In this document: piece after piece, positions 1-64,000 of the stretch
Layout: every line of letters begins with the position of its first letter
How positions within the stretch are numbered: position 1 is the stretch's first letter
NCBI GenBank assembly: GCA_902792895.1
Contig: CADBBK010000009.1
Location: 1-64,000 of the forward strand
Reading direction: 5' to 3'
Length of the DNA stretch: 64,000 bases
Source of the DNA: an uncultured Bacteroidales bacterium
Lineage (GTDB): Bacteria; Bacteroidota; Bacteroidia; Bacteroidales; Muribaculaceae
Made by a program: the position numbers and the translations under genes
The notes under the pieces: model-generated
Databases searched by the model: none
The model's input: only the letters and a program-made list of their open reading frames with translations
Told to the model about the DNA's origin: nothing

Positions 1-49
1 TTAAGTATAATAATTTGGCGGTTCGGAGTATCTTGCGAGATGCTCACCA

Positions 50-57
50 CAAAGGTA
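50..57 (-). promoter_or_regulatory. Candidate -7 box of a leftward gene outside the window
   Basis: Read on the minus strand this is TACCTTTG, matching the Bacteroidota -7 consensus TAnnTTTG. It would drive a minus-strand gene lying left of position 1. No convincing -33 TTG is seen at 19-21 bp. Positions 58-179 hold no ORF I can support. Confidence 0.4.
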
Positions 58-179
58 ATAAAGTTTTTCCAATTCTCATCGTCGGTTTGCCCATTTCCCG
101 TCTCCCGTAGTCGCCTTATATATATACTGAGATTTAACTAACATTTTTATTAACAACTAATTACAATAACAACGACATT

Positions 180-311
180 ATGAGACGACTTTTGAAATTT
201 ATGAATTACGCGGCTCAGCTCATGGCACTGATCGATATCGGGAAGACCATTAAGCGCTGGGCCACAAAGAACGACACCACGAGCGATGGCCAGACCAAAG
301 ACAAAACTTGA
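180..311 (+). CDS. Small hypothetical protein, 43 aa
   Basis: A 43-codon frame starts MRRLLKFMNYAAQL and ends with a polar tail, TTSDGQTKDKT. The first half is amphipathic or hydrophobic with basic residues at the start, and the tail is rich in Thr, Lys and Asp. An AT-rich leader (about 120-179) precedes the ATG, as is common for Bacteroidales genes, which use AT-rich leaders rather than Shine-Dalgarno sites. No family is recognised. It stands alone between the left edge and a minus-strand transporter gene, so there is no operon support. It could be a chance frame; the argument for it is the leader and the protein-like composition. Confidence 0.35.
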   Translation: MRRLLKFMNYAAQLMALIDIGKTIKRWATKNDTTSDGQTKDKT

Positions 312-453
312 GAACTGGGTTGACCTCGTGATCCTAGCCTGCGACACCGTGGGCACCATTTTTTAAAACAGTAAAAAACTAGCGGCTGTAATCGGCAAGA
401 TGAGGAGGCATACTCATCCTTGTTGTCATGCAGATTTTTGAAGAGAAAACGCT

Positions 454-1395
454 TTACAGACGGATGAGGGCGACACCGCCGAGCATGAGCAGGATGCCGA
501 CAATCTGGAGCCAGGTGATGCGCTTGCGCGGGGCCCCGAGCCACCCGTAGTGCTCCATCAGTTGGCTCAACGCGAGTTGGCCGACGAGCAGAGCCATGAC
601 GAAGACGCCGACGCCGACATGGGCGACCAGCCACGCATTGCCAAAGACGATAATCGCGCCACACAAGCCGCCCGTCCACATCCACCAGGGGTACTCACGA
701 GAGAAGGCCTTGCCAATCAAGCGCACGCTGCCATTGAGGGTGCAGAAGAGCAGCAGTACCATCGTGGCGACAAAGAAGGCCACGGTCGTTGCCTGCATGG
801 GGTTGCCACCATGGGCGACCACAACGCTCGACAACTGGGCATAGACACCCGTGATGCTGGCCGACAAGCAACCCGACACGACTGCACACAACTGCCAGAA
901 CAGTTGCCGGGACCCTCTGCCGGTGTTCGCATCCTGCCGCTGGGCATTGAGTTTGGGCAGCACGACGACGAGCGTCACGCCCGCAATGAGCAATAAGGAC
1001 CCGATGATGCGCTTGAGACCCATCGGTATCACGTTGGCACCGAACCACCCGAAGTGGTCAATCAGCAGGCTGAAAATCAGTTGGCTGAACATCGGGATGA
1101 TGACAGCCTGCAAGGGCCCGATTTCCTTGAACAAATGGATGGAAATGGTGATGGTCACTACAGCGACGAGTCCTGCAAACCAGCTCCACCAGGATGCCTC
1201 GCCCAGCATCTCTCCCGTCGGGACGATGGGGCTGCCCGATAACAGCGACACCAGCAACAGGGCCAATGTGGATACCGAGAATGAAACAAGCGTCGAAACG
1301 TAGGCCGGACCAACGACCTGGCGCAAACGCGAATTGGCAGCAATCTGGAATGGTACCAGCAGGCCCATTGCCAGCGTTATTATCAAGTAAAACAT
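454..1395 (-). CDS. DMT-superfamily transporter, YdcZ/DUF606 type
   Basis: Predicted 313-aa inner-membrane protein made almost entirely of hydrophobic segments (about 10 helices) in two similar halves: residues 1-150 and 165-313 each look like one DUF606/YdcZ unit. Family knowledge: YdcZ-like proteins belong to the drug/metabolite transporter superfamily; many members are single 150-aa units, and this looks like the duplicated-fused form. The substrate cannot be told from sequence. A minus-strand -7 box (TAACTTTG, 1421-1428) lies 26 bp upstream of the ATG, so the gene probably has its own promoter. The next gene on the same strand, 60 bp upstream, is a VOC protein. Confidence 0.85.
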   Translation of the reverse strand: MFYLIITLAMGLLVPFQIAANSRLRQVVGPAYVSTLVSFSVSTLALLLVSLLSGSPIVPTGEMLGEASWWSWFAGLVAVVTITISIHLFKEIGPLQAVIIPMFSQLIFSLLIDHFGWFGANVIPMGLKRIIGSLLLIAGVTLVVVLPKLNAQRQDANTGRGSRQLFWQLCAVVSGCLSASITGVYAQLSSVVVAHGGNPMQATTVAFFVATMVLLLFCTLNGSVRLIGKAFSREYPWWMWTGGLCGAIIVFGNAWLVAHVGVGVFVMALLVGQLALSQLMEHYGWLGAPRKRITWLQIVGILLMLGGVALIRL

Positions 1396-1420
1396 GTCGT
1401 GATTCTTATCAATTAGGCCA

Positions 1421-1428
1421 CAAAGTTA
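1421..1428 (-). promoter_or_regulatory. -7 box for the YdcZ-like transporter
   Basis: TAACTTTG on the minus strand, a match to TAnnTTTG, 26 bp before the transporter start at 1395. No clear -33 element was found. Confidence 0.4.
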
Positions 1429-1457
1429 TCCAAAATTCACAACTCTCGCGAATTGCT

Positions 1458-1850
1458 TTAGGATTTCTCGTACATTTCCAAGGGTTGCCCGTCGGGGTCA
1501 TCAAAGAAGACAAAGCGTTTGCCTGTCGTGGCGTCGGTCCTGATGTCCTCGTGGGCGATGCCCATGCGGTCCAGTTCCGCTACCTGGCCCACGATGTCGT
1601 CGACCTCAAAGGCAAGATGGCGCAAGCCTGCAGCCTCGGGGTAAGACGGGCGCTGTGGCGGCGAGGGGAACGAGAACAGTTCGATGACATAGTCGCCGTT
1701 CAGCGACAGTTTGGTCAGGTAGGACTGTTGTTCCTCGCGCCAATGCTCGGCAATGACCTGGCAGCCAATCACGCGGGTATAGAAATCGAGGCTCCGCTGG
1801 TAATCGGAGCAGATCAGTGCAATGTGATGTACTTTATTGAGTTTCAGCAT
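1458..1850 (-). CDS. VOC-family (glyoxalase/dioxygenase fold) protein
   Basis: 130-aa single vicinal-oxygen-chelate domain. It begins MLKLNKVHHIALICSDY with the typical first beta strand and metal-ligand His (HHIAL). The other expected ligand positions are visible: Glu in VIELFSF, His in LRHLAFEVDD and Glu in PLEMYEKS. The spacing and the DDPDG turn near the C-terminus fit the GloA2/SMU1112c-like subgroup often annotated as lactoylglutathione lyase-like. The exact reaction is unknown, because related proteins include isomerases and resistance proteins. It is the same orientation as its neighbours but separated by more than 50 bp on each side, so an operon is uncertain. Confidence 0.85.
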   Translation of the reverse strand: MLKLNKVHHIALICSDYQRSLDFYTRVIGCQVIAEHWREEQQSYLTKLSLNGDYVIELFSFPSPPQRPSYPEAAGLRHLAFEVDDIVGQVAELDRMGIAHEDIRTDATTGKRFVFFDDPDGQPLEMYEKS

Positions 1851-1903
1851 AATTCAATCGGGTTAAAAAGTTCCAAATGCAAATGGATTGGATAAAAACG
1901 CAG

Positions 1904-2875
1904 TTATTGATTCGTCTGATTTATCAGATTTACCACCACTTTTACCATCACGTCTTTTTCCTCGCTTTTGCTCTCGGCAATCATCAGCGTGAGGGCAACG
2001 AGTGTGTTGTCGGCCAACCGCTTGGTGCCGTCCTCACGATAGAGTATGCCGTTGTTGTTGAGGAACCAGAGGAAAAGCGTGGCGGCAATGCGCTTGTTGC
2101 CGTCGCTGAAGGAGTGGTTCTTTATGACGAGATAAAGCAGCATGGCGGCTTTCTCCTCCACGCTAGGATAGAGTTCCTCGCCTCCAAAGGTCTGGTATAT
2201 TTGTCCGATACTGCTCTTGAAGGAGTCATCCTTCTCGTTGCCGAACAGGCTGCTGCCACCGAATTTTTCGCGCAGTCCCTCGATGGCACGGATGGCATTA
2301 TTGTAGGTGGCGCGGAAGCGCTCCTCTTGGGTGGTCTTTTCGATGGTCAATCGCTCGTAATCATAGTTGTCGAGCGTGTCCAGCGCATAGGCATAATCGG
2401 TGACCACGTCGAATAAGGCTTGGCTGTCTTCCGAGGGCATCAAGGGCTGATTCTGGATAGTACGCCCCAGGATGCCAACAAGTTGTCGTAGCTCTCCAAT
2501 CTGCTCGCGGCGGATATTGTCATTCACGGCATAGCCCTTGATAAGATAGTCCTTCAATACCTTTCTTGCCCAAATGCGGAAGGCCGTACCACGCTTGCTC
2601 TTCACGCGGTATCCAACCGAGATGATGACATCAAGGTTGTAGAGAGGTACGGGCTTTTTTACTCCAATAACGTGTATTTTTTGCACGTTATTCTCTCTTT
2701 CAAGCTCACCTTCCTTGAAAACATTGATAACATGACGGCGGATGTTGGACTCCTCTTTTTCAAACAGTAGTGCCATCTGATGGGTGGTCAGCCAGACCGT
2801 CTCGTTCTCCAGGCGGACGTCTATCTTCGTCTGTCCGTCCTCGCTCTGATAAATGATGATTTTTTTCTCTTCCAT
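1904..2875 (-). CDS. RhuM-like protein with C-terminal Fic/Doc domain
   Basis: 323 aa counted from the ATG giving MEEKKIIIYQ; a longer frame adds 15 residues without support. Residues 1-110 match the virulence-protein RhuM family (DVRLENETVWLTTHQMALLF, then VPLYNLDVIISVGYRVKSKR and FRIWARKVLKDYL). Residues about 150-323 form a Fic/Doc fold with active-site motif HSFSDGNKR at 254-262. The Lys in the GNKR position is the Doc-type variant, which in phage P1 Doc goes with kinase rather than AMP-transfer activity. It lies 28 bp downstream of the carbonic anhydrase gene on the same strand and may be co-transcribed. No antitoxin-like small gene is adjacent. Confidence 0.85.
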   Translation of the reverse strand: MEEKKIIIYQSEDGQTKIDVRLENETVWLTTHQMALLFEKEESNIRRHVINVFKEGELERENNVQKIHVIGVKKPVPLYNLDVIISVGYRVKSKRGTAFRIWARKVLKDYLIKGYAVNDNIRREQIGELRQLVGILGRTIQNQPLMPSEDSQALFDVVTDYAYALDTLDNYDYERLTIEKTTQEERFRATYNNAIRAIEGLREKFGGSSLFGNEKDDSFKSSIGQIYQTFGGEELYPSVEEKAAMLLYLVIKNHSFSDGNKRIAATLFLWFLNNNGILYREDGTKRLADNTLVALTLMIAESKSEEKDVMVKVVVNLINQTNQ

Positions 2876-2903
2876 AGTTTTAATGCAAAATAATGTTGTG
2901 TTT

Positions 2904-3446
2904 TTACATGATTTCTTCAAGTGCGCCGGTTACCGAGTCGATGATGAAGCCGCGCACGGTGATGTCGCGGGGCATCAGCGGATGTGTCTTGATGGTATCG
3001 ACAGTGCGGCGCACTGACTCTGGTGTGTCTTTAAAGCCTTCCAGCCAGTGGTTGAGGTCAACACCGCAGCGGCGGATGGTGTCGAGCGTCTCGTCGGTGA
3101 TGCCGCGTTTGAGCATCTCCTCGTGGAAGTGGCCATAACTCATGTGGCAGGCGCCGCAGTTGGAATGGGCCACCACCATGATTTCCTCCACGCCCAGTTC
3201 ATAGACCGCCACCACGAGGCTCCGCATGGCGGAGTCAAAGGGTGAAATCACCAGTCCGCCGGCATTCTTGATCACCTTGGCGTCACCGTTCTTGAGGCCC
3301 AGGGCGGCGGGCAGCAACTCGGTCAACCGTGTATCCATGCAGGACAAGACAGCCAACTTCTTGTTGGGATATTTGTCGGTCACATACTGCTCGTAGTCCT
3401 TGTTGGCAACGAATTGTTTGTTGAATTCAATAATTTCGTTAATCAT
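2904..3446 (-). CDS. Beta-class carbonic anhydrase
   Basis: 180-aa cytosolic enzyme interconverting CO2 and bicarbonate. The zinc ligands and catalytic dyad are visible: C36 and D38-R40 in LSCMDTR, H94 and C97 in VVAHSNCGACHM. The short length and the MDTRLTELLP segment fit the compact YvdA-like or archaeal-type beta-CA subgroup. The start is set at MINEIIEF, whose ATG overlaps the stop of the upstream TfoX-type gene (ATGA), so translation is probably coupled. The RhuM-Fic gene follows 28 bp downstream. Confidence 0.92.
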   Translation of the reverse strand: MINEIIEFNKQFVANKDYEQYVTDKYPNKKLAVLSCMDTRLTELLPAALGLKNGDAKVIKNAGGLVISPFDSAMRSLVVAVYELGVEEIMVVAHSNCGACHMSYGHFHEEMLKRGITDETLDTIRRCGVDLNHWLEGFKDTPESVRRTVDTIKTHPLMPRDITVRGFIIDSVTGALEEIM

Positions 3447-3769
3447 GATTTCTTCTTTTTCTTGGGTTTGGGTTCTGGCAGGGCTTTGCACGTCTCGCTG
3501 ACGAGGGCAGAGAGGTAATCGCGGTCGTCCACATCGGTGATCAGGAAATAGTCCTTGGCTCCGTCGTAGGGCGGACGCAGTTCCACGGTGCGCAGCAGCG
3601 GCCTCACTGCATCGGTGGGCTTGAGGTAGAAGCAGTCGTCGCAGATGAGCCCGAAAATCTTGCCGTCACAGTAGATGCCGTAGTCGCCGAACATCTTCTT
3701 GACGGTGATTTCACCGGCTCCGGCACACTGGTCGGCGATGTATTGCACGAGATCGGGGGTGCTTGCCAT
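3443..3769 (-). CDS. TfoX N-terminal domain protein
   Basis: 108 aa beginning MASTPDLVQYIADQC. Residues 15-95 match the TfoX/Sxy N-terminal domain (ITVKKMFGDYGIYCDGKIFGLI, then FYLKPTD and PPYDGAKDYF). It ends in a lysine-rich tail (PKPKKKKKS). Stand-alone TfoX_N proteins are small cytosolic proteins of unclear role; the domain is named after the competence regulator of gamma-proteobacteria, but that role should not be assumed here. Its stop overlaps the carbonic anhydrase start, and the thioredoxin-like gene lies 22 bp upstream, so the three probably form one operon. Confidence 0.88.
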   Translation of the reverse strand: MASTPDLVQYIADQCAGAGEITVKKMFGDYGIYCDGKIFGLICDDCFYLKPTDAVRPLLRTVELRPPYDGAKDYFLITDVDDRDYLSALVSETCKALPEPKPKKKKKS

Positions 3770-3791
3770 GACGTGACGGATTAGGGATCGG

Positions 3792-4292
3792 TTATTCTTC
3801 CCTGACGGCCTTGGGTGTCCAATTCTGGAAGAAGCGCAGCACCTTCTCCTTGTTGTAGCCCTTGCCTTCCTCCAGGAAACTCGAGTCCTGGAGATGCAGC
3901 ACGTTGCCCTGCTCGTCGAGCACGGCAAACACGGGGAAGCCGAAGCGTCCAGCGTTGTTGAGCCGTTTCATCAGCGCCTTGCCCACTTCGCCCGCCTTGC
4001 GGGGGTGATAGTTGACGTGGATATAGATGAAGTTCTGCTCGATGATGCTGCTGATGGTGCTGTCGTTGGTGATGAAGTCGGCAAACCGCAGACACCAGGG
4101 GCACCAGTTGCCGCCCACCTGGCAGATGACGAATTTGCCCTCGGCCCGGGCCTGCAGCAATGCTTGGTCAATCTGCTCCAGCGGGTTGATGTTTTCATTA
4201 TATACCTTCTTGGGCGCCGCTTGCTCTTGGGCTTGGGCCGTCATGGCCAGCGATGCAACAGCGAGCACTGCAATATAAAATAATCTCTTCAT
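3792..4292 (-). CDS. Secreted thioredoxin-like protein
   Basis: 166 aa starting MKRLFYIAVLAVASLAM, a signal peptide likely cut near residue 20-22 (AQAQEQ). The rest is a thioredoxin_7-like fold with redox motif C64-P-W-C67 in NWCPWCLRF and a cis-Pro region GFPVFAVLDEQG. It probably acts in the periplasm as a disulfide reductase or isomerase, a common family in Bacteroidales. It heads the TfoX-carbonic anhydrase run. Between it and the thioesterase gene lies a 13-bp palindrome (AACGAA-A-TTCGTT, 4334-4346) that could be a regulatory site. Confidence 0.88.
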   Translation of the reverse strand: MKRLFYIAVLAVASLAMTAQAQEQAAPKKVYNENINPLEQIDQALLQARAEGKFVICQVGGNWCPWCLRFADFITNDSTISSIIEQNFIYIHVNYHPRKAGEVGKALMKRLNNAGRFGFPVFAVLDEQGNVLHLQDSSFLEEGKGYNKEKVLRFFQNWTPKAVREE

Positions 4293-4344
4293 TTTCAATT
4301 TGTTATTGTTGGTTTTGTTATTAAAGTTTCGGCAACGAAATTCG

Positions 4345-4716
4345 TTACAACCTTGACAGGAATTTCGTGCGGTCCACGACGAAGCGCAGGTGTGTGCCCT
4401 CGCCCAACAGCGTGTCGCCACAACGGGCCTCGACCTTGAACTCGATTTTCTTGCCGTCGACCTTGGTTACCGTGGCAGTTGTGGTGATGGTGTCACCCAG
4501 GCGACTGGGCTTGAGGTGGGACGAAGCGATGTGCCCGCCCACAGTGGTGCATCCCTCAGGCAGATGCTCGGCCACGGCTAGCATGGCGGCATTCTCCATG
4601 AGTGCCATCATGGCCGGCGTGGCAAGCACAGGCATGTCGCCCGAGCCCATTGTAATGGCCGTGACGGCCTCGGTGACCGTCAGTTGGCTGCTGTGACTTA
4701 ATCCTTCTTGCAACAT
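4345..4716 (-). CDS. Hotdog-fold thioesterase (FlK-like)
   Basis: 123-aa single hotdog domain. ATPAMMALMENAAMLAVAEHLP and GGHIASSHLKPSRLGD are the conserved helix and strand of the fluoroacetyl-CoA thioesterase-like group (acyl-CoA thioesterases acting on small acyl groups). The conserved Glu of the central helix (LMEN) and the His of GGHIASSH are visible. The natural substrate is unknown. It begins 5 bp after the stop of the small Cys protein on the same strand, so the two are probably one transcript. Confidence 0.85.
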   Translation of the reverse strand: MLQEGLSHSSQLTVTEAVTAITMGSGDMPVLATPAMMALMENAAMLAVAEHLPEGCTTVGGHIASSHLKPSRLGDTITTTATVTKVDGKKIEFKVEARCGDTLLGEGTHLRFVVDRTKFLSRL

Positions 4717-4721
4717 CTTGA

Positions 4722-4904
4722 CTACAGTTTGTTAAAATGATACATTGTCCGCAACTCAGCCTTCTTCTCTTCGCTCTGGCGCGAGAAGTAGCTGCGCCAG
4801 CCGGGGCAGAAGTTGATGTGCCAGCGCCAGAACTTGCCCAACAACGAGTCGGGCTTCTTGTGATAATGGGCCCTGAACTTGCAGTTTTCGCAGATGTGTG
4901 CCAT
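4722..4904 (-). CDS. Small Cys-rich FRAHY protein, copy 1
   Basis: 60 aa, MAHICENCKFRAHYHKKP then SLLGKFWRWHINFCPGW and a charged tail. It has a CxxC pair (C5, C8) and a third Cys near residue 33, plus His residues that might bind metal. A close paralogue is at 49653-49838, sharing CKFRAHY, SLLG.FWRWHINFCPGW and a similar tail, which is the main evidence that both are real genes. The function is unknown; the Cys/His pattern suggests a zinc- or redox-active protein. It sits 5 bp upstream of a thioesterase gene. Confidence 0.8.
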   Translation of the reverse strand: MAHICENCKFRAHYHKKPDSLLGKFWRWHINFCPGWRSYFSRQSEEKKAELRTMYHFNKL

Positions 4905-4947
4905 AATCTAATGTTTTATGATTGGGTTATTATTGTCTGCCACGGGA

Positions 4948-6561
4948 TTAATAGTGCCAAGTTCCATTCAATGCATAGTCAATCAGTAGCATGACGTCCT
5001 GGATGTCGCAGTTGCCGTCCAGGTTGCAGTCGCCGGCCGTGAGGTCCACCTCGTCGCTATTGCCCGTGAGCAGGTAGTCGAGGATGACAGTTACATCACT
5101 GATGTTGACATTTTCGTCGCCATCGGCATCGCCACGCGGATGACGCGAGTAGTATTCCAGCTGTTCGTCCATCCAGTCCAGACGGTCCTTGATCCAGTTC
5201 TTGAGATAACTGATTTCGTCCCTGAGGTCGGAGGCGACGTAGTAGTTGGGCCATACCCTCACGCCCCATCGTGGCCAGGCCTGGCTGTTGCGGTGCTCGG
5301 CATCATAGATGGTGAGCACTTCGGCCATCGAGTCCAACTTGGCTGCGAGACGCTCGTAGCTCACGTTGTTGCGGCGGTACTGGAACCAGCGGTCCTTAAT
5401 CACGCGCTGGTAGTACGGATCGTTGTTCAGGCGGTACCACCAGAAGGGAATCAGCACCGTCTCGCCGTTTTGGTACAAGATGTCGTTGGTCTGGTAAATC
5501 CATGTGTCGGTCTTGTAATTCTCGTATTTCCAACAGTTGCCGAAGGCGATGTTGAAATCCCAAATGGCCATCTTGAAGCGCGGGCCCTCACTGTCGCGGC
5601 GCTTGAAAAACTTGCTGCTCTTGCGGTAGCCGTCCACGTTGTGGCTCAGCTCCATCGACAACTGGAAGTCGGCGAACGACTCCACGTCGATGTAGTTGCG
5701 GTAGCCCCTCACTGGGTCGCGGTAGTACCACGATGCCATCACGTCCTCCATCTCAGACACCCGTGCACGGATGTACTGTATCTGCACCATCACCATGTCC
5801 TCATAGTCGGGCGTGTCATACTGGTAGTGTACATAGCAGGGAAGCTGCTCACCGGTGCTGGAAACGGGGAGGTACCTGGACTGGATGGTAAAGCCCTCGT
5901 TTTGGTCGGCCTCCAGCAGGTAGCCGCCGGTGAGCGCGTCATCAGCGGTCCCGGGGTCATCGAGATTGAGCCGTTGTTTGCCCTTGGAGACGACCTCGCT
6001 CAGGATATACACGCCATAGTAGATGCCGTCGAGGTACACCTCGCAGTAGCGGCCCTGGGGCGTGTAGTCCATCCACGGCCTTGAAATCTCAAAAGCCAGC
6101 AGGTCGCGCATCATGCTCTTGTCGCTGTAGGGGGCCAGTAGGGCCCACTTGTTGTCCTTGCCCATGCCCAGCAGTTTGACCTTCTTCTTGGTGCCGCCTT
6201 CCTCGAGCGGCTTGTCGAGCGGGCGTATGGAATAGGGTTTCTTGTCGCTCTGCGAGAACGACGTGTTGCCGCGGTAGCGCAGCGCGATGTAGCCGTTATA
6301 ATCGATGTGCTGTCCGGGGTGTGCTATGGTGTCACCATAGTTAAGGTTGCCTGCACCATTGTCGATGATTTTCATGCGTGCGGTGATGTATTCGTCCCTC
6401 AATATCATGGCATGGTCCACCTCGAGCCACACGATGGGCAGATTGGTCCTGTCAATCACGACGTCTGTCCGGTCGGGAGGATAGTTGTCGGGACGCTGGG
6501 CATGTGATACATTTGCCAGTGACAGTAGCGTTAAGCACAGCAATAGACGTATTATTTTCAT
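4948..6561 (-). CDS. CotH-family kinase-like protein with dockerin repeats, paralogue 1
   Basis: 537 aa with a signal peptide (MKIIRLLLCLTLLSLANVSHA). Residues about 40-470 are a CotH domain: RYRGNTSFSQSDKKPYSIR, LLGMGKDNKWALLAPYSDKS, YLDGIYYGVYILSEVV, then SHNVDGYR and AIWDFNIAFGN. Family knowledge: CotH proteins are atypical secreted protein kinases; the NxDG and WDxN regions correspond to the catalytic and metal-binding Asp positions. Residues about 476-537 hold two dockerin-type calcium loops (GDADGDENVNISDV, GDCNLDGNCDIQDV). The targets are unknown. The gene is divergent from the paralogue at 6767; a -7 box lies at 6601-6608. Confidence 0.9.
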   Translation of the reverse strand: MKIIRLLLCLTLLSLANVSHAQRPDNYPPDRTDVVIDRTNLPIVWLEVDHAMILRDEYITARMKIIDNGAGNLNYGDTIAHPGQHIDYNGYIALRYRGNTSFSQSDKKPYSIRPLDKPLEEGGTKKKVKLLGMGKDNKWALLAPYSDKSMMRDLLAFEISRPWMDYTPQGRYCEVYLDGIYYGVYILSEVVSKGKQRLNLDDPGTADDALTGGYLLEADQNEGFTIQSRYLPVSSTGEQLPCYVHYQYDTPDYEDMVMVQIQYIRARVSEMEDVMASWYYRDPVRGYRNYIDVESFADFQLSMELSHNVDGYRKSSKFFKRRDSEGPRFKMAIWDFNIAFGNCWKYENYKTDTWIYQTNDILYQNGETVLIPFWWYRLNNDPYYQRVIKDRWFQYRRNNVSYERLAAKLDSMAEVLTIYDAEHRNSQAWPRWGVRVWPNYYVASDLRDEISYLKNWIKDRLDWMDEQLEYYSRHPRGDADGDENVNISDVTVILDYLLTGNSDEVDLTAGDCNLDGNCDIQDVMLLIDYALNGTWHY

Positions 6562-6600
6562 TCTGCGATGATTACTTTTTAGCGATTCTCAATTGAACTG

Positions 6601-6608
6601 CAAAAGTA
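6601..6608 (-). promoter_or_regulatory. -7 box for CotH paralogue 1
   Basis: Minus-strand TACTTTTG (TAnnTTTG) 40 bp upstream of the start at 6561. The 205-bp divergent region between the two CotH genes is AT-rich and contains no gene. Confidence 0.45.
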
Positions 6609-6718
6609 ATATAAAAAAATGAAATATGCCATTTTTTTGAACTGGGTTTTTAAGTTATTGACTAATAGTTCAATAGCATTTGTCCGAATGATGAAGTAAT
6701 GCTCTTGCAGTGATGTTG

Positions 6719-6749
6719 TTGGAGATTTCAAGAGTTTGTTGTATCTTTG
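6719..6749 (+). promoter_or_regulatory. Promoter of CotH paralogue 2
   Basis: TTG at 6719-6721 and TATCTTTG at 6742-6749 with a 20-bp spacer, a canonical Bacteroidota promoter. It ends 17 bp before the ATG at 6767. Confidence 0.6.
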
Positions 6750-6766
6750 CCACGTTTTTGTTCTGA

Positions 6767-8179
6767 ATGGCTATGAGACGAGTGATAGTGATGATAGCGT
6801 TGCTGGCGTTGATGCTCCCCCTGGTGGGTTGTGTCAAGCACGCCGGTAATTTCCCGCCCATCAACACGTCGGTGGAGCTAGACTCCACCAATCTGCCCAT
6901 CGTTTGGATTGAGGTGGGTGGGGACTCGATTATGCGCGACAAGCGCATCAATGCCCACATGAAGATTATCAACAATGGCGCCGGACGTCTCAATTATGCC
7001 GATACCATCGCCCATCCGGGGCAGCACATCGACTACAACGGCTATATCGCCATCAGGCACCGTGGCAATTCCACCTACAACGACAGCCGCAAGAAACCCT
7101 ACTCGATACGCACCCTCTCCGAACCCATGTGGCGTGACGTCGCCACCAAGCGCAAGGTCAAACTCTTGGGCATGGGCCGTGACGACAACTGGGCTCTGCT
7201 GGCCCCCTATGCCGACAAGAGCATGATGCGCGATCTGCTGGCCTTTGAAATCTCACGGCAGTGGATGGAGTTTGTGCCCCAGGGCCGCTACTGCGAGGTG
7301 TTCCTCGACGGCATCTACTATGGCGTGTATATCCTGAGCGAGGTGGTTTCCAAGGGCGGCCACCGCCTGGACCTGCAGTCGCCGGGCGAGAGCGGTGACG
7401 CGCTCACCGGGAGTTACATGATGGAGGTGGACTGCGATGATGACGTGACCTATACTTCCAAGCGTCACCCGGTTACCCCCGACGGCACCCCTTACACCGA
7501 CCGCCTTATCCGTTTCCAATACAAGTCGCCTGACCACGCCGAGTTGTCCGATGTCCAGTTGAATTATATCAACAACAGCATCGACCGCATGGAGCGAGCA
7601 CTGGCTGTAGGACAGTACGATAAGGTCATCGACGTGATGTCGTTTATCGACTACCAACTGGCGATGGAACTGAGCCACAACGTGGACGGTTATCGCCTGA
7701 GCGGCAAGTTCTACAAGCGGCGCGACAGCGAGGACCCGCGTTTCAAGATGACCGTGTGGGACTTCAATATCGCCTTCGGCAACTGCCGCTACCGTGAGGG
7801 CTGGCGCACCGACACCTGGGTATATGAGAGCAACCCGGTCCTCTACAGTGATGGGGATGAGTATCTGATTCCCTTCTGGTGGCATCAATTGAATAACGAC
7901 CCGCGCTACACCGCGCAACTGCGTGAGCGCTGGGCACAATACCGCAAGACCAACGTCAATGAGCAGCGTCTGATGGCGACTATCGACTCGCTGGCCCTCG
8001 TGCTCACCTCGCATGGCGCTGAGCACCGCAATACTATGGCCTGGCCGCGTTGGGGTGTACAGGTGTGGCCCAATTACTACATTGCCACCGATTTTGCCGA
8101 CGAATTGGCCCACATGAAGCAGTGGATTCGTGAGCGCATCGCCTGGATGGATGCACAACTGGGTTACGAGGAGCAATAA
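6767..8179 (+). CDS. CotH-family kinase-like lipoprotein, paralogue 2
   Basis: 470 aa. The N-terminus MAMRRVIVMIALLALMLPL ends in a lipobox-like LVGC, so this copy is probably a lipoprotein, unlike its paralogues. The CotH domain fills the rest: RHRGNSTYNDSRKKPYSIR, LLGMGRDDNWALLAPYADKS, FLDGIYYGVYILSEVVSKGG, ELSHNVDGYR, TVWDFNIAFGN. It stops at GYEEQ without dockerin repeats, about 60 residues shorter than the other three. It is divergent from paralogue 1. A CotH-type kinase activity at the cell surface is inferred from the family; substrate unknown. Confidence 0.9.
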   Translation: MAMRRVIVMIALLALMLPLVGCVKHAGNFPPINTSVELDSTNLPIVWIEVGGDSIMRDKRINAHMKIINNGAGRLNYADTIAHPGQHIDYNGYIAIRHRGNSTYNDSRKKPYSIRTLSEPMWRDVATKRKVKLLGMGRDDNWALLAPYADKSMMRDLLAFEISRQWMEFVPQGRYCEVFLDGIYYGVYILSEVVSKGGHRLDLQSPGESGDALTGSYMMEVDCDDDVTYTSKRHPVTPDGTPYTDRLIRFQYKSPDHAELSDVQLNYINNSIDRMERALAVGQYDKVIDVMSFIDYQLAMELSHNVDGYRLSGKFYKRRDSEDPRFKMTVWDFNIAFGNCRYREGWRTDTWVYESNPVLYSDGDEYLIPFWWHQLNNDPRYTAQLRERWAQYRKTNVNEQRLMATIDSLALVLTSHGAEHRNTMAWPRWGVQVWPNYYIATDFADELAHMKQWIRERIAWMDAQLGYEEQ

Positions 8180-8205
8180 TGGTGAAATAATGGTGAAATG
8201 TGTCG

Positions 8206-8242
8206 AAAAATTTGCATTTCGCAAATTTTTATGGTAATTTTG
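8206..8242 (+). promoter_or_regulatory. Promoter with overlapping palindromic operator for the S24 regulator
   Basis: A perfect inverted repeat, AAAAATTTGC - 5 nt - GCAAATTTTT, spans 8206-8230. The -33 TTTG (8211-8214) lies inside its left arm, and TAATTTTG (8235-8242) is the -7 box with a 20-bp spacer. A dimeric repressor bound here would block RNA polymerase, so autoregulation by the adjacent XRE-S24 protein is the simplest reading. Confidence 0.65.
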
Positions 8243-8273
8243 CCGACATGAAAAACATAATCCTTTTAAAATC

Positions 8274-8978
8274 ATGGATCAAGAAAAAAACACCGAAATC
8301 ATCGCTCGCATCAAGTATCTGATGAGGGAGATGGGATTGAAACAGGTGCAGTTCGCCAAGCGCATCGGCGTGGACACCTCCAATCTGTCAAAGTATATGA
8401 ATGCCCACATGCCGCTGAGCGACTCGTTCCTGAACCGCTTGGTGGTTAACTTGGGTGTATCCAAGGAGTGGCTGCTCGAGGGCAAGGACCTGCCGTTCGG
8501 CAAGACCACGGTGCACATCGACGGCGCTGACGGCCGCATGGCTGCAATGGCTAGTGGCGATGGCACGGTACCCATGGGCACGCCGGTCTATGACGTGGAT
8601 GCCACCGCAGGGAACACCTCGGGGCGCAACGACCTGTTTGCCAGCGAGAATATCGTGGGGTGGGTGAACCTGCCCAATGTCAACCCCAACTGCCGCATCG
8701 TGCGCGTGAGCGGCGACTCGATGGCTCCCGTCATCCAGGATGGGGACTTTGTAGCCGTGCGCGAACTCACCAATCCTGACCAAATCTATTGGGGCCAGAT
8801 CTATGTCGTTCAACTTGACGACTTCAGGCTGGTGAAGTATGTGCGCCGACACACCGACCCCCACATGGTGGTCCTGCGCAGCGAGAATCCTAACTATGAC
8901 GACATGGACGTGCGTCGCAGCGACATCCACGAGATGCTGCTCGTCCAGCACGTTCTCCACCTCAACTCAAGGCTCTAG
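8274..8978 (+). CDS. XRE helix-turn-helix / S24 LexA-CI-like regulator
   Basis: 234 aa. Residues 8-70 form an XRE-type HTH (LKQVQFAKRIGVDTSNLSKY). A linker leads to an S24 peptidase domain with the nucleophile S149 in RVSGDSMAPVIQDGD and the general-base K188 in RLVKYV. An Ala-Gly bond (A112-G113, DATAGNTSG) is in the position expected for self-cleavage, so the protein may be inactivated by RecA-type signals like LexA or phage CI. No prophage genes surround it. Its promoter carries a 25-bp palindrome suggesting autoregulation. Confidence 0.88.
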   Translation: MDQEKNTEIIARIKYLMREMGLKQVQFAKRIGVDTSNLSKYMNAHMPLSDSFLNRLVVNLGVSKEWLLEGKDLPFGKTTVHIDGADGRMAAMASGDGTVPMGTPVYDVDATAGNTSGRNDLFASENIVGWVNLPNVNPNCRIVRVSGDSMAPVIQDGDFVAVRELTNPDQIYWGQIYVVQLDDFRLVKYVRRHTDPHMVVLRSENPNYDDMDVRRSDIHEMLLVQHVLHLNSRL

Positions 8979-8996
8979 ATAATAGACAACTGAATA

Positions 8997-10214
8997 ATGA
9001 CAATCAATTACCATACTCTCCCCAACGGCCTGCGCCTCGTCCACATCACCACCACCTCGCAGGTGGCCTGGTGCGGCCTGGCCGTCAATGCCGGCAGCCG
9101 TGATGAACTCGAAGGCCATTACGGGCTGGCCCATTTTGTAGAACACACGATTTTCAAGGGTACCCGCCACCGCCGCGCCTGGCACATCCTTAACCGCATG
9201 GAGCGCGTGGGCGGCGAGTTGAACGCCTATACCACCAAGGAGGGCACCATGATTTACTCGGTGTTCCCGCAGCAGCACTTGGAGCGGGCCATCGACCTGC
9301 TGGCCGACTTGGTGCAGTGGTCGGTGTTCCCACAGGACGAACTCGACCGCGAACGCGACGTGGTGCTTGAGGAGGCGGCCAGTTACCGCGACACACCGGC
9401 CGATGCGGTGTATGACGATTTCGAGGACCTGCTGTTTGCCGGCAGTGAGCTGGGACATAACATCCTGGGCCGTAAAGAGGACCTGGAGCATCTCACCCAG
9501 GACGACTGCATGCACTACCTCAAAACTTTATATGTGCCTACCAACATGGCCTTTTTCTCGGTGGGGCCGGAGCGTCCCGAGCGGGTGTTCCGCTTGGCCG
9601 AGAAGCACTTCGGCTGCATGAGCCACGCGATGGCGCCGCGCCACCGCCAGGTGCCTGCCGAGGTTGCCCCGTTCAGACAGGTCATCGGCATGGGTACGCA
9701 TCAGGCCCACACCATCGTGGGCGCGCGTATGCCGGCCATGGACCATCCGCTGTGCTATGCCTTGATGTTGCTGAACAACATTCTGGGCGGTCCCGGCATG
9801 AACTCGCTGCTCAATGTGGAACTGCGTGAGCGGCGCGGCTACGTCTATACCGTCGAGTCCACCTTGTCGATGGTCAGCGATTGCGGCTGGCTGGAAATCT
9901 ATCTGGGCTGTGACCCCGATGACGTGAAGTCGAGCCTGCGCGTGATAGAGCGCATCACGACGCGCCTGAGCGAGGAACTGTTGCCGGCCCGCCGTCTTGA
10001 TGCCTACAAGGTGCAGTACTGCGGCCAACTCGTCGTTGCCGCCGACAGCACCGAGTTCATGGCGATGCGTGCCGGGCGCGGGCTGCTCAACTTCGGCCGT
10101 GTAAAGTCCATCGATGAGACCATCGAGCGCATCCGTGCCGTCACCCCCGACGAGGTGGCACAGGCTGCGGCCTACCTGCGTGCCGACCGCCTGTCGTCAC
10201 TCACGTTTGCGTGA
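8997..10214 (+). CDS. M16-family zinc peptidase
   Basis: 405 aa. The inverted zinc motif HxxEH is at H46-F-V-E49-H50 (GLAHFVEHTIFKGT), and the third ligand Glu lies in RERDVVLEEAASY (about residue 125). The N-terminal catalytic half is followed by a second, inactive-type M16 half (residues 170-405, with LRERRGYVYTVES as the conserved R-Y region). No signal peptide is present, so it is probably cytosolic. Substrates are usually small peptides or protein fragments. It begins 18 bp after the S24 regulator and may share its transcript. Confidence 0.9.
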   Translation: MTINYHTLPNGLRLVHITTTSQVAWCGLAVNAGSRDELEGHYGLAHFVEHTIFKGTRHRRAWHILNRMERVGGELNAYTTKEGTMIYSVFPQQHLERAIDLLADLVQWSVFPQDELDRERDVVLEEAASYRDTPADAVYDDFEDLLFAGSELGHNILGRKEDLEHLTQDDCMHYLKTLYVPTNMAFFSVGPERPERVFRLAEKHFGCMSHAMAPRHRQVPAEVAPFRQVIGMGTHQAHTIVGARMPAMDHPLCYALMLLNNILGGPGMNSLLNVELRERRGYVYTVESTLSMVSDCGWLEIYLGCDPDDVKSSLRVIERITTRLSEELLPARRLDAYKVQYCGQLVVAADSTEFMAMRAGRGLLNFGRVKSIDETIERIRAVTPDEVAQAAAYLRADRLSSLTFA

Positions 10215-10252
10215 GCCAAGTCGGCCTGCCGCCGCGGTTTTGACGGCCAATA

Positions 10253-10284
10253 TTTGCAGGATTAGTGAAGAATGACTAATTTCG
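10253..10284 (+). promoter_or_regulatory. Promoter of the GtrB-like glycosyltransferase gene
   Basis: TTTG (10253-10256), 20-bp spacer, TAATTTCG (10277-10284). The flanks TTTGCAGG and TAATTTCGTGACC are almost identical to those of the frr promoter at 12978-13009, so the two promoters may be related by duplication or share a regulator. Confidence 0.6.
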
Positions 10285-10306
10285 TGACCTCAACAAGTGA
10301 ACGACA

Positions 10307-11245
10307 ATGAAAAAGATATCCATCCTCATCCCGTGCTATAACGAGGAAAAGTCCTTGACGCTGCTCTATCCCGAGTTGCTCAAACTCATGGACAGCCAGC
10401 CCAACTATGAGTGGGAACTCATGTTTGTCAACGATGGCAGTGTCGACGGCACCTTGCAGGAACTGAAACGCCTGCGTGCCAGCGACCCGCGCGTGAACTA
10501 CGTGGACCTGTCGCGCAACTTCGGCAAGGAGACCGCCATGCTGGCGGGCTTTGACTATGTGACTGGCGACTGCATGGTCATCATCGATGCCGACCTGCAG
10601 GATCCGCCCTCGCTCATCCCCGAGATGCTCGGCTATTGGGAGCAGGGCTATGAGGATGTGTATGCACGCCGCCAGTCGCGCGGCCGTGAGAGCTGGCTGC
10701 GCAAGCGGCTGTCACTGCTGTTCTACAAGTTGTTGCAGAGTTCGTCGCGTTTCGACGTGCTGCAGAATGTGGGCGATTTCCGCCTGCTTGACCGCCGCTG
10801 TATCAATGCCTTGAAACGCATGCGCGAGAGCGAGCGTTACACCAAGGGGATGTTCAGTTGGATTGGCTTCAAGAAGAAAGAGGTGGTCTTTGACCGCGGT
10901 GACCGCGTGGCCGGCAGTTCGTCCTGGAACTTCAGGCAACTGTTCTCGCTGGCCATCGACGGCATCACGTCTTTCTCCAACGTGCCGTTGCGCATCTCGA
11001 CCATCGTCGGCTTCATCGTGTCGATGCTGGCCTTTGTCTACATGCTCTATGTGTTCATCAAGGCTCTCATCTGGGGCGATCCCGTGCAGGGTTATCCCTC
11101 GATGGTGATTCTGCTCCTGTTCCTGGGCGGCATCCAGTTGCTGTCGCTGGGCATCATCGGCGAATACATCGGGCGCATCTATAACGAGACCAAGAACCGT
11201 CCCGAGTATCTCGTGCGCGAGTACAATGGCGAGGAAGTGCTGTGA
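10307..11245 (+). CDS. GtrB/DPM1-like family 2 glycosyltransferase
   Basis: 312 aa. A GT2 catalytic domain (ISILIPCYNEEKSL, VNDGSVDGT, D94-A-D96 in IIDADLQDPP) is followed by two C-terminal transmembrane helices (about 240-262 and 270-292), the architecture of GtrB-type polyprenyl-phosphate sugar transferases. It probably charges undecaprenyl phosphate with a hexose on the cytosolic face, for use outside by GT-C-type membrane transferases. The next gene begins at its stop codon and encodes such a polytopic protein, which supports the pairing. The donor sugar is unknown. Confidence 0.88.
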   Translation: MKKISILIPCYNEEKSLTLLYPELLKLMDSQPNYEWELMFVNDGSVDGTLQELKRLRASDPRVNYVDLSRNFGKETAMLAGFDYVTGDCMVIIDADLQDPPSLIPEMLGYWEQGYEDVYARRQSRGRESWLRKRLSLLFYKLLQSSSRFDVLQNVGDFRLLDRRCINALKRMRESERYTKGMFSWIGFKKKEVVFDRGDRVAGSSSWNFRQLFSLAIDGITSFSNVPLRISTIVGFIVSMLAFVYMLYVFIKALIWGDPVQGYPSMVILLLFLGGIQLLSLGIIGEYIGRIYNETKNRPEYLVREYNGEEVL

Positions 11246-11268
11246 CAGGCGGTGACCACATAGCGTCG

Positions 11269-12945
11269 ATGAAACGGTCCCTCGGGCAACGTGCCGCGTG
11301 GCTCGACAGTGCCGTTTACTGGCTGCTGCTGGTAGGAGGCTGTGCAGTGTTCCTGCTGATGAACTTCTACACCACGCTCAAGGAGGACGACTATTTCCAT
11401 TCCTTCATCCAGACTGCTCAGGGCAGCGGAGATCCCATCCGCAGCCTCGTTGATGTGGTGCGTGCCTGGCTGGCCTACATGTGCTTTGATGCGCGCACGG
11501 CCAACCTGGTCGATTTCCTGTTCAACGGCATTCTCGGGAAAACGGCCTTCAATGTGTGCAACACCCTGGTGTTCGGCTTCATGGCCCACTTGGTGAGCCG
11601 ATTGTCCACCGGACGCAACTCGGCGATGGCGCTGGTCGTGCTCTACACCTTTATCGTCGCTGCTTGTCCCACGCCGGGCGAAACCCTGCTGTGGGTGGCG
11701 GGCAGTTGCAACTATCTATGGTCCTTTACTGCCTCGCTGCTGGTGGTGGCCTACCTGCTGTGGCACCGCAACCCTCGTCCCGTCTGGTGGCAGGCGGTGG
11801 CCGTGGCGCTGCTGTCTTTCCTGGCTGGCGGCAGCAACGAGGGAACGACCTTCGGCGTGTTTGGCGGCATGGTGATGTACTACCTGTTCAACCGTGACCG
11901 TGTGGACCGTGCCGTAGTCCTGGCGATGTTGGGTTACATGGCGGGAGTGGTGCTGCTGCTCAGTTGCCCCGGTGCGTGGCACAGGGCCTCGCTCGAGGTG
12001 ACGCATGATGCGGGCATCATGTCGCTCCTGGCCGAGCGCATGCGCGTCGTGACCACCTTGTCGCTCAAGTATGTCACCCCGCTGGCGGTACTGGTTATCG
12101 CCGTGGCAGCCGTCATCAAGCGCGGATTCAAGTCGGTGTTCACGTCCACACCGTGGCCCTGGATATTCATCGTGATGCTGGCCTTCGCCTTTGTCATCGG
12201 CCGTGCCGTGGAGCGCCTGTTCTTCCCGGTGGCCATGGTGGGCCTCATGATAGTGTTGATGGCCTTGCACGACGTGACACGGCGCATGCCGTGGGCGCGT
12301 GTGGCCGTCATTGTGGTGGGTCTGGCGGTCTGCGCCAAGTGGTATCCGTCCAACATCATGACCATGAAGGCCTATAAAGCCTATGACGACCAGGCCGTGG
12401 CCGAGATGTCACAGCCCGGTGTGCGCCAGGTGATTGCCCCGGCACGCACGTTCGGTGGCTACAGCCGCTTCATCAAGCCGTTCAATTACGACTCCTGGAA
12501 CTACTTCATCCGTTGCCAGACGCTGTGCCGCCGTTTCGGCAAGGATAACATCCAGTTTGTGCCCGATTCCGTCTGCACCCGCTACCATCAGGGACGCTTG
12601 CTCGACGGGGCCCAGCCGATGCCGTTCACGAGTTCGATGCCGTCACACCTCGAGCAGGTGCTGGCCGTCCCCGGCCAGGCCTTCATGGCGGTGAAGATGC
12701 ACCAGGACACGGTGTCGTTTACCTATCAGTTTGCCCACACCTTTGATTTGCGGGGCGAGCGGCTGGTGTCGCTGCCTTATTTCCCGATTCTGTACCAGGG
12801 GAGTGAATACCTCCTGTTTGTCCTCCCCGATGATGCGGTCGCCCGGCTGAAGTTCTGTCCCTTTGACCTGGAGGGCGATACCGTCGAACTCGTCCGCACG
12901 GCTCCCAATCCGCAGTGGGCCACTGTCCCGGCAGGTCAGCCATAA
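11269..12945 (+). CDS. DUF6056-type polytopic membrane protein, paralogue 1
   Basis: 558 aa with about 11 hydrophobic segments and a roughly 190-residue C-terminal soluble part. The first helix is followed by TTLKEDDYFHSF, an acidic loop shared by all three paralogues (KEDD) and placed like the catalytic acidic loop of GT-C glycosyltransferases. A GTG at 11242 overlaps the GT2 stop codon, but the ATG at 11269 gives an N-terminus of the same length as the paralogues. Family knowledge: DUF6056 is uncharacterised. A GT-C-like role with the upstream GtrB-like enzyme is inference. Confidence 0.82.
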   Translation: MKRSLGQRAAWLDSAVYWLLLVGGCAVFLLMNFYTTLKEDDYFHSFIQTAQGSGDPIRSLVDVVRAWLAYMCFDARTANLVDFLFNGILGKTAFNVCNTLVFGFMAHLVSRLSTGRNSAMALVVLYTFIVAACPTPGETLLWVAGSCNYLWSFTASLLVVAYLLWHRNPRPVWWQAVAVALLSFLAGGSNEGTTFGVFGGMVMYYLFNRDRVDRAVVLAMLGYMAGVVLLLSCPGAWHRASLEVTHDAGIMSLLAERMRVVTTLSLKYVTPLAVLVIAVAAVIKRGFKSVFTSTPWPWIFIVMLAFAFVIGRAVERLFFPVAMVGLMIVLMALHDVTRRMPWARVAVIVVGLAVCAKWYPSNIMTMKAYKAYDDQAVAEMSQPGVRQVIAPARTFGGYSRFIKPFNYDSWNYFIRCQTLCRRFGKDNIQFVPDSVCTRYHQGRLLDGAQPMPFTSSMPSHLEQVLAVPGQAFMAVKMHQDTVSFTYQFAHTFDLRGERLVSLPYFPILYQGSEYLLFVLPDDAVARLKFCPFDLEGDTVELVRTAPNPQWATVPAGQP

Positions 12946-12977
12946 AATCTTTCCTGTCGCCGATTTTTGGCAAAAAA

Positions 12978-13009
12978 TTTGCAGGGTTGTGGCAAATGGT
13001 GTAATTTCG
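12978..13009 (+). promoter_or_regulatory. Promoter of frr
   Basis: TTTG (12978-12981), 20-bp spacer, TAATTTCG (13002-13009), 50 bp before the frr ATG. It shows that frr can be transcribed independently of the glycosylation genes around it. Confidence 0.6.
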
Positions 13010-13058
13010 TGACCACTAAAACAACAAATCAACCAACAAACAAATAAAATTCAACGCA

Positions 13059-13619
13059 ATGAACGACGTGAAATTCTATCTCGACGCAGCCGAGAAAAAG
13101 ATGCAGGAAGCCGTGGATTTCCTCGATGACACCCTCGCACACATCCGTGCAGGTAAAGCCAATGTGAAGATTCTGGACGGCATCCGTGTGAACTATTATG
13201 GCAGCCCCGTGCCCATCGACAACGTGGCTAACGTGAGCACCCCCGACCAGCGTACCATCGCCATCATGCCCTGGGAGCGCAACATGATCGGAACCATCGA
13301 GAAGGCCATCATCGACAGCAACGTGGGTATCATGCCCGTCAACAACGGTGAGGTCATCCGCCTCAACATCCCGCCCCTGACCGAGGAGCGCCGCAAACTG
13401 CTCGTCAAGGACTCCAAGGCCGAGAGCGAGAAGGCCCGCGTGAGCATCCGCAATGCCCGCCGCGAGGCCATCGAGGGTCTGAAGAAGGCTGTCAAGGAAG
13501 GCATGAGCGAGGACATCAGCAAGGACGGTGAGGACAAGGTGCAGAAGATTCATGACAAGTTCATGAAGAAAATCGACGAACTCTTCGCTGCCAAGGAGAA
13601 GGAAATCCTCACTGTCTAG
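13059..13619 (+). CDS. frr: Ribosome recycling factor
   Basis: 186 aa, the usual family length. It splits post-termination ribosomes together with EF-G. Conserved stretches are visible along the protein: HIRAGKANVKILDGI, YYGSPVPIDNVANVS, PWERNMIGTIEKAI, NIPPLTEERRK and VSIRNARREAIEGLKK. It has its own promoter but is embedded between the first and second DUF6056 paralogues, an unusual location for a housekeeping gene. Confidence 0.97.
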   Translation: MNDVKFYLDAAEKKMQEAVDFLDDTLAHIRAGKANVKILDGIRVNYYGSPVPIDNVANVSTPDQRTIAIMPWERNMIGTIEKAIIDSNVGIMPVNNGEVIRLNIPPLTEERRKLLVKDSKAESEKARVSIRNARREAIEGLKKAVKEGMSEDISKDGEDKVQKIHDKFMKKIDELFAAKEKEILTV

Positions 13620-13647
13620 CACATTTATTACTGATTGAACTTTTACG

Positions 13648-13704
13648 GGTGTTAGGCTTTAGGCTTTAGGTGTTCAAGACAGCTAAGGTCTAAAGCCTAA
13701 CCGC
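13648..13704. repeat. Short GGCTTTA heptad tract with inverted partner
   Basis: About 30 bp after the frr stop there are tandem TTAGGCT-type heptamers, then GTTCAAGACAGCTAAGG, then CTAAAGCCTAA, the inverse of the first arm. The arms can form a hairpin and may terminate frr transcription. The tract belongs to the same general class as the GTTAGGR tracts at 32 and 34 kb, including the GACAGCTAA flank. Confidence 0.5.
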
Positions 13705-13717
13705 CTAAAAACCTGTG

Positions 13718-15346
13718 ATGAATCCGTCCGACCGTTGGAGCCGATGCAACCGCTGGCATGATGCCGCCTACTGGGGTGTCATGCTGCTGGCGTGCGCTGT
13801 GTTCTACTGGATGAACTGGCTGACACTCTACAAGGAGGACGACATGGGCTTTGCCCTCATCGGGAGGCTGACGTCGGTGCGTGAGGTGTTGTTGTCGCAG
13901 TGGAACCATTTCCTCACTGCCAACGGGCGCTTTTCCGACCTGCTGGCGACGTTGTTCTGCGCCTTCTTGGGCAAATCGCTGTTCAATGTGCTCAACACGC
14001 TGGTGTTCGGCTTGATGGCTCATCTGGTGAGCTTGCTGAGCACAGGACGCCGCTCGCTGCTGGCGCTGACGGCTTTTCTGGCTTGCGTGGGTTGTTGCTT
14101 TCCCGTGCCGGGACAGACGCTGCTGTTTGTCGCCGGCTCGTGCAACTACATGTGGGCTGTCACTGCCTCGCTGCTGCTGGTCTATTACTTGATGCGGCAG
14201 CCGGCAGGCCCGTTAGGCTGGGGCAGGGCGGTGTTGCTGCTGTTGGGCGCCTTTGTGGCCGGCAATTTCAACGAGGGCACCTCATTCGGCTTCTTTGGCG
14301 GCATGGTGTTGTACTACATGTGCAACCGTGACCGCTGGAGCCGTCGTGTGCTGTTGGCACTGGCGGGCTATCTCGCAGGCATCCTGCTGATTGTCGCCTC
14401 GCCGGGAGCATGGGGACGGGCCGCCCAGGGCGACATTATCCTCAATCTGGGGTTCACCGATATGGTGCTGACGCGCTGCCACGTCTTCGGCGAGAAGGTG
14501 TGGCGCTTCGTCACGCCGCTCACGGCGGTGGTGGCTGGCGTGGTGGCACTGGTGTGGCGCGGCTGGCCGACAGCCAAGCGCTCGGTGTGGCCCTATGTGT
14601 TCCTGTGCCTGTCGCTGGTGATGTTCGGCTTGGGAATTGCCCAGGACCGTGCCTATGCGTCGTTGACGACCGTTGGCTTGATCATCACCGTCGCCGTTCT
14701 CGACAGGGCGCTGAAAAACCGCTGGCTAAGGCTGGCCTTGGTCACTGGATTCCTGCTGCTGGCGGGCGCTACCATGGCCCATGGCGTCAAGTCGTTGCGA
14801 GATTACAAAGCCTTTGAGGACGACATCAAACGTGAATTGGCCGCGGCACCGCGCCATGCGGTCCTGCACGAGCGCCGTTTCTCGGGCAACGGCCGCTTTG
14901 TCACGCCGTTATACTTCGTCTCCTCGGAGTTCTTCGTGCGCGAGGACATCTACTGCGCATTCTACGACAAGGACAACGTGCAGTTTGTCAGCGACTCGGT
15001 CTATACCCGTTATCACTCGGGCCGCCTGCTCGATGGCGCGCGTGCGTTGCCCTTCGCGAGCGATCGCCCCGACGTGGTGGACTCGGTGCTCAGTCTCCCC
15101 GGCCAGCCCTATATGGTGGCGCTGCTGCACACCGACACCATCCCCTTCTCGTCGCAGCTGGCCCGTTACCACACGGCCACGCCGACTGGCGGCAGCCGCG
15201 ATGGAGCCTACCACGGCTGCTACCCGCTGCAGTACCGTGGGCGCTGCCTGCTGGTGCTCGACGTGCCCGACTCAACGGTCACGAGCATCGATTTCCCCAT
15301 TGACAGGAAAGAACCCCTGGCCACCAGGGTGACGCTATCACGATAA
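13718..15346 (+). CDS. DUF6056-type polytopic membrane protein, paralogue 2
   Basis: 542 aa from the ATG giving MNPSDRWSRCNRW (a GTG 3 bp earlier is less likely). It has the same plan as paralogue 1: a helix, then LTLYKEDDMGFAL, about 11 membrane segments, FNEGTSFGFFGGMVLYY in the middle, and a soluble C-terminal part with NVQFVSDSVYTRYHSGRLLDG, very like NIQFVPDSVCTRYHQGRLLDG in paralogue 1. The next paralogue starts 3 bp after its stop, so these two are co-transcribed. Function unknown; GT-C-like transferase suspected. Confidence 0.82.
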   Translation: MNPSDRWSRCNRWHDAAYWGVMLLACAVFYWMNWLTLYKEDDMGFALIGRLTSVREVLLSQWNHFLTANGRFSDLLATLFCAFLGKSLFNVLNTLVFGLMAHLVSLLSTGRRSLLALTAFLACVGCCFPVPGQTLLFVAGSCNYMWAVTASLLLVYYLMRQPAGPLGWGRAVLLLLGAFVAGNFNEGTSFGFFGGMVLYYMCNRDRWSRRVLLALAGYLAGILLIVASPGAWGRAAQGDIILNLGFTDMVLTRCHVFGEKVWRFVTPLTAVVAGVVALVWRGWPTAKRSVWPYVFLCLSLVMFGLGIAQDRAYASLTTVGLIITVAVLDRALKNRWLRLALVTGFLLLAGATMAHGVKSLRDYKAFEDDIKRELAAAPRHAVLHERRFSGNGRFVTPLYFVSSEFFVREDIYCAFYDKDNVQFVSDSVYTRYHSGRLLDGARALPFASDRPDVVDSVLSLPGQPYMVALLHTDTIPFSSQLARYHTATPTGGSRDGAYHGCYPLQYRGRCLLVLDVPDSTVTSIDFPIDRKEPLATRVTLSR

Positions 15347-15349
15347 GCT

Positions 15350-17044
15350 ATGAATCCCTCGACCGCCACATCCCGCAATGCAATGTCCAGCCGATGGCAC
15401 GATGCCGCCTACTGGGTGCTGATTGCCGTGGCCTGTGCGGTGTTCCTGGTGATGAACATCCTCACCACCCTCAAGGAGGACGACCTGGCCTACAGCCTCA
15501 TCGAGGGTCTGTGGACGCCGGTCCACTCGTTGGGTGACTGGCTGCAATCCTACACTTATCATTATTCCCATTCCAACGGCCGCTTGGCCGACCTGGTGGC
15601 GATGCTGTTCTGCGGCTTGCTGGGTAAGACGGTATTCAACCTGTGCAACACCCTCGTATTCGGCCTGTTGCTGCATCTGCTCAGTCTCGTGACCACCGGG
15701 CGGCGTTCGCTGCTGCCCGTGGCGCTGTTCCTGGCCGTGACGGGCACCTGCTATCCCGTGCCCGGTGAGACGATGCTGTGGCTGGCGGGCAGTTGCAACT
15801 ACCTGTGGGCTATCACGGCCTCGGTGGCGCTGGTCTATGCTTTGCAACGTGCCGATGGCATGGGGTGGGGCAGAGGGCTGCTGATGGCAGTCGGGGCCTT
15901 TGTCGCAGGTGCTTTCAATGAGGCGACTTCGTTTGGTTTCCTGCTGGGACTGGTGTTGTATTATGCCTGCAACCGTCAGCGTTTCAACCGTGCATCGGCC
16001 TTGGCGTTGGGCGGTTATCTGCTAGGCGTGCTGCTGCTTGTGGCCTCGCCTGGGGCATGGAGCCGTGCCGCCGAGGGAGGCTTGGTTTATGACCTGCCCG
16101 TGGCCGACCTGCTGTACAGCCGCTGGTGCATCTTCACCGAGAAGATGTGGCGCTTTTATCTGCCCGTGTTGGCACTGGTGGCAGGACTGGTCGTGCTGCT
16201 GTTGAAGCGTGGCCGTGCCGTCAAGCAGAGCCCGTGGCCCTATGTATTTGTGGCGCTGCTGCTGGTGATGCTTGCATTGGGCGTCAACCATGAGCGGGCC
16301 TATGCTCCGTTGGTGACTGTGGCATTCATCCTGCTGGCGATGGTGGTCGACAGGGTGCTGCGCCGTTGGCCCTGGGCACGTGTGGCGCTCATCGTCGTGT
16401 CACTGGCCCTGGCCGTGTTCACCTTCGGGCGCGGCGTGAAGATGCTGCAGGAGTACAAAGTGTATGACGACGCGGTCATCACCGAGGTTGTCAATGCCCC
16501 CGACCAGGCCATCGTGCGCGAACGCCAGTTCGACGGCTACAGCCGTTTCGTCAAGCCGATGAATTTCAGTTCGACGCGCTTTTTCGCCCACGAAATCATT
16601 TACCGGGCTTATTTCAACAAGAAAAACGTGCAGTTCGTCAGCGACTCGGTCTATGTGCGTTTCCATGAAGGCCGTCTGCTCGACGGAGCGGTCTCCGAGG
16701 TGCTCCCGAGCGACCATCCCGAACTCGTCGGCCCCGTTTACACCTTCCCTGACCAGGATTATGCCGCCATCCTCATCAAGACACCGTATGTGCCCTGCAC
16801 CTTCCAGACAGCGCGTTTCTACCGCTTCTCGGTCTGTGGCGATTCGGCCGACCCCACCGACATGGCGCGCCGCCACCGCTACGGCCTCCCCACCGACTAT
16901 GACCCCCACGGTTTCTATCCCATCGTCTATCAAGGCCAGTGCTACCTCATCATCGACGTCACTGACCCCTTCGACGTCAAGATGGTCTTCCCCTTGTCTA
17001 TGCCCCCCGCCCCCCAGGAAATCACCCTCGGCGCCAGGCAGTAA
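15350..17044 (+). CDS. DUF6056-type polytopic membrane protein, paralogue 3
   Basis: 564 aa starting MNPSTATSRNAMSSRWHDAAYW. It shares the KEDD loop (TTLKEDDLAYSL), the GETMLWLAGSCNYLW and FNEATSFGFLLG segments and the C-terminal NVQFVSDSVYVRFHEGRLLDG with paralogues 1 and 2. It is the last gene of the run and faces a minus-strand GT2 gene across a 224-bp convergent spacer. The three paralogues diverge most in the membrane helices and the C-terminal loop, which could mean different acceptors. Confidence 0.82.
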   Translation: MNPSTATSRNAMSSRWHDAAYWVLIAVACAVFLVMNILTTLKEDDLAYSLIEGLWTPVHSLGDWLQSYTYHYSHSNGRLADLVAMLFCGLLGKTVFNLCNTLVFGLLLHLLSLVTTGRRSLLPVALFLAVTGTCYPVPGETMLWLAGSCNYLWAITASVALVYALQRADGMGWGRGLLMAVGAFVAGAFNEATSFGFLLGLVLYYACNRQRFNRASALALGGYLLGVLLLVASPGAWSRAAEGGLVYDLPVADLLYSRWCIFTEKMWRFYLPVLALVAGLVVLLLKRGRAVKQSPWPYVFVALLLVMLALGVNHERAYAPLVTVAFILLAMVVDRVLRRWPWARVALIVVSLALAVFTFGRGVKMLQEYKVYDDAVITEVVNAPDQAIVRERQFDGYSRFVKPMNFSSTRFFAHEIIYRAYFNKKNVQFVSDSVYVRFHEGRLLDGAVSEVLPSDHPELVGPVYTFPDQDYAAILIKTPYVPCTFQTARFYRFSVCGDSADPTDMARRHRYGLPTDYDPHGFYPIVYQGQCYLIIDVTDPFDVKMVFPLSMPPAPQEITLGARQ

Positions 17045-17089
17045 AAAACAAATTAATGATAGTGCATTAGCCCCCAACCCCACACCTTA

Positions 17090-17250
17090 ATTAAAAAAAA
17101 CAACAAATACAACAAGGACAATATATTGAATATCAATATATTAAATTATGTTGTATTTTTTTGTCTTTCTTGTCTTCAACCAAAAACTCAGCGTGAGGCA
17201 AAGAGGTGCGGATGCCAAAAAAGTTGTTGTTTATGTTGTTCCACGTTGTT
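17090..17250. repeat. Dispersed AT-rich intergenic element, copy A
   Basis: The spacer between convergent genes contains AACAACAAATACAACAA on the left, a perfect palindrome AATATATTGA-ATA-TCAATATATT (17120-17142), the core GGTGCGGATGCCA, and a TTGTTGTTTATGTTGTT right arm roughly inverse to the left end. The same left arm, core and right-arm style recur at 42643-42750, also between convergent genes. It may act as a bidirectional terminator or be a small mobile repeat. Confidence 0.5.
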
Positions 17251-17268
17251 CGTGTTGTTTGATAAGCG

Positions 17269-18186
17269 TTAGTGGCGGTCGCGCATGAGCATCAGTTCGT
17301 ATTGTTTCCAGTTGTTGCGGGAGATGACCTCGAGGATGACGCCGCCCACCCATAGCATCATTGCCAGCATGGCGATAAAGCCGCTGACAATCAGCGTGGG
17401 GAAGCGCGGCACGAGGCCCGTCTGGAAATACTCGATCAGTACGGGGGTGACGAGCACCAGTGCCAGCAGGAGCAGCACGGCGGCGATGATGCTGAAGAAG
17501 CGCAGCGGGCGGTGTTCGCCAAACAAGGTCAACGCCGTCTTGATGGCGCGCAGGCCGTCGCCCCAGGTGCTCAGTTTGGAGTGGCTGCCCTCGGGGCGGT
17601 CACGGTAATCGACGGGCACCGCATCCACCTTGAAACTGTGCTCCAGGGCATGGACCGTCATCTCGGTCTCCACCTCAAACCCCGTGGAGCGCAGCGGGAA
17701 ATTCTTCACGAAGCGCCGGCTCATGGCGCGGTAACCCGTGAGGATGTCCTGCACGTTGCTGTGGCACATCCAGTTCACCAGGCCGCGCATCATGCGGTTG
17801 CCCGTGTTGTGGAAGCGGCGCTGGTTCACGGTGAAATAGGTCGATGACAGGCGGTCGCCGATGACCATGTCGCAGCCCTCGTTCAGCACCTTGTCGCACA
17901 ACTGGCGGGCACTCTCGGCGGGGTAGGTGGCGTCGCCGTCAACCATCAGGTAGCACTCGGCCTCGACCGACTGCAGCAGCGTGCGCAGCATGTTGCCCTT
18001 GCCCTGCCGCGGCTCCGCAATGACCATGGCTCCTGCCTCGCGGGCAAGGCGTGCCGTCTCGTCGTGCGAATTGTTGTCTCCCACCACGATGGCCGCGCCG
18101 GGCAATGCCGCAGCAAAGTCCCTCACCACCTGTGCGATGGTGGCGGCCTCGTTATAGCATGGTATAATCACAGCAATCTGATTCAT
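17269..18186 (-). CDS. Family 2 glycosyltransferase with C-terminal membrane helices
   Basis: 305 aa. The GT2 core is visible as IAVIIPCYNEAATIAQVV, VVGDNNSHDET, GKGNMLRTLL and the metal-binding D83-G-D85 in LMVDGDATYP. Two hydrophobic segments (about 230-252 and 262-288) follow. It resembles DPM1/polyprenyl-phosphate-type transferases rather than polymerising GT2s. It begins 6 bp after a polytopic membrane protein gene on the same strand, so a second donor-transferase pair facing the DUF6056 block is likely. Confidence 0.86.
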   Translation of the reverse strand: MNQIAVIIPCYNEAATIAQVVRDFAAALPGAAIVVGDNNSHDETARLAREAGAMVIAEPRQGKGNMLRTLLQSVEAECYLMVDGDATYPAESARQLCDKVLNEGCDMVIGDRLSSTYFTVNQRRFHNTGNRMMRGLVNWMCHSNVQDILTGYRAMSRRFVKNFPLRSTGFEVETEMTVHALEHSFKVDAVPVDYRDRPEGSHSKLSTWGDGLRAIKTALTLFGEHRPLRFFSIIAAVLLLLALVLVTPVLIEYFQTGLVPRFPTLIVSGFIAMLAMMLWVGGVILEVISRNNWKQYELMLMRDRH

Positions 18187-18192
18187 ATCTCT

Positions 18193-19419
18193 CTAGTCTT
18201 TTTTGAACAATGCGAATGGATGCCTCAGGTCCAGGCTGTGCCACAGGAACAGCATGATGCCGATGGCCAGTACGGCAAAGGTGCGCCAGGTGAAGTGCAG
18301 GTGATGCCAGGTGTGCTCCAGCAGGACGAAGGCCCATACGAAACTGGCCATGGCCACGAGGAGCATCCAACTGTTGCGGCGCAGGGTCTGCCACGACTTG
18401 CCGAACAAGGCCGTGAGCGTTGCAGTGATGATTATCACTGCCGCCAGCGCCGCCGTGGTCGCCTTCAGGCACCAGCGCATGTAATCCTGCTCGCCGTGCC
18501 CGATGGTGCGCTGCGTGACGGCCCCCATGGCGTCCTGGAAAGCGTCCTGCCCCGTGATGAGCGCTGCCAGCAGCCACTTTGTGGCCCACAATGCGGCATA
18601 GCCCGTCAGCCATGCCAGCGAGAGCATGATCACCGTGCGCCACGCTGCGGTGGGCTTGCGGTAGAGCATATAGACGATGAGCGGCACGGCCAGGGCCACC
18701 ATCGGTGTCGTGAGCAGGTCAAAGTAGGTGGTCACCGCCCCGATGACGAAAAATGTGATGACGGCATGGTCCCTGTCGCTCGTGGCGGGCTGCCAGCACA
18801 GGATGGCCAGCGAGGCCAGCAGGGCAATGTAGAACGTGGGCACATAGTTCAGGCACAAGGGCACCGTGGGCACCATTACGGCCGCCAGGCATCCCATGAC
18901 GATGAGGGCGCTTGCACGGCCGATGCGTCGCCACATCACGGCCAGCAGCGTGAGCCACAGCAGCGTGAGCAGCACGATGTTGATGATGCGCATGCCGTGC
19001 ACCGTGGTGATGCACAGCAGCGGCCTCACCACCAACTGGTTGCCATGCCAGTAGCGGCAGTAGATGATGGTCCTCAACGAGGGGTCGTCGGGGTGGGATA
19101 GCATCAGTCGGGCACCCTTAACCGGTGAGTCGCCCACCATGAGGAACTGGTCGTTCATGGCCGAGGCCAGCGGGTGGCTGCTGTCGGCACAATAGGCAAT
19201 GCCCAGTATCAGGCAGTCGCTGAAGGTGCCCACCTTCCACGGCTCCACCTCGCCCACGCGCGTGGTGAACATCAGGCCATCGTCGGTCACCTGCTGCACC
19301 GATTGCCGCACATGGCCCTCGATGGCGCCCTTGGGGTTGCAGAACACGGCTGCCAGCGCCGCTGTAAACAGCAGCGTCAGCACCAGATAGGTCCCCAATA
19401 TGCGCAGCACCAGTTTCAT
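18193..19419 (-). CDS. Polytopic membrane protein of unknown function
   Basis: 408 aa starting MKLVLRILGTYLVLTLLFTAAL; a longer frame adds 29 unsupported residues. One N-terminal helix is followed by an extracytoplasmic region of about 120 residues (with CYRYW-like and NQLVVRPLL segments), then about 10 helices. It differs from DUF6056 by lacking the KEDD loop, but the plan and its pairing with a GT2 gene suggest a glycan-related membrane protein. A minus-strand -7 box (TACATTTG, 19433-19440) precedes the start. No family is recognised with confidence. Confidence 0.75.
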   Translation of the reverse strand: MKLVLRILGTYLVLTLLFTAALAAVFCNPKGAIEGHVRQSVQQVTDDGLMFTTRVGEVEPWKVGTFSDCLILGIAYCADSSHPLASAMNDQFLMVGDSPVKGARLMLSHPDDPSLRTIIYCRYWHGNQLVVRPLLCITTVHGMRIINIVLLTLLWLTLLAVMWRRIGRASALIVMGCLAAVMVPTVPLCLNYVPTFYIALLASLAILCWQPATSDRDHAVITFFVIGAVTTYFDLLTTPMVALAVPLIVYMLYRKPTAAWRTVIMLSLAWLTGYAALWATKWLLAALITGQDAFQDAMGAVTQRTIGHGEQDYMRWCLKATTAALAAVIIITATLTALFGKSWQTLRRNSWMLLVAMASFVWAFVLLEHTWHHLHFTWRTFAVLAIGIMLFLWHSLDLRHPFALFKKD

Positions 19420-19432
19420 CGTTATTGCACCG

Positions 19433-19440
19433 CAAATGTA
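19433..19440 (-). promoter_or_regulatory. -7 box for the polytopic membrane protein
   Basis: TACATTTG on the minus strand, 14 bp before the ATG at 19419. No clear -33 element is seen. Confidence 0.35.
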
Positions 19441-19534
19441 CAATTTTCTGCTCACAATCAGCCCCTCGACAAGTGCGATTTCATGAAAAAATCGGGTGTG
19501 TGCCACTTTCTGGCAAAATTATGGCGGACAGGTG

Positions 19535-19564
19535 TTGTTTTTTCGATGATAATAGTTATTTTTG
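19535..19564 (+). promoter_or_regulatory. Promoter of the namZ-like gene
   Basis: TTG (19535-19537), 19-bp spacer, TATTTTTG (19557-19564). The expected start site near 19570 leaves almost no leader before the ATG at 19579 but about 24 nt before the ATG at 19594, which favours the second start. Confidence 0.55.
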
Positions 19565-19593
19565 CAAGGTAAAAACAGATGAAATCAACTGCA

Positions 19594-20868
19594 ATGAAAA
19601 CAAAGACCAGAATTACATTATTGATGCTGGTGGTGTGGCTGTCGCTCTCGTCGATGACCACCCTCAACGCCTGCAGCAACCGCGTGAACGTCCCGGCCGC
19701 CCAAGGGCCCGCCGAAGTCAGTGACGCCCAACAGCCGGCCGCCACAGTGGGCGACGGCGAGGTGGTGCTGGGCGCAGCACGCACGGGCGAGTATGTGCCG
19801 CTGCTCAAGGGCAAGCGCGTGGCGCTGCTGAGCAACCAGACGGGCATGGTGGGTGACAAGCACACCCTGGACCTGATGCTCGAGAACGGCGTGAACGTGG
19901 TGACGATTTTCTCGCCCGAGCATGGCTTCCGCGGCAATGCCGACGCCGGCGAGCATGTCTCGAGCGGTGTTGACGAGAAGACCGGAATCCCCATCGCGTC
20001 GCTCTACGACGGCAAGTCGCCCATGCCCAGCAAGCAGGTGATGGACAGCATCGACGTCATCGTCACCGACATCCAGGACGTGGGACTGCGGTTCTACACC
20101 TACTATGTGACGATGATCAACCTGATGGATGCCGCGGTGACCTACAACAAGCAGTTCATGGTGCTGGACCGCCCCAACCCCAACGGCATGTATGTCGATG
20201 GGCCCATCCTGGACATGTCGCTCAAGTCGGGTGTGGGACGTCTGCCCATCCCCACGGTGCACGGCATGACCTTGGGCGAACTGGCATTGATGGCCAATGG
20301 CGAGGGTTGGCTCAAGGAGGGCCGCAAGTGTGACCTCACCGTCATCCCCTGCCAGAACTACACCCACCAGACGCGCTACACCCTGCCCATCGCCCCGAGT
20401 CCCAACCTGCCCAATATGCTCAGCATCTACCTCTATCCCTCGATGTGCTATTTCGAGGGCACGACGGTGAGCCTGGGACGCGGCACCGACTGGCCTTTCC
20501 AGGTCTATGGCCACCCCGACATGACGGGCTATGAATTTGAATTCACCCCCACCAGCCGCCCGGGAGCCAAGACGCCGCCGCAGATGGACAAACTGTGCCA
20601 TGGCGTGGACCTGCACAACCTGGATGCCGAGGACGTCATTGCCCAGGGCATCAACCTGGAGTATGTCATCGACGCCTACCGCAACCTCACCAAAGGTGGG
20701 CACCAGTTCTACTTGAAGAGCAACTTCTTTGACAAACTCATGGGCACCACCCGCGTGCGCGAGATGATTGCCCAGGGCAAGAGCGCTGCCGAGATCAAGG
20801 AGACCTGGCAGGGCGACGTCGAACTCTTCAAGGTCCAGCGCAAGCCCTACCTCCTCTACGAGGAATAG
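19594..20868 (+). CDS. namZ: DUF1343 / NamZ-type exo-beta-N-acetylmuramidase, lipoprotein
   Basis: 424 aa from MKTKTRITLLMLVVW, a signal sequence ending at a lipobox-like LNAC, so it is probably membrane-anchored. DUF1343 features are clear: LLSNQTGMVGD, TIFSPEHGFRG, SLYDG, VTDIQDVGLRFYTYY, LDRPNPNG, and a C-terminal SLGRGTDWPFQVYGHP. Family knowledge: DUF1343 proteins (YbbC/NamZ, shown in Bacillus subtilis and Tannerella) cleave terminal MurNAc from peptidoglycan glycans. The next gene is a sodium:solute symporter and three beta-lactamase-fold hydrolases follow, which supports cell-wall fragment salvage. An upstream ATG at 19579 is possible. Confidence 0.88.
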   Translation: MKTKTRITLLMLVVWLSLSSMTTLNACSNRVNVPAAQGPAEVSDAQQPAATVGDGEVVLGAARTGEYVPLLKGKRVALLSNQTGMVGDKHTLDLMLENGVNVVTIFSPEHGFRGNADAGEHVSSGVDEKTGIPIASLYDGKSPMPSKQVMDSIDVIVTDIQDVGLRFYTYYVTMINLMDAAVTYNKQFMVLDRPNPNGMYVDGPILDMSLKSGVGRLPIPTVHGMTLGELALMANGEGWLKEGRKCDLTVIPCQNYTHQTRYTLPIAPSPNLPNMLSIYLYPSMCYFEGTTVSLGRGTDWPFQVYGHPDMTGYEFEFTPTSRPGAKTPPQMDKLCHGVDLHNLDAEDVIAQGINLEYVIDAYRNLTKGGHQFYLKSNFFDKLMGTTRVREMIAQGKSAAEIKETWQGDVELFKVQRKPYLLYEE

Positions 20869-20893
20869 CCTGTTTGCGAGAGGCGTTAGTAAT

Positions 20894-20930
20894 CTTACTT
20901 ACAACTAAAAACTTACAACTTACAACTCAA
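20894..20930. repeat. ACTTACA short tandem tract
   Basis: Imperfect heptamers (ACTTACA) occupy the leader just before the symporter ATG at 20937. It is one of several period-7 tracts in intergenic positions of this window and may vary in copy number by slippage. Confidence 0.5.
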
Positions 20931-20936
20931 AAAATA

Positions 20937-22397
20937 ATGACTCCCTGGATTGTACTTGCCACCATCGTTGGCTACTTCATACTGCTGTTTATCATCTCGT
21001 GGGCTGCCTCGCGCAAGAGCGACACCGCCACCGCCCTGAGCGGCGGCCGTCAGGCCCCGTGGTTCATCGTCGCCATCGCCATGCTCGGCGCGCCCATCTC
21101 GGGTGTGACCTTTATCTCAGTCCCCGGCATGGTCGTCACCAAGGGCTTCAGTTATCTGCAGATGGCGTTGGGCTTTATTGTGGGCTATTTCGTCATCGCC
21201 TATGTGCTCATCCCGTTGTTCTACAAGCGCAACCTGGTCAGCATCTACGGCTATCTGGAACAGCGCTTCGGCGGCAGCACGCACAAGAGTGGCGCGTGGT
21301 TCTTCTTCATCAGCAAGATGTTGGGTGCCGCCGTGCGCTTCTATGTGGTGTGCGTGACCTTGCAACTGCTGGTGTTCACGCCGCTGGACATACCGTTTGT
21401 CGTCAACGTGATTGTCACCATCGCCCTCATTTTCCTGTACACGCTGCAGGGCGGCGTGAAGACCGTCATCTGGACCGACACGCTCAAGAGTTTCTGCCTC
21501 ATCCTGTCGGTGGTGCTGAGCATCTACTTCGTGGCCAAGGGACTGGGCTATGACCTTGCGGGCTTGTGCAAGGCCGTGGCTGGCGACGACACGTCGCGCA
21601 TGTTCTTCTTTGACAATCCTAAGGAGGGCACCTACTTCTGGAAACAGTTCATCGCGGGCATCTTCATGGTCATCGCCACCACCGGTTTGGACCAGGACCT
21701 GATGCAGCGTAGCCTGGCGTGCAAGAACGCCAACGAATCGGCCAAGAACCTTATCGTGAGCGTCTTCCTGCAGGTTATCGTCATTGCCCTGTTCCTGATT
21801 CTGGGTACCCTGCTCACGCTCCATGTGCGTGCCCACGGCATCGCCATGCCCGAGAAGACCGATGAGTTGTTCGGCACGGTGGCCTTCAGCGACGGCATGC
21901 CCGTATTGCTGGGTGTGGTGTTCATCATCGGCCTGATTGCTGCTGCCTACTCGGCAGCTGGCTCGGCGCTGACCTCGCTGACCACCTCGTTTACCGTCGA
22001 TATCCTTGAGGCCGACAAAAAACAGGACGACACCGCCCTGGGACGCACTCGCCGCATGGTGCATGTCGCCATGGCCGCTGGAATGGGCCTTGTCATCCTC
22101 ATCTTCTATGCCATCAGCAACAGCGACGCCATCAGCGCGGTTTATACGCTGGCCAGTTACACCTATGGCCCCATCCTGGGCCTGTTTGCCTTCGGCATGA
22201 TGTGTAAGACGCCCGTGCGCGACCGTCTGGTGCCCGTGGTGTGCATCGCGGCTCCCGTCATCAGTTTCTTTATCCAGATGTGGCTCAAGAGCAGTTATGA
22301 CTACACCTTGGGCTTTGAGTTGCTGCTGTTAAATGCCGCTCTCACCATGATAGGCCTGGCTCTGCTCAGGAAACGTGGGACTGCCGCCGCTGCCTAA
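20937..22397 (+). CDS. Sodium:solute symporter (SSS family)
   Basis: 486 aa with about 13 membrane helices, starting MTPWIVLATIVGYFILLF; a longer frame runs through the repeat tract and is not supported. SSS hallmarks: GAPISGVTFISVPGMV, a long helix-rich core, ATTGLDQDLMQRSLACKN and AAYSAAGSALTSLTTSF. It imports a small organic solute with Na+. Its position directly after the NamZ-type enzyme suggests MurNAc or a muropeptide as substrate, as described for the SSS-type MurT of Tannerella forsythia; that substrate is inference. Confidence 0.88.
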   Translation: MTPWIVLATIVGYFILLFIISWAASRKSDTATALSGGRQAPWFIVAIAMLGAPISGVTFISVPGMVVTKGFSYLQMALGFIVGYFVIAYVLIPLFYKRNLVSIYGYLEQRFGGSTHKSGAWFFFISKMLGAAVRFYVVCVTLQLLVFTPLDIPFVVNVIVTIALIFLYTLQGGVKTVIWTDTLKSFCLILSVVLSIYFVAKGLGYDLAGLCKAVAGDDTSRMFFFDNPKEGTYFWKQFIAGIFMVIATTGLDQDLMQRSLACKNANESAKNLIVSVFLQVIVIALFLILGTLLTLHVRAHGIAMPEKTDELFGTVAFSDGMPVLLGVVFIIGLIAAAYSAAGSALTSLTTSFTVDILEADKKQDDTALGRTRRMVHVAMAAGMGLVILIFYAISNSDAISAVYTLASYTYGPILGLFAFGMMCKTPVRDRLVPVVCIAAPVISFFIQMWLKSSYDYTLGFELLLLNAALTMIGLALLRKRGTAAAA

Positions 22398-22426
22398 CCG
22401 CTATTCTGTCCTCAATTCTAATTCAC

Positions 22427-23323
22427 ATGATACGCAACCTGATTAACCGCTATGTGTGGCTGGTGGACACCATCGGCCGCTATGGCCGCATCACGCTCAA
22501 GGACCTGAACAAGGTGTGGCTCTCGAGTCAAATCAGTGATGGACGGCCCCTGGCACGTCGCACCTTCTTCCACTACCGTGATGCCATCGAGGAGATGTTC
22601 GACATCGACATCAAGTGCGACAGGGCCACCTTTGAGTACTATATCGATGACTCGGGCAGCGAGAACAACGCACGACTGCGCTCGTGGCTCATGGACTCGG
22701 TGTCGATGAGCGGCATGCTGAGCAGCGCCCATGACATCAGCGGGCGCATCATGCTCGAGAATGTGCCCTCGGCCCGCGAACACCTGCCGGTGATTATCGA
22801 TGCCCTCAAGCAGAACCGCCGCATCCGCTTCTCCTACAAGAGTTACACGCGGTCGCTGCCCACCGACGGCATCGTGCTGGAACCCTATTTTGTCAAGATT
22901 TTCAAGCAACTGTGGTATGTCATCGGCCGCAATGTCAAGGAGGGCAAAATCAAGACCTATTCGCTGGACCGCATCAGCAATCTGAATCTGATGCAGGACA
23001 CGTTCGCGATGCCCGAGGAGGTCAAGCCGTCGGAGTTCTTCAAGGACTGCTTCGGCATCATCACCAACAGCAACCGTCCCAAGCGCATCGTCCTGCGTGT
23101 GGAACCCACCCAGGCCAAGTACTTCCGTGCCCTGCCGCTGCACAGTTCACAGCAGGAGGAGGTGCATGACCATTACTCGATTTTCTCCTACAGGATGCGC
23201 ATCACCTATGACCTCAAGGAGGAAATCATGTCCCATGGCGCCAGCATCGAGGTGCTGGAGCCCGAGGAACTGAAAGTGCTCATCCGCACCGAGTTGGAGA
23301 ATGCCCTGTCGCAATACAAGTAG
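22427..23323 (+). CDS. WYL-domain transcriptional regulator
   Basis: 298 aa. The N-terminal part (1-70) looks like a winged helix (YGRITLKDLNKVWLSS, RRTFFHYRDAIEEMF). The WYL domain is around 135-205 (IRFSYKSYTRS, GIVLEPYFVKIFKQLWYVIGRN, YSLDRISNL) and a WCX-type end follows (LRVEPTQAKYFRALPLH, SIFSYRMRITYDLKEEIMSHG). WYL regulators sense small ligands or nucleic acids. It lies between the symporter and the hydrolase genes, so control of this locus is plausible. Confidence 0.88.
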   Translation: MIRNLINRYVWLVDTIGRYGRITLKDLNKVWLSSQISDGRPLARRTFFHYRDAIEEMFDIDIKCDRATFEYYIDDSGSENNARLRSWLMDSVSMSGMLSSAHDISGRIMLENVPSAREHLPVIIDALKQNRRIRFSYKSYTRSLPTDGIVLEPYFVKIFKQLWYVIGRNVKEGKIKTYSLDRISNLNLMQDTFAMPEEVKPSEFFKDCFGIITNSNRPKRIVLRVEPTQAKYFRALPLHSSQQEEVHDHYSIFSYRMRITYDLKEEIMSHGASIEVLEPEELKVLIRTELENALSQYK

Positions 23324-23335
23324 AGATAGAATAGG

Positions 23336-24859
23336 ATGCTGAAACGTGTACTCATCATATTGCTTGTCCTGGCGGGAATCGCGGTCCTGTCCATTCCGTT
23401 TTTGACGCGTGCCCAATCGGGCGACCTGCCCCGCAGCACCCCTGCTGCCGAGGGCATCAGCACTGCGGCGGTCATCGACCTGATGGACTCGCTGCTGGCC
23501 TTGCAGGGCGGTGACATCCACCATGTGATGGTCATCAGGCATGGCAAGGTGGTGGCCGAGGCCCATCCCGCACCGTTCCGGGCCAGCGATAGCCACACGG
23601 TGTTCTCGGTGAGCAAGACCTTCACCTCGCTGGCCGTGGGCATCGCCATCGATGAGAACCGCCTGCGCCTCGACGACCGCGTGATGACGTTTTTCCATGA
23701 CAAGATGCCGGACGTGATTAGCGACCGCATGGCCTCGCTGACGGTGCGCGACCTGCTCACCATGTCGTCGGGCGTGCAACCCGATGTCGCCCTGCGGAGC
23801 GAGAACGCCGACTGGGTGAAGGCATGGTTGGCCAAGCCCTGTGATGAGGAGCCCGGTACGAGATTCCGCTATGACTCGATGTGTACCCACGTGTTGGCGG
23901 CCATCCTGCAGCGCGTCACCGGCCGCACGCTCCTCGATTACCTGAACGAGAAACTGCTCTCGCCGATGGGCATCAAGCGTGCCGATTGGGAGATGAGCCC
24001 CGACAGCGTCAATACTGGTGGCTGGGGACTGCGGGTTCCTGCCGAGGCGTTGGCCAAGTTAGGCGTGCTGCTGCTCAACAAGGGCAGTTGGCAAGGACAA
24101 CAGTTGGTCAGTGCCAACTATGTGGATCAGGCTTGTTCACGAATTATCGACTGCGAAGTGGCCCCTGACACGACCACCCGTTTCGGCTACGGCTATCAGT
24201 TGTGGCAGACCACCTGGCCCGGCTATGGTGATGTATCGATGGCATCAGGTTCCTACGGTCAGTATGTCGTCATGCTGCCTAAACTGGACATGGTGATTGT
24301 CATCCTGGGAGTCATCAATGACAATAATGCGCTGATGGGTTACATCCGTGACGTGTTGCTGGCGGGGGTGGGGGATAGCCCGTTGGCATCAGAAAAGGTC
24401 CTGCAGCAGCGTCTGGACTCCCTTTGCGCCCACGCCTTGATATATCTCCCCCAAGGCAAATCCACGGGGCAGCCGGTCAACGGCAAGCGCCTTGTGTTCA
24501 GGCCCAATGGCTATGGCATGCAGTGGGCCACTGTGGATAATGATACCCTGAAACTAGCCCGCAACGGGATGCCTGTCGAATCGTTCCCCATGGGCTACCG
24601 TGAGTGGCGCTATGGCTCCCTGAAGGGCTTCCCGCCTTATCCCATCCATGCGGCTAACCGGATGCGTGACCTCGTCCATGATTTCGAGGCAGCGGCGGCG
24701 TGGGCATGGACTACTCCCTCCACGTTGGAGGTGCGTGTGCACTATGTGAACTGGATTACCGCCAGCACCTATGTTTTTGACTTTGACAAGCATGAGCTGA
24801 AGTTCAGGGACGACTTCCCGGGAACCCAGCCTGCAACAATCTCTTTTGACCTGAAATGA
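23336..24859 (+). CDS. S12-type serine hydrolase (beta-lactamase fold), tandem copy 1
   Basis: 507 aa with an N-terminal hydrophobic signal or anchor segment (MLKRVLIILLVLAGIAVLSI). The serine motif is S91-V-S-K94 (FSVSKTFTSLAVG) and the second motif is Y179-D-S (RYDSMCTHVLAAIL). HxG-type residues near GSYGQYVVMLPK complete the class C-like site. A C-terminal domain of about 130 residues follows. Family S12 includes esterases, D-peptidases and AmiE-type amidases; Bacillus amiE sits next to namZ, so action on peptidoglycan peptides is a reasonable inference. It overlaps the next copy by 4 bp. Confidence 0.87.
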   Translation: MLKRVLIILLVLAGIAVLSIPFLTRAQSGDLPRSTPAAEGISTAAVIDLMDSLLALQGGDIHHVMVIRHGKVVAEAHPAPFRASDSHTVFSVSKTFTSLAVGIAIDENRLRLDDRVMTFFHDKMPDVISDRMASLTVRDLLTMSSGVQPDVALRSENADWVKAWLAKPCDEEPGTRFRYDSMCTHVLAAILQRVTGRTLLDYLNEKLLSPMGIKRADWEMSPDSVNTGGWGLRVPAEALAKLGVLLLNKGSWQGQQLVSANYVDQACSRIIDCEVAPDTTTRFGYGYQLWQTTWPGYGDVSMASGSYGQYVVMLPKLDMVIVILGVINDNNALMGYIRDVLLAGVGDSPLASEKVLQQRLDSLCAHALIYLPQGKSTGQPVNGKRLVFRPNGYGMQWATVDNDTLKLARNGMPVESFPMGYREWRYGSLKGFPPYPIHAANRMRDLVHDFEAAAAWAWTTPSTLEVRVHYVNWITASTYVFDFDKHELKFRDDFPGTQPATISFDLK

Positions 24860-26373
24860 AACATCGTTTGTTATTGTTGTGGCTGCTGGTGGCAGCCAGT
24901 GTAATGGCTGTGGCACAGACGGGCGACCTGCCCCGCAGCACGCCTGCAGCCGAGGGAATCAGTACCCAGGCGGTCATCAACATGATGGACTCGCTGCTGG
25001 GCCTGCCCGAGTGTGATATCCACCATGTGATGGTCATGCGCCACGGCAAGGTGGTGGCCGAGTTGCATCCCGCCCCCTTCCGTGCCGAGGACAGCCACAC
25101 GCTGTACTCGGCCAGCAAGACGTTTACCTCGTTGGCAGTGGGCATTGCCATTGACGAGAACCTGCTGCGCCTCGAGGACCGCGTGATGACCTTTTTCCCG
25201 GACAAACGCACCAACCGCGTGAGCGACAACATGGCTGCGATGACCGTGCGCGACCTGCTGATGATGGCCTCGGGTGTGGAGCCCGACTGGACCATGCGCA
25301 ACAACAGCATGGATTGGGTCAAGGACTGGCTGGCCAAGCCCGTGGCCGATTCACCGGGCAGCCGATTCCAGTACGACTCGATGTGTACCTTCATGCTGTC
25401 GGCCATCGTGCAGCGGGTGACGGGCCAGACGATGCTGGAGTACCTGCAAAAGAAACTGTTTGCCCCCATGCACATCATCGTGGCCGATTGGGAAACCAGT
25501 CCCGACGGCATCAACACCGGCGGCTGGGGATTGCGCGTCCAGGCCGAGACGATGGCCAAGTTGGGCCAGTTGCTGCTCAACGAGGGCAAGTGGGACGGCG
25601 AGCAACTGGTGAGTGCCGACTATGTGCGTGCCGCCTGCTCACGCCTCATCGACGGCGGCGCCAAGACGACTACCCCGCCCACCGACGGCAATCAGGGCTA
25701 CGGCTACCAGGTGTGGCAGAGCAAGTGGCCTGGCTCGTTCCGTGCCGACGGGGCCATGGGGCAATATACCGTGGTAGTGCCTCAGGAGGACCTCGTGGTG
25801 GTGATTCTGGGCATGAAACTCTACGGGCATGAGGAACTGGCCTGCATCTGGAACCAACTGATGCCGGGTTTGCAAGCCGCTCCGCTCCAGCCTGAGACGA
25901 AACTGCAGAAACGCCTCGAAACCCTTTGTGCCAAAGCCCAACTGCAGTTCCCTCAGGGCAAAAAGGGCAAACCCCAAAGCAAAGTGCTGGAACTGGCCTC
26001 CAACAAGTTCGGGATGAAGCAGATTGCGCTTTACCTGGGGCCATCAAGCAATGCGATGCAGGTGGAGTATAAAGGGCAGGACAGAGAGCATCTCGCTCTG
26101 GGCTATCGCTCATGGGAGTACACCACGATGAACGGTTACCCCTATTATTCCATCAATGCCATTAACCGGATGCAGGGCTTTGCCCACGGTTTCACGGCCG
26201 CTGCGGCCTATGCCTGGAACACGCCCTCAATGCTGGAGGTGAGGGTGCACTATGTAGACTGGATTAGCGGCCAGGTGTTTACGTTCGACTTTGGCAAGCA
26301 TGAGGTGACTATCCGTGACACTTATCCCAACTCCAAACCTGTAACTATCCCATTCACAGAGAAAAATGATTAA
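24856..26373 (+). CDS. S12-type serine hydrolase, tandem copy 2
   Basis: 505 aa with signal peptide MKHRLLLLWLLVAASVMAVAQ. It shares GDLPRSTPAAEGIST, HHVMVMRHGKVVAE, the catalytic S85-A-S-K88 and RFQYDSMCTFMLSAIV with copy 1 over its whole length. The C-terminal region (YAWNTPSMLEVRVHYVDWI) matches the same region of copy 1. Its ATG overlaps the stop of copy 1 and its end overlaps copy 3, so the three are translated as one operon. It is predicted to be periplasmic. Confidence 0.88.
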   Translation: MKHRLLLLWLLVAASVMAVAQTGDLPRSTPAAEGISTQAVINMMDSLLGLPECDIHHVMVMRHGKVVAELHPAPFRAEDSHTLYSASKTFTSLAVGIAIDENLLRLEDRVMTFFPDKRTNRVSDNMAAMTVRDLLMMASGVEPDWTMRNNSMDWVKDWLAKPVADSPGSRFQYDSMCTFMLSAIVQRVTGQTMLEYLQKKLFAPMHIIVADWETSPDGINTGGWGLRVQAETMAKLGQLLLNEGKWDGEQLVSADYVRAACSRLIDGGAKTTTPPTDGNQGYGYQVWQSKWPGSFRADGAMGQYTVVVPQEDLVVVILGMKLYGHEELACIWNQLMPGLQAAPLQPETKLQKRLETLCAKAQLQFPQGKKGKPQSKVLELASNKFGMKQIALYLGPSSNAMQVEYKGQDREHLALGYRSWEYTTMNGYPYYSINAINRMQGFAHGFTAAAAYAWNTPSMLEVRVHYVDWISGQVFTFDFGKHEVTIRDTYPNSKPVTIPFTEKND

Positions 26374-27955
26374 GCGCTTTTGCTCGATATTGCTCCTCAT
26401 GGCCATGGGCCTCACTGCTGTAGCCCAGGTGGGGGAACTGCCGCGTTCTACCCCCGAGGCCGAGGGCGTGGACCCCAATTTGCTCAAGAGCCTCTATCTG
26501 GGCTTACAGGCCAGGTCCGATGTGGACATCCACCATATCATGGTGCTGCGCCATGGCAAGGTCATTGACGAGATGCATGCCGCCCCCTATAGCGCTACCG
26601 ACCTGCACAACCTGTACAGTGCCAGCAAGACGGTCACGGGCCTTGCCGTGGGCCTTGCCGTTGACGACGGGTTGCTCACGGTCGATGACAAGGTGTCCAA
26701 GTTCCTGCGTGACAAGATGCCCCCGGTTTTGTCGCCCGCGCTGGACAGCCTCACCGTGCGCAACGTCCTGATGATGGCCACGGGCCGGCTCGAGGATTTG
26801 AGCATCTGCATGGGCCAGGAGGATTGGCTCACGGCCTGGTTCAACCATGATTTTCACGATGTGGGCAAGAAGTTTCACTACGACTCGATGGCAACGCATG
26901 TGCTGGCGACCATTGTCACGCGCTTGACGGGTAAGTCGCTGCTGGAGTATGTGAGGGAACGCATTTTCGAGCCTATGCACATCGTCGAGGCCGACTGGGA
27001 ATTGGCTCCCGACAGTGTTGAGATTGCCGGCTGGGGGCTGCGTCTGCAGACCGAGAGCGAGGCCAAGTTGGGCCTGCTCATGCTGCAAGGTGGCCTGTGG
27101 AACGGACGCCAGCTGGTGAGCGAACAGTGGATTCACGACATGACGCAGCGCCACATCAGCACGTCCCAGATTACGCCGCCCCAGTTGTCGCTGTGGCAGC
27201 AGTTCGTGCAAGCCCTGCGCTCGGCATGGCACAGCATCCGCTCGTGGTTCACGGGCTACAATGTGGATGACTACTACCTGGGCTATGGTTACCAGACCAA
27301 GGCCATCCAGCACCCGCGGGCCGAGTCGTTTTTTGCGGCAGGTTATGGCGGGCAGCTCATTTACGTGCTCCCCAAGTTGGATCTGGTCATCGTCATCAAT
27401 GGCCGGGCTGCCAACTATGGCGACGAACTGAACATCATCTATTATCGCTTGGTAGAGCCGATGGTGGGAGAAGAACATGGAAGTGAGCAGGGCGACTTCG
27501 GCGGCTTTGTCATCGACCTGCCGCAGGGCCAGGCGACGCATCCCCTCGAGCAGCGCCTGTTGGGCCGAAACATCACCCTGGAGGAGAATCTGCTGGGCAT
27601 ACAGTCCATCACGGTGGAGCGCGAGGGTGATGACCGGGTTTTCACCATGATGGACGGGCGCGGCCCGTTGCGGGCGGTGGCTGCCTGTGGGCAATGGCGT
27701 TTTACTACCGATGTCGATCGTCCCATCTACATCACCGACTGCCGTGAGCAATTCATGGGCATGAAGCGACCTTTTACCAATGTTGCGGCCTATGCCTGGC
27801 AGGGCGACACGCTGTCGATGCGTCTTGACTGGCTCGATGGCGGCGACAATCGTCGCATGCAGATGATTCTCGATGGCGACAATGTGACCGTCATTGCCAA
27901 CGACAACTACGACGCATTGCTCACCGATACTATCCATGGAGTTTTTAACCCCTAA
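26366..27955 (+). CDS. S12-type serine hydrolase, tandem copy 3
   Basis: 529 aa with signal peptide MIKRFCSILLLMAMGLTAVAQ. The catalytic S85-A-S-K88 (YSASKTVTGLAVG) and KFHYDSMATHVLATIV motifs are intact. Compared with copies 1 and 2 it has an insertion of about 30 residues (around 265-300, WQQFVQALRSAWHSIRSWF) before the GYGYQTKAI region and a more diverged C-terminus. It overlaps copy 2 by 8 bp. Its last codons (Asn-Pro-stop) lie inside a CCCCTAA repeat tract that continues downstream. Confidence 0.87.
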   Translation: MIKRFCSILLLMAMGLTAVAQVGELPRSTPEAEGVDPNLLKSLYLGLQARSDVDIHHIMVLRHGKVIDEMHAAPYSATDLHNLYSASKTVTGLAVGLAVDDGLLTVDDKVSKFLRDKMPPVLSPALDSLTVRNVLMMATGRLEDLSICMGQEDWLTAWFNHDFHDVGKKFHYDSMATHVLATIVTRLTGKSLLEYVRERIFEPMHIVEADWELAPDSVEIAGWGLRLQTESEAKLGLLMLQGGLWNGRQLVSEQWIHDMTQRHISTSQITPPQLSLWQQFVQALRSAWHSIRSWFTGYNVDDYYLGYGYQTKAIQHPRAESFFAAGYGGQLIYVLPKLDLVIVINGRAANYGDELNIIYYRLVEPMVGEEHGSEQGDFGGFVIDLPQGQATHPLEQRLLGRNITLEENLLGIQSITVEREGDDRVFTMMDGRGPLRAVAACGQWRFTTDVDRPIYITDCREQFMGMKRPFTNVAAYAWQGDTLSMRLDWLDGGDNRRMQMILDGDNVTVIANDNYDALLTDTIHGVFNP

Positions 27956-27972
27956 CCCCTAACTCCTAACTA
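27946..27972. repeat. CCCCTAA/TCCTAAC heptad tract overlapping a stop codon
   Basis: Four heptamer-like units of TAACCCC/TAACTCC type start within the last codons of the third hydrolase gene and end just before the xerD ATG. It is the inverse-strand form of the GTTAGGR tracts elsewhere in the window. Confidence 0.55.
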
Positions 27973-27980
27973 TTAAAAAG

Positions 27981-28910
27981 ATGCGCGACATTACCGACAT
28001 AGCGGACGTGAAGCGGCGTTTTCTGGGGCATCTCGTCTTGGAGAAGGGCATGAGTGCCAACACGGCTCAGGCCTATGGCGACGATGTGGACAAACTCACG
28101 CGTTACCTTGCCGATGCGGGCATCGCTGTGGAGCGTGCCACGACCGACGACCTGGAGCGTTTCATCTGCACACTGCAGGATGTGGGCATCCAGCCCCGCT
28201 CACAAGCGCGCATCATCAGCGGGGTGAAGAGTTTCTACAAGTACCTGCGCATGGAGGGGTTTATGGAAACTGACCCCACCGAATTGCTGATGGCTCCCAA
28301 AATCGGGCGTCACCTGCCCGAGGTGCTCACCGTTGACGAGATTGACCGCATGATCGCCTGCATCGACATGTCCAAGGCCGAGGGCCAGCGCAACCGCGCC
28401 ATCATCGAGACCTTGTACGGTTGCGGCCTGCGCGTGAGCGAGTTGGTGGCGTTGCGCCTCTCGCAACTGTTCATGGAGGAGCGCTATGTCATCATCCAGG
28501 GCAAGGGCAACAAGCAGCGCCTGGTGCCCATCTCTCCCGTTGCCATCGAGCAAATCAGCCTTTACTTGGAGCAGACGCGTTCCCGTCAGGTGGCCAAGCG
28601 CGGTAGCGAGGATATCCTGTTCCTGAACCGTCGGGGCGCTATGCTCACGCGCCAGATGATTTTCCACATCGTCAAGCAACTGTGTGAGTTGGCCGGCGTG
28701 CGCAAGGTCATCAGTCCCCACACCCTGCGCCACAGTTTTGCCACCCATCTGCTCGAGGGCGGTGCCAACCTGCGTGCCATCCAGCAGATGCTCGGCCACG
28801 AGAGCATCACCACCACCGAGATCTACATCCACATCGACCGCACCCGCCTGCGCGACGAAATCCTCGCCCACCACCCCCGCAACCACCCCTCCTCAGCCCC
28901 AACCCCTTGA
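27981..28910 (+). CDS. xerD: Tyrosine recombinase XerD-like
   Basis: 309 aa. Residues 1-100 are the SAM-like core-binding domain (FLGHLVLEKGMSANTAQAYG). The catalytic domain has the Arg of GCGLRVSELVAL, HTLRHSFATHLLEGGANLRAI, LGHESITTTEIYIHID (HxxR, H and the nucleophilic Tyr). The length and these sequences fit the housekeeping XerC/XerD group that resolves chromosome dimers rather than a phage integrase. No attachment site or mobile-element cargo is adjacent. The gene starts 25 bp after the hydrolase operon. Confidence 0.93.
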   Translation: MRDITDIADVKRRFLGHLVLEKGMSANTAQAYGDDVDKLTRYLADAGIAVERATTDDLERFICTLQDVGIQPRSQARIISGVKSFYKYLRMEGFMETDPTELLMAPKIGRHLPEVLTVDEIDRMIACIDMSKAEGQRNRAIIETLYGCGLRVSELVALRLSQLFMEERYVIIQGKGNKQRLVPISPVAIEQISLYLEQTRSRQVAKRGSEDILFLNRRGAMLTRQMIFHIVKQLCELAGVRKVISPHTLRHSFATHLLEGGANLRAIQQMLGHESITTTEIYIHIDRTRLRDEILAHHPRNHPSSAPTP

Positions 28911-29089
28911 CTGCCATCCAAGCCCTAGCTCATTCACGGGTTTCATCAATTCGTGCCTAGTCAGTCCAACCTTAACCGCCTTCTTTTTGCAGGCACCAAT
29001 TGTTTCCAAAATAATCGTCTAGATTGCCCAGCATGCAGGACCCGATGTGTTTTTTAGCCACGTTTTTAGCATAATTCCTTCAATTTTTG

Positions 29090-29146
29090 TTGCTCATGAG
29101 AAAAAGAAGATATACCTTTGTGGTTCCGAAACCGTGGTTTCGGAAC
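29090..29146 (+). promoter_or_regulatory. Promoter with hairpin or operator at the start site of the ATPase gene
   Basis: TTG (29090-29092), 20-bp spacer, TACCTTTG (29113-29120). The perfect inverted repeat GTTCCGAAAC-CGTG-GTTTCGGAAC (29123-29146) covers the predicted start site. It could be a repressor site or a 5' mRNA hairpin. Confidence 0.55.
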
Positions 29147-29174
29147 TGGTGGTTTCTTTAATAGTGAATTGATT

Positions 29175-30494
29175 ATGAGGTTTTTTGACAGGGAAAGAGA
29201 GATAGAGAAGTTGCGTGGTATCCGTGAATTGTCGCGCACTGTAGCCCAATTTACGGTAGTAACAGGTCGCCGTCGCATTGGTAAAACGTCTTTGGTGCTC
29301 AATGCTTATAGTGACGAGCCACTCTTGTATTTTTTTGTTTCTCGCAAGGTCGAGAGCGAGTTGTGTGCTGACTGTGCCACTGAGATTGAAGAGAAACTTG
29401 GCGTTCCTCTGCTGGGTAGGCCTGATAGGTTTTCACAGGTCTTTGAATACTTGATGCGGTTGGCTAGCCAGCGTCATTTTACCCTTGTGATAGACGAGTT
29501 CCAGGAGTTCTATCGTGTGAATAAGGCTATTTTCAGCGAGATGCAGAAGATATGGGACCTCTACAAGGATTCGGCTCACATCAATTTGTTGGTGTGCGGC
29601 TCGGTCAATTCGCTTATGAACAAGATTTTCCGTGACAAGAAGGAACCTCTATACAACCGCCAGACACAACGCATTACCGTACGGCCTTTTGCTCCATCGA
29701 TGCTGAAAAACATCATGGCTGTATATAATCCTCAATACAGTAATGAAGATTTGCTGGCCTTGTATTTGTTTACGGGTGGGGTGGCGAAATATGTGGAATT
29801 GCTGATGGATAATGCCTGTTATTCACAATCGGCCATGCTGGCTAATATCATCTCTCAGGATTCGCCTTATATCGATGAAGGTCGGTCGATGCTTGTTGAG
29901 GAGTTTGGACGTGACTACACCGTCTATTTTTCTATCCTTTCGCTCATCGCCCAGGGGCATAACACTCGTGGTGACCTTGAAGGAATCCTGAAGAAGGAAA
30001 TTGGTGGCTATCTGACTCGTCTTGAGGATGACTACGGATTGATTCACAAGGCACAACCCTTGTATGAACAGTCTCCCCGAAAGAATGTCCATTATGAAAT
30101 TCATGACAATTTCCTGTGCTTTTGGTTTCGTTTTGTGTTCAAGTACAACTATATGCTCGAGATAGGAGCGTACGACAAACTCAAGGAAATCATTACCCGT
30201 GATTATGAGACTTACAGCGGAATCGTGCTGGAAAATTACTTCAGGCAGCAACTGATAGAGTCTGGAAATTACACACGCATTGGAGAATGGCATGACCGGC
30301 GCGGCGAGAATCAGATTGACATCATTGCTGTTGACGAGTTATCCAAGCATGTGGAGTTTATCGAAGTTAAACGCCAGCAGCGAAATATAGACCTTTCCAT
30401 ACTGCGAGCCAAGGCTGAGGTTTTCTTCAAGATCACAAAAAAGTGTGTTGGCTATACCTCCTCTTATCGAGGTCTCTCGTTAGAGGACATGTGA
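29175..30494 (+). CDS. AAA-type ATPase with DUF234-like nuclease-fold end
   Basis: 439 aa from MRFFDREREIEKLRGI; an in-frame upstream ATG lies in the hairpin and is not supported. Walker A is G31RRRIGKT, Walker B is in FTLVIDEFQEF, and a sensor region CGSVNSLM follows. The C-terminal third fits DUF234, with ENQIDIIAVDE and EFIEVKRQQ resembling the D and ExK of PD-(D/E)XK nucleases. Such ATPases are common, often variably present and of unknown role. Composition is somewhat more AT-rich than neighbouring genes. It stands alone with its own regulated promoter. Confidence 0.85.
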   Translation: MRFFDREREIEKLRGIRELSRTVAQFTVVTGRRRIGKTSLVLNAYSDEPLLYFFVSRKVESELCADCATEIEEKLGVPLLGRPDRFSQVFEYLMRLASQRHFTLVIDEFQEFYRVNKAIFSEMQKIWDLYKDSAHINLLVCGSVNSLMNKIFRDKKEPLYNRQTQRITVRPFAPSMLKNIMAVYNPQYSNEDLLALYLFTGGVAKYVELLMDNACYSQSAMLANIISQDSPYIDEGRSMLVEEFGRDYTVYFSILSLIAQGHNTRGDLEGILKKEIGGYLTRLEDDYGLIHKAQPLYEQSPRKNVHYEIHDNFLCFWFRFVFKYNYMLEIGAYDKLKEIITRDYETYSGIVLENYFRQQLIESGNYTRIGEWHDRRGENQIDIIAVDELSKHVEFIEVKRQQRNIDLSILRAKAEVFFKITKKCVGYTSSYRGLSLEDM

Positions 30495-30620
30495 TAATCA
30501 GGGGATGTAATGCTTAACTCTTTCTCAGTGTAATCCCTCAAAACCGATTGCTGGTTTTTACAGGAGATGACTTGCAACCGAAAACCGCTGGCTGGAATCT
30601 TACATCTGGAAACTTTATAG

Positions 30621-30628
30621 TATCTTTG
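30621..30628 (+). promoter_or_regulatory. -7 box for CotH paralogue 3
   Basis: TATCTTTG, 32 bp before the ATG at 30660. The expected -33 TTG is not evident. Confidence 0.45.
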
Positions 30629-30659
30629 CGGCTACGACTGAAAAAATGAAGACTGCTAT

Positions 30660-32255
30660 ATGAAACGATTGTTATTGCTTGCTGTGGCGCTGCTGGCGCT
30701 TGCCGGGACCGCCCGCGCCTCGTGGTGGGACTGGAACTACCCGCCCGACAACGAGTATGTGGAACTCACTTCGACCAACCTGCCTATCGTGTGGCTTGAT
30801 GTGGATGGCCAGTTAATCGACCGTTATGAGCGCATCACGGCGCGCATGAAGATCATCCACAACGGGGACGGGCAGCTCAACTATGCTGACACCGTTGCCC
30901 ACCCGGGGCAACACATTGACTATGAGGGCTACGTGGCTCTGCGCTACCGTGGCAGCTCGTCGTTCAACGCCAGCGACAAGAAGCCCTATTCGTTCCGTCC
31001 GCTGGACAAGCCGCTGGAGGAAGGCGGTGAGAAAAAGAAGGTGAACATCCTGGGCATGGGCAAGGACAACAATTGGGCCCTGCTGGCCCCCTATGCCGAC
31101 AAGAGCATGATGCGTGACCTGTTGGCCTTTGAGGTGTCGCGCCCGTGGATGGAGTACACGCCGCAGGGCCGTTACTGCGAACTCTACCTGGACGGCACCT
31201 ACTATGGCGTGTTTATCCTTACCGAGGTCGTCTCCAAGGGCAAAACGCGCCTGAATCTGCCTGACCCGGGCTTGAGTGGTGACTCCATCACCGGTGGCTA
31301 CATCATGGAGGTGAACCGCACCGACGGCGAGGTGACCTATGTATCCAAATACCATCCCGTGAGCAACGCCGGCATAACTTACAATAGCGATTATATCAAC
31401 TTCCAGTACAAGTCGCCCGACTACGAGGAACTGACACCGGAGCAGGTGGCATACATCACGGGCCGCATCGACCAGATGGAACAGGCGCTGTGGGCGTTTT
31501 TCCCTGGCAAGGCTTCCATCTATGACCAATACCTGGATGTGCAGAATTTTGTCGACTACCAGCTGGCCATGGAACTGGGCCACAATGTGGACGGATACCG
31601 CCTGAGCGGCAAGTTCTTCAAGCGTCGTGACAGCGAGGACGCGCGCTTCAAGATGGTGGTGTGGGACATGAACCTGGCCTATGGCAACGCCGACTACTAC
31701 CAGGGCTGGCGCACCGACACGTGGATATACCGCAACAACAATATCCTGCACAACGAGGGGGACCCGCAGCTGATACCCTTCTGGTGGTATAAGCTCAACA
31801 CCGACCCCAACTACACGGCCGCCCTGAAGGCACGCTGGGCGCAGTACCGCCGTGGTAACCTGCGCGAGGACCGTCTGATGGCCACGGTGGACTCACTGGC
31901 CACGGTGCTCACGTCGCACGGTGCCGAGCAGCGCAACAGCGAGGCATGGCCGCGCTGGGGCCAGTATGTTTGGCCCAACTACTATGTTGCCTACGACTAC
32001 GAGGATGAGGTGGACTACCTCAAGCAGTGGCTCCGTGACCGCATCGCTTGGATGGACAGCCAACTGGGCTTTGACCCCAATGCCCACCTGCTTGGCGACG
32101 TGAACGGCGACGGCGAGGTGACGATTGCCGATGTCTCGGTGTTGATCGACTACCTGATGGGTGGTGGCAACATCGACGAGGTGGCTGCTGACTGTGACGA
32201 GAACGGCATCGTTGACATTGGCGATGTGACGGCCCTCATCGATTTGCTGCTTTAA
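30660..32255 (+). CDS. CotH-family kinase-like protein with dockerin repeats, paralogue 3
   Basis: 531 aa with signal peptide MKRLLLLAVALLALAGTARA. CotH domain motifs: RYRGSSSFNASDKKPYSFR, ILGMGKDNNWALLAPYADKS, YLDGTYYGVFILTEVV, ELGHNVDGYRLSGKFFKRR, VVWDMNLAYGN. Residues about 479-531 carry two calcium-loop repeats (GDVNGDGEVTIADV, DCDENGIVDIGDV) of dockerin type. It is followed by CotH paralogue 4, 173 bp downstream, separated by a GTTAGGR tract. Surface kinase role inferred from family. Confidence 0.9.
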   Translation: MKRLLLLAVALLALAGTARASWWDWNYPPDNEYVELTSTNLPIVWLDVDGQLIDRYERITARMKIIHNGDGQLNYADTVAHPGQHIDYEGYVALRYRGSSSFNASDKKPYSFRPLDKPLEEGGEKKKVNILGMGKDNNWALLAPYADKSMMRDLLAFEVSRPWMEYTPQGRYCELYLDGTYYGVFILTEVVSKGKTRLNLPDPGLSGDSITGGYIMEVNRTDGEVTYVSKYHPVSNAGITYNSDYINFQYKSPDYEELTPEQVAYITGRIDQMEQALWAFFPGKASIYDQYLDVQNFVDYQLAMELGHNVDGYRLSGKFFKRRDSEDARFKMVVWDMNLAYGNADYYQGWRTDTWIYRNNNILHNEGDPQLIPFWWYKLNTDPNYTAALKARWAQYRRGNLREDRLMATVDSLATVLTSHGAEQRNSEAWPRWGQYVWPNYYVAYDYEDEVDYLKQWLRDRIAWMDSQLGFDPNAHLLGDVNGDGEVTIADVSVLIDYLMGGGNIDEVAADCDENGIVDIGDVTALIDLLL

Positions 32256-32316
32256 GAGTTAGAAGTTAGGAGTTAGGGGTTAGGAGTTGCTGACAGCTAA
32301 CAGCTATTAGCCTTTA
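32256..32316. repeat. GTTAGGR heptad tract with conserved 3' flank, copy 1
   Basis: Directly after the stop codon of CotH paralogue 3 come about four GTTAGRR heptamers, followed by GGAGTTGCTGACAGCTAAC. The same flank (GGAGTTGCTAATAGCTAAC) ends the longer tract at 34434-34570, so the two are copies of one element. Confidence 0.7.
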
Positions 32317-32368
32317 GGAGTGAGTGGCTATAAACTGGCTCCTGACCACTAATTTTGTGCCAACTTGT

Positions 32369-32398
32369 TGAAATATTGGTTTTTTTGTCTAATTTTGC
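32369..32398 (+). promoter_or_regulatory. Promoter of CotH paralogue 4
   Basis: TTG (32369-32371), 19-bp spacer, TAATTTTG (32391-32398). A second TAATTTTG lies at 32351-32358. Confidence 0.5.
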
Positions 32399-32428
32399 GC
32401 CCAAATTACAAAACGACTAACTCGACGC

Positions 32429-34039
32429 ATGAAGAAATTCTATTTATTGCTGGCGGCCATCCTGATGCTGGGGAATGTGGCCGTTGCCCAGGACCCGGAC
32501 AATTTTCCCCCTGACGACACGACGATAACCATCACATCGACCAATCTGCCCATCGTGTGGATTGAGGTGGGCGGCGCGACGATTCAGCGCGACGAGAGGA
32601 TTTCGGCCCACATGAAGATTATCCACAACGGCAAGGGGCAGCTCAACTATGGTGACACGGTGGCCCACCCGGGGCAGCACATCGACTACGAGGGCTATAT
32701 CGCCCTGCGTTACCGTGGCAACTCCACCTACAACATGAGCGACAAGAAGCCCTACTCCTTCCGCACCCTGGAGCAGCCGCTCGAGGTGAGCGACAAGAAG
32801 AAAAAGGTCGAAATCCTGGGAATGGGCAAGGACAACAACTGGGCGCTGATGGCCCCCTATGCCGACCGTAGCATGATACGCGACCTGCTCACGTTTGAGC
32901 TGGCACGCCCCTGGATGGAGTACGCCCCCGACGGCCGTCTGTGCGAGCTCTACCTCGACGGCATCTACTATGGCGTGTATGTCCTGAGCGAGGTTGTCTC
33001 GACGGGCAAGCACCGCTTGAACCTGCCCGACCCCGGTGAGACGGGCGACGAGCTCACGGGTGGCTATCTCGTCGAGGTGGACACCGACGATGACTCCACC
33101 CACGTTTCCAAGTATCACCCCGTGAGCCGCACCGGCAAGGTGTATGACGACCGTCAGATTCTGTTCCAGTACAAGGCCCCCGAGTATGAGGACATGACCC
33201 CCGCCCAACTGGAGTATATCAACAATGCCATCGACGAGATGGAGGACGCCTTTGCACAGGACGACTACACCAACCCCGAGACGGGCTACCGCAAGTACAT
33301 CGACACCCAGAACTTCATCGACTACCAGTTGTTTACCGAGCTCAGCCACAACGTGGACGGCTACCGCCTGAGCGGCAAGATGTTCAAGCGTCGCGACAGT
33401 GTGGACTCGCGGTTCAAGATGGTGCTGTGGGACATGAACCTGGGCTACGGTAACGCCAGGCACCACAACAGCTGGAATACCTACACCTGGGTTTACCAGA
33501 GCAACGACATCATGTACCGCGTGGGCGAGACCTACCTCATCCCCTTCTGGTGGTACAAGCTCAACAATGACCTCAACGGCTATTGGAAAGAGCGCAACGC
33601 CCGGTGGCGGGAGATGAGGGCGGCCAACCTGAGCAAGCGCAACATCTGGGCGACCATCGACTCGCTCGTCAACGAGGTGACGGTGGGCGGTGCCGAGGCC
33701 CGCAACTCCCAGGCCTGGCCCCGATGGGGCGAGTTCGTCTGGCCCAACCACTACATCGCCAGCAGCTATGAAGACGAGATTGCCTACCTCAAGCAGTGGA
33801 TCAGCGACCGCCTGGCATGGCTCGACATGAAGATGCACTACGATGCCCCGCCCGAATACGAGCCTGGCGATGTCAACGGCGACGGTGAGGTATCGATAGG
33901 CGACGTGAACGTGGTCATCGACATCCTCCTGGGGCTCGAGGTTGACCAGGATGTGCGCGACAGGGCCGACGTGGACGGTGACGGCGAACTCTCGATTGCC
34001 GATCTGCAGCGCATCATCGACAAGCTGCTGGCTGGCTGA
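32429..34039 (+). CDS. CotH-family kinase-like protein with dockerin repeats, paralogue 4
   Basis: 536 aa, signal peptide MKKFYLLLAAILMLGNVAVA. CotH motifs: RYRGNSTYNMSDKKPYSFR, ILGMGKDNNWALMAPYADRS, YLDGIYYGVYVLSEVVSTG, ELSHNVDGYRLSGKMFKRR, VLWDMNLGYGN. Two dockerin-type loops end the protein (GDVNGDGEVSIGDV, ADVDGDGELSIADL). Compared with paralogue 3 the linker between the two loops is longer (GLEVDQDVRDR). A terminator-like hairpin follows at 34075-34110. Confidence 0.9.
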   Translation: MKKFYLLLAAILMLGNVAVAQDPDNFPPDDTTITITSTNLPIVWIEVGGATIQRDERISAHMKIIHNGKGQLNYGDTVAHPGQHIDYEGYIALRYRGNSTYNMSDKKPYSFRTLEQPLEVSDKKKKVEILGMGKDNNWALMAPYADRSMIRDLLTFELARPWMEYAPDGRLCELYLDGIYYGVYVLSEVVSTGKHRLNLPDPGETGDELTGGYLVEVDTDDDSTHVSKYHPVSRTGKVYDDRQILFQYKAPEYEDMTPAQLEYINNAIDEMEDAFAQDDYTNPETGYRKYIDTQNFIDYQLFTELSHNVDGYRLSGKMFKRRDSVDSRFKMVLWDMNLGYGNARHHNSWNTYTWVYQSNDIMYRVGETYLIPFWWYKLNNDLNGYWKERNARWREMRAANLSKRNIWATIDSLVNEVTVGGAEARNSQAWPRWGEFVWPNHYIASSYEDEIAYLKQWISDRLAWLDMKMHYDAPPEYEPGDVNGDGEVSIGDVNVVIDILLGLEVDQDVRDRADVDGDGELSIADLQRIIDKLLAG

Positions 34040-34074
34040 CACGGGCAAGCGCCAAACGAATGACATTGAACAGC

Positions 34075-34110
34075 GCCTGCGGGGATTTTTCCCTGCAGGT
34101 GTTGTTTTGT
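34075..34110 (+). terminator. Hairpin terminator after CotH paralogue 4
   Basis: CCTGCGGGGA pairs with TCCCTGCAGG around a short T loop, followed by TGTTGTTTTGTT. It overlaps the -33 element of the next gene's promoter. Confidence 0.55.
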
Positions 34111-34132
34111 TACGGGAGATGTATTAACTTTG
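34102..34132 (+). promoter_or_regulatory. Promoter of the 100-aa hypothetical gene
   Basis: TTG (34102-34104), 20-bp spacer, TAACTTTG (34125-34132). The -7 box ends 5 bp before the ATG at 34138, so the mRNA would start at or next to the start codon. Confidence 0.5.
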
Positions 34133-34137
34133 CCGTT

Positions 34138-34440
34138 ATGGAACATCCCAAGTTTATCATCACCAGCGGTGGCTTCCTGCGGTTGGGCATGGTGACGCTG
34201 CACCGCGACTTGCTGCTGCCTCATGAGGAGTGCCTGGGTGGCGGCTTCTACGAGTTCGACTATGTGGGCGGCAAGTTGCTGCTGTCGGGCAAGTCGTTTG
34301 ACTACGGTCCGCCACGTTGGGGCCGGGTAGAGGTGCTCAAGGTGCCTGAACAGTACCGTGGCTTGACCATTGTCTACCGCGATTCCCGGGGCGAGGAACT
34401 CGATATCATGGCCACCATGAGAATCGAGTTCTGGAGTTAG
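34138..34440 (+). CDS. Hypothetical protein, 100 aa
   Basis: Begins MEHPKFIITSGGFLRLGMV; no signal peptide or membrane segment. Alternating hydrophobic and polar residues (LLLSGKSFDYGPPRWGRVEV, LTIVYRD) suggest a small beta-rich cytosolic protein. No family is recognised. The promoter and its short leader fix the start at this ATG or point to leaderless translation. The last residues (FWS-stop) run into the GTTAGGR tract, so repeat slippage could alter the C-terminus. Confidence 0.65.
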   Translation: MEHPKFIITSGGFLRLGMVTLHRDLLLPHEECLGGGFYEFDYVGGKLLLSGKSFDYGPPRWGRVEVLKVPEQYRGLTIVYRDSRGEELDIMATMRIEFWS

Positions 34441-34570
34441 GGGTTAGGGGTTAGTAGTTAGGGGTTAGAGGTTAGGAGTTAGGGGTTAGGGGTTAGGAGT
34501 TAGGAGTTAGGAGTTAGGAGTTAGGAGTTAGGGGTTAGGAGTTAGGGGTTAGGAGTTGCTAATAGCTAAC
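34434..34570. repeat. Long GTTAGGR heptad tract, copy 2
   Basis: About 17 consecutive heptamers of GTTAGGA or GTTAGGG, beginning in the last codons of the preceding gene and ending in GGAGTTGCTAATAGCTAAC. The G-rich strand is the coding strand; runs of GGGG at 7-nt intervals could form G-quadruplexes. It fills most of the gap to the next gene. Confidence 0.85.
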
Positions 34571-34637
34571 ACACCCCAAAATGTATTAAAAATAAAATTT
34601 CTTGGCTTTTATTGTTTTAAATTCAAGAAATTTCTGC

Positions 34638-34645
34638 TATATTTG
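34638..34645 (+). promoter_or_regulatory. -7 box of the BspA-LRR gene
   Basis: TATATTTG, about 56 bp before the ATG at 34701. A TTG at 34612-34614 is 23 bp upstream, slightly farther than usual. Confidence 0.45.
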
Positions 34646-34700
34646 CCACAGATTAGAATACCTTAGAAATATTATCAACCCAATAAAACTTTATAGCGCT

Positions 34701-37700
34701 ATGAAAAAGATTCTGTTAACACTCGCGATGGCATTGGTGACAGTGTATGCCAGTGCCTATTTCAAGGTGGGTGATATCTATTATCAGCCCGATGAACAAG
34801 CCGACGACGGCACTTGCTGGGTGCGCGACAGCCCCTATTATGGTGGCTATGACGGCTTGACCGACATCACGATTCCCGGACGTGTGACCTACAACGGCAG
34901 GGAGTATCGCGTGACCTCGATCGGCAGCGAGGCCTTCAAGAACGTGACCACGCTGCAGCGTGTACGCCTGGGTTGGGGCGTGGAGGAGATAGGCTCCTCG
35001 GCCTTTGCCGGCTGTACCAACCTGCGGTATGTCTTTCTGCCCAGCACGCTGACGCACATCTACAACTATGCCTTCCAGAATTGCTCGTCGATGACGGAGA
35101 TGGGCGTGGCAGCACCGACGCCGCCCACGCTGTCGTCCTATGCCTTGTCGGGCATGAGGACGTGCAATGTATTGACGGCGATCCAGACCAACGCCAGCAG
35201 CTACAACGCCGTGAGTGCCTGGAAGGCTGCCGACAGCAACGGCTCGGTCTCCTATAGCGGCGTCAAGGCCAACGACTTTGTCGAGAACGGCCTGTGCTAT
35301 GTGATCACGAGTCCCTCGACAATGAGCAACAACGTCAACGTCACGCTGGTGGGCATCCAGTCGGGGGTGACCTATCTGCCCATGACCTCTTCGGCCCATG
35401 ACTATACCAACAGTACCTACGGCGGTGGCTCTTACATCTTCTGTAACTGGACCGAGATTGCACCCTATGCCGCCTATAATCACTCGACCTTGCAGAAAAT
35501 CGGGCGCAGCGACGTGGGCTCATACTTCCGTCTCAAGGAGGTGGGCGCTTATGCCTTCAACAGCTGCCATGCATTGACCGAGGTCAATATCTCGGCCGAG
35601 ACGATCGGCAACTACGCTTTCTACAATTGTTCCAACCTGGCCACCGTCAACCTGTACCTCAAGGATACCGAGAACTATGGCACACAGAAACTGGGTGTGC
35701 GCTGCTTTGCCAATACTGCTGTATCCTGGGTGTACATCCCCCAAACGTTGACCTACTATGGTGACGGTGCTTTTGCACAGTGCAGCAACTTGGAGAATAT
35801 TAATGTAAGTTCCAATAACACCATCTTTGAGAGCTTTGCCGGCTGGCTGTGCAGCGAGAACTATGAAACCATCTACCAGGTGGGCGCCGCCAACACCAGG
35901 GTGGGCAACGGCGGTTTCTATGGCACGGCCAGGACTATCAAGCCGTGGTGCTTTGCCGGCTGCAACAAGTCGACCTATCTCAAGATTCCCTATGGCGTCT
36001 GGACGATTGGCGATTACGCCTTCTACAACACGACACTGGAGGAGTTGCGCATTCCCAGCTCTGCGACTTCGGTCTCTACCCATGCCTTCTCCAACATGCC
36101 CTCACTGAGTAAGCTCATTTTCAATAGACCTAGTCCGCCCTCGGGCATGGACTTCTCGGGCATCGGCAGTAACTGTGAGCTGAGCGTGCCGTTCAACAAC
36201 GTCTCGGCCTACTCTCAGAACAGCGTGTGGAGCAGTGCCTTTGCCACTATCAACGGCAAGGCCTACGACTTTGCAAAGGCCGACGATTCGGGCAACACGA
36301 CGCTGTACTACACCGTCACCAGCGTGGGTACCTATACCGACGCGGTGGCCAGCACGCTCACGTTCAATGGCCAGGTGAAAATCGTCAGGGGTGAAATGTA
36401 CAACCCTAACACGATCAGCATCCCGATCAGGTATTACAGTTCCAATGTCGATAACTACGCCATCACCGAGATCGAGGACCAGGCGTTCTCGGGCACCAAC
36501 CTGAGTGCGGTCTATGGCGGCAAGTGCGTCAAGAAAATCGGCGAGAGAGCCTTTTATTACTGTTTCTACCTGACGACGGTGAACATCCCCAACCCGGTCC
36601 ACATCGGCAGAAGTGCGTTCTACTTCTGCGACAAGCTCAACTCCATCAACATGGGCAGCCGACTGGAATTTATCGGGTCGCAGGCCTTCTATGCCTGCTC
36701 AGCCCTCACCGGAGAGCTCACAATGCCGGCAACACTGGCCACCATCGAGTCGGGAGCGTTTACCAATTGCACTGGACTGTCGAGCATCTTCATCAGCAGA
36801 ACTGAGACCACCACGTTTGGCAGGGATTTCTTCCCGAACAACGCCGAAGGCTTCATCTGCTACGTGCCTCTGAACCAATTCTACGACTTCTACTCCAAGA
36901 TGAAGACCAGCAGCTATTCGAACTATCCCACTACAGCGCCCTCCAAACTGCTGCCTTGGGTCAAGCCTACCACCCAATGGACCCCCATCTCGGTTCCTGT
37001 CGATGACAGCGTGCTGCTGCCCGCCACCGGCGATTTCTATACCGCCGACCAGTTTGACTTAGCGACGCGTTCGCTTGTCTTGGGGAAACTGAGCAACGAC
37101 GTGGGTATCGCCGGCCATACAGGCATGTTGCTAAAGGGCACGGTGGGCACCGTCTATCGCTTCAGGCCCAAGACCGCTGTGGCACCCTACATATTCTACA
37201 CCCCTAATAAGGACTATCTCAAGGGTGTGACAGGTGCCAGCCAAACACTCGGCTATACTTCCTCAGGGCCTTGGAACTACACTTTCAACGGTTCCGACCG
37301 TTTCAACCGCGTGACCTCGTCGCAGACGATCAACAGCGGTTCAGCCTATGTGCAACTGGCAGCGAGCGATGTCGGCCCGATAAATGTATCCACCGTTTAC
37401 ATCGAGGATAATTCCATGCACTATAATCTGTGGATCAATGGTGTCCAGGTCAACAGCCTGAACTACAACAACTTGTCATTTATCGATGGTGTGGAAGGCA
37501 CAGTGACTTACACGCCGAGCACCAACACGCTGAAACTGAGCAATGCGACCATCACCAGCAACACCACCGATAACATCAGGAACGAAATCAGTGGCTTGAA
37601 GATCACCGTTACGGGAACCAATACGATCCAAACCACAGCTGGCAACAATTCGCCTCTCAATGTCAAGGAATCACTTTCCATCTCAGGTTCAGGTACAATC

Positions 37701-38216
37701 AATTGCATTGGTGACACCTACTATGGATGCGGGGTGACTACCGGCCGAACGCTGACCCTCAGCGGCGGCGTGCAAGCCCTGTTCCGCGGTAAGTATTATG
37801 GCATTTACGGTGGCACCAGTACATGCCGACTGGTCATGAGCGGAGCGAACACCAAACTGACCGCCTACGGTAGGATCAACGCTTCCATCATCCGTATGCA
37901 GCCCACACTCAGCGATGGGCTGACAATTACCGAACCTGCCGGAGCCTACTTCAACAGCGATGGTACAGTGGTCTCAGCCAGTGGCAGCACAATCTACAAT
38001 CGTAATGTTGTCATCAGCAAGTCCGCAACCCTGCGCGGCGACGTGGATGGCGACGGCGAGGTGGCCATCAGCGACGTGAGCGTCCTCATCGACTACCTGC
38101 TCACCGGCAATGCCTCGAGTATCAACATCCAGGCCGCCGATTGTGACAATGACGGCGAGGTGGCCATCAGCGACGTCTCGTTGCTGATTGACTACCTGCT
38201 CACTGGTAACTGGTAG
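34701..38216 (+). CDS. BspA-type leucine-rich repeat surface protein with dockerin repeats
   Basis: 1171 aa starting MKKILLTLAMALVTVYASA (signal peptide). Residues about 60-750 contain many LRR_5/BspA units with the AF...C.L..V.IP pattern (GSEAFKNVTTLQRVRL, SSAFAGCTNLRYVFLPSTL, GERAFYYCFYLTTVNIP). A middle region (about 760-910) and a beta-rich, low-complexity region (about 910-1105) follow, then two dockerin-type loops (GDVDGDGEVAISDV, DCDNDGEVAISDV). BspA-like LRRs typically mediate adhesion or protein binding; the ligand is unknown. It has its own -7 box and a strong terminator. Confidence 0.88.
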   Translation: MKKILLTLAMALVTVYASAYFKVGDIYYQPDEQADDGTCWVRDSPYYGGYDGLTDITIPGRVTYNGREYRVTSIGSEAFKNVTTLQRVRLGWGVEEIGSSAFAGCTNLRYVFLPSTLTHIYNYAFQNCSSMTEMGVAAPTPPTLSSYALSGMRTCNVLTAIQTNASSYNAVSAWKAADSNGSVSYSGVKANDFVENGLCYVITSPSTMSNNVNVTLVGIQSGVTYLPMTSSAHDYTNSTYGGGSYIFCNWTEIAPYAAYNHSTLQKIGRSDVGSYFRLKEVGAYAFNSCHALTEVNISAETIGNYAFYNCSNLATVNLYLKDTENYGTQKLGVRCFANTAVSWVYIPQTLTYYGDGAFAQCSNLENINVSSNNTIFESFAGWLCSENYETIYQVGAANTRVGNGGFYGTARTIKPWCFAGCNKSTYLKIPYGVWTIGDYAFYNTTLEELRIPSSATSVSTHAFSNMPSLSKLIFNRPSPPSGMDFSGIGSNCELSVPFNNVSAYSQNSVWSSAFATINGKAYDFAKADDSGNTTLYYTVTSVGTYTDAVASTLTFNGQVKIVRGEMYNPNTISIPIRYYSSNVDNYAITEIEDQAFSGTNLSAVYGGKCVKKIGERAFYYCFYLTTVNIPNPVHIGRSAFYFCDKLNSINMGSRLEFIGSQAFYACSALTGELTMPATLATIESGAFTNCTGLSSIFISRTETTTFGRDFFPNNAEGFICYVPLNQFYDFYSKMKTSSYSNYPTTAPSKLLPWVKPTTQWTPISVPVDDSVLLPATGDFYTADQFDLATRSLVLGKLSNDVGIAGHTGMLLKGTVGTVYRFRPKTAVAPYIFYTPNKDYLKGVTGASQTLGYTSSGPWNYTFNGSDRFNRVTSSQTINSGSAYVQLAASDVGPINVSTVYIEDNSMHYNLWINGVQVNSLNYNNLSFIDGVEGTVTYTPSTNTLKLSNATITSNTTDNIRNEISGLKITVTGTNTIQTTAGNNSPLNVKESLSISGSGTINCIGDTYYGCGVTTGRTLTLSGGVQALFRGKYYGIYGGTSTCRLVMSGANTKLTAYGRINASIIRMQPTLSDGLTITEPAGAYFNSDGTVVSASGSTIYNRNVVISKSATLRGDVDGDGEVAISDVSVLIDYLLTGNASSINIQAADCDNDGEVAISDVSLLIDYLLTGNW

Positions 38217-38260
38217 TAACAATGGCGATTGATAGTGGCGACATAGCCACCTGACATGAA

Positions 38261-38296
38261 AATGCCTGCGGGGAAGATTCTCCGCGGGCATTTTGT
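38261..38296 (+). terminator. Rho-independent terminator after the BspA-LRR gene
   Basis: AATGCCTGCGGGGA pairs with TCTCCGCGGGCATT (12-13 bp stem with one G-T pair) around a short loop, followed by TTTTGTCCTT. Confidence 0.8.
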
Positions 38297-38328
38297 CCTT
38301 GACACAGCAGCCGCATCTGACCTAGGCG

Positions 38329-38406
38329 GCGTTTCAGTCATTGAAAACAAGTTTTCATGACATTCAACTTGCTAAAAATTTGGCATTCCTCTCGGCTTGC
38401 ACTATC
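38329..38406 (+). repeat. 78-bp direct repeat, upstream copy (inactive-looking promoter)
   Basis: Identical over all 78 bp to 38471-38548. It contains the palindrome TGAAAACAAGTTTTCA (38342-38357) and TTTG at 38379-38382. Past the repeat end the sequence reads TATCGTTC where the downstream copy has TATCTTTG, so the -7 box is broken here. Confidence 0.85.
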
Positions 38407-38470
38407 GTTCGCTGCGCGCAAGATAGGCTGCGCCTCGGAAATGGCCCAATAAATTTGGATAATTTTTGCT

Positions 38471-38552
38471 GCGTTTCAGTCATTGAAAACAAGTTTTCAT
38501 GACATTCAACTTGCTAAAAATTTGGCATTCCTCTCGGCTTGCACTATCTTTG
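38471..38552 (+). promoter_or_regulatory. 78-bp direct repeat, downstream copy, forming the promoter of the FAD/Fe-S gene
   Basis: The second copy (38471-38548) carries the palindrome TGAAAACAAGTTTTCA (38484-38499), -33 TTTG (38521-38524), a 20-bp spacer and TATCTTTG (38545-38552). The predicted start site is about 23 bp before the ATG at 38582. The palindrome lies 21 bp upstream of the -33, a position suited to an activator. Confidence 0.7.
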
Positions 38553-38581
38553 GGGGTTGATTAAGTTAAAGTTAAAGGGAT

Positions 38582-41560
38582 ATGAAGGACTATAGCGGAT
38601 TCTTGAGAGAGATACGGGCTGCGCTGCCTGCCGAGCGGGTTTACACCGACGAGTTGCGTACCCTGGCATGGGGCACCGATGCGAGTTTTTACCGCTTGAC
38701 GCCGCAGGTGGTCATCCGCGCTAAGGATGAGGCTGAGGTTGCTGCCATCGTCAGGGCGGCCAACCGCTATGGGTTGCCGTTTACTTTCCGCGCGGCGGGC
38801 ACGTCGTTGTCGGGCCAGAGTGTGAGCGATAGCATCCTGATTGTGGCGGGTAAGAATTGGGAGGACTACAGCATCGCTCCTGACGGCGAGAGCATCACCC
38901 TGCAGCCCGGTATCGTGGGAGCACGGGTGAACCAAATCTTAAAACCGCTGGGGCGCGTGTTCCCGCCTGATCCTGCGAGCATCGGCTCGGCCATGGTGGG
39001 CGGCATCGTCGCCAACAACGCCTCGGGCATGAACTGCGGCACGCACGCCAACAGCGACCGCATGCTGCTGTCGGCACGTCTGGTGCTGCCCGACGGCACT
39101 GTGCTCGACACGGGTGACGAGGCCAGCCGTGAGTCATTCCGCCAGAGCCATCCCGACTTTATTGCCAAGATTGAGTCTCTGCGTGACCGCATTCGCGCCA
39201 ACGGACCGCTGGCCGAGCGCATCCGCAAGAAATACAGCATCAAGAACGTGACGGGTTTGAACTTGAGGCCGTTTGTCGCCTACGATGATCCGTTTGATAT
39301 TATTGCCCACTGCGTGGTGGGCAGCGAGGGCACGTTGGCGTTTATCAGCCAGGTGACCATGCGAACGCTTCACGATTACCCGTGCAAAGCCTCGGCGATG
39401 CTCTATTTCTACACCATGCGCGAGAGTTGTGAGGCGGTGGTGGCCCTCAAGCAGTTGCTGTCGGGCGAGGAGGACATCGCCATGAGTGAGGAGCGCCTGA
39501 TGGTCAAGAGCGCTGAGATGCTCGACTATTTGTCGTTGGCCTCGGTCGACGACCCCGTATACCTGCAGTACAAGCGCGACGTGGACGCGGGCCGTATCGA
39601 GGGCGTTGAGCCGGGCGACTACCACAACCTGACGGCCATCCTCACCGAGACCAAGGCCATGACTCCTGGCGACCTGCAGCACCGCATCGACACGATTACC
39701 GCTTGCCTGTCGCAGTTCCAGACCTATATCCCCGTTGAATTTACCACCGACCCGGCTGTCTATGGCAAATATTGGGCCATCCGCTCGGGCATTTTCCCCA
39801 GCGTGGGCGGAGCGCGTCCCGTGGGTACGTCGTGCTTGATCGAAGACGTTGCCTTTGCCGTCGAGGATCTGCCTGAGGCCACTGTCAAGTTACAGCGGTT
39901 GATTGCCAACCACGGTTACGCGGATGCCTGTATCTACGGCCACGCCTTTGAGGGCAATTACCACTTTATCATCAACCAATTGTTCAGCGACGAGAGCGAG
40001 GTGCAGCGCTATGCATCGATGATGCGCGACGTGGCACGGCTGGTGGTCGAGGAGTATGACGGCTCGTTGAAGGCCGAACACGGCACGGGCCGCAACATGG
40101 CGCCGTTTGTCAAGTATGAATGGGGCGAGGAGGCTTTTGCCGCCATGCGCGAGCTGAAGGAGATTTTCGACCCGCACTATCTGCTCAACCCCGGGGTGAT
40201 TTTCAACGACGACCCCGAGTGCTTCATCAAGCATTTCAAGCCCCTGCCCGAACTGAAACTCAAAGGCCTGAGCACCCAGCTGGCACCCAAGGGCGACCGC
40301 CACGATAGTGTGCGGGCGACTGTCGAAGGCGTACTCAAGGCCAACAAATGCATCGAGTGCGGCTTTTGCGAGGTGAATTGCGTGACCTGCGGCCTGACGT
40401 TGTCCTCGCGCCAGCGCATCGTCATCCAGCGCGAAATTTCCCACCTTCGTGAGACTGGCAATGACCCCGATCGCTTGGCAACCCTCGTCAAGCAATACCG
40501 CTACCAGGGTGACCAGACCTGCGCCGGCGACGGCTTGTGCGCTACCTCATGTCCGATGGGCATCAATGTGGCCGACATGACTCACCTGGTGCGGCAGGAA
40601 GCCCAGCCGCCCGGCAGCATGGGGTATAAGGCCGGCCAGTTTGCCGCCCGGCATTTCGCGGGCATCAAGAGCGGACTGCGCCTGGTTCTCGACACCGCCC
40701 GCATGGGTCACAATGTGCTGGGTTCTTCGGCCATGCAGGGCCTTGCTGGCGCCATGCACAAGGCCGGACTGCCCCTGTGGACCCCTGCAATGCCTGGCAA
40801 GTCCCGTCAACCCCATACTCTGGCTGCAACGGGAGAAACCCAACTGGCGGCCGACATCAAGGTTGTCTATTTCCCCTCGTGCATCAACCAGACCATGGGC
40901 CTGTCCAAGGGCTCACCCGTGAAAAATACCCTTGTCAACGAGATGGTGCAGTTGTGCCGCAAGGCGGGCTACGAGGTCATTTTCCCCGAGGGAATGGAAC
41001 GGATGTGCTGCGGCACCATCTGGGAGTCCAAGGGCATGCTCGACATCGCCGACCAGAAGACCGCCGAACTCGACGAGGCGTTGTGGCAGGCTAGCCAGCA
41101 AGGCCGTTATCCCGTCGTGTGTGACCAGAGCCCGTGCCTGCATCGCATGCGCAAGTGCATCACCCGCATGCGCCTCTACGAGCCCGTGGAGTTCATCTGG
41201 GAATGCCTGCGCGACCGCCTGGAGTTTACCCCGATTGACCGCCGCATCGCCCTGCACTTCACCTGTTCCACGCGTGAGATGGGCCTGGTGGACACCATGA
41301 CCAAACTGGCACGCCTGTGCAGCAGCAACGTGTTCCTGCCCGAGGGCGTGGGCTGCTGCGGCTTTGCCGGCGACCGAGGTTGGACGCATCCCGAGGTCAA
41401 CCGTTGGGCCTTGAGAAAACTGCGCCGCCAGCTTGAGGAAAACCGCATCGAGATGGGCTATAGCAACAGCCGCACCTGTGAAGTGGGCCTCGAGACCAAC
41501 GGCGGCATTCCTTACCAGAGCATCGTCTATCTGGTCAACGAGACCACCCGCCCCAAGTGA
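38582..41560 (+). CDS. FAD-linked oxidase fused to Fe-S / CCG-domain oxidoreductase
   Basis: 992 aa. N-terminal FAD-binding PCMH-type domain (VVIRAKDEAEVAAIVRAANR, FRAAGTSLSGQS, GGIVANNASGMNCG), then the FAD-oxidase C domain (KAEHGTGRNMAPFV). Two Fe-S motifs follow (CIECGFCEVNC and CAGDGLCATSCPMG), then CCG-type cysteine motifs (FPSCINQTMG, MCCGTIW, FTCSTREMG, GCCGFAGD). This is the fused D-lactate/2-hydroxyacid dehydrogenase architecture: GlcD-like plus GlcF/LldE-like parts in one chain. It likely oxidises D-lactate or glycolate and passes electrons to quinone; the exact substrate is inferred. Confidence 0.9.
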   Translation: MKDYSGFLREIRAALPAERVYTDELRTLAWGTDASFYRLTPQVVIRAKDEAEVAAIVRAANRYGLPFTFRAAGTSLSGQSVSDSILIVAGKNWEDYSIAPDGESITLQPGIVGARVNQILKPLGRVFPPDPASIGSAMVGGIVANNASGMNCGTHANSDRMLLSARLVLPDGTVLDTGDEASRESFRQSHPDFIAKIESLRDRIRANGPLAERIRKKYSIKNVTGLNLRPFVAYDDPFDIIAHCVVGSEGTLAFISQVTMRTLHDYPCKASAMLYFYTMRESCEAVVALKQLLSGEEDIAMSEERLMVKSAEMLDYLSLASVDDPVYLQYKRDVDAGRIEGVEPGDYHNLTAILTETKAMTPGDLQHRIDTITACLSQFQTYIPVEFTTDPAVYGKYWAIRSGIFPSVGGARPVGTSCLIEDVAFAVEDLPEATVKLQRLIANHGYADACIYGHAFEGNYHFIINQLFSDESEVQRYASMMRDVARLVVEEYDGSLKAEHGTGRNMAPFVKYEWGEEAFAAMRELKEIFDPHYLLNPGVIFNDDPECFIKHFKPLPELKLKGLSTQLAPKGDRHDSVRATVEGVLKANKCIECGFCEVNCVTCGLTLSSRQRIVIQREISHLRETGNDPDRLATLVKQYRYQGDQTCAGDGLCATSCPMGINVADMTHLVRQEAQPPGSMGYKAGQFAARHFAGIKSGLRLVLDTARMGHNVLGSSAMQGLAGAMHKAGLPLWTPAMPGKSRQPHTLAATGETQLAADIKVVYFPSCINQTMGLSKGSPVKNTLVNEMVQLCRKAGYEVIFPEGMERMCCGTIWESKGMLDIADQKTAELDEALWQASQQGRYPVVCDQSPCLHRMRKCITRMRLYEPVEFIWECLRDRLEFTPIDRRIALHFTCSTREMGLVDTMTKLARLCSSNVFLPEGVGCCGFAGDRGWTHPEVNRWALRKLRRQLEENRIEMGYSNSRTCEVGLETNGGIPYQSIVYLVNETTRPK

Positions 41561-41608
41561 TGGCAGCGGTAAAATATAAAATGAACAAGATTTAATGAAA
41601 AAAAGATT

Positions 41609-41875
41609 ATGACGCACGACGAAGACATGTGGCAGGACTATGATTATCACCAGAACACGGGTGAACTGCCGGAGTATTTTAATGAGGACGAGGACGTCAT
41701 TTACGACGACGATGGTGACGGTGGTGATCCGGGTCCGGATTACATCCCCATCCGTGCCAGGTGCCCTCGCTGCGGCAGCTGGTCGGCCATGTTGCTGACC
41801 GATGGCAACTACCGCTGCCTGTATTGCGGCACCGACCATTACTTTGACCGCATCGTCCGCCGCAACGGGCGTTAG
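41609..41875 (+). CDS. Acidic protein with C-terminal zinc ribbon
   Basis: 88 aa. Residues 1-45 are very acidic (EDMWQDYDYH, EDEDVIYDDDGDGGD). Residues 51-75 form a zinc ribbon with CPRCG and CLYCG knuckles 21 residues apart. The C-terminus is basic (RIVRRNGR). It could bind nucleic acid or protein; no known family is assigned. It sits 48 bp after the oxidoreductase and 38 bp before a nitroreductase gene on the same strand. Confidence 0.72.
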   Translation: MTHDEDMWQDYDYHQNTGELPEYFNEDEDVIYDDDGDGGDPGPDYIPIRARCPRCGSWSAMLLTDGNYRCLYCGTDHYFDRIVRRNGR

Positions 41876-41913
41876 TGCCTGAACGATAGCAATGAAACAA
41901 AAACGATAGAGAT

Positions 41914-42603
41914 ATGACCTTACAAGAAGCCATCCAGGCCCGCCACAGCGTGAGGGCCTACAAAGCACAACCGTTAAGCGACGCCGATGCGTGTGCGCTG
42001 ACCGAGAAAATCGCGCAGCTGAACCGTGAGGGCGGACTGCACATGCAGTTGATACAGAATGAGCCTAAAGCCTTCCTGGGCCCCTTTGCCCGCTACGGCA
42101 AGTTCCGTGGGGTGAATGATTACATCGTCATGATCGGGAGAAAAGCCGACGACCTCGACGAGCGCATCGGCTATTACGGCGAGCAGTTGGTGCTCTATGC
42201 CCAAACGCTCGGGCTGAACACCTGTTGGGTGGGACTGAGTTATACCAAAATTCCCGGGACCTATGTTCTCAATGAGGATGAGAAAATCGCTTGCTACATC
42301 TCCATCGGCTATGGTGAGACACAGGGCGTGACGCACAAAATCAAGCGCATCGACCAGGTGAGCAACATCAGCGACGATTCTCCCGAGTGGTTCCGCCGTG
42401 GCGTAGAGGCCGCACTGCTGGCCCCCACAGCCATCAATCAGCAGAAGTTCTCGTTTGAACTCCTGCCTGCCGAGGACGGGCAACTGCCCCGCGTCCTCGC
42501 CCAGCGCCATTTTTCCCTCGTGGGTTACACCCAGATGGACTTGGGCATCGCCAAGTACCACTTTGAACTCGGCGCCGGCACAGACAACTTCCGCTGGGCA
42601 TAA
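41914..42603 (+). CDS. Nitroreductase-family protein (TM1586-like)
   Basis: 229 aa. FMN-binding nitroreductase fold: IQARHSVRAYKAQPLSDAD at the N-terminus, GYYGEQLVLYAQTLGLNTCWVGLSY in the middle, and a second half (WFRRGVEAALLAPTAINQQKFSFEL) of the TM1586-like subgroup, in which two half-domains are fused. It is a cytosolic NAD(P)H-dependent reductase; the substrate is not evident. It ends at the convergent spacer holding repeat copy B. Confidence 0.87.
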   Translation: MTLQEAIQARHSVRAYKAQPLSDADACALTEKIAQLNREGGLHMQLIQNEPKAFLGPFARYGKFRGVNDYIVMIGRKADDLDERIGYYGEQLVLYAQTLGLNTCWVGLSYTKIPGTYVLNEDEKIACYISIGYGETQGVTHKIKRIDQVSNISDDSPEWFRRGVEAALLAPTAINQQKFSFELLPAEDGQLPRVLAQRHFSLVGYTQMDLGIAKYHFELGAGTDNFRWA

Positions 42604-42642
42604 TACAACAATAAAGATTAGTACATCCGTATTCTTGATAAA

Positions 42643-42750
42643 AGGAAAACAACAAATACAATAAATACAAACCTGCGGCGCGTAGCTGTTTTTAATATCA
42701 AGGGTGCGGATGCCATTGTTTTTTATTGTACTTATTGTTTTCCCTTTAGT
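42643..42750. repeat. Dispersed AT-rich intergenic element, copy B
   Basis: Shares AACAACAAATACAA on the left, the core GGTGCGGATGCCA and a TATTGTTTTCC-like right end with copy A at 17090-17250. Its ends (AAAGGAAAACAACAAATACA and TGTACTTATTGTTTTCCCTTT) are near-perfect inverted repeats. It also lies between convergent genes (ends at 42603 and 42763). Confidence 0.55.
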
Positions 42751-42762
42751 ACGTTGTCGTGG

Positions 42763-43176
42763 TTACATGCCTGTGCGTTGATGGTGGAGAGAATGGCGCA
42801 TGCTCATGAGTTCTTGAATATTGCCGAAGAATGAGGTGATGCCAACGGTCATCAGCAACGAGATGGCAGTGGCAGTGATGAATCGTGAATTCTCGCTCAA
42901 CCATTGCAAGAGGAAATATTGATTCTTGAACGTGAACACAGGAACATCCATGGGTGTTGAGAGGATGTATGTCATAGCAATGATACCGCTGACGATTCCT
43001 GCAATGAATGCGATTACCACAGCCATCTTGTAACGTCGGATGGTCGCCTCCTGGTGTTGTTTGATATATTCCACGGCATCCAAGCGCTTGGTGAGTGAGG
43101 CCATGAAGGCATCACTGTCGTCGAAGTGTTGCTTATTGGCGAGGAAAAGTTCCTCAAGTGCTTTATCTTTGTTCAT
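42763..43176 (-). CDS. Two-helix membrane protein next to an ECF sigma factor (possible anti-sigma)
   Basis: 137 aa. A soluble, charged N-terminus (MNKDKALEELFLANKQHFDD, up to about residue 48) is followed by two membrane helices (about 50-70 and 98-117). Its start overlaps the stop of the sigma factor gene (ATGA), so the two are translationally coupled. A cytosolic N-terminus plus membrane anchor, coupled to a sigma-factor gene, is typical of anti-sigma factors, but no recognisable anti-sigma domain is seen. Confidence 0.72.
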   Translation of the reverse strand: MNKDKALEELFLANKQHFDDSDAFMASLTKRLDAVEYIKQHQEATIRRYKMAVVIAFIAGIVSGIIAMTYILSTPMDVPVFTFKNQYFLLQWLSENSRFITATAISLLMTVGITSFFGNIQELMSMRHSLHHQRTGM

Positions 43177-43649
43177 AACTGTAGTCTTGCTTTTAGCTTG
43201 TCACGTCCTCGCGATAGTTGTTGCTTGACGGCATCCTGCGATGCGTCAGTTATTGTGGCGATTTCTTTGATGCTGTACCCGTTCATGTAGTAGAGTGTGA
43301 TGGCAGAGCGTTCCTTGGGCGGCAAGGTGCGCAGGGCCAGGTAGAGGTCTTGGTGTTCAAAGGAAGAATCCGCTTCTGTGCCGCCGATGAGCGTGCGGGC
43401 TTCATCGATGCTTTCCATCGTGCGACAACTCGCCTTATGGTTCAAGAATGTGTTATGGGCAATCTTGAAGAGCCAGGAGCGGAATCTCTCCTTGTCCTGA
43501 TATCCTGCCAGCGAGAGGTAGGCCTTGACCAAGGTATCCTGTGCCAGGTCGTCGGCATCGCCCTTGTTGCCGCAGCACAGGGCGAGCAAGAAACCTCGCA
43601 GGGCCTCTTGCTCTCGCTCCACATGCGCTATGAAGACTTCGCGGGTCAC
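43173..43649 (-). CDS. ECF-type RNA polymerase sigma factor
   Basis: 158 aa. Sigma region 2 is visible in DADDLAQDTLVKAYLSLAGYQDKERFRSW, and region 4 in LPPKERSAITLYYMNGYSIKEI with the HTH ATITDASQDAVKQQLSRGRDKL. It directs RNA polymerase to stress or surface-response genes. It lies between a DUF6249-like membrane protein gene (4 bp upstream) and a possible anti-sigma gene (overlapping), a three-gene operon. Confidence 0.9.
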   Translation of the reverse strand: MTREVFIAHVEREQEALRGFLLALCCGNKGDADDLAQDTLVKAYLSLAGYQDKERFRSWLFKIAHNTFLNHKASCRTMESIDEARTLIGGTEADSSFEHQDLYLALRTLPPKERSAITLYYMNGYSIKEIATITDASQDAVKQQLSRGRDKLKARLQL

Positions 43650-43652
43650 AGG

Positions 43653-44099
43653 TTACGCTTGCTCAGTCACACCCTTCTCCTCAGCCTCTATCTCCTTGGC
43701 GAGCATCTTCTTGCCAACGAAATAATTCACAAGAAATGCAATGCCCACACCGAGTGCAATCAAGCCAGAGCACACGACTGCATAGATATCGTCGGGGACA
43801 GAACCGCCCACATAACCCATCCATGCCCCTGTGCCTATCAATCCGATGCCGAGCAGAATGGCGAGACATCCCCACAGCAGTTTGGTGAGCAGTTTCTCCT
43901 TCAGCAGCCTGGGCTTGGGCGAAATTTTCTTCATGATTTCTTCGATGTCCATTTCAGGATTCTTCTCGATAGCGGCCAGCACAATTTGAGTGCGTTGGTT
44001 GGTTTCATTCATCTTCTTGCGAATGACAAACCACACGAGCATGATGGGAAGTACACAACAGATTGCAATTGGCACTAATATTTCAGAAATTGGATCCAT
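43653..44099 (-). CDS. DUF6249-type membrane protein
   Basis: 148 aa. Helix 1 is at residues 5-25 (ILVPIAICCVLPIMLVWFVI), followed by a cytosolic loop with ALAAIEKNPEMDIEEIMKKI-like sequence, and helices 2 and 3 at about 75-125. The helix-loop-helix pattern with a short GxxP-poor linker fits the DUF6249 family, small membrane proteins frequently encoded beside ECF sigma factors in Bacteroidota. It is the first gene of the sigma operon and may form part of the signal-sensing unit. Confidence 0.7.
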   Translation of the reverse strand: MDPISEILVPIAICCVLPIMLVWFVIRKKMNETNQRTQIVLAAIEKNPEMDIEEIMKKISPKPRLLKEKLLTKLLWGCLAILLGIGLIGTGAWMGYVGGSVPDDIYAVVCSGLIALGVGIAFLVNYFVGKKMLAKEIEAEEKGVTEQA

Positions 44100-44304
44100 T
44101 TTTTTATTGAATTTAAATTGTTAAACTTTCATCTTCTTGAATCACTTCCCTCGCCTGAGCTCGGGTTCTGCGGACTGCGCCTCAGCAATCACATGCGCGC
44201 TTGCATTGCGTTCGGCTTGCACCGCAGTTCACCAATAAAACAAGCTAGGATGCCAAAAGGTGACATCCATCGCTGTTTTTTTCAAAATATTTACCAAAAA
44301 ACTT

Positions 44305-45393
44305 CTATAGCAGTGTTTGGATGAAGGCGGCCATCATCGGGGTGTGGCGGCGCACGTCGCGATACAGCGCCAGCTGGTTGCGTGTTCGGTCCAGGTTATG
44401 GGTGGGATACTTGATTTTGTAGTAGGTGTCGCCGTTGATGTAATCGGCCAGGAAGCGCACGCACTGCATGAAGGGGAACAGGGCTGTAGCATAGGGAAGC
44501 ATCTCAATCTCGATGGGCGTGAGGAAGTCGCGGGCCGACTCTAGATAGCCTGTCGTGAAGGCCTTGAAGATGGCCTCGTTGAAGCCCACACGGGACAAGT
44601 CAGGATCATCCTCGGCAGTGAAGTTGGCACCGGTGCGCAGGAAATCACCGTAGTCCGAGAAGATGAACGACGGCATCACCGTGTCCAGGTCGATGACGCA
44701 CAGCACCTGGCCCTGCTGGTCAAACAGCATGTTGTTGACCTTGGTGTCGCAGTGGCAGATGCGTTTGGGCAACTTGCCCTCGCGGTAGAGCCGTTCGGCC
44801 TGGCACATCTCGTCGGCATCGCGCTCCAGTTCCTCGACGATATCGCGCACCTCGTCAAGACGGTTTGCAGTATCGTTAGCGACAGCCTCTCGCAGTTGAC
44901 GCATGCGCAGTTCCATGTTGTGGAAGTCGGGGATGGTCTCGCCCAGCGGCTCGGGCACGTCAACCAGCATTTTCTCGAAGTTTCCGAAAGCCTTGCCGCA
45001 GTCATAGGCGCTCTCGGGCGTAACAGCCTCGTTGGTGACAGTATCGGGGATATACACCATCACGCGCCAGTAGCGGTCGGCCTCGTCGCGGTAGTAGGTC
45101 TTGCCACTGCGGGCCTTGACTAATTGCAGCACCTTGCGGTCGATGTCATCGGTATTGCAGGCTTCCAGCCTGCAGCGGATGTGAGCCGTCACCACCTCGA
45201 TGTTGTGCTGCAGCAGGTCCACATCCTGGAAGATGGCGTTGTTGATGCGTTGCAGCACATAGTCGGGTGCGGTGCCCTCGGTAATCACATGGTAGGTGTC
45301 GTTGATGAGTCCGTTGCCCAAAGGCTTAACGTCCTTGACCGTACCCTTTATTTCAAATTGTGCCAGAATGCCGGCAGTATCGATATTCTCCAT
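44305..45393 (-). CDS. APH-fold kinase, N-acetylhexosamine kinase-like
   Basis: 362 aa of the aminoglycoside-phosphotransferase fold. The nucleotide and catalytic loop is H214-C-D216-T-K218-V-N-N (CHCDTKVNNMLFD) and the metal Asp is in CVIDLDTVMPSF (D235, D237). The DTKxNN-LFD and VIDLDTVMP signatures are those of NahK, N-acetylhexosamine 1-kinase, rather than drug-resistance APHs. It lies downstream of a GH109 N-acetylgalactosaminidase on the same strand, so phosphorylation of released GalNAc (or GlcNAc) is the likely job. Confidence 0.82.
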   Translation of the reverse strand: MENIDTAGILAQFEIKGTVKDVKPLGNGLINDTYHVITEGTAPDYVLQRINNAIFQDVDLLQHNIEVVTAHIRCRLEACNTDDIDRKVLQLVKARSGKTYYRDEADRYWRVMVYIPDTVTNEAVTPESAYDCGKAFGNFEKMLVDVPEPLGETIPDFHNMELRMRQLREAVANDTANRLDEVRDIVEELERDADEMCQAERLYREGKLPKRICHCDTKVNNMLFDQQGQVLCVIDLDTVMPSFIFSDYGDFLRTGANFTAEDDPDLSRVGFNEAIFKAFTTGYLESARDFLTPIEIEMLPYATALFPFMQCVRFLADYINGDTYYKIKYPTHNLDRTRNQLALYRDVRRHTPMMAAFIQTLL

Positions 45394-45413
45394 TATTAGT
45401 CCCCTTTTTTTTA

Positions 45414-45472
45414 GTTTCTAGATACTCTAGATAATCTAGAAGTTCTAGATACTCTAGAAAACCTAGAAAATT
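45414..45472. repeat. TCTAGATAC nonamer tandem tract
   Basis: About six 9-bp units (CTAGATACT, CTAGATAAT, CTAGAAGTT, CTAGATACT, CTAGAAAAC, CTAGAAAAT) lie in the leader of the kinase gene. The period is 9 and the CTAGA core is invariant, while the last four bases drift. Confidence 0.8.
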
Positions 45473-45502
45473 AAACTCCTAACTCCTAACTCCTCACACC
45501 TA
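45473..45502. repeat. ACTCCTA heptad tract beginning at the GH109 stop codon
   Basis: On the minus (coding) strand this is GTGTGAGGAGTTAGGAGTTAG, directly after the GH109 stop codon: the same GTTAGGA unit and the same placement as at 32256 and 34434. Confidence 0.65.
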
Positions 45503-47023
45503 ATGCTTTTCCCAATACTTAGCGCCTTTGGCTTTCAGTTGCTTGGTGAATTCCATAGCCGTGGCACGTGTTGCGGCCTCGTCCTCGGGCTTGGCCCAGG
45601 CATGGCGGTATCCACGGAACCTGCTCCACTCGCCTCGGGTGAAATCAGGCACTTGTACAGGCTTGTTGCCGTTGTCCATCGAGAGGCTCCCCAGTTCGGC
45701 CAGGCAGCACCATTCGGCCAGGTCATACACGTCAATGTCGAGCGGTAGCCCGTTCTGCAGGCAATAGACCAGGCGCGAGTCCATGATGAAGTCCATACCA
45801 CCATGGCCACCCACTTCCTTGGCCTCCTCGCCATAGCGTTTCACGAGAGGCGAAGTGAACCTCTGTAGGAGCGCCTCGGTATCCTCTTTGCTCAGGTAGG
45901 AATGGCCCGTATAGTCCTTGCTGACATTGACACCGGCCTTTTTCATTACCTCGGTGGCCAGCGCGAATCCCTCGACGGGATATTTGTTGACAAAGCCCTT
46001 GGTGCCGGTGAGTTGGTACATGCGGTTATAGGGTTGCGGCGTCATCACGTTGTGGTGGATCTCGATGACCTTGCCCTTCTCGGTTGAGATGAGTGTAGTC
46101 GTGTGGTCACCGTTCTTGAAGTTGTTGCAATACTCGCCTGTGCGGGCCTTGAACAGTTCCTGGCCATTAAAGGAGCGGGTATCCATCGCCACCAGCGTTC
46201 TCATGCGGTCGCCACGGTGAAGGTTAAGCACTTGGGCGATGGGGCCCAGACCATGGGTGGGATAAACGTCTCCGCGGAACTTGCTATTGTAGTCCAGGCG
46301 CCAGCCGAGTTTGTCGTCGGCCCCACGTTTCCAATATTCGTCCCAATAGGGTGACAGCTCGTGGCGGTAGGCTCCCTGCACATAAATCACTTCGCCCAGC
46401 AGACCTCTCTGAGCCATGTAGAGCGAGTTGAGCTCAAAGAAGTCATAGCAGCAGTTCTCGAGCATCATCACGTGTAGGCGTTTGCTCTCGCTCAGGTTAA
46501 TCAGCGACCAAATCTCGGTCATATTCATGGCCGAGGGCACCTCGATGGCGACGTGATGGCCATGCTCGAGGGCCTCGCGGGCTATCAGGTAGTGGTGAAG
46601 CCAGTCGGTGGCGATATACACCAGGTCGATGTCGGTGCGTTTACATAAATCCTTATAGCCATCTTCGCCGTAATAGATGTCGGCGGCGGGCATCGATGCC
46701 TTGCGCAGAATCTCCTGACAGGCCTCGGCGCGGTCGCGCTCGTGGTCACACAGGGCTTTCACCTCGATGCCGGGAATGTGTGTCCAGCGCTCCACTGCGT
46801 CGGGTCCGCGCATGCCCAGTCCCACGAAGGCCACCCTCACGACAGGAATTTTCTCAACTGTAAGTCCAAGCGCCGACCGCTGACCACCAGGTCGCTCAGG
46901 CACCTCGGTCACTATCGTCCCGTCCTTGATGGTATAAGGCCAATTAAACTGCGCCAATGCGGTAAACGACATCAGCGAAAATAACCCCAAAACAAGTGCT
47001 ATGATATATTTCTGTCTCATCAT
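45500..47023 (-). CDS. GH109-type glycosidase / Gfo-Idh-MocA protein
   Basis: 507 aa with signal peptide MMRQKYIIALVLGLFSLMSFTALA (a second ATG follows at once). The NAD-binding fold starts at VVRVAFVGLGMRGPDAVERW (68-73 GLGMRG). IDLVYIATDWLHHYLIA, HVAIEVPSAMNMTE and GGHGGMDFIMDSRLVYCLQNG are characteristic of family GH109, alpha-N-acetylgalactosaminidases that use NAD+ in the reaction. It probably releases GalNAc from mucin-type or other glycans in the periplasm. It starts right at the stop of the SDR gene and lies upstream of the hexosamine kinase. Confidence 0.88.
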   Translation of the reverse strand: MMRQKYIIALVLGLFSLMSFTALAQFNWPYTIKDGTIVTEVPERPGGQRSALGLTVEKIPVVRVAFVGLGMRGPDAVERWTHIPGIEVKALCDHERDRAEACQEILRKASMPAADIYYGEDGYKDLCKRTDIDLVYIATDWLHHYLIAREALEHGHHVAIEVPSAMNMTEIWSLINLSESKRLHVMMLENCCYDFFELNSLYMAQRGLLGEVIYVQGAYRHELSPYWDEYWKRGADDKLGWRLDYNSKFRGDVYPTHGLGPIAQVLNLHRGDRMRTLVAMDTRSFNGQELFKARTGEYCNNFKNGDHTTTLISTEKGKVIEIHHNVMTPQPYNRMYQLTGTKGFVNKYPVEGFALATEVMKKAGVNVSKDYTGHSYLSKEDTEALLQRFTSPLVKRYGEEAKEVGGHGGMDFIMDSRLVYCLQNGLPLDIDVYDLAEWCCLAELGSLSMDNGNKPVQVPDFTRGEWSRFRGYRHAWAKPEDEAATRATAMEFTKQLKAKGAKYWEKH

Positions 47024-47737
47024 TCATTTATTTAATTTCCAACCATGGTCGCCATGATAAATCATTTGGTGGGTCATGCCACCGTCAATACAGATGTTTT
47101 CACCCGTAATAAAGGTCGCCTTGTCTGAGCAGAGGTACAGTACCATGTTGGCGATATCCATGGGGTTGCCTACCCTGCCGACGGGCTGTTGAGTGGCGTC
47201 TGGTCCTTTATAAACGGTATAAGCTGTGTCAATCCAACCTGGAGAAATCGAGTTGACCCTAATACGACCAGCAAGGCTGACCGCCAGGGCATGAGTCAGT
47301 GCCGCAATTCCGCCTTTGGCAGCGGTGTAACTCTCGGTCTGAGGTTGGCTCATGCGGTCACGAGAAGAGGAGATGTTCACAATCGCAGCCCCCTCGGCAA
47401 AATAAGGAGAGAAGAGTTTGGTGAGGTAGAACGGTGCGGTGACACCAACGCTCATCGCATACTGGAACTCCTCGTAGCTGCACTCGTCAATCCCTTTCAT
47501 CAGCGGCAGGGCATTGTTGATGAGATAGTCCACCCGACCATGTTTCTGGATGACCTCGCGGGCAAAACGATCCAGCACTTGTTTGTCAGCGATATCACCC
47601 ACGAAGTGATTTCCAGGCTGCTTGTCAATCACGCAGACGTGCGCACCAGCCTTGAGAAACTCGTCGGCGATGCAGCACCCTATTCCCTGCGCGCCCCCTG
47701 TCACGACCGCTATCTTATCTTTAAAACTCATTCCCAT
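47024..47737 (-). CDS. Short-chain dehydrogenase/reductase
   Basis: 237 aa (an alternative ATG two codons later gives MSFKDKIAVV). The cofactor motif is TGGAQGIG, the catalytic Ser lies in IVNISSSRDR and the Tyr-x-x-x-Lys in ESYTAAKGGI; PGWIDT and GGMTHQM follow at the expected distances. It is a cytosolic NAD(P)-dependent oxidoreductase with unknown substrate. Its stop codon touches the GH109 start, so they are co-transcribed; a -7 box is at 47767-47774. Confidence 0.9.
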   Translation of the reverse strand: MGMSFKDKIAVVTGGAQGIGCCIADEFLKAGAHVCVIDKQPGNHFVGDIADKQVLDRFAREVIQKHGRVDYLINNALPLMKGIDECSYEEFQYAMSVGVTAPFYLTKLFSPYFAEGAAIVNISSSRDRMSQPQTESYTAAKGGIAALTHALAVSLAGRIRVNSISPGWIDTAYTVYKGPDATQQPVGRVGNPMDIANMVLYLCSDKATFITGENICIDGGMTHQMIYHGDHGWKLNK

Positions 47738-47766
47738 TGTGGCATTTAATGATAACTTTACGGGAA

Positions 47767-47774
47767 CAAATATA
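47767..47774 (-). promoter_or_regulatory. -7 box for the SDR-GH109 operon
   Basis: Minus-strand TATATTTG, 30 bp before the SDR start at 47737. Confidence 0.4.
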
Positions 47775-47871
47775 GCAACAATTCAGCAGTTTAGCCCACT
47801 GAACTGAAATTTTTTAGAAGAAAAACTGTTGAGATGATGAACACCAACTGAACGCAGCACAGTCGAATGAA

Positions 47872-48381
47872 CTATTCCTCCTTATTTTCGTTAAGACCCG
47901 TCCCTGTGATGTCGTTTTTTTCTATCAACCGGTTTTCTTGACTCTCGGTTGATGACAAGCGTGACAGCCAATAAGAGAGAAAACCGAAGGGAATCATCAG
48001 AACAATAGCCAACAGGAACACTCCTGCAAACCAAATGATGTGTATCACCACCAGAGGATAAGCCTCAATGTCTTGGTAGAATTGTGAAGAAATCAACATC
48101 ATAATCAAAAAGAGTGCAGTTATCATCCCACAAAAATAGAGCACCATCTTCATCGCCAATAACATCCAGTGGCTATTTTTCCATTGGGCAAAAGCCAAAC
48201 GGATACTCAACCATGATAATCCCGCTGGGACCAACGTAAGGATGATCATCCCGATCGCATTATCAAAATAAACGAACTTCATCACTAGTGTGTAAAAGGC
48301 TGCAACACCCACCCCCAGCAGTAGTGAGAAAAGCAACGTGACTATCTGATATTTCCTTTTCTTATCTTGAGATAATTTCAT
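47872..48381 (-). CDS. Four-helix membrane protein of unknown function
   Basis: 169 aa starting MKLSQDKKRKYQIVTLLF. Four hydrophobic segments (about 13-35, 41-60, 75-98, 108-140) and a charged C-terminal tail (QENRLIEKNDITG). No family is recognised. A -7 box (TATCTTTG, minus strand, 48439-48446) lies about 58 bp upstream. It is isolated between the SDR operon and the divergent glutathione peroxidase gene. Confidence 0.72.
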   Translation of the reverse strand: MKLSQDKKRKYQIVTLLFSLLLGVGVAAFYTLVMKFVYFDNAIGMIILTLVPAGLSWLSIRLAFAQWKNSHWMLLAMKMVLYFCGMITALFLIMMLISSQFYQDIEAYPLVVIHIIWFAGVFLLAIVLMIPFGFLSYWLSRLSSTESQENRLIEKNDITGTGLNENKEE

Positions 48382-48438
48382 TGAACAAAAAATTGAGACG
48401 TTTGTATTGGTATTATTGGTTCTGAGTTGATATTGCCG

Positions 48439-48446
48439 CAAAGATA
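48439..48446 (-). promoter_or_regulatory. -7 box for the four-helix membrane protein
   Basis: Minus-strand TATCTTTG, 58 bp before the start at 48381. Confidence 0.45.
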
Positions 48447-48530
48447 CAACTCTTCTCAAGTAATCGCATTAAAAATGCGGAAAAATAGGAAAAGGCACCG
48501 TAAATCCATTTAACTCGATGGCAAAAAATA

Positions 48531-48589
48531 ATATCGCGCACGATATATTGTTAAACTATCTTAAAGTTTATGATAAAATCGCTTGCGAT
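48531..48589 (+). promoter_or_regulatory. Two inverted repeats upstream of the peroxidase-regulator operon
   Basis: ATATCG-CGCA-CGATAT (48531-48546) and ATCGC-TT-GCGAT (48578-48589) share the ATCG/CGAT half-site. They lie 60-120 bp before the glutathione peroxidase ATG. Two dyads in front of an operon that encodes a MarR-type regulator are good candidates for its binding sites. Confidence 0.5.
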
Positions 48590-48649
48590 ATAAAACATTT
48601 GTAGTAATTTAGCGCCGTAAGCGATGAAATAGTAATTAAAAGAGACAAA

Positions 48650-49195
48650 ATGGCAAAGATTTATGATTTTAAGGCTCTGACGAGCAGAGGTAAAGAGATT
48701 GACTTCAAGGAGTTTGAGGGCAAGGTATTGTTGATTGTGAATACCGCCAGCAAGTGCGGTTTCACGCCCCAATTCGCAGGGTTGGAGGAACTCAACCAGA
48801 AGTATAAAGATAAGGGGTTGGTCATCATCGGTTTCCCCTGCAACCAGTTTAAAGAGCAAGACCCTGGCACCGACGGACAGATTGAGGAATTCTGCCAGCT
48901 GAACTACGGCGTGACTTTCCAGATTATGAAGAAGATTGACGTGAACGGCCCCGCCGCAGAACCCATCTTCGAGTACCTGAAGGCTCAGGCTCCTACCGAG
49001 GAGTACCACGGCCTTAAGGCCAAGGGTGCCGCATTGCTCTTCAAGACCCTCAGCAACAGTGTGGAGAAGGACAGCGACATCAAGTGGAACTTCACCAAGT
49101 TCCTGATTTCGAAGGATGGCGAGACCATCAAGCGTTATGCTCCCACCACCGAGCCCAAGGATTTCGAGAAAGACGTCGAGGCCATGTTGGCCTAA
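48650..49195 (+). CDS. Glutathione peroxidase-family thiol peroxidase
   Basis: 181 aa. The peroxidatic Cys is C36 in NTASKCGFTPQ, with GFPCNQFKEQDPG and KWNFTKFLI supplying the Gln, Trp and Asn of the active site. It is a Cys, not selenocysteine, enzyme; such bacterial members usually use thioredoxin. It is cytosolic, with no signal peptide. The OhrR-like regulator gene follows 9 bp downstream, so a peroxide-responsive operon is likely. Confidence 0.93.
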   Translation: MAKIYDFKALTSRGKEIDFKEFEGKVLLIVNTASKCGFTPQFAGLEELNQKYKDKGLVIIGFPCNQFKEQDPGTDGQIEEFCQLNYGVTFQIMKKIDVNGPAAEPIFEYLKAQAPTEEYHGLKAKGAALLFKTLSNSVEKDSDIKWNFTKFLISKDGETIKRYAPTTEPKDFEKDVEAMLA

Positions 49196-49204
49196 AGCAT
49201 TAAC

Positions 49205-49645
49205 ATGCACGCAGAGTTACAATTAGATAATCAAGTCTGCTTCCGCCTCTATACGGCAGCCAGATTGGTCACACACGCCTATACACCGATGCTGACAGAG
49301 CTGGGCATCACCTATCCGCAGTATCTGGTGCTGATGGTGCTGTGGGAAAAGGACTGCCAGCCCGTGAACGACATCGCCCATCGGCTGATGCTGGAGACCA
49401 ACACCGTCACGCCACTGCTCCAACGCATGGAGAAACTCGGGATTGTCAGCCGCAAAAGGGGGGAGCAAGACAAACGTCAACACCTCGTCAGCCTGACCGC
49501 AAAAGGTCGTGAGATGGAACAGAAAGCCTATGACCTCATTCCTGCCGGCATGAGTGAACAACTCGCTTCATGCCCGCTGAAACTTGAGGACTATCAGCGC
49601 CTTGCTCAAGAACTTGACTCAATTATTAACACGTTTAAAAAATAA
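49205..49645 (+). CDS. MarR-family regulator, OhrR-like
   Basis: 146 aa. The N-terminal Cys (C12 in LDNQVCFRLYTAAR) sits where the peroxide-sensing Cys of OhrR is found. The winged helix follows (GITYPQYLVLMVLWE, NDIAHRLMLETNTVTPLLQRMEKLGIVSRKR, DKRQHLVSLT). OhrR-type repressors release DNA on oxidation by organic hydroperoxide. Linkage to a peroxidase gene fits. Dyads at 48531-48589 may be its operator. Confidence 0.88.
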   Translation: MHAELQLDNQVCFRLYTAARLVTHAYTPMLTELGITYPQYLVLMVLWEKDCQPVNDIAHRLMLETNTVTPLLQRMEKLGIVSRKRGEQDKRQHLVSLTAKGREMEQKAYDLIPAGMSEQLASCPLKLEDYQRLAQELDSIINTFKK

Positions 49646-49652
49646 AGGAATT

Positions 49653-49838
49653 ATGGCACATCAATGCGAAAGCTGCAAATTCCGTGCACATTACGACCAG
49701 AAACCCAATTCCCTGCTGGGTCGTTTCTGGCGGTGGCACATTAACTTCTGCCCTGGCTGGAAAGGCTATTTTACCAGCCTGAGCGACGAACAAAAGGATG
49801 AACTCCGCAAGAAATATCAATTTACCAAATACCAGTAA
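49653..49838 (+). CDS. Small Cys-rich FRAHY protein, copy 2
   Basis: 61 aa, MAHQCESCKFRAHYDQKP then SLLGRFWRWHINFCPGWKGY. It is clearly paralogous to copy 1 at 4722-4904, with identical CxxCKFRAHY and FWRWHINFCPGW. It starts 7 bp after the OhrR-like gene and so joins a redox operon, which strengthens the idea of a thiol- or metal-related role. Function unknown. Confidence 0.8.
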   Translation: MAHQCESCKFRAHYDQKPNSLLGRFWRWHINFCPGWKGYFTSLSDEQKDELRKKYQFTKYQ

Positions 49839-49843
49839 AGGAT

Positions 49844-49918
49844 ATGAAGAAAATGATATTTAGTCTCATAGCCATTATGTGCGTGCTGGGTGTATCGGCA
49901 CAAAGTACAATATATTAA
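49844..49918 (+). pseudogene. Orphan signal peptide, remnant of a secreted nitroreductase
   Basis: A 24-codon frame, MKKMIFSLIAIMCVLGVSAQ plus four residues, then a stop. It closely resembles the signal peptide of the nitroreductase at 60126-60734 (MKKIFFCLMAIIGVLGMTAQ). The mature domain is missing, so this looks like the decapitated start of a paralogue left by deletion. It is 5 bp after copy 2 of the Cys protein. Confidence 0.55.
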
Positions 49919-49942
49919 ATAACCATAATAACTATTAGCTCT

Positions 49943-50506
49943 ATGAAAAGTTTTGGATCAAAACCGTGGATTCTTCCACAACCCGTATTGATTATTGGTA
50001 CCTACGACATGTATGGCAAGCCCAATGCTATGAACGCGGCATGGGGCGGACAGTGGGATAATGACGAAATCATGATTTCGCTTGGCTCTCACGCCACGAC
50101 CGATAATCTCAAAAACAACCGTGACCTGACAGTTGCCTTTGCCACTGCCCAAACTATGGTGGCAGCAGACTACGTGGGCATTACCAGTGGCCGTGACACG
50201 CCCGACAAGATGGAAAAGGCGGGTTGGACTGTTGTGAAAGCGCCCAACGTAAATGCCCCTATGTTCAAGGAGTTCCCGATGACATTGGAATGCCGCATCA
50301 AGGAAAAACTCGACGAAACAGCATCGGGCTATAACCTTGTGGCCAAGATTGTCAACGTCCTCTGCGATGAGAAATACCTGGCAATCGACGGTGAACCCGA
50401 CGTTGAGAAAATGGAGATTATCACCTTCGACCCCATTCACCACCACTACATCCAGTTGGGCAAGAAGGTTGGCAACGCATTTGCCGACGGCACTCAAATA
50501 AAGTGA
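49943..50506 (+). CDS. Flavin reductase-family protein (flavoredoxin-like)
   Basis: 187 aa. FMN-binding split-barrel fold: KPWILPQPVLIIGTYDMYGKPNAMNAAWGG, IMISLGSHATTDNLKNN and DLTVAFATAQ are typical of the flavin reductase-like family used as FMN-binding electron carriers or NAD(P)H:flavin reductases. No signal peptide. It follows the redox operon on the same strand by 24 bp and may be part of it. Confidence 0.88.
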   Translation: MKSFGSKPWILPQPVLIIGTYDMYGKPNAMNAAWGGQWDNDEIMISLGSHATTDNLKNNRDLTVAFATAQTMVAADYVGITSGRDTPDKMEKAGWTVVKAPNVNAPMFKEFPMTLECRIKEKLDETASGYNLVAKIVNVLCDEKYLAIDGEPDVEKMEIITFDPIHHHYIQLGKKVGNAFADGTQIK

Positions 50507-50640
50507 GAACCGCAAGCAGGGAAGAAGACTAGACGGCAGGTACAAACTTGTCAGCCTTCTCAAGTTCCTGATGCCGATACTTGCGGTGGCTTACGGCACT
50601 GCGCTGATTATTGTCACGGCATGGCCAAGAAGATTCTAGA

Positions 50641-50928
50641 ATGTCATCCAATTCACTAAAAGGCACGATTTCACGCCTATGGCATCAGTTGAAGTCCTGG
50701 CTGCAATCACTCTCGTTCAGGACAGGTGTCATCGTGTTGTTGTGCTGCATACCGTTCTATATACTGTCCTTTGCCCAAATGCTGCTTCCCATCAGCGTTA
50801 CGGCAAAGGGCGTATTATGGACCATCCTCTTTGGCCTAGCCAAAACCTGTCAATACGGAGGCCTGACAATCCTGGGCGTCGAAGGCTACAAACGCCTCAA
50901 GAACAAATTCAAACGCAATACGCCCTGA
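50641..50928 (+). CDS. Small two-helix membrane protein (transporter-suffix-like)
   Basis: 95 aa from MSSNSLKGTISRLWHQL; an earlier ATG adds 10 residues. Two membrane segments: about 22-50 (FRTGVIVLLCCIPFYILSFA) and 52-75 (ISVTAKGVLWTILFGLAKT), then a basic tail (YKRLKNKFKRNTP). The QMLLPIS, KGVLW, LFGLAKT.QYGGLTILGVEG pattern matches the short transporter suffix domain seen at the end of some transporters or as free small proteins. Function unknown. It stands between flavin reductase and the convergent murA. Confidence 0.68.
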   Translation: MSSNSLKGTISRLWHQLKSWLQSLSFRTGVIVLLCCIPFYILSFAQMLLPISVTAKGVLWTILFGLAKTCQYGGLTILGVEGYKRLKNKFKRNTP

Positions 50929-51000
50929 CTCTGCATCAGGTCATCTTGATTGTGTCTTGAAGCGTAAAAAAAACAGGACTGTCCACTCTCACGTGTGTGA

Positions 51001-52311
51001 CTACTCGATGCGGGTTATCTTGGCACCGATGGCGTTGAGTCGTTCTTCAATCTTGGTGTAACCTCGGTCAATCTGCTCGATGTGGTCGATGCGGCTCACG
51101 CCATCGGCACTCATGGCGGCAATCAGCATGGCAATGCCGGCACGGATGTCGGGCGATACCATGTGGTTGGCGCGCAGACGGATGTGGTGGTCATGGCCGA
51201 TGACGACGGCGCGGTGGGGGTCACACAGGATAATCTGGGCGCCCATGTCAATCAGTTTGTCCACAAAGAAGAGGCGGCTCTCAAACATCTTCTGGTGAAT
51301 CAGGATACTGCCGTTGGCCTGTGTGGCCACCACCAGCAACACGCTCAACAGGTCGGGGGTGAGACCAGGCCAAATCGCATCGGCCAGCGTCAGGATGGAC
51401 CCGTCCATGAAGCGTTCCACCTCGTAGTGCTCCTGTCGGGGAATGAACATGTCATCGCCCTGTTTCTCGAGGCGCAGTCCCAGGCGGCGGAAACTGTCAG
51501 GGATGATGCCCAGGTTTTCCCATGAGACGTCCTTGATGGTCAGTTCGCTCCCGGTCATGGCGGCCATGCCGATGAAGCTGCCCACTTCAATCATGTCGGG
51601 CAGGATGCGATGGTGTGCACCATGCAATTGGTCCACGCCCTCGATTGTCAGGAGGTTGGAGGCGATGCCCGTGATGTGCGCCCCCATCTGGTTCAGCATG
51701 CGGCACAGCTGCTGGACATAAGGTTCACATGCCGCATTATAGATGGTGGTTGTGCCCTGGGCCATCACGGCTGCCATCACAATGTTGGCCGTGCCGGTCA
51801 CCGAGGCCTCGTCGAGCAGCATGTAGGTCCCTTGCAGGCGGCCCTTGGTCTCAAATCGATAGGCTCGCTTATCGGCGTCAAGCGCATATTCCGCCCCCAG
51901 ATTGCAGATGCCCCTGAAATGCGTGTCGAGGCGGCGACGACCGATTTTGTCTCCACCGGGATTGGCGAAGTACATCATGCCCAGGCGACTCAACAACGGT
52001 CCTATCAGCATCACCGAGCCACGCAGCCTGGCACATTTGTTCATGAAGTCGGAGCTCTCAATATATGCGGTGTCGATGTGTTCGGCCTTGAATCGATAGG
52101 TGCTGCTGCCCTCGTGCTGGACGGTTACGCCCATGTCCTGCAGCAGGTGTATGAGGTTGTTCACGTCCAGGATGTCGGGGACGTTTTCGATGACCACCTC
52201 TTCGGTCGTGAGCAACGTGGCACAGATGACTTGCAAGGCCTCGTTTTTTGCTCCCTGAGGGGTGATTTCACCATGTAAAGGATGGTTTCCTTCAACTAGA
52301 AATGATGCCAT
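51001..52311 (-). CDS. murA: UDP-N-acetylglucosamine 1-carboxyvinyltransferase
   Basis: 436 aa. First committed step of peptidoglycan synthesis: transfers enolpyruvate from PEP to UDP-GlcNAc in the cytosol. The substrate-binding K22-N23 (GAKNEAL) is present. The active-site loop reads FANPGGDKIGRRRLD: the Cys targeted by fosfomycin (C115 in E. coli) is Asp121 here. Asp at this site is catalytically competent and confers natural fosfomycin resistance in other bacteria. murB lies 23 bp upstream on the same strand. Confidence 0.95.
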   Translation of the reverse strand: MASFLVEGNHPLHGEITPQGAKNEALQVICATLLTTEEVVIENVPDILDVNNLIHLLQDMGVTVQHEGSSTYRFKAEHIDTAYIESSDFMNKCARLRGSVMLIGPLLSRLGMMYFANPGGDKIGRRRLDTHFRGICNLGAEYALDADKRAYRFETKGRLQGTYMLLDEASVTGTANIVMAAVMAQGTTTIYNAACEPYVQQLCRMLNQMGAHITGIASNLLTIEGVDQLHGAHHRILPDMIEVGSFIGMAAMTGSELTIKDVSWENLGIIPDSFRRLGLRLEKQGDDMFIPRQEHYEVERFMDGSILTLADAIWPGLTPDLLSVLLVVATQANGSILIHQKMFESRLFFVDKLIDMGAQIILCDPHRAVVIGHDHHIRLRANHMVSPDIRAGIAMLIAAMSADGVSRIDHIEQIDRGYTKIEERLNAIGAKITRIE

Positions 52312-52334
52312 AATGTTGTTTGTTTTTTGCTGTA

Positions 52335-53366
52335 TTAGATGTAATTGACTTCGGGATGAAGAGAGATATGGAATTTCTCCATGACGCTCTGCTCGATGAG
52401 GCTTGCCAGTTCCATGATGTCGGCAGGGGTAGCATGGCCGCGGTTGACCAGGATCAGCGGCTGTTTCTCATACACTGCGGCTCCGCCATGGCTCTTTCCC
52501 TTCCATCCGCATTGGTCGATGAGCCAGGCAGCGGGAATCTTGACTTCGTCCTCGCTGACGACGTAATGGGGTACATCGCTGTAGGTAGCAGCAAGTTGCT
52601 GGAATACCGCAGCAGGCACAACGGGATTCTTGAAGAAACTGCCCGCACTGCCCAGTTCCTCGGGCTCGGGCAACTTGGATTGGCGTATGGCGATCACGGC
52701 ATCGCGGATTTCCTGTGCCGTGGGTACACCTGCCCGTGAGCGCAACTGCTGCAACTGGCCATAATCCAGATGGACAACAGGAACCGCCGAAAGCCGATAG
52801 ACGACTGCCGTGACAATGTACTGCCCCAGCAGGTCACGCTTGAAGATGCTGTCCCGGTAGCCATATTCACATTCCTCCGTGCGGAACACTCGCGGCTTGC
52901 CTGTCGCGACCTCTATGGTCTCTACCTGCTGGATGATGCTCTCCACCTCGACGCCGTAGGCTCCGATGTTCTGGATGGCCGATGCGCCGACTTCGCCTGG
53001 AATGTAGGAGAGATTCTCGCAGCCGTAATAATTGCTGCTGGCCATCTCGGCACAAAAATCATCCCACTTGACGCCTGAACCCACGCGGACCACCACCTCG
53101 CGGCTATCTCGGGACAAGAATTGGATAAACCTGATGTCGGAATGAAGGATGCTGCCTTCAAAATCCTTGGTGAAAAGCAGGTTGCTCCCGCCTCCGATGT
53201 GCAGGATTTGCTCCCCCTGGTCACGCAGGCACGCCAACACTTCAACAAGTTCATCAACCGTGTGATAACTGATGAACTGCTTGGCCTTGACGTCCAGCCC
53301 GAAGGTGTTGTGCCCCCGCAGCGAATAGTGATGCTTGATGGTGACGGAATTAGTCATGTCTCTCAT
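52335..53366 (-). CDS. murB: UDP-N-acetylenolpyruvoylglucosamine reductase
   Basis: 343 aa (an internal ATG three codons on, MTNSVTIKHH, is also possible). FAD-dependent enzyme that reduces the product of MurA to UDP-MurNAc. The FAD-binding region has LHIGGGSNLLF and PGEVGASAIQNIGAYG; the catalytic Ser lies in GSAGSFFKNPVV. Length and sequence fit the E. coli-like type I MurB. It leads the murB-murA pair and has a canonical promoter at 53388-53419. Confidence 0.95.
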   Translation of the reverse strand: MRDMTNSVTIKHHYSLRGHNTFGLDVKAKQFISYHTVDELVEVLACLRDQGEQILHIGGGSNLLFTKDFEGSILHSDIRFIQFLSRDSREVVVRVGSGVKWDDFCAEMASSNYYGCENLSYIPGEVGASAIQNIGAYGVEVESIIQQVETIEVATGKPRVFRTEECEYGYRDSIFKRDLLGQYIVTAVVYRLSAVPVVHLDYGQLQQLRSRAGVPTAQEIRDAVIAIRQSKLPEPEELGSAGSFFKNPVVPAAVFQQLAATYSDVPHYVVSEDEVKIPAAWLIDQCGWKGKSHGGAAVYEKQPLILVNRGHATPADIMELASLIEQSVMEKFHISLHPEVNYI

Positions 53367-53387
53367 TGTTGTATTGATTTAAGGCTG

Positions 53388-53419
53388 CAAATTTAGTACC
53401 AACAGCGAGATTTGCCAAA
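53388..53419 (-). promoter_or_regulatory. Promoter of murB-murA
   Basis: On the minus strand: TTTG (53419-53416), 20-bp spacer, TAAATTTG (53395-53388), 22 bp before the murB ATG. It marks the boundary of the AT-rich island to its right. Confidence 0.65.
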
Positions 53420-53451
53420 TTTGTTCGAGCAAATCCTTATCTCCCTTGGCC

Positions 53452-53640
53452 GATGGAATTTCAAATAGGAAGTGCGAAAGGAGTTTCTAATGGTGCGTTA
53501 GCTGTAAAACATGAAAAACGCACCGGGGAACGCCAAGCGGCAAGGGGCAGAGCCCCGACGAGCGTGTTTCGATTGAAAATGAGTATATTTACAGCAAAAA
53601 TGGGGAGGTTGCAGCCTCCCCCCGAGATCAATTAATTATT
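53452..53640. other. Non-coding stretch with three GC-rich hairpins
   Basis: Three stems are visible: GGTGCGTT/AACGCACC, GGGGC-AGA-GCCCC and GGGGAGG-TTGCAG-CCTCCCC. A 60-aa frame crosses it but its composition (ERQAARGRAPT) does not look like a protein. The density of stems suggests a structured RNA or the end of a mobile element; the last stem lies about 20 bp before the IS30 remnant. Confidence 0.45.
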
Positions 53641-53649
53641 TGTTTGCTC

Positions 53650-53910
53650 ATGTACAATCAACTAACCTCGGAACAAAGGTACTTTATTGAAGTGTCACTC
53701 CAAAATGGAATGAGCAAAAAAATGATAGCAGAGAGCTTAAAAGCGCATCCAAGCACCATTTACCGTGAGATATCCCGCAACAAGGGGGACCACCGTTACC
53801 ATCACAAGCTGGCGCAGCAGAAGTGCGACGAACGCAAGAATCGCATGCGCGCCCCAGATGTCAAAGGAAAAGTGCAAAATATGCCGAAATTCTCAATGTC
53901 TAAACACTGA
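53650..53910 (+). pseudogene. IS30-family transposase fragment
   Basis: The first 70 residues (MYNQLTSEQRYFIEVSL, MIAESLKAHPSTIYREI, YHHKLAQQKCDERKN) match the N-terminal helix-turn-helix and linker of IS30-type transposases. The frame then switches to unrelated sequence (NMPKFSMSKH) and stops; the DDE domain is absent. Immediately after, a roughly 37-bp imperfect direct repeat (ATGCCGAAATTCTCAATG / ATGCCGAAATCCTCAAAG) occurs at 53882-53948. Confidence 0.75.
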
Positions 53911-54334
53911 AAAATGCCGAAATCCTCAAAGATTGAATACTGGATTGAACCGAAATGCTTTAGTGGAAAACCTACGAAAATACGTAAATGTTTCAATGTC
54001 GTTTGGCATTATATTCTTGCATCATTAGACTCTGATAAAGCTTTGAGATAAACAAAGATTTTCGGGCGAAATATATCTCAAAATGGATAGATTTCGCCCG
54101 AGAAGTGACTATCAGAGTTGTCTCTAAGACTCTATTTGCCGATGATCAGAGTTTAATTAGTAATTGAAAAGTATACCACTATAATAGTCGAAAAGTGGGC
54201 TATTTATGTGGCATTTCATAGTATTTTCTAAGAAAATACACTTGGATCTGCACCTTTCTCCAGAGAACAATCGTATATTTCATCAAAATTTAATACCTTT
54301 GCATCAAAGTTTAATTTATACAACCTCGAATTCT
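53911..54334. other. AT-rich non-coding region with an 11-bp stem
   Basis: No plausible gene. TCGGGCGAAAT (54062-54072) and ATTTCGCCCGA (54091-54101) are perfect inverted repeats with an 18-nt loop. Several CTCTGATAAAG / ATCAGAG-type pairs surround it (54028-54050 and 54109-54150). It may be decayed mobile-element DNA or a terminator-like structure. Confidence 0.4.
54294..54301 (+). promoter_or_regulatory. -7 box for the XRE regulator
   Basis: TACCTTTG, 33 bp before the ATG at 54335. Confidence 0.45.
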
Positions 54335-54538
54335 ATGGCAAAACTCAATCGACTAAAATTGGTTCTTGTAGAGAAGGACAGGACAGGCAAATGGCTTTCT
54401 GAGCAACTTGGCAAGTCAACCTGTACTGTCAGCAAATGGTGCAGGAATACAGTTCAACCAGATTTGAATACTCTCGATAAGATTGCTAAACTCCTTGGCG
54501 TTGACGTGAAAGACTTGTTGAACTCAACTGAAAAATAG
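54335..54538 (+). CDS. Small XRE-family helix-turn-helix regulator
   Basis: 67 aa, essentially one Cro/CI-type HTH: LKLVLVEKDRTGKWLSEQLGKSTCTVSKWC, then NTLDKIAKLLGVDVKDLL. Such single-domain regulators often control restriction-modification or defence genes; no methylase or nuclease is adjacent here. The 404-aa gene starts 47 bp downstream, so regulation of that gene is plausible. AT-rich like the rest of the island. Confidence 0.82.
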   Translation: MAKLNRLKLVLVEKDRTGKWLSEQLGKSTCTVSKWCRNTVQPDLNTLDKIAKLLGVDVKDLLNSTEK

Positions 54539-54585
54539 AATAATATCAATTCATTTTACGGTCTGTAAATTTCTATTCATTAAAG

Positions 54586-55800
54586 ATGAAATTAAATCTT
54601 CTGAGTAAAATCAAAAACACCTCCATTAAAGATATGTTTTCGATAGCCTCCGTGTTCTCGTCAGTCACGGGAAGTTTGATTGTGGGCAATGCTGGCGATG
54701 TATCTGCAAATCCAGAACATGCAGAATGGGAAGGTGAAAAAGAAGATATTCTTGAAAGAGCAAATTGGCTTTGCTCTAAAATTGTTGTGTCGGATCCTGA
54801 AACACTCATAAATGAGGCCCCATCAATGATTGGACGTGAGTATCAAGGAGAATGGGCAATATATTGTTGCTCAATGCTCACTCATGCTCTGACAAATATC
54901 AGCTATCTTTATCCTGAAAAGAAGGAAAAATGTCCGCTTCTCATTGCAAAGATTATAGAGATAGTAAATACGCCTGTGATACGTGAGTATGACACAAATC
55001 AGTGGAAAGAAGATGCAATGGAAACGCTTGATGGTCCTAAGAGTCACATGACTTATTTGAGCATTCTTGCTTGGATGATCAGTAATTACAAGATGGCTGG
55101 TGGCGATAATAGGTATGACGAATTGTTTTGCAAACTATGTGAAACACTTAATCGACGTATGTTTGAAAGCAAGTATGATCTCAATCTACTTTCATTTCCA
55201 GGCAAGCCAATTTGGTTGCCAGATATGCTTGTCACGTTGGTTGCTTTGCGCAATTACAGCAGGTTGTTTGATGGCAGATATGACGACACTATAAATAAGT
55301 GGCTCACGAGTGCAAAGACCAAATGGATTCACAAATCCACAGGACTTCTTGCTGGTCAGTTGCCGGGACAAGGACGGTTGCGCAATATGGTGATTCGAGG
55401 TTCTCATACCGCATTGATCTGTTCTTATCTATCATTGGTGGACGAGGATTTTGCGCATGCTCAATACAAACAGATGTGTAAGGTGCTAAGGAAAGAGGCT
55501 ACATTCATGGGAAAAACAGTATGTGGTGTGAAAGAGTATCTTAGAAAGGATCCAGGATTCAAAATGACGCCTGGTGACGCCGGTTTTGTTGCAAAGGGCA
55601 TCAGTGCTGGTGGAACCGCCTTTGCTCTTGGTGCTGCAACCTTCTTCGGTGATTGGGAGTTTAGATATCAAATGCTTAGAACGGCAGAGATAGCTGGCGG
55701 AACAAAAAAAGAGAAGGGTATGCGACACTATAAAATCTCAGACACGTTCCTTGTTGGAGAGGCTACAGCATTAGCCATGAGAACCAACGTGAAACGATAA
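54586..55800 (+). CDS. Conserved-looking 404-aa protein, possible alpha/alpha toroid
   Basis: No family is recognised with confidence. After a hydrophobic stretch (SIASVFSSVTGSLIVGNAG, residues 19-37) the protein is strongly helical and carries repeated Trp/His/Tyr-rich motifs: REYQGEWAIYCCSMLTHAL, YDTNQWKEDAMETLDG, SHMTYLSILAWMISNYK, DNRYDELFCKLCETL and IWLPDMLVTLVALRNY. The repeated helical pairs with conserved aromatic residues resemble alpha/alpha-toroid enzymes. A Gly-rich tail (ISAGGTAFALGAATFFG) follows. It sits between an XRE regulator and a small basic membrane protein. Confidence 0.7.
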   Translation: MKLNLLSKIKNTSIKDMFSIASVFSSVTGSLIVGNAGDVSANPEHAEWEGEKEDILERANWLCSKIVVSDPETLINEAPSMIGREYQGEWAIYCCSMLTHALTNISYLYPEKKEKCPLLIAKIIEIVNTPVIREYDTNQWKEDAMETLDGPKSHMTYLSILAWMISNYKMAGGDNRYDELFCKLCETLNRRMFESKYDLNLLSFPGKPIWLPDMLVTLVALRNYSRLFDGRYDDTINKWLTSAKTKWIHKSTGLLAGQLPGQGRLRNMVIRGSHTALICSYLSLVDEDFAHAQYKQMCKVLRKEATFMGKTVCGVKEYLRKDPGFKMTPGDAGFVAKGISAGGTAFALGAATFFGDWEFRYQMLRTAEIAGGTKKEKGMRHYKISDTFLVGEATALAMRTNVKR

Positions 55801-55836
55801 CAATGAATATCACTCCTCTTAATCGTAATTATTTTT

Positions 55837-56166
55837 ATGGAAGAGACTTTACTAACAGTGAAAGGTTTTTTTGAAAATCCGTATATATGGGCAACATTAG
55901 CCATACTAAGTTTCTTTGGAATAACGGATTGGGTAAAAAACCTTGTACAGCAGTATCTCAAAGAAACTGGTCATAATTTCAAAGAACTGATAAACGACAA
56001 AGCATTACGCAGCTCGTTTTACAAGTGGAGTGGCAAGCATTATAAACAACTACCTCCATGGGCAAAGAGATTAAGCCGAAAGGTAGAAAGTCTTGTCAAC
56101 AAGATGGGCTTCAGGACTCGTCGTAGAGGCGGAAGAAGAAAAACTGTTTCAAAGAAGAAGTTGTAG
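55837..56166 (+). CDS. Small membrane protein with basic C-terminus
   Basis: 109 aa. One membrane helix (residues about 15-30, YIWATLAILSFFGI) is followed by an amphipathic middle and a strongly basic end (RTRRRGGRRKTVSKKKL). No family is recognised. It starts 36 bp after the 404-aa protein gene on the same strand, so they are probably one operon. A basic tail could bind nucleic acid or the inner membrane surface. The sequence downstream continues in the same frame into a decayed radical-SAM gene. Confidence 0.6.
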   Translation: MEETLLTVKGFFENPYIWATLAILSFFGITDWVKNLVQQYLKETGHNFKELINDKALRSSFYKWSGKHYKQLPPWAKRLSRKVESLVNKMGFRTRRRGGRRKTVSKKKL

Positions 56167-56460
56167 TATAGTAATAAGTCTGTAAAGCTTATTCAACCAA
56201 AGATGGAGATGCGTCCGATGGACACCGTAATCATGAATCGGATGTCTCCACCTCTTGGCTTATATACCATAGTTAGCATACTGAGAAATGATCATAAGGT
56301 TATCGTTCAGAACGAGAATATTGAAGAGATCGAATACGACATGCCTGACATTGTAGGCATAACGGTCTCTCTCGATGTCCTGCCTGCTGCTATAGCCATT
56401 GCTTCGCGCTTCATCAGCAAGTATGGTGTATTAGCCATTGAGCACATCGGCAGAAGATAA
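56167..56460 (+). pseudogene. N-terminal fragment of a B12-binding radical SAM protein
   Basis: The frame reads SVKLIQPKMEMRPMDT (without a start codon) and then MSPPLGLYTIVSIL and DMPDIVGITVSLDVLPAAI, the first strand, PPLG motif and DIVGIT strand of the cobalamin-binding domain in B12-radical SAM enzymes. It stops after IEHIGRR; the radical SAM CxxxCxxC part is missing. Codons upstream of the ATG at 56203 belong to the family pattern, so the original start has been lost. Confidence 0.55.
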
Positions 56461-56802
56461 TCCATCATCCAGAGACAGACGATGGAAGATAAACATAAAC
56501 GTAGAAATAGAAACAGACGATAAAAAACAGAACAGTGATTCAGCAATGGAGCGAGCATGCTCCTTGGATAGAGAATTCTTTGTTTACTGGTGAAGCCGAA
56601 CAGACGACCTATCATTTAGAGGAATTGTTGGGAACCAAACTTCGTGCTCTTCACTAGCTAAAGAAGGGTCGTGACCTCTTAAACTGTATATTGCTTTACA
56701 GCGTAAGGAAGTGGATATTGATAAAGTCCTTCAATGTTAAAGAAGTATTCATAAATATGATGGAGGGAAAAAGAGAATAATCAAATAAATCGGAATTTAG
56801 TA
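56461..56802. other. Degenerate sequence between the radical-SAM fragment and the TPR gene
   Basis: No intact gene. One short open stretch (about 56530-56656) reads QQWSEHAPWIENSLFTGEAE and further protein-like residues before a stop, but has no clear start or family. It is likely more decayed coding sequence of the island. Confidence 0.4.
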
Positions 56803-57372
56803 ATGAATACAGTAAATGAAAGCGGATACATGCCTACAAGGACCGGTAAGATATTTCAATCAAAATTGGAATCTTTGAAGAGTGAATCCAATTGGACAGG
56901 AATGATAAGAATGCTCAAAAGGTATGCGATGAGATATCCTAATGAATACTATATTTACCAACAATTGGCTGCAACTCTTTATTGTGATAGTGTTTCTCAA
57001 TTCAAATTGGCTTATAAATATGCTGAGCGTGCGATGAAAATCGAGCCAGATGATGACCTCAATATATACACGTATGCGTGTTCGCTCTATTATGTTGGCC
57101 AGCTTGACAAGTCATTAGAATACTTCACAAAGATTATAAATAAGGACATACACGAAATAGCATACGGAGAGCATGGAGAGGGCGTTCGGTATGCCAAACA
57201 ACTGATAAACGACTCAGTTTATATGATTGGAGTTGTTTGTCTGGACATGCATAGGTACAATGAGGCAAAAGACTATTTCATGCGGTATCTTGAAAGTAAA
57301 AAGCCCTTTCAATATAGCGACTTTACTAAAAAACAAGCGATGAATCATTTGTTGGAATTGACAAATAAGTAA
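56803..57372 (+). CDS. TPR-repeat protein
   Basis: 189 aa. At least three tetratricopeptide-like helical pairs are visible: YPNEYYIYQQLAATLY, QFKLAYKYAERAMKIEPDD, NIYTYACSLYYVGQLDKSLEYF and VYMIGVVCLDMHRYNEAKDYFMRYL. No signal peptide. TPRs mediate protein-protein contacts; the partner is unknown. It is the last gene of the AT-rich island, facing the convergent mnmE gene. Confidence 0.75.
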   Translation: MNTVNESGYMPTRTGKIFQSKLESLKSESNWTGMIRMLKRYAMRYPNEYYIYQQLAATLYCDSVSQFKLAYKYAERAMKIEPDDDLNIYTYACSLYYVGQLDKSLEYFTKIINKDIHEIAYGEHGEGVRYAKQLINDSVYMIGVVCLDMHRYNEAKDYFMRYLESKKPFQYSDFTKKQAMNHLLELTNK

Positions 57373-57443
57373 ATTCCAATTTGTCTGCTTGTTTGATGTG
57401 GTTTAGTTTAGCTTACTATGTATATAAAGCGTACTAAACTAAC

Positions 57444-58838
57444 CTACTTTCCCACGCAGAAGTGGGCGAAGATTTCACCGAGGATGTTGTCGGTGGTGAC
57501 TTCGCCGGTGATTTCGCCGAGCCAGTGGAGGCACTCGCGGATGTCCTGATCCAACAGGTCGCCGCTCAGACCGCCGTTCAGGCCGTCGATGGCGCGGGCT
57601 ATGGCATCGCGGGCGTGAGTCAGCGCCTGGTAGTGGCGGGCGTTGGTGACGATGACGGCATTGCTGTCCACTTCGGGCAGGGTGGCTGCCTCGACGATGA
57701 GGGCGCGCAGGGCCTCGATGTCGCTATCGCATTTGGCGCTGATAGCTACGACGGTCGTGCCCTCGGGCAGGACCTCGTTCAGTTCACTCTTGGCGGCTAA
57801 TTCGTCGTCAAGGTCGGTCTTGTTGAGCACGACAATGAGGGCCTTGCCGTGGCAGTGTGACAGGATATCATGGGCCATGCTGGTGTCGGCGCTGGTGACG
57901 TCAACAACCCAGAGCACAACTTTAGCCTTGTCCATGGCCTGCCAGGTGCGCTCGATGCCCATCTGCTCGACGGTGTCGGTCGACTGGCGGATGCCTGCCG
58001 TGTCGATAAAGCGGTACAGCGTGCCGCCCATCATCACGGTGTCCTCGATGGTATCGCGTGTGGTGCCGTGGACGTCGCTTACCAGGGCGCGGTCGTCGCG
58101 CAGCAGGGCATTCAGCAGCGTGGACTTGCCGGCATTGGTCTGTCCCACGATAGCCACAGGCATGCCGTCCTTGATGGCGTTGCCGTCACGGTAACTGTCG
58201 GCCAGGCGGCCAATCAGGTCATGGATGTCATGGGCCAATGCGGTCACCTCGCTGCGGTCGGCAAAGGTCACATCCTCCTCGCTGAAATCCAGTTCCAGTT
58301 CGATGAGTGCCACGAAGTGCAGCAACTTGTCGCGCAGGCCCTTCAACTCCTCGCTGTAGCGGCCCCGCATCTGGCTCATTGCCACATGATGGGCAGCGCG
58401 GGACTGGGCCTCGATAACGTCGGCAACTGCCTCGGCCTGGGACAGGTCCATGCGGCCGTTGGCAAAGGCGCGGCGCGTGAATTCGCCTGCGGTGGCATGG
58501 CGGCAACCTGCATCAATAAGCGTCTGGATGGCCTGTTGCTGAATCCATGTCGAGCCGTGGCAGGCCAGTTCCACCACGTCCTCGCCCGTGAAGGAGTTGG
58601 GGGCGCGATAAACCGTGAGCAGGGCCTGGTCCAACAGGTCTCCGTTGCTGTCGGTCAGTTGACCCAGGTGTACGGTGTGTGATTCCATGTTGGCGAGGGG
58701 CTTGCCTTGCCAGCGGCTTTGAACGATGTCGAGCGCTTGTGGGCCACTCACGCGGATAACTGCTATGCCGCCACGGCCCTGCGGGGTCGATATGGCACAG
58801 ATGGTGTCGTTGCTGCTAAATAGATCTAGTGTATTCAT
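57444..58838 (-). CDS. mnmE: tRNA U34 modification GTPase MnmE
   Basis: 464 aa. With MnmG it installs the carboxymethylaminomethyl group at wobble uridine in tRNA. The N-terminal tetrahydrofolate-binding domain begins DTICAISTPQGRGGIAVIRV. The GTPase domain has G1 GQTNAGKS (232-239), G3 DTAGIRQ and G4 NKTD. The C-terminal CVGK replaces the usual CIGK with the catalytic Cys (C461). Its ATG overlaps the stop of the upstream endonuclease gene (ATGA). Confidence 0.96.
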   Translation of the reverse strand: MNTLDLFSSNDTICAISTPQGRGGIAVIRVSGPQALDIVQSRWQGKPLANMESHTVHLGQLTDSNGDLLDQALLTVYRAPNSFTGEDVVELACHGSTWIQQQAIQTLIDAGCRHATAGEFTRRAFANGRMDLSQAEAVADVIEAQSRAAHHVAMSQMRGRYSEELKGLRDKLLHFVALIELELDFSEEDVTFADRSEVTALAHDIHDLIGRLADSYRDGNAIKDGMPVAIVGQTNAGKSTLLNALLRDDRALVSDVHGTTRDTIEDTVMMGGTLYRFIDTAGIRQSTDTVEQMGIERTWQAMDKAKVVLWVVDVTSADTSMAHDILSHCHGKALIVVLNKTDLDDELAAKSELNEVLPEGTTVVAISAKCDSDIEALRALIVEAATLPEVDSNAVIVTNARHYQALTHARDAIARAIDGLNGGLSGDLLDQDIRECLHWLGEITGEVTTDNILGEIFAHFCVGK

Positions 58839-59722
58839 CGGCTAGGGTAGTATTTGGGCCAGTCTTTAATGTTTTGTTTACTCTCGATGACATTCTCCAC
58901 GCCGTCGCTGAGCGAGGCGAGGAAGTCATATCCGGTGAGGGCCTCCACCTTGTCGATGGTGGTGGCATAGTTTGTCCAGCTGTTGGGCAGTTTCTTGTTC
59001 TCCATCACAAAGGCGATGGCGCGGTTCTGCCCGGGCGAATAGATGACCTTGAAGAATCGGTCGGGCACAGCGATGTCATCATGCTTGCCGATGCGCTTCA
59101 TGTTGTTGGAGAAGATGGGCCCGGTGAACACGATGAGGCGGCCTGCCGTGCGTGACCACTTGTGCACGGCCTCCTCGACATGGCGCCACTCGCCGTCGTT
59201 CATCTCGTCGAGTTGCGGACAGATGTTGGTCATCAGGAAGCACTGTGCCATCGCGGTCTTGTCCCAGCGCATGTCCATGGCCGGAGCCATGTGGCCGCGG
59301 GTGTAGCCGCTTTCCTTGTACTCCCACCAGTCGGGGCAGCCCTTCACGTCATAGTCGCGCTCAAACTTGTAGTTGGCGCGGTTCTCGGCGTCGCGCGAGT
59401 CGGCCATCGACGTCATGGTGTTGGTCAGTTCATAGGCCACACAGTTGGGCACGCGGTAATACTTGTTGAAGTACACCACGATGGACTTGTAGTGCACCGT
59501 CTGATTGTCGAGGCGCTCGGGGAGTTTCACGTCCAGCAGCGACAGGTCGCCCGTCGTCTGGTAGTCCTTGCCCTCCTGCGGCTTGGTCTGCTCCTGCGTG
59601 GCGGTGCCGTCATCGTAGGCGCTCTTGTAGAATGAGGTTTTCTGGTATCCCTGATACCCGGCCAGTGCCAGCAGCACGAACGCCAGGCAGTAATACAATA
59701 GTCTTTTCTGTTTCTTTTTCAT
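58835..59722 (-). CDS. DNA/RNA non-specific endonuclease
   Basis: 295 aa with an N-terminal membrane or signal segment (KRLLYYCLAFVLLALAGY). The beta-beta-alpha-metal nuclease motif is YTRGHMAPAMDM (the catalytic His in RGH; most family members have DRGH, here T replaces D). CFLMTNICPQLDEMNDGEWRHVEE supplies the metal-binding Asn and the following Glu. It is probably periplasmic or surface-exposed and used to degrade extracellular nucleic acid. It overlaps mnmE by 4 bp; a -7 box is at 59747-59754. Confidence 0.88.
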   Translation of the reverse strand: MKKKQKRLLYYCLAFVLLALAGYQGYQKTSFYKSAYDDGTATQEQTKPQEGKDYQTTGDLSLLDVKLPERLDNQTVHYKSIVVYFNKYYRVPNCVAYELTNTMTSMADSRDAENRANYKFERDYDVKGCPDWWEYKESGYTRGHMAPAMDMRWDKTAMAQCFLMTNICPQLDEMNDGEWRHVEEAVHKWSRTAGRLIVFTGPIFSNNMKRIGKHDDIAVPDRFFKVIYSPGQNRAIAFVMENKKLPNSWTNYATTIDKVEALTGYDFLASLSDGVENVIESKQNIKDWPKYYPSR

Positions 59723-59746
59723 CTCGATGCTGGATTATATTGCCGA

Positions 59747-59754
59747 CAAAGTTA
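59747..59754 (-). promoter_or_regulatory. -7 box for the endonuclease-mnmE operon
   Basis: Minus-strand TAACTTTG, 25 bp before the endonuclease start at 59722. Confidence 0.45.
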
Positions 59755-59789
59755 CACAAATTTTCTTTACATCACTGATATCGGTAATG

Positions 59790-60116
59790 TCACGGCTGGG
59801 GCTGCTTGTCCTCGAGCCTTGCAGCAGCTTCCTGCAGACGCTCGTTCAGTTCGCGGTAGTCGCTGAGCATGTTCCAGATGCCGTCTTCGCTGAGCACACC
59901 GCGTTTCAGCCCTTCGGGCAGCAAGCCGGCTTCGTCATCGGCTAGGTCCTGCCGCCACACGTCGCTGCCATAGTACTCATCGAGGGCCGCGATGGCCTCC
60001 TGTGCCGCCTCCCACTTGTCGAGGGCCGTCGAGAGCCGTTTCACCGCCGCCAGTGCGGTGTTGAGCCGGCGTTCCATCTGGCGGATGCGCGTGATCTGTT
60101 CTTGCTGTTTGCCCAT
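59790..60116 (-). CDS. DUF4298-family protein
   Basis: 108 aa, cytosolic. The N-terminal half is a likely coiled coil (ITRIRQMERRLNTALAAVKRL). The C-terminal half has the family signature YYGSDVWRQDLADDEAGLLP and LKRGVLSEDGIWNML. DUF4298 is widespread in gut bacteria and has no known function. It starts 9 bp after the nitroreductase gene on the same strand, so the two form one transcript. Confidence 0.85.
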   Translation of the reverse strand: MGKQQEQITRIRQMERRLNTALAAVKRLSTALDKWEAAQEAIAALDEYYGSDVWRQDLADDEAGLLPEGLKRGVLSEDGIWNMLSDYRELNERLQEAAARLEDKQPQP

Positions 60117-60125
60117 GATGCCGTG

Positions 60126-60734
60126 TTACTGGATGAACTTCACCTTGGACTCGTCACGGGGCTTGGCATCGGGTTTCTCAGCGGGATAGCCGATAGCGAT
60201 GATGTAGTTCAACTTGTAGTCCTCAGGAATGTCGAGCCGGTCGAGGAAGAACTTGCACTTCTCGTTGGCCAGCAGGAATCGCACCGGGCCGCCCAGGCAG
60301 CATGTGCCCAAGCCCAGCGACTGTGCTGCCAGCATCATGTTCTCGCCCAGCAGTCCTGCATCCAGTTCACCGCCGCCCTTGGCAGGCGTGCACACGCAGA
60401 TCAGATTGGGGGCGTTGCGGAACATATTCTTGAAGTGGGGGTCGCGTTTCACCTGCTCGGGATTCTCCTGCACGAAGATCTCGTTCACGTCGGCAATCAA
60501 CTGCTGGTCCTCGACCACGCGTACGATCCACGGCTGGCGGTTCATGCCGCTGGGAGCATTGATGCCGGCGCGCACCACGGCCACCAGTTTATCGTGCTCC
60601 ACGGGCTGGTCCAGGTACTGGCGTACCGAGCGCCGTGCCATGATGTTGTTGATGACCTCGTTTTCATACATTCCCTGGGCCGTCATGCCCAACACTCCGA
60701 TGATTGCCATAAGACAGAAAAATATTTTTTTCAT
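60126..60734 (-). CDS. Secreted nitroreductase-family protein
   Basis: 202 aa with signal peptide MKKIFFCLMAIIGVLGMTAQ. FMN-binding nitroreductase features follow: NNIMARRSVRQYLDQPV, INAPSGMNRQPWIVRVVED, LLGENMMLAAQSLGLGTCCLGGPVRF and YIIAIGYPAEKPDAKPRD. A signal peptide on a flavin nitroreductase is unusual, and a related orphan signal peptide sits at 49844. The role could be reduction of quinones or nitro compounds in the periplasm. Confidence 0.88.
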   Translation of the reverse strand: MKKIFFCLMAIIGVLGMTAQGMYENEVINNIMARRSVRQYLDQPVEHDKLVAVVRAGINAPSGMNRQPWIVRVVEDQQLIADVNEIFVQENPEQVKRDPHFKNMFRNAPNLICVCTPAKGGGELDAGLLGENMMLAAQSLGLGTCCLGGPVRFLLANEKCKFFLDRLDIPEDYKLNYIIAIGYPAEKPDAKPRDESKVKFIQ

Positions 60735-60815
60735 TGTTATGATGGTTTTAAACTAGATTTCTTGTCGTGAGTCTAAAATATGGACAAAAATACATATAAT
60801 TCTCAAAAAACTATG

Positions 60816-60823
60816 TAAATTTG
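60816..60823 (+). promoter_or_regulatory. -7 box for the secreted hypothetical gene
   Basis: TAAATTTG, 19 bp before the ATG at 60842; it excludes the in-frame ATG at 60821, which would lie inside the promoter. Confidence 0.5.
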
Positions 60824-60841
60824 CCAAAAAACCAGACTGAG

Positions 60842-61549
60842 ATGATGAAAAAGTTGATAATTATGTGTGCACTGATGCTGTCGATGAACAGCGTAGTTGC
60901 CTTCGCCCAGCAGGCCTATACTGCTGACGTGTTTTGTTACCAGTTGTCCAAAAAGGTGACCTACAAAGGTAAGGCCCCTAAAATCGGCGACTTTCTTACC
61001 GCCATTCTCGACGTGGACGAGACCAGCGAGATTATAGGGACTCTCAATGATGTCTGGGAGCGCTATCAGCGCAACGAGCCGCTGCCTCCGTGCCACCAGT
61101 TCATGTTGGATGAGAAAAACGGGTATCTGCGGTTCACGTTCGATACTAGACTGTGTGACGATTTTAATGACGTGGATTCCCAATCCGTGATCGATATGTG
61201 CTACTGGAACTGTGCCGATGGCAAGCACAAAATCATTGCCGAGAACGTCGTTTCGATGATAGATGGCAAGTACGTCAACGGCCAATACAGCGGCATCCAG
61301 TTCTACATCTATGACAACGCCACTCGCCGGGTGTGGAGCGCTGATGAAGAAATCCTCGGGGCATACGTCGAGCCCAATATTGACGAGTCCAAATGTGTGA
61401 CGGGCGACGATATGACGGTGTGGGACGAAACGGTGACTGTTTACTACCTGCCGCAGCAGGGCAAGGACATCAACGTGGTCGTCTATCATGGCAACAAGAA
61501 GTGCGAGACGCGTCTCGTGTGGGACGGCATGCGCTTCAAGCGTCAATAA
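60842..61549 (+). CDS. Secreted protein of unknown function
   Basis: 235 aa starting MMKKLIIMCALMLSMNSVVAFAQ (signal peptide). The mature part has DVDETSEIIGTLNDVWERYQ and many Trp, Tyr and Cys residues (CYQL, CHQF, LCDDF, MCYWNCADGK), compatible with an extracytoplasmic beta-rich fold. No family is recognised. The next secreted gene starts 25 bp downstream on the same strand, so they probably form an operon. Confidence 0.7.
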   Translation: MMKKLIIMCALMLSMNSVVAFAQQAYTADVFCYQLSKKVTYKGKAPKIGDFLTAILDVDETSEIIGTLNDVWERYQRNEPLPPCHQFMLDEKNGYLRFTFDTRLCDDFNDVDSQSVIDMCYWNCADGKHKIIAENVVSMIDGKYVNGQYSGIQFYIYDNATRRVWSADEEILGAYVEPNIDESKCVTGDDMTVWDETVTVYYLPQQGKDINVVVYHGNKKCETRLVWDGMRFKRQ

Positions 61550-61574
61550 TTCACTCGATAACATGCATCAATCC

Positions 61575-62246
61575 ATGAAACGATTCAACTTTTGTTCCAT
61601 CATTGCCTGTGTGATGATGTGGTCGTGTGCCGGCTTCGTGGCCCAGGCCGAGGGACTGAAACAGCAGGGCACCTCGGTCAATGACATCGTGCCCGCCGGC
61701 TGGTCCCATCAAGAGTCACAAGGTGACCTGAACAAGGATGGCATCGCCGATCTTGTCGTGGTGGTTAAGCCCGATTATCCCGAGAACACCTTCACCCGCG
61801 ACGACGGCTTTGTCTATAACTTCAACCAGCCCATCCTCGCCATCTATTTCGGTGACAAGCAGGGGCAGTTCCAGCGATGGAAACAGTATGACAACGTTAT
61901 TCCAGCCGACGAGGACCAGAATTGTCAACACGACATCGGCTTGGAAATCACACCACGCGGCACGCTCTGCATTTCAGTGCAGTTGTTCTGCAGTGCAGGC
62001 AGCTACGGCACCTCGGTCAACTCCTACACCTACCGCCAGCAGAACGGCGACTTCTACCTCATCGGCATGGACACTGAGGAAATGCAACGCAACACCGGCG
62101 ATTGTACCACTGTCAGCGAGAACTACCTGACATGGAAGCGCCAGGTCAAGACTTCCAACATCGCGGATGAGGCAACGCCCCCCACCGAGAAGTGGACACG
62201 TCTCACCCGCAAGCACCTGGAAAAACTAGGTGCCCGCGAGTTGTAA
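61575..62246 (+). CDS. Secreted protein with a calcium-loop-like DxNxDG motif
   Basis: 223 aa from MKRFNFCSIIACVMMWSC (signal peptide, possibly with a lipobox SCAG); an ATG four codons earlier is possible. Near the start of the mature part is GDLNKDGIADLVVVVKPDY, resembling the calcium-binding first strand of FG-GAP/VCBS-like repeats. SCXCSAGSYGTSVNSYTYRQ-like segments suggest a beta-rich protein. Function unknown. It ends 14 bp from the convergent GH18 gene. Confidence 0.7.
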   Translation: MKRFNFCSIIACVMMWSCAGFVAQAEGLKQQGTSVNDIVPAGWSHQESQGDLNKDGIADLVVVVKPDYPENTFTRDDGFVYNFNQPILAIYFGDKQGQFQRWKQYDNVIPADEDQNCQHDIGLEITPRGTLCISVQLFCSAGSYGTSVNSYTYRQQNGDFYLIGMDTEEMQRNTGDCTTVSENYLTWKRQVKTSNIADEATPPTEKWTRLTRKHLEKLGAREL

Positions 62247-62260
62247 ATCATCATAAAATA

Positions 62261-63277
62261 TCACTTGGGGTTGGTCATGATGCCGTTCCAGACGGCATTG
62301 CGCAGTGTGCCGGCCTCGTCGTCGCAGCGGTATTCCCAATACATGGCGCCGCGCATGCCTGTCTGCTTGACAAACCGGCATTTCCAAGCCAGCGACTCAG
62401 CGTCCTCATAGGTGCAGACAAACTCACCGTCGCCGTTGACGAGATAGGGCACCTTGGCCACGTCGTCCCACATGCGGGTGACGTCGGTGCGCTTGACGAG
62501 GGCCCCGTAGGCGGTGTCGCCGAACCCCTTGACCGAGCGGCCATAGAAAGGCACCCCCAGCACCAGTTTGTTGGCAGGAATCCCGGCATTGAGATGTGCC
62601 TGGAAGGCTTCCTGTGCTGTTACTCGGCCTGACATCTCGCTGCGGTAGAGTGCTGCATGGTGATAGGGTGGGTTGCCCACGTCATACATCATGATGTTCA
62701 CCAGGTCAACGTAGGGCTCAATGGCCTTGAAATCGACATAGCGGGCATCGGCAATCGTGGCGCACGACAGCAGGTAATCCTTGCCTAGGGCTTTGCGCAG
62801 TTCGCGCATCAGCAGCGTGAAGTTGTCGATGTCGGCGGGCGATGCCGAGATGCCGGCCTCGTCGCAGCTGGGGTACTCCCAGTCCATGTCAATGCCGTCG
62901 AGGTGATACTCCTTGACGATGCGCTTGCAGTCGCGGGCAAACGCCTTGCGCCGCCTTTCGGTCGAGGCCATCTCGCTGAAGCCGCCTGCCGTCCAGCCGC
63001 CAATGCTCAGCACGATATAGATCTTGTGGTCTTTCTTCAATTCGACCAATTGCCGTAGCCGTTCGGGATGCTGGATGGTCACCCCGTCGTAGGTCTTGTT
63101 CACGTTGCCGAAGGCGTAGTTGATGTGCGTCAGCACCGAGCAGTCGGGCAGTTCCTTGAACTCGTTCCATCCTGTCACATAGGCCGCCACGACGGGCCCG
63201 TCGTCCTTGTGCCCGCCTGCCCATATCGGCATCATCAACGCCAGCATGCACGTTAAAGCCAAAATCCTCTTCAGCAT
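62261..63277 (-). CDS. GH18-family glycoside hydrolase (chitinase-like)
   Basis: 338 aa from MLKRILALTCMLALMMPIWA (signal peptide). Catalytic motif D127-G-I-D130-M-D132-W-E134 (LDGIDMDWEYP) is complete, with E134 the acid/base. SIGGWTAGG and LVNIMMYDV are also typical of GH18. It hydrolyses beta-1,4-GlcNAc-type bonds in chitin, N-glycans or related polymers; the exact specificity is not evident. A -7 box (TACTTTTG, 63304-63311, minus strand) favours this start. The partial phosphodiesterase gene lies upstream. Confidence 0.9.
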   Translation of the reverse strand: MLKRILALTCMLALMMPIWAGGHKDDGPVVAAYVTGWNEFKELPDCSVLTHINYAFGNVNKTYDGVTIQHPERLRQLVELKKDHKIYIVLSIGGWTAGGFSEMASTERRRKAFARDCKRIVKEYHLDGIDMDWEYPSCDEAGISASPADIDNFTLLMRELRKALGKDYLLSCATIADARYVDFKAIEPYVDLVNIMMYDVGNPPYHHAALYRSEMSGRVTAQEAFQAHLNAGIPANKLVLGVPFYGRSVKGFGDTAYGALVKRTDVTRMWDDVAKVPYLVNGDGEFVCTYEDAESLAWKCRFVKQTGMRGAMYWEYRCDDEAGTLRNAVWNGIMTNPK

Positions 63278-63303
63278 ATCTTCACACATTGAATGGTTGT
63301 AGC

Positions 63304-63311
63304 CAAAAGTA
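63304..63311 (-). promoter_or_regulatory. -7 box for the GH18 gene
   Basis: Minus-strand TACTTTTG, 27 bp before the ATG at 63277. Confidence 0.45.
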
Positions 63312-63337
63312 CAACATTTTCCCGATTCTCGTCGCAT

Positions 63338-64000
63338 TTATCTGGGTGTCATCACTTTGTCGGCCCGGGTGGTGCCGTCGCTCAGGTGCTTGACGCTGAT
63401 GTAGATGCCGCCCGTGGGGGTGTCGTGGTCCACGCTCATGCCGGTCATCGTGTAGTAATCGGTCGCATTGACGGTAACGGCGTCTGAGGTGCGCTCACCC
63501 AGGGCGTCGCTGCCCCAATCGATGTCATCGAGTTCGGGCATCTCGCTGGGATTTAGCGAGTTGCAGGTCATCATGTGGACCCCCATGTTGCCGTATTTCA
63601 GGTAATTGGCCTTGGTGTCGACGGTCCACATGGCCACGTGCAGGCCCATGTCGTGGAACGTCTTCACGGTATTGGCGTCGAAATTGCCGATGGAGATACT
63701 GGGATTGAGACCGTATTCCTGACACCAGGCCTCGTTGCCCTGCCAGTTGTCGTTGCACAGCCATTGGCGTGTGAACTGGGGATAGTGGGTGGCGATATAT
63801 TCCTGCGACTTCTTCATCGAGGTGAGGAAGATGACCTTGTCGGTCAACCCCTGGTCGATGACCAGATGGGCCAGCCCGTCGAAGTTGCTCATGTCATTGT
63901 TGTTGATGCCGGTGGTCCACTTGAGTTCAATGACGGGGAACACGCCCTTCTCGACGCAGATGGCCAGGTACTCGGCCACGGTGCAGATGTGGCCCGTGTA
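63338..64000 (-). CDS. Glycerophosphodiester phosphodiesterase, C-terminal part (gene runs off the right edge)
   Basis: About 220 residues are visible; the start lies beyond position 64000. GHICTVAEYLAICVEKG, FPVIELKW and LHVAMWTVDTKANY fit the GDPD TIM barrel (central and C-terminal strands), which hydrolyses glycerophosphodiesters to glycerol-3-phosphate. The last about 35 residues (TGMSVDHDTPTGGIYISVKH, then DGTTRADKVMTPR) form a short beta-type sorting-like tail (G-I-Y-I, SDGT, K) often seen on secreted Bacteroidota proteins. It is followed downstream by the GH18 gene. Confidence 0.82.
   Translation of the reverse strand, partial: YTGHICTVAEYLAICVEKGVFPVIELKWTTGINNNDMSNFDGLAHLVIDQGLTDKVIFLTSMKKSQEYIATHYPQFTRQWLCNDNWQGNEAWCQEYGLNPSISIGNFDANTVKTFHDMGLHVAMWTVDTKANYLKYGNMGVHMMTCNSLNPSEMPELDDIDWGSDALGERTSDAVTVNATDYYTMTGMSVDHDTPTGGIYISVKHLSDGTTRADKVMTPR

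Follow-up and report, generated by a model that had tools for sequence, protein, structure and literature searches.

In integron cassette arrays, successive short gene blocks lie at a fixed place with recombination cores on one strand between them. Islands of the SGI1 type take the 3′ end of trmE (mnmE) as their target and are known in tandem arrays, as set out in excerpts of two papers (PMC8409611, PMC5704250), and the cis-mobilizable elements (CIMEs), according to excerpts of the second (PMC5704250), have att copies on both sides and no integration or transfer genes. Here we consider a window of 64,000 nucleotides (positions 1 to 64,000 of contig CADBBK010000009.1) from an uncultured Bacteroidales bacterium, whose genus is probably Sodaliphilus, in which an AT-rich block lies between murB (52335..53366, minus strand) and mnmE (57444..58838, minus strand), both recognized by profile matches. 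Like the SGI1-type islands, the block sits at the same end of the same gene; unlike SGI1, a gammaproteobacterial element with int, xis, and mobilisation genes of its own, it measures 3.3 kb, lies in a Bacteroidales genome, and has none of these genes. With CIMEs it shares an att-like copy on each side (the far one without its TTCTGC half), the lack of integration and transfer genes, and a site used by integrase-bearing elements in relatives. However, no integrative element adjoins it in its genome, and many of the integrase-less blocks of the genus are short, of a single gene type, and not evident remains of large elements. As to a CIME origin from an ICE or IME, no ICE gene remnant lies inside the block, and its far flank is common to integrase-bearing elements. 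On our analysis, the block is best read as a CIME-like, integrase-less cassette. The mnmE locus as a whole resembles an integron array in its successive short blocks and single-strand cores, but its core is the end of mnmE, and the integrase observed there belongs to a different type. Among the matches listed in the literature searched, represented in part by excerpts, no report of an mnmE site in Bacteroidales was found.

The first-pass annotation had placed an AT-rich island at 53400..57440 and suggested plotting GC content and tetranucleotide bias. The plot agrees with it: GC is 0.393 for 53367-57443 against 0.548 for the whole window, and among 121 sliding windows of 4 kb, moved in 500-bp steps, GC reaches its minimum and tetranucleotide deviation its maximum in the one that begins at 53501, so that the composition is distinct from that of both flanks. 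The span itself is narrowed by comparison to relatives, which was used to set the insertion boundaries: the inserted cassette occupies 54144..57455 (3,312 bp, GC about 0.39; 0.387 over 54145-57444), with a copy of the mnmE end on either side, and 53400-54143 is a different, separate piece. As read from this comparison, the island is an insertion at the mnmE 3′ end that replaced the last codons of the gene; its position between murB and mnmE had been rightly seen, but the target was this gene end and not a random intergenic point. An Rfam scan of 53300-57600 gave nothing reaching the gathering score.

On the mnmE side, the core (57445..57461, minus strand) joins the TTCTGC of mnmE to the cassette-derived GTGGGAAAGTA and supplies the last codons of the gene, the product of which now ends in FCVGK rather than FCIGK; MnmE is, as far as the sequence tells, left with an equivalent C-terminus after the insertion. 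The displaced mnmE end with its flank (54111..54144, minus strand; ATCGGCAAATAGAGTCTTAG...) lacks the TTCTGC half. It shows 1 mismatch in 33 positions to the pattern drawn from the mnmE flanks of relatives, whereas none of 60 first-order shuffles of the island has fewer than 10, and is detectable only by comparison with those flanks; no further copy of the window’s own core was found within the window at up to 3 mismatches. The mnmE-proximal end of the cassette folds into a hairpin (57398..57447, z -3.29) and resembles the ends in L091 (G083), L186 (G092), and G103; in G083 and G092, this end including the hairpin was found again. When the flanks were joined in silico without 54144-57455, an alignment of at least 25 bp crossed the junction in 21 of the 78 genomes having any match, reaching 32 bp past it in 20 of the 21 and 84 bp in G017. 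As an integrase element lies right at the junction in 12 of the 21 crossing genomes and the contig ends within 700 bp in 7, the shared 32 bp may be the element’s extended site rather than native flank. After that discount, G017 and G033 are left; G017, the best match, holds another cassette next to the junction, that of an ATPase, and a pristine empty site for the block was not found among the 78 genomes. Of the empty site and target duplication that had been proposed as a check, what we found is a duplication, which is one of the mnmE end and not of a transposon target.

The older layer at 53400-54143 contains the IS30 fragment and all three GC-rich hairpins of the initial description, all of them outside the inserted cassette. 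The IS30-type transposase fragment (53653..53910, plus strand) is indeed present, with a match to HTH_38 at 7.1e-11 and one to NF033563 at 1.6e-5, under its cut-off, and is incomplete, being an 88-codon ORF with only the N-terminal HTH. An origin of the island from an IS30 transposon was ruled out because the fragment is outside the block. Two of the hairpins score z -2.29 (53596-53645) and z -6.43 (54055-54108, around the palindrome at 54059..54104), whereas the one at 53525-53575 (z -1.54) is at chance level, 18 of 200 shuffles folding equally well. The palindrome lies inside a leader-like region (53906..54112, minus strand), which matches G024 DNA 137-342 bp behind mnmE at 83% over 207 bp and resembles the leader of an AAA_14-DUF4143 ATPase cassette, although the ATPase gene itself is missing. 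The murB leader (53373..53436, minus strand) is common to L055, L068, L073, and L082.

Across the genus, mnmE was matched in 89 of 101 genomes, the window’s included, and the downstream DNA was taken for 80 of the 88 others; those left out have mnmE less than 130 bp from a contig end (G005, G087, G091, G101, G105, G115) or at about 0.6 kb (G116) or 1.0 kb (G076). In the 81 genomes read, the DNA downstream of mnmE extends for 1.5 kb or more in 59 and for 4 kb or more in 51. The core pattern occurs in 80 of the 101 genus genomes (3 matches in the backward control) and in 60 of 295 genomes of the order, with at most 2 copies each; no arrays with this pattern were found outside the genus in these 295, a search blind to other cores. 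Eleven extra perfect mnmE cores lie downstream in the 81 genomes, every one on the mnmE strand, against 0 in each of 10 shuffles (an earlier single shuffle with the best-match option gave 1). Cores with two mismatches were dropped, since there were 10 real ones and 8 in one shuffle. Among the 23 core-to-core intervals counted without the best-match option (20 with it, as G019, G072, and the core inside G093 are skipped), 3 contain an integrase (G018, G019, G093) and 12 an AAA ATPase, which is the sole longer ORF in 7. Other core-bounded blocks carry Hachiman (G113), AbiE (G083), IetAS (G092), HipA (G011, G069), or MksE with a DUF3584 protein (G035). In 16 of the 81 genomes, an integrase gene lies no more than 4 kb from mnmE, and 15 of these genes fall into one blastp cluster, the one member checked having Arm-DNA-bind_5, Phage_int_SAM_5, and Phage_integrase. 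These sequence patterns mark the mnmE 3′ end as a tyrosine-recombinase hotspot in the genus. Because relatives hold different blocks at the same spot, several with phage-defence genes, the site appears to act like a docking port for small cassettes. In some other occupants, the integrase gene adjoins mnmE and a further core lies at the far end. When murB serves as anchor, E 1e-50 is reached in only 26 of the 101 genomes; the core is upstream in 5 of 17 murB-bearing stretches and absent from the part read of the other 12, so that mnmE and murB are neighbours in no more than part of the genus.

The five genes of the cassette, among which there are no integrase, relaxase, or topoisomerase remnants and no integration or transfer genes, would form one operon running from the far end toward mnmE. 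The small XRE regulator, the basic protein, the decayed B12-radical-SAM gene, and the TPR protein named by the first-pass annotation were all recovered. The XRE-type regulator comes first (54335..54538, plus strand; HTH_26 1.7e-9, HTH_3 1.4e-7) and the TPR protein last (56803..57372, plus strand; TPR_2 1.8e-8). The basic orphan p109 (109 aa; 55837..56166, plus strand), judged by eye a putative membrane protein, was found in 1 of the 295 genomes of the order, the window’s own; it had no match in Pfam and NCBIfam up to E 1, and its sole PADLOC match is at 0.04. The radical-SAM remnant (85 aa; 56203..56460, plus strand) has no Pfam match alone and aligns at 46% over 70 aa to an L127 protein that is complete, with PF04055 and PF02310.

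A family can be proposed for the 404-aa protein, p404 (54586..55800, plus strand), previously described as of unknown family. Its structure model (mean pLDDT 78.5) has 6thm as best Foldseek match (E 3.9e-9, TMq 0.63), and the fold together with distant sequence kinship identifies p404, as modelled, as a distant relative of linalool dehydratase-isomerase. However, PF18566 scores 17.5 bits, not reaching its gathering threshold of 26.1, and the positions of C171 and C180, catalytic cysteines of that enzyme, are S/T and D in the family alignment of 8 sequences. The gene is sporadic (8 of 101 genus genomes, the window’s included), so the set is not conserved here genus-wide; with the displaced mnmE end, this bears out the initial view of a horizontally acquired, partly decayed cargo between housekeeping genes. 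A copy 91% identical lies at an unrelated location in another rumen genome; in plasmid and phage collections, no match reached 60% identity, and those that turned up were in 1 plasmid record and 2 phage records without annotation. Only L095 among 80 kept p404 loci has clpX/recQ surroundings (gene names by eye), and no other locus compared has the unit XRE-p404-p109-TPR. In L127, 1 of 88 p404 loci, p404 is paired with the complete B12 radical-SAM gene; weighing against this pairing, ADP-ribosylglycohydrolase/DUF1810 relatives are p404 neighbours in 23 of the 88. Here p404, probably membrane-anchored, would once have had such a partner, and we tentatively suggest that the cargo is an accessory pair of enzymes with a substrate resembling a lipid or isoprenoid; as the radical-SAM gene is decayed, the pathway is probably incomplete in the window’s genome.

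Given the mnmE-end copy on each side, the alien composition, and the many further elements found at this site, the island is very likely a small integrase-less cassette that a site-specific recombination, probably of the tyrosine type, placed in the last codons of mnmE. The recombinase of an integrase-bearing element, in trans or in tandem, would have brought it in and could move it; we infer both mobilisation in trans and the cargo function. A close copy of the hotspot integrase is absent from the window’s genome, where the gene that matches best (E 2.0e-9, 57 aa aligned) encodes a Phage_integrase protein and lies at 27981-28910 of the window, so that present mobility is only putative. An ordinary AT-rich intergenic accretion, through IS30 or chance recombination and with a coincidental att-like copy, is hardly credible: an IS30 fragment exists, but it is outside the block, the copy matches far better than any shuffle, and cores downstream of mnmE recur on a single strand. 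It is a possibility of some substance, although a doubtful one, that the block is the decayed rest of one larger integrative element, the 54144 copy being its outer end, and never moved as a cassette. Genomes bearing an integrase element at mnmE have the same 32 bp beyond the junction, decay is seen in the radical-SAM remnant and the IS30 fragment, and CIMEs are described, in excerpts of PMC5704250, as decayed ICEs or IMEs; however, the block is free of integrase, relaxase, and topoisomerase remnants, and its mnmE-side end is like those of G083 and G092, blocks without integrase by blastp to the site’s own family.

The cargo might also be an anti-phage or toxin-antitoxin-type system of a new kind, with a membrane-associated effector pair under the control of the regulator, but this we consider unlikely. 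The defence genes of the other core-bounded blocks speak for it, and so does the company of p404 kin, whose 88 loci include 23 with ADP-ribosylglycohydrolase/DUF1810 relatives nearby and 4 with an XRE relative. Yet hotspot company counts little, PADLOC models match neither p404 nor the radical-SAM remnant, the PADLOC matches of the XRE regulator cover the DNA-binding domain only, those of p109 and the TPR protein are weak, and the p404 fold suggests an enzyme.

From a biological perspective, the cassette reading gives a gut Bacteroidales genus a fixed docking site, where defence and accessory genes collect, so that new systems may be found by reading the DNA behind mnmE. One could further imagine, as a conjecture that may well prove wrong, that this DNA is an integron-like cassette bank, in which mnmE-specific tyrosine recombinases on transient elements insert and shuffle in trans many short integrase-less cassettes, each closed by a copy of the mnmE end, with solitary AAA_14-DUF4143 and ATPase_2-DUF234 ATPases and defence or toxin-antitoxin systems dominating. 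DUF4143 is scarcely mentioned in the literature searched. If integrase-less ATPase blocks do move in trans, this would open a way into the study of the AAA_14-DUF4143 and DUF234 ATPases; and if the bank exists, these poorly understood ATPases would be dedicated mobile cassettes, defensive or selfish, and the cargo of the window would be a candidate new system.

No other part of the window is as AT-rich, or deviates as far in composition, as the 4 kb between murB and mnmE, where the first-pass annotation had proposed an AT-rich island: the GC content there (0.393 vs 0.548) is the lowest, and the tetranucleotide distance the greatest, among 121 four-kb windows, and all the genes listed for it were found. 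Of its three reported hairpins, that at 54055-54108 is clearly beyond chance (z -6.43), whereas the other two reach z -1.54 and -2.29. The inserted part is the block at 54144-57455, quite likely an integrase-less cassette integrated site-specifically into the last codons of mnmE. Its 183-kb contig belongs to a 3.2-Mb genome, 96% complete, one of 101 available for its genus, which is probably Sodaliphilus (Muribaculaceae), since the match to the block's 404-aa protein has the same position in G061 and in JAGHSV010000195.1 (Candidatus Sodaliphilus aphodohippi).

The far end of the block is marked by a displaced mnmE end: comparison of the island with the fetched loci shows that 54112-54144, on the minus strand, resembles the end of mnmE and its flank in several relatives (94% over 33 bp). 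This far copy has 1 mismatch to a pattern built from the relatives' mnmE flanks, against at least 10 in 60 first-order shuffles of the island. At this end the window's mnmE has the sequence TTCTGC-GTGGGAAAGTAG, that of many relatives TTCTGC-ATCGGCAAATAG or similar, with GTGGG also present in some; the site lies at the other side of the block, and in-silico excision of 54144-57455 joins TTCTGC to ATCGGCAAATAGAGTC. Of the 78 genomes with any match to this join, 21 align through the junction for 25 bp or more, 20 of them reaching 32 bp past it and G017 84 bp. An integrase element lies directly at the junction in 12 of the 21, and a contig end less than 700 bp away in 7; when these are set aside, G017 and G033 remain. 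Because of the 32-bp reach, the integrase elements, the contig ends and the ATPase cassette held by G017, the best match, the predicted empty site was recovered as a site without the window's block but not as a pristine one. The 32 bp may represent an extended att site, and this limit slightly lowers our confidence in the reading of the block as a site-specifically integrated cassette. The occupied junction could be aligned well beyond the 17-bp mnmE-end site, or core, in G092, and 57400-57461 matches G083 (L091) at 81%.

Beyond the far copy lies an older layer. In G024, the DNA lying 137-342 bp behind mnmE, ahead of an AAA_14-DUF4143 gene, is 83% identical to window positions 53906-54112, and in G017 a match to 54034-54112 reaches 89%. 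The strong palindrome at 54059-54104 is part of this ATPase-cassette-like leader, which is followed by no ATPase gene in the window. Next come the IS30 fragment and a murB leader common to relatives (53373-53436). As all of these lie beyond the far copy, the IS30 fragment and hairpins, previously counted in the island, fall outside the insertion. Palindromes of the same GGGCGAAAT type are repeated behind mnmE in four fetched loci (L055, L059, L061 and L062), and stand upstream of AAA ATPase genes in all but L059.

Reading a total of 978 kb behind mnmE in 81 genomes showed an integrase gene within 4 kb of mnmE in 16 of them. Fifteen of these integrases form one blastp cluster, whose one checked member is a tyrosine recombinase; the remaining one, in G027, shares 26% identity with that member. 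Within at most the first 12 to 17 kb behind mnmE, 14 of 41 loci share a multi-HTH protein, 11 encode a protein topoisomerase-like by eye and 9 a relaxase (one member checked, Mob_Pre). The core has 11 further perfect copies downstream of mnmE, all on the mnmE strand, compared with 0 in 10 shuffles and 1 in one earlier shuffle, and its pattern is matched in 80 of the 101 genomes (3 matches in the backward control); on further contigs, many matches end in AAATG. A second core, with up to 2 mismatches, comes after the first within 45 bp in 12 of the 81 genomes, at a spacing of 19-21 bp and often before ATTTTTTGCAAAG, which may mark a second element family with its own end. On contigs that lack mnmE, cores also stand ahead of murB and on the murB strand in 5 of 17 murB-bearing stretches (G024, G032, G093, G098 and G106), and none was found within the part read of the other 12. 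Both genes share a contig in the window's order in L055, L066, L068, L073 and L082, and in L077 with a partial murB; in L066 (G023) about 140 bp separate them. With an E-value limit of 1e-50, a match to the window's murB was seen in only 26 of the 101 genomes; a different MurB type may operate in the rest.

Successive cores (up to 1 mismatch) delimit 23 intervals, the window's added by hand, totalling 119,887 bp. Only G018, G019 and G093 have an integrase inside, whereas 12 intervals contain an AAA ATPase (9 AAA_14-DUF4143 and 3 ATPase_2-DUF234 genes, assigned by blastp similarity to two Pfam-checked proteins), which in 7 is the only ORF of at least 100 aa. Nine DUF4143 genes per 120 kb is far above the background density, taken from one genome, the window's, with 4 in 3.2 Mb. 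GTTGCATC or similar often precedes the far cores of ATPase blocks, and likewise in G019 and G093 with their integrases. Further blocks hold Hachiman, AbiE and IetAS; HipA; and a DUF3584 protein with MksE (no PADLOC match at 1e-5). In loci L244-L250 (G024, G006, G107, G093, G098 and G106), solitary genes of either ATPase type have mnmE-end copies on one or both sides, sometimes in two successive blocks; in L058, L074 and L082 (ORF cluster c31), a 727-728 aa protein and then two smaller ones follow mnmE.

The genes of the window's block all point towards mnmE; the series begins at the far copy and ends at a hairpin. The 404-aa protein (p404, 54586-55800) has a predicted structure of mean pLDDT 78.5, uncertain at residues 1-43, whose top structural matches are linalool dehydratase-isomerase, and a sequence profile agrees (8.4e-10). 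Of the catalytic residues of that enzyme, C171 and C180 align to S/T and D in the p404 family, and His129 corresponds to Ile in the proteins of the window, L049 and L127, and to His in the six others aligned. p404 has the scaffold of this enzyme, yet as tested lies outside its family; any substrate would be a guess from the superfamily. Members of the p404 family are common among Bacteroidales: 104 loci were confirmed and 80 of these kept. Of 88 neighbourhoods, with six contigs present twice, 23 have an ADP-ribosylglycohydrolase/DUF1810 relative nearby, 4 have a relative of the XRE regulator of the window, and one, L127 (2835-5703), has a complete B12 radical-SAM gene, immediately upstream of the p404 homolog. 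The pair is thus intact in L127 and a remnant in the window. L154, L159, L162 and L165 repeat a cluster of XRE, DUF1810/ADP-ribosylglycohydrolase and a p404-like protein whose N-terminal part is long and hydrophobic. Outside the genus listing, the closest copy (91% identical) sits between clpX-like and recQ-like genes in a rumen genome, which supports transfer of p404. The basic 109-aa protein (55837-56166) turned up only in the window's own genome among 295 searched in the order, and the TPR protein has relatives at 1e-10 in 6 other genomes.

The block would have been integrated at the conserved end of mnmE by a recombinase that it does not encode, presumably acting in trans, and may be mobile at present; the observed basis for this mechanism is the sites and the integrase-bearing companions at mnmE. 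No close copy of the hotspot integrase was found in the window's genome. The same target, the 3′ end of trmE (mnmE), is used by SGI1 in Gammaproteobacteria, with tandem arrays, according to passages of PMC8409611 and PMC5704250, the latter also describing CIMEs and accretion. Given these parallels, and with no literature on the mnmE site in Bacteroidales among the matches listed, this would be a known type of site use in a new form, and what may be new in it is the short, often single-gene, integrase-less blocks.
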